From positions 1-12,049 of the forward strand of contig JABFSV010000538.1 of assembly GCA_013140405.1 (NCBI GenBank): a stretch of 12,049 nucleotides of DNA. The letters are read 5' to 3'. Origin of the DNA: Methyloglobulus sp. Its GTDB lineage: Bacteria > Pseudomonadota > Gammaproteobacteria > Methylococcales > Methylomonadaceae. Every line of letters begins with the position of its first letter. Position 1 is the first letter of the stretch. A model generated the notes under the pieces. That model searched no databases, was not told where the DNA came from, and worked only from the letters and a program-made list of their open reading frames with translations. Of the stretch, positions 1 through 12,049 are shown piece by piece. A program made the translations under genes and the position numbers.

Positions 1-1622
1 GCCATGATGGTTTTCTTTGGATCGCGGCCGTCTATAACCACACCGTTATCGCCTCCCTCCGGCAAGCGCCTGGAGCCATCTTCGAAGACATCATGTGTAC
101 GCCATAATTCCCACATGCCTTGGGCAAAATGCGGATATAAATGGCAGTGGAAAATCGAATCTCCTGGCGTTTGGTTTTTGTTACCGCTACGTCCCTTTAC
201 TAAATCATATTTTATTTGGTATGAAAAACCTTGCTGTGGTGCTATGGTCTGCGAATCCAGGTAGTTGGGATGCTCGCTGGCACTAGACAACCATTGATGG
301 GCATGTAAGTGAAACACATGGGTTTCTTTTGGGCCCGCATGGGAATTCTGGAATTGAACCGGATCGTTAAGGTAACTGTGATGCACATTGGAAGGATCGT
401 CATCATATTCTGCCAGTAATGCAGGATCGCCATTAGCCCAGGATTGCAGGAAAAACTCTTCATAGAAACAATCCACACAGTCTTTGGCAGGCCCTATCTC
501 TTGTCGATTGGCGAGCAGGACAGTCCCCATCCCACTAGCCCCATAGTTGATACCGAAGCCATCACGTACACCAGCCAATTGTTTTGAATACGATAATTTC
601 TTCTTTTTTTCTTCGTCAGTCGTGGCATCTTTTGCAAATTGCTCTGGTGACAAGATACTGAATTGCTTTTGGAAAACTGTTTTTAGTTCATCATGAAAAA
701 TAACAGTAAATTCCCGATGCGCCTGTTTCTTGTCAGGCTCAACAATAATGGCATCGAGTGGGCTGTACAGTAAATTGAAGGTGTTTCCATTTACCTTTTG
801 CAATAGATTTAATACGGGCTTGCCATCTTTATATGCCGCTTCGTAATTGTAAAGGGCTGGCGCACGAGCCTGTTCTTTGGCGAGCTTGAGGTCGCTTTCT
901 TTAACCGCACTGCGATACCAATGGCTGTCTTTAGGTTCTACGTTTACCGCACCAAACAAGCCATGCACTAAAGAACCACCGTCCCCTTCACCGCCAGAAG
1001 GGGCGGCTAGGCTGGCAAATTGGAATGTGCCTGTGCGTTCGGCACGCCAGCGATAAGTAATTGTTGTGTTGGGTGGAATGCTGCGCGTTCCTGACTTTTC
1101 GGGTGTCGCTGGATCAACAGTCGGCAAACCGGAAACCGCAATCGAGGCACAGCGTGTGGTTGGGCTGCCCTTAGCAGGATTTGTTTCCGACAGAGGTGCA
1201 CAAGGATTATTACTGAGATTGCGGTCTTTTTCAGCAATATGAGCCGCCTCTTCCTCTACAGGAGCAACATCCTTTTCGTCGCTCTCAGGTCGTTTCGGAT
1301 TCAGTAGATTGGTAAAAGTAACTTCCAGTATATCACCGACATTAGCCCGTAAAACCAATGGCCTGGGTCGTTTGTCGCTACGTAAGGTGACCTGCCCAGC
1401 ACGTAACTCCTGAGTGCTATCTTTGCTTTGCACATCACTTTTTAGGGCAAAAATCATCCCATAAGGATCGTGCGAACCGAAACGATTGAAATAAATCGTA
1501 TGATCCAATGCCACAACGTCGGCATGGATAACCCTTGCCGCATCCTTTGTTATAGGGTCGTGTCCACAGGAAGTTAAGGCCAATAGCAGAATTGTAAATA
1601 GCGTTAAAATTTTTCGGTTCAT
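1..1622 (-). CDS. MnxG/MofA-like multicopper oxidase lipoprotein (partial, 3' end off window)
   Basis: The first 540 residues are visible; the gene continues past base 1. A multicopper oxidase takes electrons from a substrate (metal ion or organic) at a type 1 copper and reduces O2 at a trinuclear cluster. The N-terminus is a lipoprotein signal: charged start, hydrophobic stretch, lipobox L16-T-S-C19 followed by Gly, so the protein is probably membrane-anchored and periplasmic or outward-facing. A cupredoxin-like stretch lies at about 85-225. The later copper sites are complete: H435-V-F-H-L-H-A-H442 (type 1, 2 and 3 ligands) and H492-C-H-LYP-H498-FAQG-M503. The usual domain-1 ligands are absent: SIAVSG at 160-165 stands where SxHxHG is expected, and GTFQFASL stands where GTYxYHSH is expected. 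The start has a good ribosome site (GAGGTGG) overlapping the stop of the upstream gene, so the two are co-transcribed. The MnxG/MofA assignment (putative Mn(II) oxidation) rests on motif style and large size and is tentative; the multicopper oxidase call itself is firm. Confidence 0.85.
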   Translation of the reverse strand, partial: MNRKILTLFTILLLALTSCGHDPITKDAARVIHADVVALDHTIYFNRFGSHDPYGMIFALKSDVQSKDSTQELRAGQVTLRSDKRPRPLVLRANVGDILEVTFTNLLNPKRPESDEKDVAPVEEEAAHIAEKDRNLSNNPCAPLSETNPAKGSPTTRCASIAVSGLPTVDPATPEKSGTRSIPPNTTITYRWRAERTGTFQFASLAAPSGGEGDGGSLVHGLFGAVNVEPKDSHWYRSAVKESDLKLAKEQARAPALYNYEAAYKDGKPVLNLLQKVNGNTFNLLYSPLDAIIVEPDKKQAHREFTVIFHDELKTVFQKQFSILSPEQFAKDATTDEEKKKKLSYSKQLAGVRDGFGINYGASGMGTVLLANRQEIGPAKDCVDCFYEEFFLQSWANGDPALLAEYDDDPSNVHHSYLNDPVQFQNSHAGPKETHVFHLHAHQWLSSASEHPNYLDSQTIAPQQGFSYQIKYDLVKGRSGNKNQTPGDSIFHCHLYPHFAQGMWELWRTHDVFEDGSRRLPEGGDNGVVIDGRDPKKTIM

Positions 1623-1633
1623 GGCACACCACC

Positions 1634-2335
1634 TCAAGCAATGCTTACACAATCAATTAATAATCCAGATGGAAAACTTCTGGCTGCCGTCAACTGATCC
1701 AGGGTTGGTGGATTCGATTCAGAAAAACTATAGCCGTTACATACGACTATACGTATTTTGGCCTTGAATTTTTTGGGCGAGCGCCAGGTAAAACTGCGCC
1801 ATCCTGTTGACCATCTGCCTAAAGGTATATCGGTGGTTTGATGCAAGACTTCACGATGTTCAAGCGTACTGTTTTTTGCGTCGATAATATCGATAAGCGC
1901 AAAATCGTTGAGCGAAAAATCATTTTCACTGGATTCGCCAATCAGGAAGTCCCAACGTATCCTGACACCTGAGCCAACGTCCAGGCCATGAACGATTTCC
2001 AGATAAGCACCATCTTTGCTAGCTGTCGTCAATCCACCCGCCGTCGGTATTCTGTAGACAGGTGTTTCAATACCGGAGAATCGTTTTTCGCTAAGCTCTA
2101 CTGGATTTTTTTCGGCATAATCACCAGGAACTTGATTGGGGGATGTGCGGACACCGTCCGGTTCGTCGATTAAAGCCGGATCATCCAAAATCGCCATGAA
2201 CGCCCCTAAGCCAGGCTTTTTCAGTCGGTTAGCAAAATTTTCGATTTGGTGTTCATACTCCTTTATGACTTTGCACCGACCTCTAACTTTATAATTCTCA
2301 AAAGTTCCTAGCTGGAACATATCATTATTATTCAT
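1634..2335 (-). CDS. Hypothetical protein with C-terminal beta-sandwich-like domain, first gene of the multicopper oxidase operon
   Basis: A 233-residue protein I do not recognise as a named family. No signal peptide or membrane segment is visible. The N-terminal part (about 1-50) is mixed polar and basic and contains a predicted helix around KEYEHQIENFANRLKK. A Pro/Asp-rich linker follows (51-85). The C-terminal part (about 92-233) has the look of a jelly-roll or carbohydrate-binding-like beta sandwich. It carries IRWDFLIGES, then the SLNDFALIDI segment (141-150), an STGWRSFTW segment, and ends with a strand LLIDCVSIA. The 'NDFA' pattern resembles that of several exported bacterial beta-sandwich proteins, but this is weak inference. 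The start is supported by TGAGGT six bases upstream. The stop lies 11 bases before the oxidase start, so the two are almost certainly one transcript. It may be a partner, substrate-binding or assembly protein for the oxidase. Confidence is high that it is a gene, low on function. Confidence 0.85.
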   Translation of the reverse strand: MNNNDMFQLGTFENYKVRGRCKVIKEYEHQIENFANRLKKPGLGAFMAILDDPALIDEPDGVRTSPNQVPGDYAEKNPVELSEKRFSGIETPVYRIPTAGGLTTASKDGAYLEIVHGLDVGSGVRIRWDFLIGESSENDFSLNDFALIDIIDAKNSTLEHREVLHQTTDIPLGRWSTGWRSFTWRSPKKFKAKIRIVVCNGYSFSESNPPTLDQLTAARSFPSGLLIDCVSIA

Positions 2336-2382
2336 GGCGATACCTCATTGTTATTTTTAACTTTAATTACATTCTGATACCT

Positions 2383-2411
2383 TTTTAAAACTACGTTTCT
2401 AACGTAGGCAA
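2383..2411 (-). promoter_or_regulatory. Candidate promoter/operator of the multicopper oxidase operon with a perfect palindrome
   Basis: On the minus strand a TTGCCT hexamer (2411-2406) and a TTAAAA hexamer (2388-2383) are separated by exactly 17 bases, about 50 bases upstream of the first gene's start. The spacer is almost filled by a perfect inverted repeat, CTACGTT-TCT-AACGTAG (2391-2407, 7-bp arms). Such placement is typical of an operator bound by a dimeric regulator. The -10 match is poor (3 of 6), so the promoter itself is uncertain; the palindrome is directly visible. It could instead be a short hairpin in the leader RNA. Confidence 0.35.
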
Positions 2412-2420
2412 GCAAATATG

Positions 2421-2455
2421 GGCAAAAAACAATCCTAAATAAATGATTTTTTGCC
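2421..2455. repeat. Inverted repeat, 9-bp arms GGCAAAAAA/TTTTTTGCC
   Basis: Perfect 9-bp arms (2421-2429 and 2447-2455) are separated by 17 AT-rich bases, in the divergent region between the oxidase operon and thpR. The position, upstream of both genes, argues for a regulatory site rather than a terminator, although an upstream hairpin blocking read-through is possible. The A-tracts may also give intrinsic curvature. Confidence 0.4.
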
Positions 2456-2589
2456 AGGCAACTCACTAAAAACCGAGATTTGTAATTTGACACTATACTC
2501 CTGGATAAGCTGGAACATTAAGTTCATAAACCTTTTTCTGCTTTCCGAATTATTCCGTTAGTCAGTATCAATAATATTAGACATCAGAG

Positions 2590-2606
2590 TTATTACAAGG
2601 TAATAA
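2590..2606. repeat. Perfect palindrome TTATTAC-AAG-GTAATAA overlapping the thpR promoter
   Basis: Seven-base arms with a three-base spacer, directly visible. It overlaps the proposed -35 element of thpR (2593-2598), a position where a bound dimer would repress. It is AT-rich, so chance occurrence is possible. Confidence 0.4.
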
Positions 2607-2621
2607 TCCACAACGTATTTA
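2593..2621 (+). promoter_or_regulatory. Candidate sigma-70 promoter of thpR
   Basis: TTACAA (2593-2598), a 17-base spacer, then TATTTA (2616-2621). The expected transcript start is near 2628, leaving a leader of about 20 bases before the ATG at 2650. An overlapping TATAAC (2620-2625) is an alternative -10 element. Together with the features at 2383-2606, this accounts for the roughly 310-base gene-free stretch 2336-2649; nothing else was seen there. Confidence 0.45.
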
Positions 2622-2649
2622 TAACTAAGATCAATAAGTTGGAGATTGT

Positions 2650-3150
2650 ATGAAACGCCTATTTTTCGCACTTTGGCCTGACGATATTACACGACAAAAA
2701 TGCGTAAAAATTACGGTAGCCATTAATGAAAGTGTGGTTTCTCCTACAAACCTGCATGTGACATTACTGTTTTTGGGTAATGTCACTTTAGATAAAGAAA
2801 CTGTTCTCAGACAAGAAGCGGCAATTATTCCCCCTCCTAAACTCACCCTTTGCTTTAATCGACTAAGTTTCTGGAAAAAGCCTGGCGTACTATGTTTGAC
2901 TTCAACTGACGATAATCCAGAATTAATATCATTGGTAAATAATTTGGCAGTTGCAGCCAAAAAACTTGAAATCCCTGTTGATCAACGTCCCTACAAGCCG
3001 CACGTCACATTGGTCAAAAAAGCAAAGGCATCGAAAACACTGGGATTTGAACCCGTAAATTGGCGTTCAAATTCTTTTTGCTTGGTAGAGTCTTGTTCGC
3101 AGACAAATGGCGTTGAATATCGGATTATCGAACAGTGGGAAGCCAAATAA
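2650..3150 (+). CDS. thpR: RNA 2',3'-cyclic phosphodiesterase (2H phosphoesterase, LigT/ThpR family)
   Basis: A 166-residue cytoplasmic protein, close to the usual 175-190 of the family. Two HxT motifs define the 2H fold and its active site: H36-V-T-L and H118-V-T-L, the latter in the characteristic KPHVTL context. The N-terminus MKRLFFALWP is also typical. Members hydrolyse 2',3'-cyclic phosphate ends of RNA to 2'-phosphates and can act as weak 2'-5' RNA ligases in vitro; the physiological substrate is often unclear. The start is supported by GGAG six bases upstream and by the promoter placement. It is separated by 82 bases from the next gene, so it may be transcribed alone or with it. Nothing appears truncated. 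Confidence 0.92.
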   Translation: MKRLFFALWPDDITRQKCVKITVAINESVVSPTNLHVTLLFLGNVTLDKETVLRQEAAIIPPPKLTLCFNRLSFWKKPGVLCLTSTDDNPELISLVNNLAVAAKKLEIPVDQRPYKPHVTLVKKAKASKTLGFEPVNWRSNSFCLVESCSQTNGVEYRIIEQWEAK

Positions 3151-3169
3151 TCCACAAATTTTCAGTCAT

Positions 3170-3199
3170 TTGAGCAAGTTTTTTGCTGTAAACTATTTT
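3170..3199 (+). promoter_or_regulatory. Weak candidate promoter of the MIF-like gene
   Basis: TTGAGC (3170-3175), an 18-base spacer and TATTTT (3194-3199), 33 bases before the ATG at 3233. Both hexamers match the sigma-70 consensus only partly. The gene has no clear Shine-Dalgarno sequence (AT-rich ATTATTTAAAAC precedes the ATG), so initiation may depend on an unstructured leader. Confidence 0.3.
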
Positions 3200-3232
3200 C
3201 TTCTTTATTCAAAATAGCCATTATTTAAAACA

Positions 3233-3580
3233 ATGCCTTATCTAAAAATAACCACGAATGTTCCGGTCACTGACCCGCAATCACTCAAGTTGTTAAGTGA
3301 GTTTTCTAAACTAATGGCACAGCAAACAGGGAAACCGGAACGCTATGTGATGATCGAGCTGATGGAAAATAAAGCAATGCTATTTGCTGGGACTAACGGG
3401 CCACTGGCTTACCTGGAATGTAAAAGCATTGGCCTTACCGAAACTCAGGCAAAATCAATATCTGCGGCTATCAGCAAGGCACTTAAAGAAAACTTGCAAA
3501 TCAATGGCGACCGCATCTATATCGAGTTCAGCAATTGCCCAGGAGAATTCTGGGGTTGGAATGGATCGACCTTTGGATAG
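3233..3580 (+). CDS. MIF-like tautomerase (phenylpyruvate tautomerase superfamily)
   Basis: A 115-residue protein that aligns along its full length with macrophage migration inhibitory factor as I recall that sequence. Features are Met-Pro2 (catalytic N-terminal proline after Met removal), GKPxxYV with K34 at the position of MIF Lys32, a KSIG segment (64-67) at the substrate pocket, NGDRIYIEF (91-99), and the ending WGWNGSTFG, matching MIF's VGWNNSTFA. The family forms trimers with keto-enol tautomerase activity on phenylpyruvate or dopachrome-like substrates. The CxxC redox motif of mammalian MIF is absent (GPLAY in its place), and the position of MIF Tyr95 appears to be Phe or Ser. No signal peptide, so it is cytoplasmic. 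The physiological substrate in free-living bacteria is unknown. It lies between thpR and a strong hairpin that probably ends its transcript. Confidence 0.9.
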   Translation: MPYLKITTNVPVTDPQSLKLLSEFSKLMAQQTGKPERYVMIELMENKAMLFAGTNGPLAYLECKSIGLTETQAKSISAAISKALKENLQINGDRIYIEFSNCPGEFWGWNGSTFG

Positions 3581-3621
3581 CAACGTTATGTTCGCTTAAT
3601 CCGTAATACAATTTTCAAATC

Positions 3622-3654
3622 TTTATTCAAAGCAGGCCGTCTGCTTTGAATAAA
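3622..3654 (+). terminator. Hairpin terminator after the MIF-like gene (14-bp perfect stem)
   Basis: TTTATTCAAAGCAG - GCCGT - CTGCTTTGAATAAA is a perfect 14-bp stem with a five-base loop, 41 bases after the MIF-like stop. The AAAGCAG...CTGCTTT core is typical of bidirectional terminators in which the U-run lies inside the stem, although no long T-run follows. It ends directly against the Pho box, so it would insulate that promoter from upstream transcription. Confidence 0.6.
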
Positions 3655-3710
3655 CTGTCACACAATCTTCAAATTACAGTCACCTCGTTGTCATATACAA
3701 GCCTTAATCT
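3655..3710 (+). promoter_or_regulatory. PhoB-type Pho box (four 11-bp half-sites) plus -10 element
   Basis: Four units start exactly 11 bases apart: CTGTCAC at 3655, TCTTCAA at 3666, CAGTCAC at 3677 and TTGTCAT at 3688. The known PhoB half-site is CTGTCAT repeated every 11 bases; matches are 6, 3, 5 and 6 of 7. Units 3 and 4 form an 18-base Pho box ending at 3694. Exactly 10 bases later comes TAATCT (3705-3710), the spacing seen between the Pho box and -10 element of E. coli phoA. No good -35 hexamer is present, as expected for a PhoB-activated promoter. The transcript would start near 3717 and carry the phosphatase and glycosyltransferase genes. The four-fold exact register makes chance unlikely; binding is untested. 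Confidence 0.75.
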
Positions 3711-3791
3711 TTACCCTGAAAGATAAAGCTTTTGGGTGTTGGGATTCGTAACATCGTAGTCCATCACCTGATTAATCCTTGGGAGGATGAG

Positions 3792-4313
3792 ATGAAACTG
3801 CTTTACGCGATCCATAAATATGATGTCTTTATGTTTTCCTGGCTCATTAATGCCAGTATCCACAACAGTTTGACAAGGATTTCTCGGTACGTGTCACGGA
3901 CTGGCGACGGGCAGTTGTATGTCCTGGTCATGGCGTTGCTATATTGGCACGAAGGTTTGCAGAACATGCCTTTGCAAGCCATTTTGTTGGCTTTTTCCCT
4001 CGAAAGGCCGCTCTATTTTGTCTTAAAAAATGGTTTCAGGCGTAATCGCCCCGAAGCGGCATTAAAAAACTTCCATAGCTTTATCAAGCCTTCGGACAAG
4101 TTCAGCTTTCCGTCAGGTCACACGTCCGCTGCGTTCATGATGGCGACTTTGCTGGGGCATTTTTTTCCAATTCTATTGATACCACTTTGCTGTTGGGCAG
4201 GATTGGTCGGCTTTTCCCGGGTAGCGTTGGGTGTGCATTTCCCCACTGATATTCTGGTTGGTTGTGTCATGGGTATTTCAATAGCACTGTTCAGCATAGG
4301 ACAAATCATTTAA
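3792..4313 (+). CDS. PAP2-family membrane phosphatase (PgpB/lipid phosphate phosphatase type)
   Basis: A 173-residue integral membrane protein with the full three-part PAP2 active site: K79-N-G-F-R-R-N-R86-P87 (KX6RP), P107-S-G-H110 and S142-R143-X5-H149-X3-D153. Hydrophobic helices lie around 40-51, 61-77, 111-131, 132-147 and 154-172. Enzymes of this class remove phosphate from phosphatidate, phosphatidylglycerol phosphate or undecaprenyl pyrophosphate at the membrane. The start was chosen at 3792 because GGGAGGA lies about five bases upstream; an in-frame ATG 60 bases earlier (3732) would add 20 residues that do not look conserved and has no ribosome site. It follows a Pho box by 81 bases and its stop TAA overlaps the next ATG (TAATG), so it is coupled to the glycosyltransferase. 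That pairing favours a lipid substrate; undecaprenyl pyrophosphate remains an alternative. Confidence 0.9.
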   Translation: MKLLYAIHKYDVFMFSWLINASIHNSLTRISRYVSRTGDGQLYVLVMALLYWHEGLQNMPLQAILLAFSLERPLYFVLKNGFRRNRPEAALKNFHSFIKPSDKFSFPSGHTSAAFMMATLLGHFFPILLIPLCCWAGLVGFSRVALGVHFPTDILVGCVMGISIALFSIGQII

Positions 4314-5353
4314 TGCGGATATTTTACGGCGTTCAAGGAACTGGCAACGGACACATCACCCGCGCCAGGGTGATGGCAAAAGAACTTTATAAGGCGGGCA
4401 TTGAGGTTGACTTCCAATTTACCGGACGTGCCTTCGACAAATATTTTGACATGACTGTATTTAATGGTTACCAATTACGGCAAGGCTTAACGTTTGCCGT
4501 TGAAAATGGCCAAGTCAACTATCTGAAAACACTGCTAACTTCCAAGCCCATTACGTTTGCCAAAGACGTAAAACGGCTCGACTTAACGAATTATGATCTG
4601 GTCATCAGCGATTTTGAACCCGTGACGGCCTGGGCAGCAAAAGCCCAAGGTGTGCCTGTTTTAGGTTTGGGGCATCAGTACGCATTCAAACATAAGATCC
4701 CCAGAGAAGGTTCTGATCCACTGGCTGAGTTGGTCATGAAACTCTATGCGCCAGCAGACATCGGCATAGGTTTGCATTGGCATCATTTTGGGCAACCCGT
4801 GTTGCCGCCTATTATCGAAACATATGAAGGATCAACATCTGCCATAAAAAACAAGATTATTGTGTATCTTCCCTTTGAAGACACCAATACGGTGATTTCG
4901 CATTTGTCGCCGTTTAATAATTTTGAGTTCCACATCTATACCCCAGAAGTCGTGCAATCCGAACATGATTTTATTACCTGCAAGCCGTTGTCGCGGGAAG
5001 GTTTTCAGAAAGACCTTATTGATTGTGCAGGCATCATCAGCAATGCCGGATTCGAACTTGCTAGTGAAGCGCTACAAATGGGTAAAAAAATTCTGGCAAA
5101 GCCACTACATGCCCAAATGGAACAAATCTCGAATGCAGCAGCATTACAACAGCTTGGCTATGGACATATTATGTATGACATGGACACAAAAATGATTGGA
5201 CACTGGCTGCACAATGCCCATGCCGTGCAAATTACTTACCCTAACACGGCAAAGATATTGGTTGAATGGCTACAGGACGGTATGCAAGAGATGACCACCG
5301 ATTATGTGGAAAATATCTGGAATACCGTGGATATAAAGCATATCCGTAACTAA
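4313..5353 (+). CDS. GT-B glycosyltransferase, MJ1255/VC2487-like family
   Basis: 346 residues, cytoplasmic or peripheral membrane. The N-terminal Rossmann half opens with MRIFYGVQGTGNGHITRA, where Q8-G-T-G-N-G-H14 is the glycine-rich acceptor-side loop of MurG-like and UGT-like enzymes. The C-terminal half has the nucleotide-sugar signature ISNAGFELASEAL (about 242-254), followed by KPLHAQMEQISNA (about 263-275) with the conserved His, Gln and Glu. This matches the archaeal and bacterial family I know as MJ1255/VC2487 (Glyco_trans_1_3); its substrate is not established to my knowledge. The start is the ATG overlapping the phosphatase stop; an earlier in-frame ATG at 4262 lies inside the phosphatase gene and would add 17 residues ahead of the conserved N-terminus. 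Given the Pho box and the coupled PAP2 gene, glycosylation of diacylglycerol to a glycolipid is a reasonable hypothesis. Confidence 0.85.
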   Translation: MRIFYGVQGTGNGHITRARVMAKELYKAGIEVDFQFTGRAFDKYFDMTVFNGYQLRQGLTFAVENGQVNYLKTLLTSKPITFAKDVKRLDLTNYDLVISDFEPVTAWAAKAQGVPVLGLGHQYAFKHKIPREGSDPLAELVMKLYAPADIGIGLHWHHFGQPVLPPIIETYEGSTSAIKNKIIVYLPFEDTNTVISHLSPFNNFEFHIYTPEVVQSEHDFITCKPLSREGFQKDLIDCAGIISNAGFELASEALQMGKKILAKPLHAQMEQISNAAALQQLGYGHIMYDMDTKMIGHWLHNAHAVQITYPNTAKILVEWLQDGMQEMTTDYVENIWNTVDIKHIRN

Positions 5354-5444
5354 ATAGCTTTACAGTTAAATAGATAGACAGTTAAGAGCTGTCAGCAACC
5401 TTAAATTAAGCCATTCTTTCTAATGCAGCCCACCTTATTTCATG

Positions 5445-5473
5445 CCAGAATAGGCGGTTTTTAGCCTTTCTGG
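5445..5473 (+). other. Imperfect hairpin just upstream of rimK
   Basis: CCAGAATAGGC (5445-5455) pairs with GCCTTTCTGG (5464-5473) apart from one bulged T, with an eight-base loop. It ends 14 bases before the rimK ATG. It may terminate the glycosyltransferase transcript (only TTT follows) or lie in the rimK leader and affect translation. A shorter hairpin, GACAG...CTGTC, lies at 5377-5393. No convincing promoter or Shine-Dalgarno sequence for rimK was found in 5354-5487. Confidence 0.35.
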
Positions 5474-5487
5474 TTTGATAGCAGTTA

Positions 5488-6420
5488 ATGAAAATCGCAA
5501 TTTTGTCCCGTAATACCAAACTCTATTCGACCAGGCGCTTAGTTGAAGCCGCTGAAGCACGTGGGCATGAGGTCAGGGTGTTGGATGTCTTAAGGTGTTA
5601 TATGAATATCACCTCACATAATCCCTCCATCCATTACCGAGGCGAAGCACTGACGGATTTTGATGCGGTCATACCCCGAATCGGCGCTTCCGTGACTTTT
5701 TACGGCACGGCCGTGTTACGGCAATTTGAGATGATGAATGTGTTGCCACTAAATGAGTCCGTGGCGATTTCTCGCGCCCGCGATAAACTGCGTTCGATGC
5801 AGTTGCTAGCCAGAAAAGGCATCGGTTTACCCGTAACGGGTTTTGCCAATAATCCCGATGATATTGCCGACCTTATCGCCCAGGTAGGCGGTGCGCCATT
5901 GGTCATCAAATTATTGCAAGGCACTCAGGGCATTGGTGTGGTGCTGGCTGAAACGCACAATGCCGCAGAAAGCGTTATCCAGGCATTTATGGGCTTAAAG
6001 GCCAATATCATGATCCAGGAGTTTATCAAGGAAGCGGGCGGCAGTGATATCCGTTGTTTCGTGGTCGGTGATAAGGTAGTCGCAGCGATGAAACGTCAGG
6101 GTTGTGAAGGTGAATTCCGGTCTAATTTGCACCGTGGTGGCTCTGCTACTTTGGTACGGTTAACGCCTGAAGAACGCTCTACTGCCGTACGGGCCGCAAA
6201 AATAATGGGCTTGAATGTTTGCGGCGTTGATATTCTGCGTTCCAATCATGGCTCGGTGATTATGGAAGTCAATTCCTCGCCAGGACTGCGAGGCATTGAG
6301 GATGTTAGTAGCAAAGATATTGCCGGACTGATTATCCAATTCATTGAAAAACGCTTCGAGTCATTGGAAACCTCGCCCCCAAAATCACCCGCACGGACAC
6401 GTACGCGAGGCAAAGGTTAA
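5488..6420 (+). CDS. rimK: Ribosomal protein S6--L-glutamate ligase
   Basis: A 310-residue ATP-grasp enzyme, near the roughly 300 of E. coli RimK, which it matches closely throughout from memory (MKIAILSR start, [40 protein letters not shown]). It adds glutamate residues to the C-terminus of ribosomal protein S6 using ATP. The nucleotide-binding glycine loop is [13 protein letters not shown] (141-153). Mg-ATP ligands appear at D248, E260 and N262 in VDIL...IMEVNSSPG. The C-terminus carries a short basic, Pro-rich tail (about 296-310, [14 protein letters not shown]) not recalled from E. coli RimK. It sits 134 bases after the glycosyltransferase, outside the coupled pair, and is probably its own transcription unit. 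Two hairpins follow it before the convergent proS. Confidence 0.95.
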
Positions 6421-6446
6421 GCCGTCTGGTTAATTTGGATTAGACC

Positions 6447-6475
6447 AGCCTATATCTTTATAGGCTATTGGTTTT
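6447..6475 (+). terminator. Rho-independent terminator of rimK
   Basis: AGCCTATA - TCTT - TATAGGCT (6447-6466) is a perfect 8-bp stem with a four-base loop, followed by ATTGGTTTT (T-rich to 6475). It lies 26 bases after the rimK stop. The stem is AT-rich, so termination may be partial and backed up by the next hairpin. Confidence 0.55.
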
Positions 6476-6484
6476 ATAAAAGAA

Positions 6485-6514
6485 CTGGAATACAAACCTA
6501 GGCTTGTATTCCAG
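6485..6514. terminator. Bidirectional terminator between convergent rimK and proS
   Basis: CTGGAATACAA (6485-6495) and TTGTATTCCAG (6504-6514) form a perfect 11-bp stem with an eight-base loop ACCTAGGC. On the plus side TATTTAATATTTT follows; on the minus side the stem is followed by TTCTTTTATAAAA. It can serve both converging genes and is 44 bases beyond the proS stop. Confidence 0.65.
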
Positions 6515-6557
6515 CTATTTAATATTTTGGCAGTCCTATGAGTATTTTGGCTAAACC

Positions 6558-8273
6558 TTAGCTTTGGGCAATTTTAGCTTGCAAAAAACCCATAACGTCA
6601 ATAAAAGGAATTTCTTCGTTCTGTTCCGCAGTTCTGGCTTTATATTCAACGATACCCGCTTCTAGCCCACGGTCACTAATGACGATGCAATGCGGGATAC
6701 CTATCAGCTCCATATCAGAGAACATAAAACCTGCACGAACTTTACGGTCATCCAACAAGACCTCGATACCTGCTTTTAATAACGCTTGATATAGATTTTC
6801 AGCGGCAGTTTTCAGGCGTTCTGATTTGTGCATATTCATTGGGCAAATAACCACCTGAAATGGCGCAAGGCTCGCAGGCCAGACAATACCCCGTGCATCA
6901 TGATTTTGCTCAATGCTTGATGCGACGACGCGGGATATGCCGATTCCATAGCAACCCATAATCATCGTCTGGTTTTTGCCTTCCTCATTGATAATGCCGG
7001 CTTTCATGGATTCACTGTATTTAGTGCCTAGCTGGAAAATATGACCAACTTCTATGCCCCTTGCGATGTGGATATTACCTTGACCATCTGGGCTGGGATC
7101 GCCAGTGACAACCATCCGTAGATCTTCAATTTGTGCCGGTACGGGTAAATCGCGCTCCCAATTGACTCCAGTTAAATGCTGTCCCTCTTCATTTGCCCCA
7201 CACACAAAATTGGCCATTACCGCCACACTGCGATCAGCAATAATTTTCATGTTTAGGCTGATTGGCCCAATCGAACCTGGTTTGCAACCGCAATTCTGGA
7301 TGATCTCGGCATCGCTGGCGAACATAAGCGGTGCAGCAATACCGTCAATCTTTTCCGCTTTGATGGGGTTCAGTTCCTGGTCGCCCCTCAGCAACAAGGC
7401 AACCAAGCTGTCATCATCGCCTTTGACAATCAAGGTCTTGAGGCATTGCTGGGGAAGGATATTCAAAAACTGGCTGACCTCTTCAATGCTATGTTGTCCA
7501 GGCGTGCTAACTTTTGTGAGTTCAGCGTTAGCCACGGCACGGTTGCCACTGGGTGCGAGTGCTTCGGCTTTTTCGATATTGGCGGCATAATCGCTGCCAT
7601 CAGAAAACGCGATAGCATCTTCGCCCGATTCCGCCAAGACGTGAAACTCATGCGATACCGCACCGCCGATTGAACCAGAATCCGCAATGACGGCACGAAA
7701 TTTCAAGCCAAAGCGCGTAAATATCGTGGTATACACTTGGTGCATGACGGCATAAGTGTCGTTAAGGGATTCCTGGCTTAAATGAAAGGAATACGCATCT
7801 TTCATGATAAATTCACGGCAGCGCATCACGCCGAAACGCGGACGGATTTCATCACGGAATTTGGTCTGAATTTGGTAATAATTAATGGGCAATTGCTTGT
7901 AACTCTTGATTTCGTTACGTGCGAGGTCGGTAATTATCTCTTCATGCGTAGGACCCAAGCAAAAATCGCGGTCATGGCGATCTTTTAAACGGGCAAGTTC
8001 TGGCCCATATTTCTCCCAACGGCCTGTTTCTTGCCAGAGTTCTGCCGGTTGCAAAGCGGGCATCAATACTTCCAGCGCACCAGCCTTATTCATTTCTTCC
8101 CGCACTATTGCTTCAACTTTCCTTAATACCCGTAGCCCCAAAGGCAGCCACGTGTAAAGTCCAGCGGCTAGTTTACGGATTAATCCTGCACGTAGCATTA
8201 ATTGATGGCTGATAACGACAGCATCGGCAGGTATTTCTTTAACGGTGTTTAGTGGGAACTGGGAGGTACGCAT
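6558..8273 (-). CDS. proS: Prolyl-tRNA synthetase, bacterial type with editing domain
   Basis: 571 residues, essentially the length of the E. coli enzyme (572). It charges tRNA-Pro with proline in the cytoplasm. Class II core: N-terminal catalytic region with LGPTHEE (106-112), motif 2 [17 protein letters not shown] (139-155), and motif 3 [12 protein letters not shown] (440-451). The insertion (about 224-407) is the INS cis-editing domain that hydrolyses misacylated Ala-tRNA-Pro; K279 ([10 protein letters not shown]) sits at the position of the E. coli editing lysine. The anticodon-binding domain follows (about 473-571, [21 protein letters not shown]). The start [10 protein letters not shown] is the family's usual N-terminus; the ribosome site is weak (AAGAAAG). 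It is transcribed alone, convergent with rimK and divergent from the GGDEF/EAL gene. Confidence 0.97.
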
Positions 8274-8669
8274 GTGCTTTCTTGATGATAAAAAACTGGC
8301 ATTTTACAGGGTTACTATCGGTTTCGTTACCTTCTTGTTAAATCAAATCGATGGCCTATCTTGCTACAAACTATTTTATTGCCCGAACAGTGAGCATGAT
8401 CGCAACTTAAAGACAAAGTAACTTTGAAATTAACCATTTCATATATAATCAGACGAGCATTATTGTGAGCAAAAACTTGTTTTCAGGGCGCTCATTCGAT
8501 AAAACCCCGAACCTACCTGGCTTATTTTATCTATACTTCTCGTACGGTTGACTTATTAATATTTCTTAAGGGACAAGTGGGCTTGATGGTATCGCAAGGG
8601 AAAGATGAAACAGTGAGATTGTTCAAATTGAAACCACTACGGAATAAGTTCTGAAATTTAATCATATTT
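8274..8669. other. Gene-free divergent region between proS and the GGDEF/EAL gene
   Basis: About 396 bases with no supported gene. It must hold the promoters of proS (minus) and the downstream gene (plus). A perfect TATAAT lies at 8444-8449; a TTGAAA (8424-8429) upstream of it is only 14 bases away, shorter than normal, so promoter assignment is uncertain. If used, it would give a leader of about 215 bases. No riboswitch, tRNA or clear terminator was recognised. For proS I found only weak minus-strand -10-like sequences (TAAAAT near 8310) without a good -35. Confidence 0.4.
8586..8654 (+). other. Possible leader ORF of 22 codons ahead of the GGDEF/EAL gene
   Basis: ATG at 8586 opens a 22-residue peptide (MVSQGKDETVRLFKLKPLRNKF) ending at TGA 8652-8654, 15 bases before the main ATG and in the same reading frame. 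The frame is open from 8469 to that TGA. A weak GTGGG precedes the ATG. The peptide is basic and polar with no recognised motif. It may be a translated leader, a remnant of an interrupted N-terminus, or chance; chance is quite likely. Confidence 0.2.
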
Positions 8670-11600
8670 ATGGCTAACCTCTACCGTAGTTGGTTAAAAA
8701 ACTGGTGGTATATCGCCCTAACCGCCCTGTTGTTTTATGTGGCGGGCCGATTAACGTTCCCTTTAGCATGGTCTCAGAGCTACGCTGGCGCAGTTTGGCC
8801 GCCTGCGGGTATCGGGCTGGGTGCCGTGTTGTTATGGGGCCACGCAGCGCTACCGGGCATCTACCTGGCTGATTTGTTGCTTCATTATGAAATGTTCCAC
8901 CTATCAGATGCGCCTGGCAAACAACTTATTTTCTTCCTCAGCCCCCTTAGCAATGTCCTAAGATCCTGGTTAGGCTGCGTCCTCGTCAAACGGTATGCCG
9001 GTTTTCCTAACCCGCTTGTGTCCACACGGTCAACCTTACTGTTCTTTTTGTTTGCTGGCCCTGTAGCGACTTTTGTTTCAACTGTATTTAGCGTCATTGG
9101 CTTATTTTTAATGGGCATCATTACCGAATCCGACATCCTATTCACTTTTGTGACTTGGTGGTCAGGGGACTGCTCAGGGATTGCTATTTTTACGCCATTA
9201 TTTTTTATAGCCTTTAATAAATCCCACCGAATCTGGCGGCAACGTTTGTTTTCTCTAGGCGTACCCTTGACCGCTATTTTTATGGCCGTCGCAATGGGTT
9301 ATTTATATGCCCAGAGCAAGGAACTTGGACGGTTACATAAACTCATCGGCAATCAAACAGAATCGGTTAAAGAAGCACTACTTGATGAGTTTACGGTCCA
9401 TTTATCTGCTTTGACCCGTCTCAAGGAGGTGGTTGCCCTTAATACATTTAACGAAACCTATTTTCGTTTTAACGCACAAACGAGCTTAAAACAACATCCT
9501 GATCTGGTGCAAATTGAATGGTTAAAAGCCATAAAAGTTAACCAAGGTTACCGTTTCGTCAGACAATTTTCTGAAACCAAAACCAATAACTATTCAGTTG
9601 ATTTTGACTCGATTCCTGAATTACTCAGCACGCTGGACACCGCCCAGAATAGTGTCACCTTGTTGGGTAAACAACACTATATGATTGCTGTACCAAGCCT
9701 AGAAACCGGCCCTGATAGCTGTGAATGTATGAAGGGAATGGTGGTTGGGATTTTCGATATTAATGCCTTTTTATATGATGCAATGCACAGGGGCGATTAC
9801 AAGCATATTGTTGTCAAATTGACAGATAATGTCAGTAAGCCCAAGTTTGAATCTATTTTTGGGATGAATGATGACAATGCAATACTAGATATTCTCGGCC
9901 TTGCCAAGCTGGAAACCATTCGTTTTGGCAACCAACACTGGTTTCTGCAAATTACACCCAAGAATAATTTCCTGACTGAAAATTATTCTTGGTCACCCTG
10001 GCAACTATTGGTCGGCGGGATGTTTCTCACGGGGTTTATGAGTATCGGATTACTGGTGTTGACGGGTCATACTGAACTCGTTGCCACCCAGGTTGATAAA
10101 CGTACGCTGGAACTTAAGCGCAGCAACCTCAAATTGGCAGGGCGGGAACAGCAATTTAGAAAACTGGTGCAAACCCAATCGGCGATTGTCTGGCGTGCAG
10201 ATCCGGTAACGTTCAGGTTCGTTTTTGTCAGCGCCGAAGCGGTTAGCATCCTGGGTTATCCCGTTAAGCGATGGCTGGATGAACCTGATTTTTGGCAAAA
10301 GCACATCCATGCAGATGATAAGGAAACTGTCTTGAATGCTTGTGCACAAGGCAGTATCAGTTCGAAAAACCACAGCCACGACCTGGAATACCGGATGATT
10401 GCAGCAGATGGCCATATCGTTTGGTTGCGTGATATCGCCACTTTAGTTGTTGAAGCTGGTGTGATAACCGAGCTGTATGGTTTTATGATGGACATTACCA
10501 AGCAAAAGCATTCGGAAGAGCAACTACGTCTGGCAGCCAATACCTTTGAGACCCAACAGGGCATCATGATTACCGATAAAGATGCCAAAATTTTGCGGGT
10601 CAACAAAGCGTTTACGCAAATCACCGGTTTTTCAGCACCGCTAGTTATTGGTGAAAACCCCAGGTTTTTGAAATCTGGGCGGCATGACCAGGCGTTTTTT
10701 CAAGACTATTGGAATCAACTGTTAACCAACGATAAATTTGAAGGTGAAATCTGGAATCGCCGAAAGAGCGGTGAGATTTACCCTGAATGGCAAACCGTTA
10801 CCGCAGTCAGAAATGAACTGGGCGAAATCAGCCATTTTGTATCTGTATTTTCAGACATTACCGAGAAAAAAGATGCGGAAAACAAGATACATAGCATGGC
10901 TTTTTACGACCCTCTGACCAACCTCCCTAACCGGCGATTATTGTTGGATAGGTTTGACCAGGAAATGGCCATCGCCAAACGGCATAAACAATATGGGGCG
11001 GTGTTATATCTTGATTTGGATCACTTTAAAATTTTGAATGATTCACAAGGACATCTAGTCGGTGATGAATTATTGATACAAGTGGCGGAACGCCTGTCGT
11101 CAGTGCTTAGGGAAGAAGACACCCCAGCTCGATTGGGCGGAGATGAATTTGTGGTTTTATTGCATGCAAATTCGGAAACATTGTCGGCGGCGGCCGACCA
11201 AGCAATGGTGGTCGCTGAAAAGATCAGGGAAAAAATAAATACACCGTTTATATTGAACCAATATCAACATCAGATAGGCACCAGTATCGGCATCACACTT
11301 TTCCCTGAAAATCAGGAAAATCCCGATGCCGTATTGCAACAGGCGGATACGGCGATGTACCGATCTAAATCCAGTGGACGGAATACCATTAACTTTTTCC
11401 AACCCAGTATGCAAGAAGCCGCCGATTTGCGTTTAAGCCTGGAAAATGACCTAAGAGGGGCTATCGCGCAGGGACGATTTATCCTGTGTTACCACCCACA
11501 AATGGATGTAGACGGTAATATGGTTGGCGCTGAAGCCTTAATACGTTGGGAAGACAAGATAAAAGGTAGGCTGTCGCCAGCGGACTTTATCCCTGTTGCC

Positions 11601-12049
11601 GAAGAAAGCAACCTTATCCTGAGCATCGGCAAATGGGTCCTGATGGAGGCTTGCAGTCAAATCAAGATGTGGCAAGATGCCGGCCTTGTTAACTTACCTT
11701 ATGTATCAATTAATGTAAGTTCCCGTCAATTCAGGCAACAGGACTTCATTAGCCAAGTCAGGTACGCCATTGAAACCACCGGTATAGCGCCTTCTAGCTT
11801 AGGTATTGAATTGACCGAAAGCGTAATGATTGTCGATATTGAAGACACCGTTGATAAAATGAAAGCCCTAAAAGCGCTGGGCGTATCAATTGCGGTTGAC
11901 GACTTCGGTACGGGTTATTCCTCTTTGGTTTATCTGAAACAGTTACCGCTTGATGTGTTAAAAATAGACAGGGGGTTTGTTCGGGACATCTTGAGCGATT
12001 CCAGCGATGCCGTCATTGTAGAAACCATCATCAGCATGGCAAAACATTT
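8670..12049 (+). CDS. MASE1-CHASE-PAS-PAS-GGDEF-EAL cyclic-di-GMP enzyme (partial, 3' end off window)
   Basis: 1126 residues are visible. Domains in order: a MASE1-like multi-helix membrane sensor (about 10-215; W43-PPAG and the TWWSGDCSG segment near 160-168), a CHASE-like extracytoplasmic domain (about 225-430), a transmembrane helix (about 444-466), PAS/PAC 1 (about 491-610), PAS/PAC 2 (about 618-738), GGDEF (from M743) and EAL (from about 925). The cyclase site is intact, G823-G-D-E-F827, with RxxD (REED) nine residues ahead, as in the product-inhibition I-site. The EAL half keeps E955-A-L, PVAEESNLI, NVSSRQF, ELTES, DDFGTGYSS and LKID, so phosphodiesterase activity is also plausible. It makes and/or degrades c-di-GMP at the inner membrane. 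The start is the first ATG after an in-frame TGA at 8652; no strong Shine-Dalgarno sequence is visible. The signal sensed is unknown. Only the EAL end is missing. Confidence 0.93.
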   Translation, partial: MANLYRSWLKNWWYIALTALLFYVAGRLTFPLAWSQSYAGAVWPPAGIGLGAVLLWGHAALPGIYLADLLLHYEMFHLSDAPGKQLIFFLSPLSNVLRSWLGCVLVKRYAGFPNPLVSTRSTLLFFLFAGPVATFVSTVFSVIGLFLMGIITESDILFTFVTWWSGDCSGIAIFTPLFFIAFNKSHRIWRQRLFSLGVPLTAIFMAVAMGYLYAQSKELGRLHKLIGNQTESVKEALLDEFTVHLSALTRLKEVVALNTFNETYFRFNAQTSLKQHPDLVQIEWLKAIKVNQGYRFVRQFSETKTNNYSVDFDSIPELLSTLDTAQNSVTLLGKQHYMIAVPSLETGPDSCECMKGMVVGIFDINAFLYDAMHRGDYKHIVVKLTDNVSKPKFESIFGMNDDNAILDILGLAKLETIRFGNQHWFLQITPKNNFLTENYSWSPWQLLVGGMFLTGFMSIGLLVLTGHTELVATQVDKRTLELKRSNLKLAGREQQFRKLVQTQSAIVWRADPVTFRFVFVSAEAVSILGYPVKRWLDEPDFWQKHIHADDKETVLNACAQGSISSKNHSHDLEYRMIAADGHIVWLRDIATLVVEAGVITELYGFMMDITKQKHSEEQLRLAANTFETQQGIMITDKDAKILRVNKAFTQITGFSAPLVIGENPRFLKSGRHDQAFFQDYWNQLLTNDKFEGEIWNRRKSGEIYPEWQTVTAVRNELGEISHFVSVFSDITEKKDAENKIHSMAFYDPLTNLPNRRLLLDRFDQEMAIAKRHKQYGAVLYLDLDHFKILNDSQGHLVGDELLIQVAERLSSVLREEDTPARLGGDEFVVLLHANSETLSAAADQAMVVAEKIREKINTPFILNQYQHQIGTSIGITLFPENQENPDAVLQQADTAMYRSKSSGRNTINFFQPSMQEAADLRLSLENDLRGAIAQGRFILCYHPQMDVDGNMVGAEALIRWEDKIKGRLSPADFIPVAEESNLILSIGKWVLMEACSQIKMWQDAGLVNLPYVSINVSSRQFRQQDFISQVRYAIETTGIAPSSLGIELTESVMIVDIEDTVDKMKALKALGVSIAVDDFGTGYSSLVYLKQLPLDVLKIDRGFVRDILSDSSDAVIVETIISMAKH

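Follow-up and report, generated by a model that had tools for sequence, protein, structure and literature searches.

The locus analyzed here raises the question of whether a PAP2-type phosphatase and a glycosyltransferase encoded back to back are under phosphate control and, if so, what the two enzymes may produce. The pair lies within a stretch of 12,049 nucleotides (hereafter the window), which corresponds to contig C260 in a draft assembly of 545 contigs (90.6% complete, 5.0% contamination) from Methyloglobulus sp., a methane-oxidising bacterium. A first-pass annotation had proposed a phosphate-starvation promoter driving a candidate lipid remodelling module. In the open-licence literature, we recognized neither a description of a PAP2-glycosyltransferase Pho operon nor an activity for any MJ1255/VC2487 glycosyltransferase.

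Three further genes of the window are mentioned for completeness. On the reverse strand, positions 3-1652 encode a multicopper-oxidase-like protein truncated by the contig end, which resembles the manganese oxidase MnxG (326.8 bits, far under the cut-off of 3100) and for which no Pfam match was found at 0.001. On the forward strand, a MIF-type tautomerase (PF01187, 3233-3580) ends ahead of the promoter described below and occupies the same position in a same-genus genome (G006, L064); after it, an inverted repeat with perfectly matching 11-bp arms (3625-3635 and 3641-3651) was seen by eye. Finally, a large membrane protein with PAS, GGDEF and EAL-type sequences recognized by eye (8670-12047, forward strand) is open at the contig end.

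A double Pho box precedes the PAP2 gene

A double Pho box occupies positions 3655..3698 of the forward strand, with half-sites CTGTCACACAA (3655), TCTTCAAATTA (3666), CAGTCACCTCG (3677) and TTGTCATATAC (3688) in the exact 11-bp register that the first-pass annotation had described. A -10 element (TAATCT, 3705..3710, same strand) lies 10 nt after the last TTGTCAT. The half-sites were scored with a matrix built from 17 pstS boxes of related genomes, picked by eye among 28 pstS loci; since pstS boxes alone were used, no PAP2 promoter went into it. The scores were, in order, 7.8, -2.3, -1.2 and 14.8, that is, two strong outer and two weak middle half-sites. When both strands of the window were scanned for four-site blocks, position 3655 scored best (19.0), the runner-up (2.9) being that block displaced by 11 bp. 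None of 10,000 first-order resamplings of positions 3581-3791 reached 19.0 (maximum 4.3).

In E. coli K-12 phoA and pstS, with the -10 elements at the positions that we presume for them, 10 nt likewise separate the last TGTCA(C/T) from the -10 element. The pstS gene of the host itself (G000:C250, L220) reads TTGTCATATTT CTGTCATAAAA, and its -10 element stands in the same register as that of the window promoter. The phoA-like geometry claimed earlier is therefore upheld, the same 10-nt spacing being found in E. coli phoA, E. coli pstS and the host pstS. E. coli phoA has two half-sites and E. coli pstS has four in 11-bp register; the window promoter is accordingly of the pstS type, although its two middle half-sites are weaker than those of E. 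coli. Both features by which a Pho-regulon promoter is recognized, TGTCA-type direct repeats at 11 bp and a -10 element some 10 nt downstream, are present. A generic sigma-70 scan of the window did not report a promoter at 3655-3710, as is expected where an activator replaces the -35 element. A GGGAGG motif was seen by eye ahead of the PAP2 start.

The host genome carries PhoB and PhoR, both scoring above their cut-offs, and has Pho boxes at pstS and phoB as well: the seven exact matches to TGTCA-N6-TGTCA in the genome include one shortly ahead of pstS (C250) and one shortly ahead of phoB (C488). By itself, the two-half-site pattern is unspecific in this genome (177 matches with at most one mismatch, compared to 102 for the reversed control).

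The Pho box is conserved upstream of PAP2

The first-pass annotation had suggested looking for PhoB sites upstream of such pairs in related genomes. The 11-bp repeats are conserved in related loci: the four-site block precedes PAP2 in 26 of 30 loci, the window's own included, and the four loci lacking the block (L017, L018, L029 and L030) all lack PAP2 upstream. The pstS-trained matrix was applied to 44 non-methanotroph loci that contain PAP2 (Marinomonas, Shewanella, Vibrio, Alteromonas, Marinobacterium, Neptuniibacter and others), where the PAP2 upstream regions scored far above 345 upstream regions of other open reading frames at the same loci (Mann-Whitney p 8.8e-22, which is too small a value, since related genomes are not independent). 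Thirty-six of the 44 exceeded 95% of the controls and the other eight fell below that level, including L158 and L191, which scored no better than controls. Scores on the opposite strand of the 44 regions were not raised. The spread of the Pho box over families is a stronger point than the p value.

Phosphate-related genes are found near the pair in several genomes. In G022, it comes immediately after a pstA-pstB-phoU set (pstA by eye); pstS follows the glycosyltransferase after 0.8 kb in G023, 2.6 kb in G003 and 5.7 kb in G001. In G005, the glycosyltransferase is flanked by a divergent plcP on one side and by phoR and phoB on the other, and at L158 the order PAP2-glycosyltransferase-DgkA is followed by phoB. 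As a side observation, the glycosyltransferase gene of the close relative G003 (L061, with pstS 2.6 kb beyond) contains two in-frame stops, and its PAP2 motifs are intact.

Taken together, the phosphate-starvation control proposed earlier is strongly supported by the conservation of the block in relatives and in other proteobacteria and by the presence of PhoB, PhoR and the pstS and phoB Pho boxes in the host genome. That PhoB controls the conserved PAP2-glycosyltransferase pair, a prediction from sequence, appears nearly certain.

The promoter is followed by a complete PAP2 phosphatase and an MJ1255/VC2487-type glycosyltransferase

The first gene (3792..4313, forward strand) encodes a PAP2-type lipid phosphatase of 173 aa, which is complete as anticipated: PF01569 matches with 84 bits (cut-off 27.2) and the catalytic motifs KX6RP, PSGH and SRX5HX3D are intact. 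The top NCBIfam match, the undecaprenyl-diphosphatase SepP (NF047884), remains below its cut-off (57.8 vs 250 bits), and membership in that family is not indicated. The nearest solved structure is Aquifex LpxE, the substrates of which are Kdo2-lipid A, C55-PP and PGP. The protein shares its fold (TM 0.79 and 0.75, respectively) and catalytic motifs with the PAP2 phosphatases LpxE and YodM, but is only 26-30% identical to them in structural alignment, and its gene partner points to another substrate. The resemblance to the lipid A 1-phosphatase LpxE is one of fold and sequence.

The second gene (4313..5353, forward strand) encodes a complete GT-B glycosyltransferase of 346 aa, the start of which overlaps the PAP2 stop within TAATG (4311-4315), as noted before. 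Its earlier assignment to the MJ1255/VC2487 type is borne out by TIGR00661 (239 bits, curated cut-off 195.9), and PF13528 matches as well. In a fold search, MurG, UGT and natural-product enzymes tied, GT-B enzymes with very different acceptors, and no diacylglycerol glycosyltransferase was among the 50 matches listed. When solved structures were searched by sequence, the best match and sole near-threshold relative was MurG (E 0.055).

The pair recurs in many taxa

The glycosyltransferase is present in 41 of 61 relatives and in 33 of 37 genomes of the window's own family. Across the class it is rare, with matches in 15 of 369 genomes, 10 of them strong (E < 1e-40). We analyzed 41 related loci, namely 40 from relatives, two of which come from G032, plus the window; G002, which holds a partial copy at the edge of a contig, was excluded. 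In 34 of these 41, a PAP2 gene with the strict motif abuts or overlaps the glycosyltransferase gene (end at most 8 bases from its start); L094 has a further PAP2 beside the glycosyltransferase with the variant motif AR for SR. Among named loci (the best 80 of at least 585 matches), PAP2 was found upstream by motif in 65. Methylomonas methanica and Methylovulum miyakonense, two cultured relatives, carry both the pair and the Pho box.

After four duplicates and one locus cut by a contig end were dropped, 116 distinct loci remained, of which 96 have PAP2 and 20 have the glycosyltransferase without it; ten have neither PAP2 nor PlcP nearby. The pair is common to many taxa, which the first-pass annotation had not foreseen. 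Around the glycosyltransferase in relatives, open frames as long as 574 aa resembled PAP2-glycosyltransferase fusions; those checked proved to be read out of frame across a separate PAP2 gene.

PlcP-type and diacylglycerol kinase genes recur beside the glycosyltransferase

We use PlcP-type for metallophosphoesterases of the kind preceding a GT4 in Methylococcaceae-like genomes, named by homology and neighbourhood; that arrangement matches the plcP-agt pair of type Ib methanotrophs as given in the available passages of PMC9239053. These proteins fall into two groups, about 50-73% and 42-50% identical to the L063 protein, and all agt-linked genes inspected belong to the former; two members score 42 and 59 bits to the LpxH model (cut-off 134).

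A PlcP-type gene lies within 4 kb of the glycosyltransferase in 21 of the 116 loci. Four arrangements relative to the glycosyltransferase occur (upstream, downstream, divergent and convergent), which suggests that the two genes were probably joined more than once. Among the relatives, 37 possess both genes (the glycosyltransferase of G002 being a fragment), and in 13 of these the two are no more than 4 kb apart; under assumed sizes for genome and interval, and with phylogeny left aside, random placement would give about 0.1. PlcP is found in 10 of the 20 loci without PAP2, versus 11 of the 96 with it (Fisher p 2.9e-4, phylogeny-blind). On the glycosyltransferase tree, exchange of PAP2 for PlcP had the right direction but was not significant (sign test, median p 0.5), the eight independent pairs available giving the test no power. 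At L161, PlcP sits in the place of PAP2, and in LSUCC0057 (L205) the order is PAP2-glycosyltransferase-PlcP.

The Nitrosomonas-like loci L149, L150, L155 and L156 carry, in a row, PlcP, a patatin-like phospholipase, the glycosyltransferase and a diacylglycerol-kinase-like gene. We note that this phospholipase resembles a CBASS lipase model, below its cut-off. DgkA- or YegS-type diacylglycerol kinases are found near 13 of 117 loci, and the DgkA reaction is the reverse of that of PAP2. A DgkA-type gene was observed directly 3' of the glycosyltransferase on the same strand at L020 / L066 (G008), L094, L158, L159 and L160. A separate observation, made by eye at L069 / L018 (G012), is a glycosyltransferase without PAP2, flanked by a phospholipase C/phosphoesterase-like gene and, on the other side, by an acyltransferase-like gene accompanied by a divergent PlcP.

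In the window, no PlcP lies beside the pair, and none was matched in the 90.6% complete host draft, nor in G003 and G011 (incomplete) or G015, G025 and G036 (96-99% complete). These absences run counter to the statement in the passages of PMC9239053 at hand that plcP is ubiquitous in proteobacterial methanotrophs.

Relation to the PlcP-Agt route

PlcP-Agt remodelling, as described for Methylosinus trichosporium OB3b and Pseudomonas aeruginosa in the accessible parts of PMC9239053 and PMC8528852, similarly combines Pho-box control with a phospholipid-processing enzyme and a glycosyltransferase, and, as indicated above, PlcP-type genes share the neighbourhood of the window-type glycosyltransferase. 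In contrast, the window encodes a PAP2 phosphatase rather than a PlcP metallophosphoesterase, and its glycosyltransferase belongs to PF13528/TIGR00661 rather than to the GT4 family of Agt. A close Agt-like GT4 (E < 1e-100) is found in 15 of the 37 family genomes, including the host (G000:C170:2539-3540, L253; 54% identity to the Methylococcaceae-type protein, unlinked to the pair). Eighteen of the 37 have the glycosyltransferase of the PAP2-associated type and no close Agt, and four have neither. Scores of 13 agt upstream regions with the pstS-trained matrix vary: several regions show no such site, that of the host contains a moderate pair (7.8), and the agt of G016 (L263), about 1.5 kb from PAP2 and divergent, has a strong four-site box (20.2). 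Judging from these counts and upstream regions, the pair may supplement Agt in the host and replace it elsewhere. Given the Agt-like gene of the host, which the first-pass annotation had not foreseen, "alternative" in its suggestion of an alternative lipid route may mean "additional".

Published lipid data, as far as the available portions of the sources go, bear on this point in several ways. Type Ia methanotrophs are described as having no agt beside plcP, and a plcP-agt mutant of OB3b as retaining MGDG synthesis (PMC9239053). For Crenothrix and Methylobacter tundripaludum, the same source mentions "another putative DAG glycosyltransferase" close to plcP. This may be the window-type family, being from the same methanotroph group and likewise near plcP, but the portions available name no family, PAP2 partner or Pho box; at our Crenothrix locus (L148), no PlcP was found within the stretch examined. 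In P. aeruginosa, Pho boxes are reported at agt1 and agt2, and a plcP mutant keeps some GADG made from another diacylglycerol source (PMC8528852). Diacylglycerol may originate from phosphatidate or through a phospholipase C according to PMC4796936. A glycolipid gene of Desulfovibrio alaskensis is described as an Agt homologue in the corresponding portion of PMC5193443.

For V. cholerae at low phosphate, the accessible text of PMC13157583 reports about 90% ornithine lipid as the replacement; lipids were identified there via phospholipid and ornithine-lipid databases, so that glycolipids may have fallen outside the search. ChiS is reported to bind upstream of VC2487 (PMC11856585, accessible text). 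These two papers caution against extending a lipid function to V. cholerae.

Proposed function and alternative explanations

These results suggest a model in which, when phosphate is scarce, phosphorylated PhoB would bind the double Pho box and start transcription, a step well supported by the sequence. PAP2 would then dephosphorylate phosphatidic acid or a related lipid phosphate, freeing phosphate and leaving diacylglycerol, to which the GT-B enzyme may transfer a sugar from a nucleotide sugar, giving a phosphorus-free glycolipid. PAP2 would thereby stand for PlcP, and the glycosyltransferase for Agt (GT4); there are also genomes in which PlcP is the partner of this glycosyltransferase or adjoins the PAP2-glycosyltransferase pair. 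We consider it probable that the two-gene, PhoB-controlled operon serves to form diacylglycerol and attach a sugar to it, in the manner of PlcP-Agt but with other enzymes. This lipid chemistry is fairly likely on the strength of gene context, and a diacylglycerol glycolipid as the product is the best reading of the repeated gene neighbourhoods, one that we hold with reasonable confidence. The earlier lipid remodelling proposal draws its support from gene context: PlcP, diacylglycerol kinase, pst-phoU and phoBR genes are repeatedly found next to the glycosyltransferase, and loci without PAP2 have PlcP more often, but the exchange of PAP2 for PlcP lacks significance on the tree. Against the lipid function stand LpxE as the structure nearest to PAP2, the tied glycosyltransferase folds, the Agt-like GT4 of the host, the ornithine lipid of V. 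cholerae and ChiS binding upstream of VC2487.

Several of these points could instead reflect Pho-controlled envelope recycling, in which PAP2 would dephosphorylate undecaprenyl diphosphate or lipid A and an undecaprenyl-linked or other envelope glycan would be built by the glycosyltransferase at low phosphate. We regard this as unlikely: although SepP is the best, sub-cut-off NCBIfam match, LpxE with its lipid A, C55-PP and PGP substrates the nearest PAP2 structure and MurG the sole near-threshold glycosyltransferase relative, it is PlcP and diacylglycerol kinases that recur beside the glycosyltransferase. By eye, the neighbour clusters of the 117 loci contain no recurrent O-antigen or peptidoglycan set, and sugar-nucleotide genes are next door at one locus (L082).

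It also seems improbable that the two genes share regulation only, with PAP2 engaged in PG synthesis or in releasing phosphate, and with another lipid or a small molecule as the acceptor of the glycosyltransferase. The tie between GT-B folds with very different acceptors and the 20 loci without PAP2 would fit such a division, but the genes abut or overlap in 34 of 41 related loci, and half of the PAP2-less loci have PlcP, another phospholipid-cleaving enzyme, nearby. A chance Pho box at a pair without phosphate control is highly improbable, for although one-mismatch half-site pairs are common in the host genome, no resampling reached the observed score, the box is conserved and scores highly in other taxa with the pstS-trained matrix, and its -10 register is identical to that of the host pstS.

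Implications

Returning to the formation of a diacylglycerol glycolipid by the pair, we lean slightly towards the broader proposal that a second glycolipid pathway for phosphate starvation is common to several proteobacterial orders, its enzymes being non-homologous to PlcP and Agt. Switched on by PhoB, PAP2 would divert new phosphatidic acid to diacylglycerol, an MJ1255/VC2487-type diacylglycerol glycosyltransferase would make the replacement lipid, and PlcP and PAP2 would be exchangeable suppliers. If true, this would assign a function to the bacterial MJ1255/VC2487 glycosyltransferases and bear on gaps stated in the literature, namely the type Ia methanotrophs without agt beside plcP and the MGDG of the OB3b mutant (PMC9239053) as well as the GADG of the P. 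aeruginosa mutant (PMC8528852). Surveys of phosphate-saving bacteria based on plcP only would miss genomes with the PAP2-glycosyltransferase pair alone. The same pair and switch recur in other bacteria and represent a little-noticed candidate way of saving phosphate.
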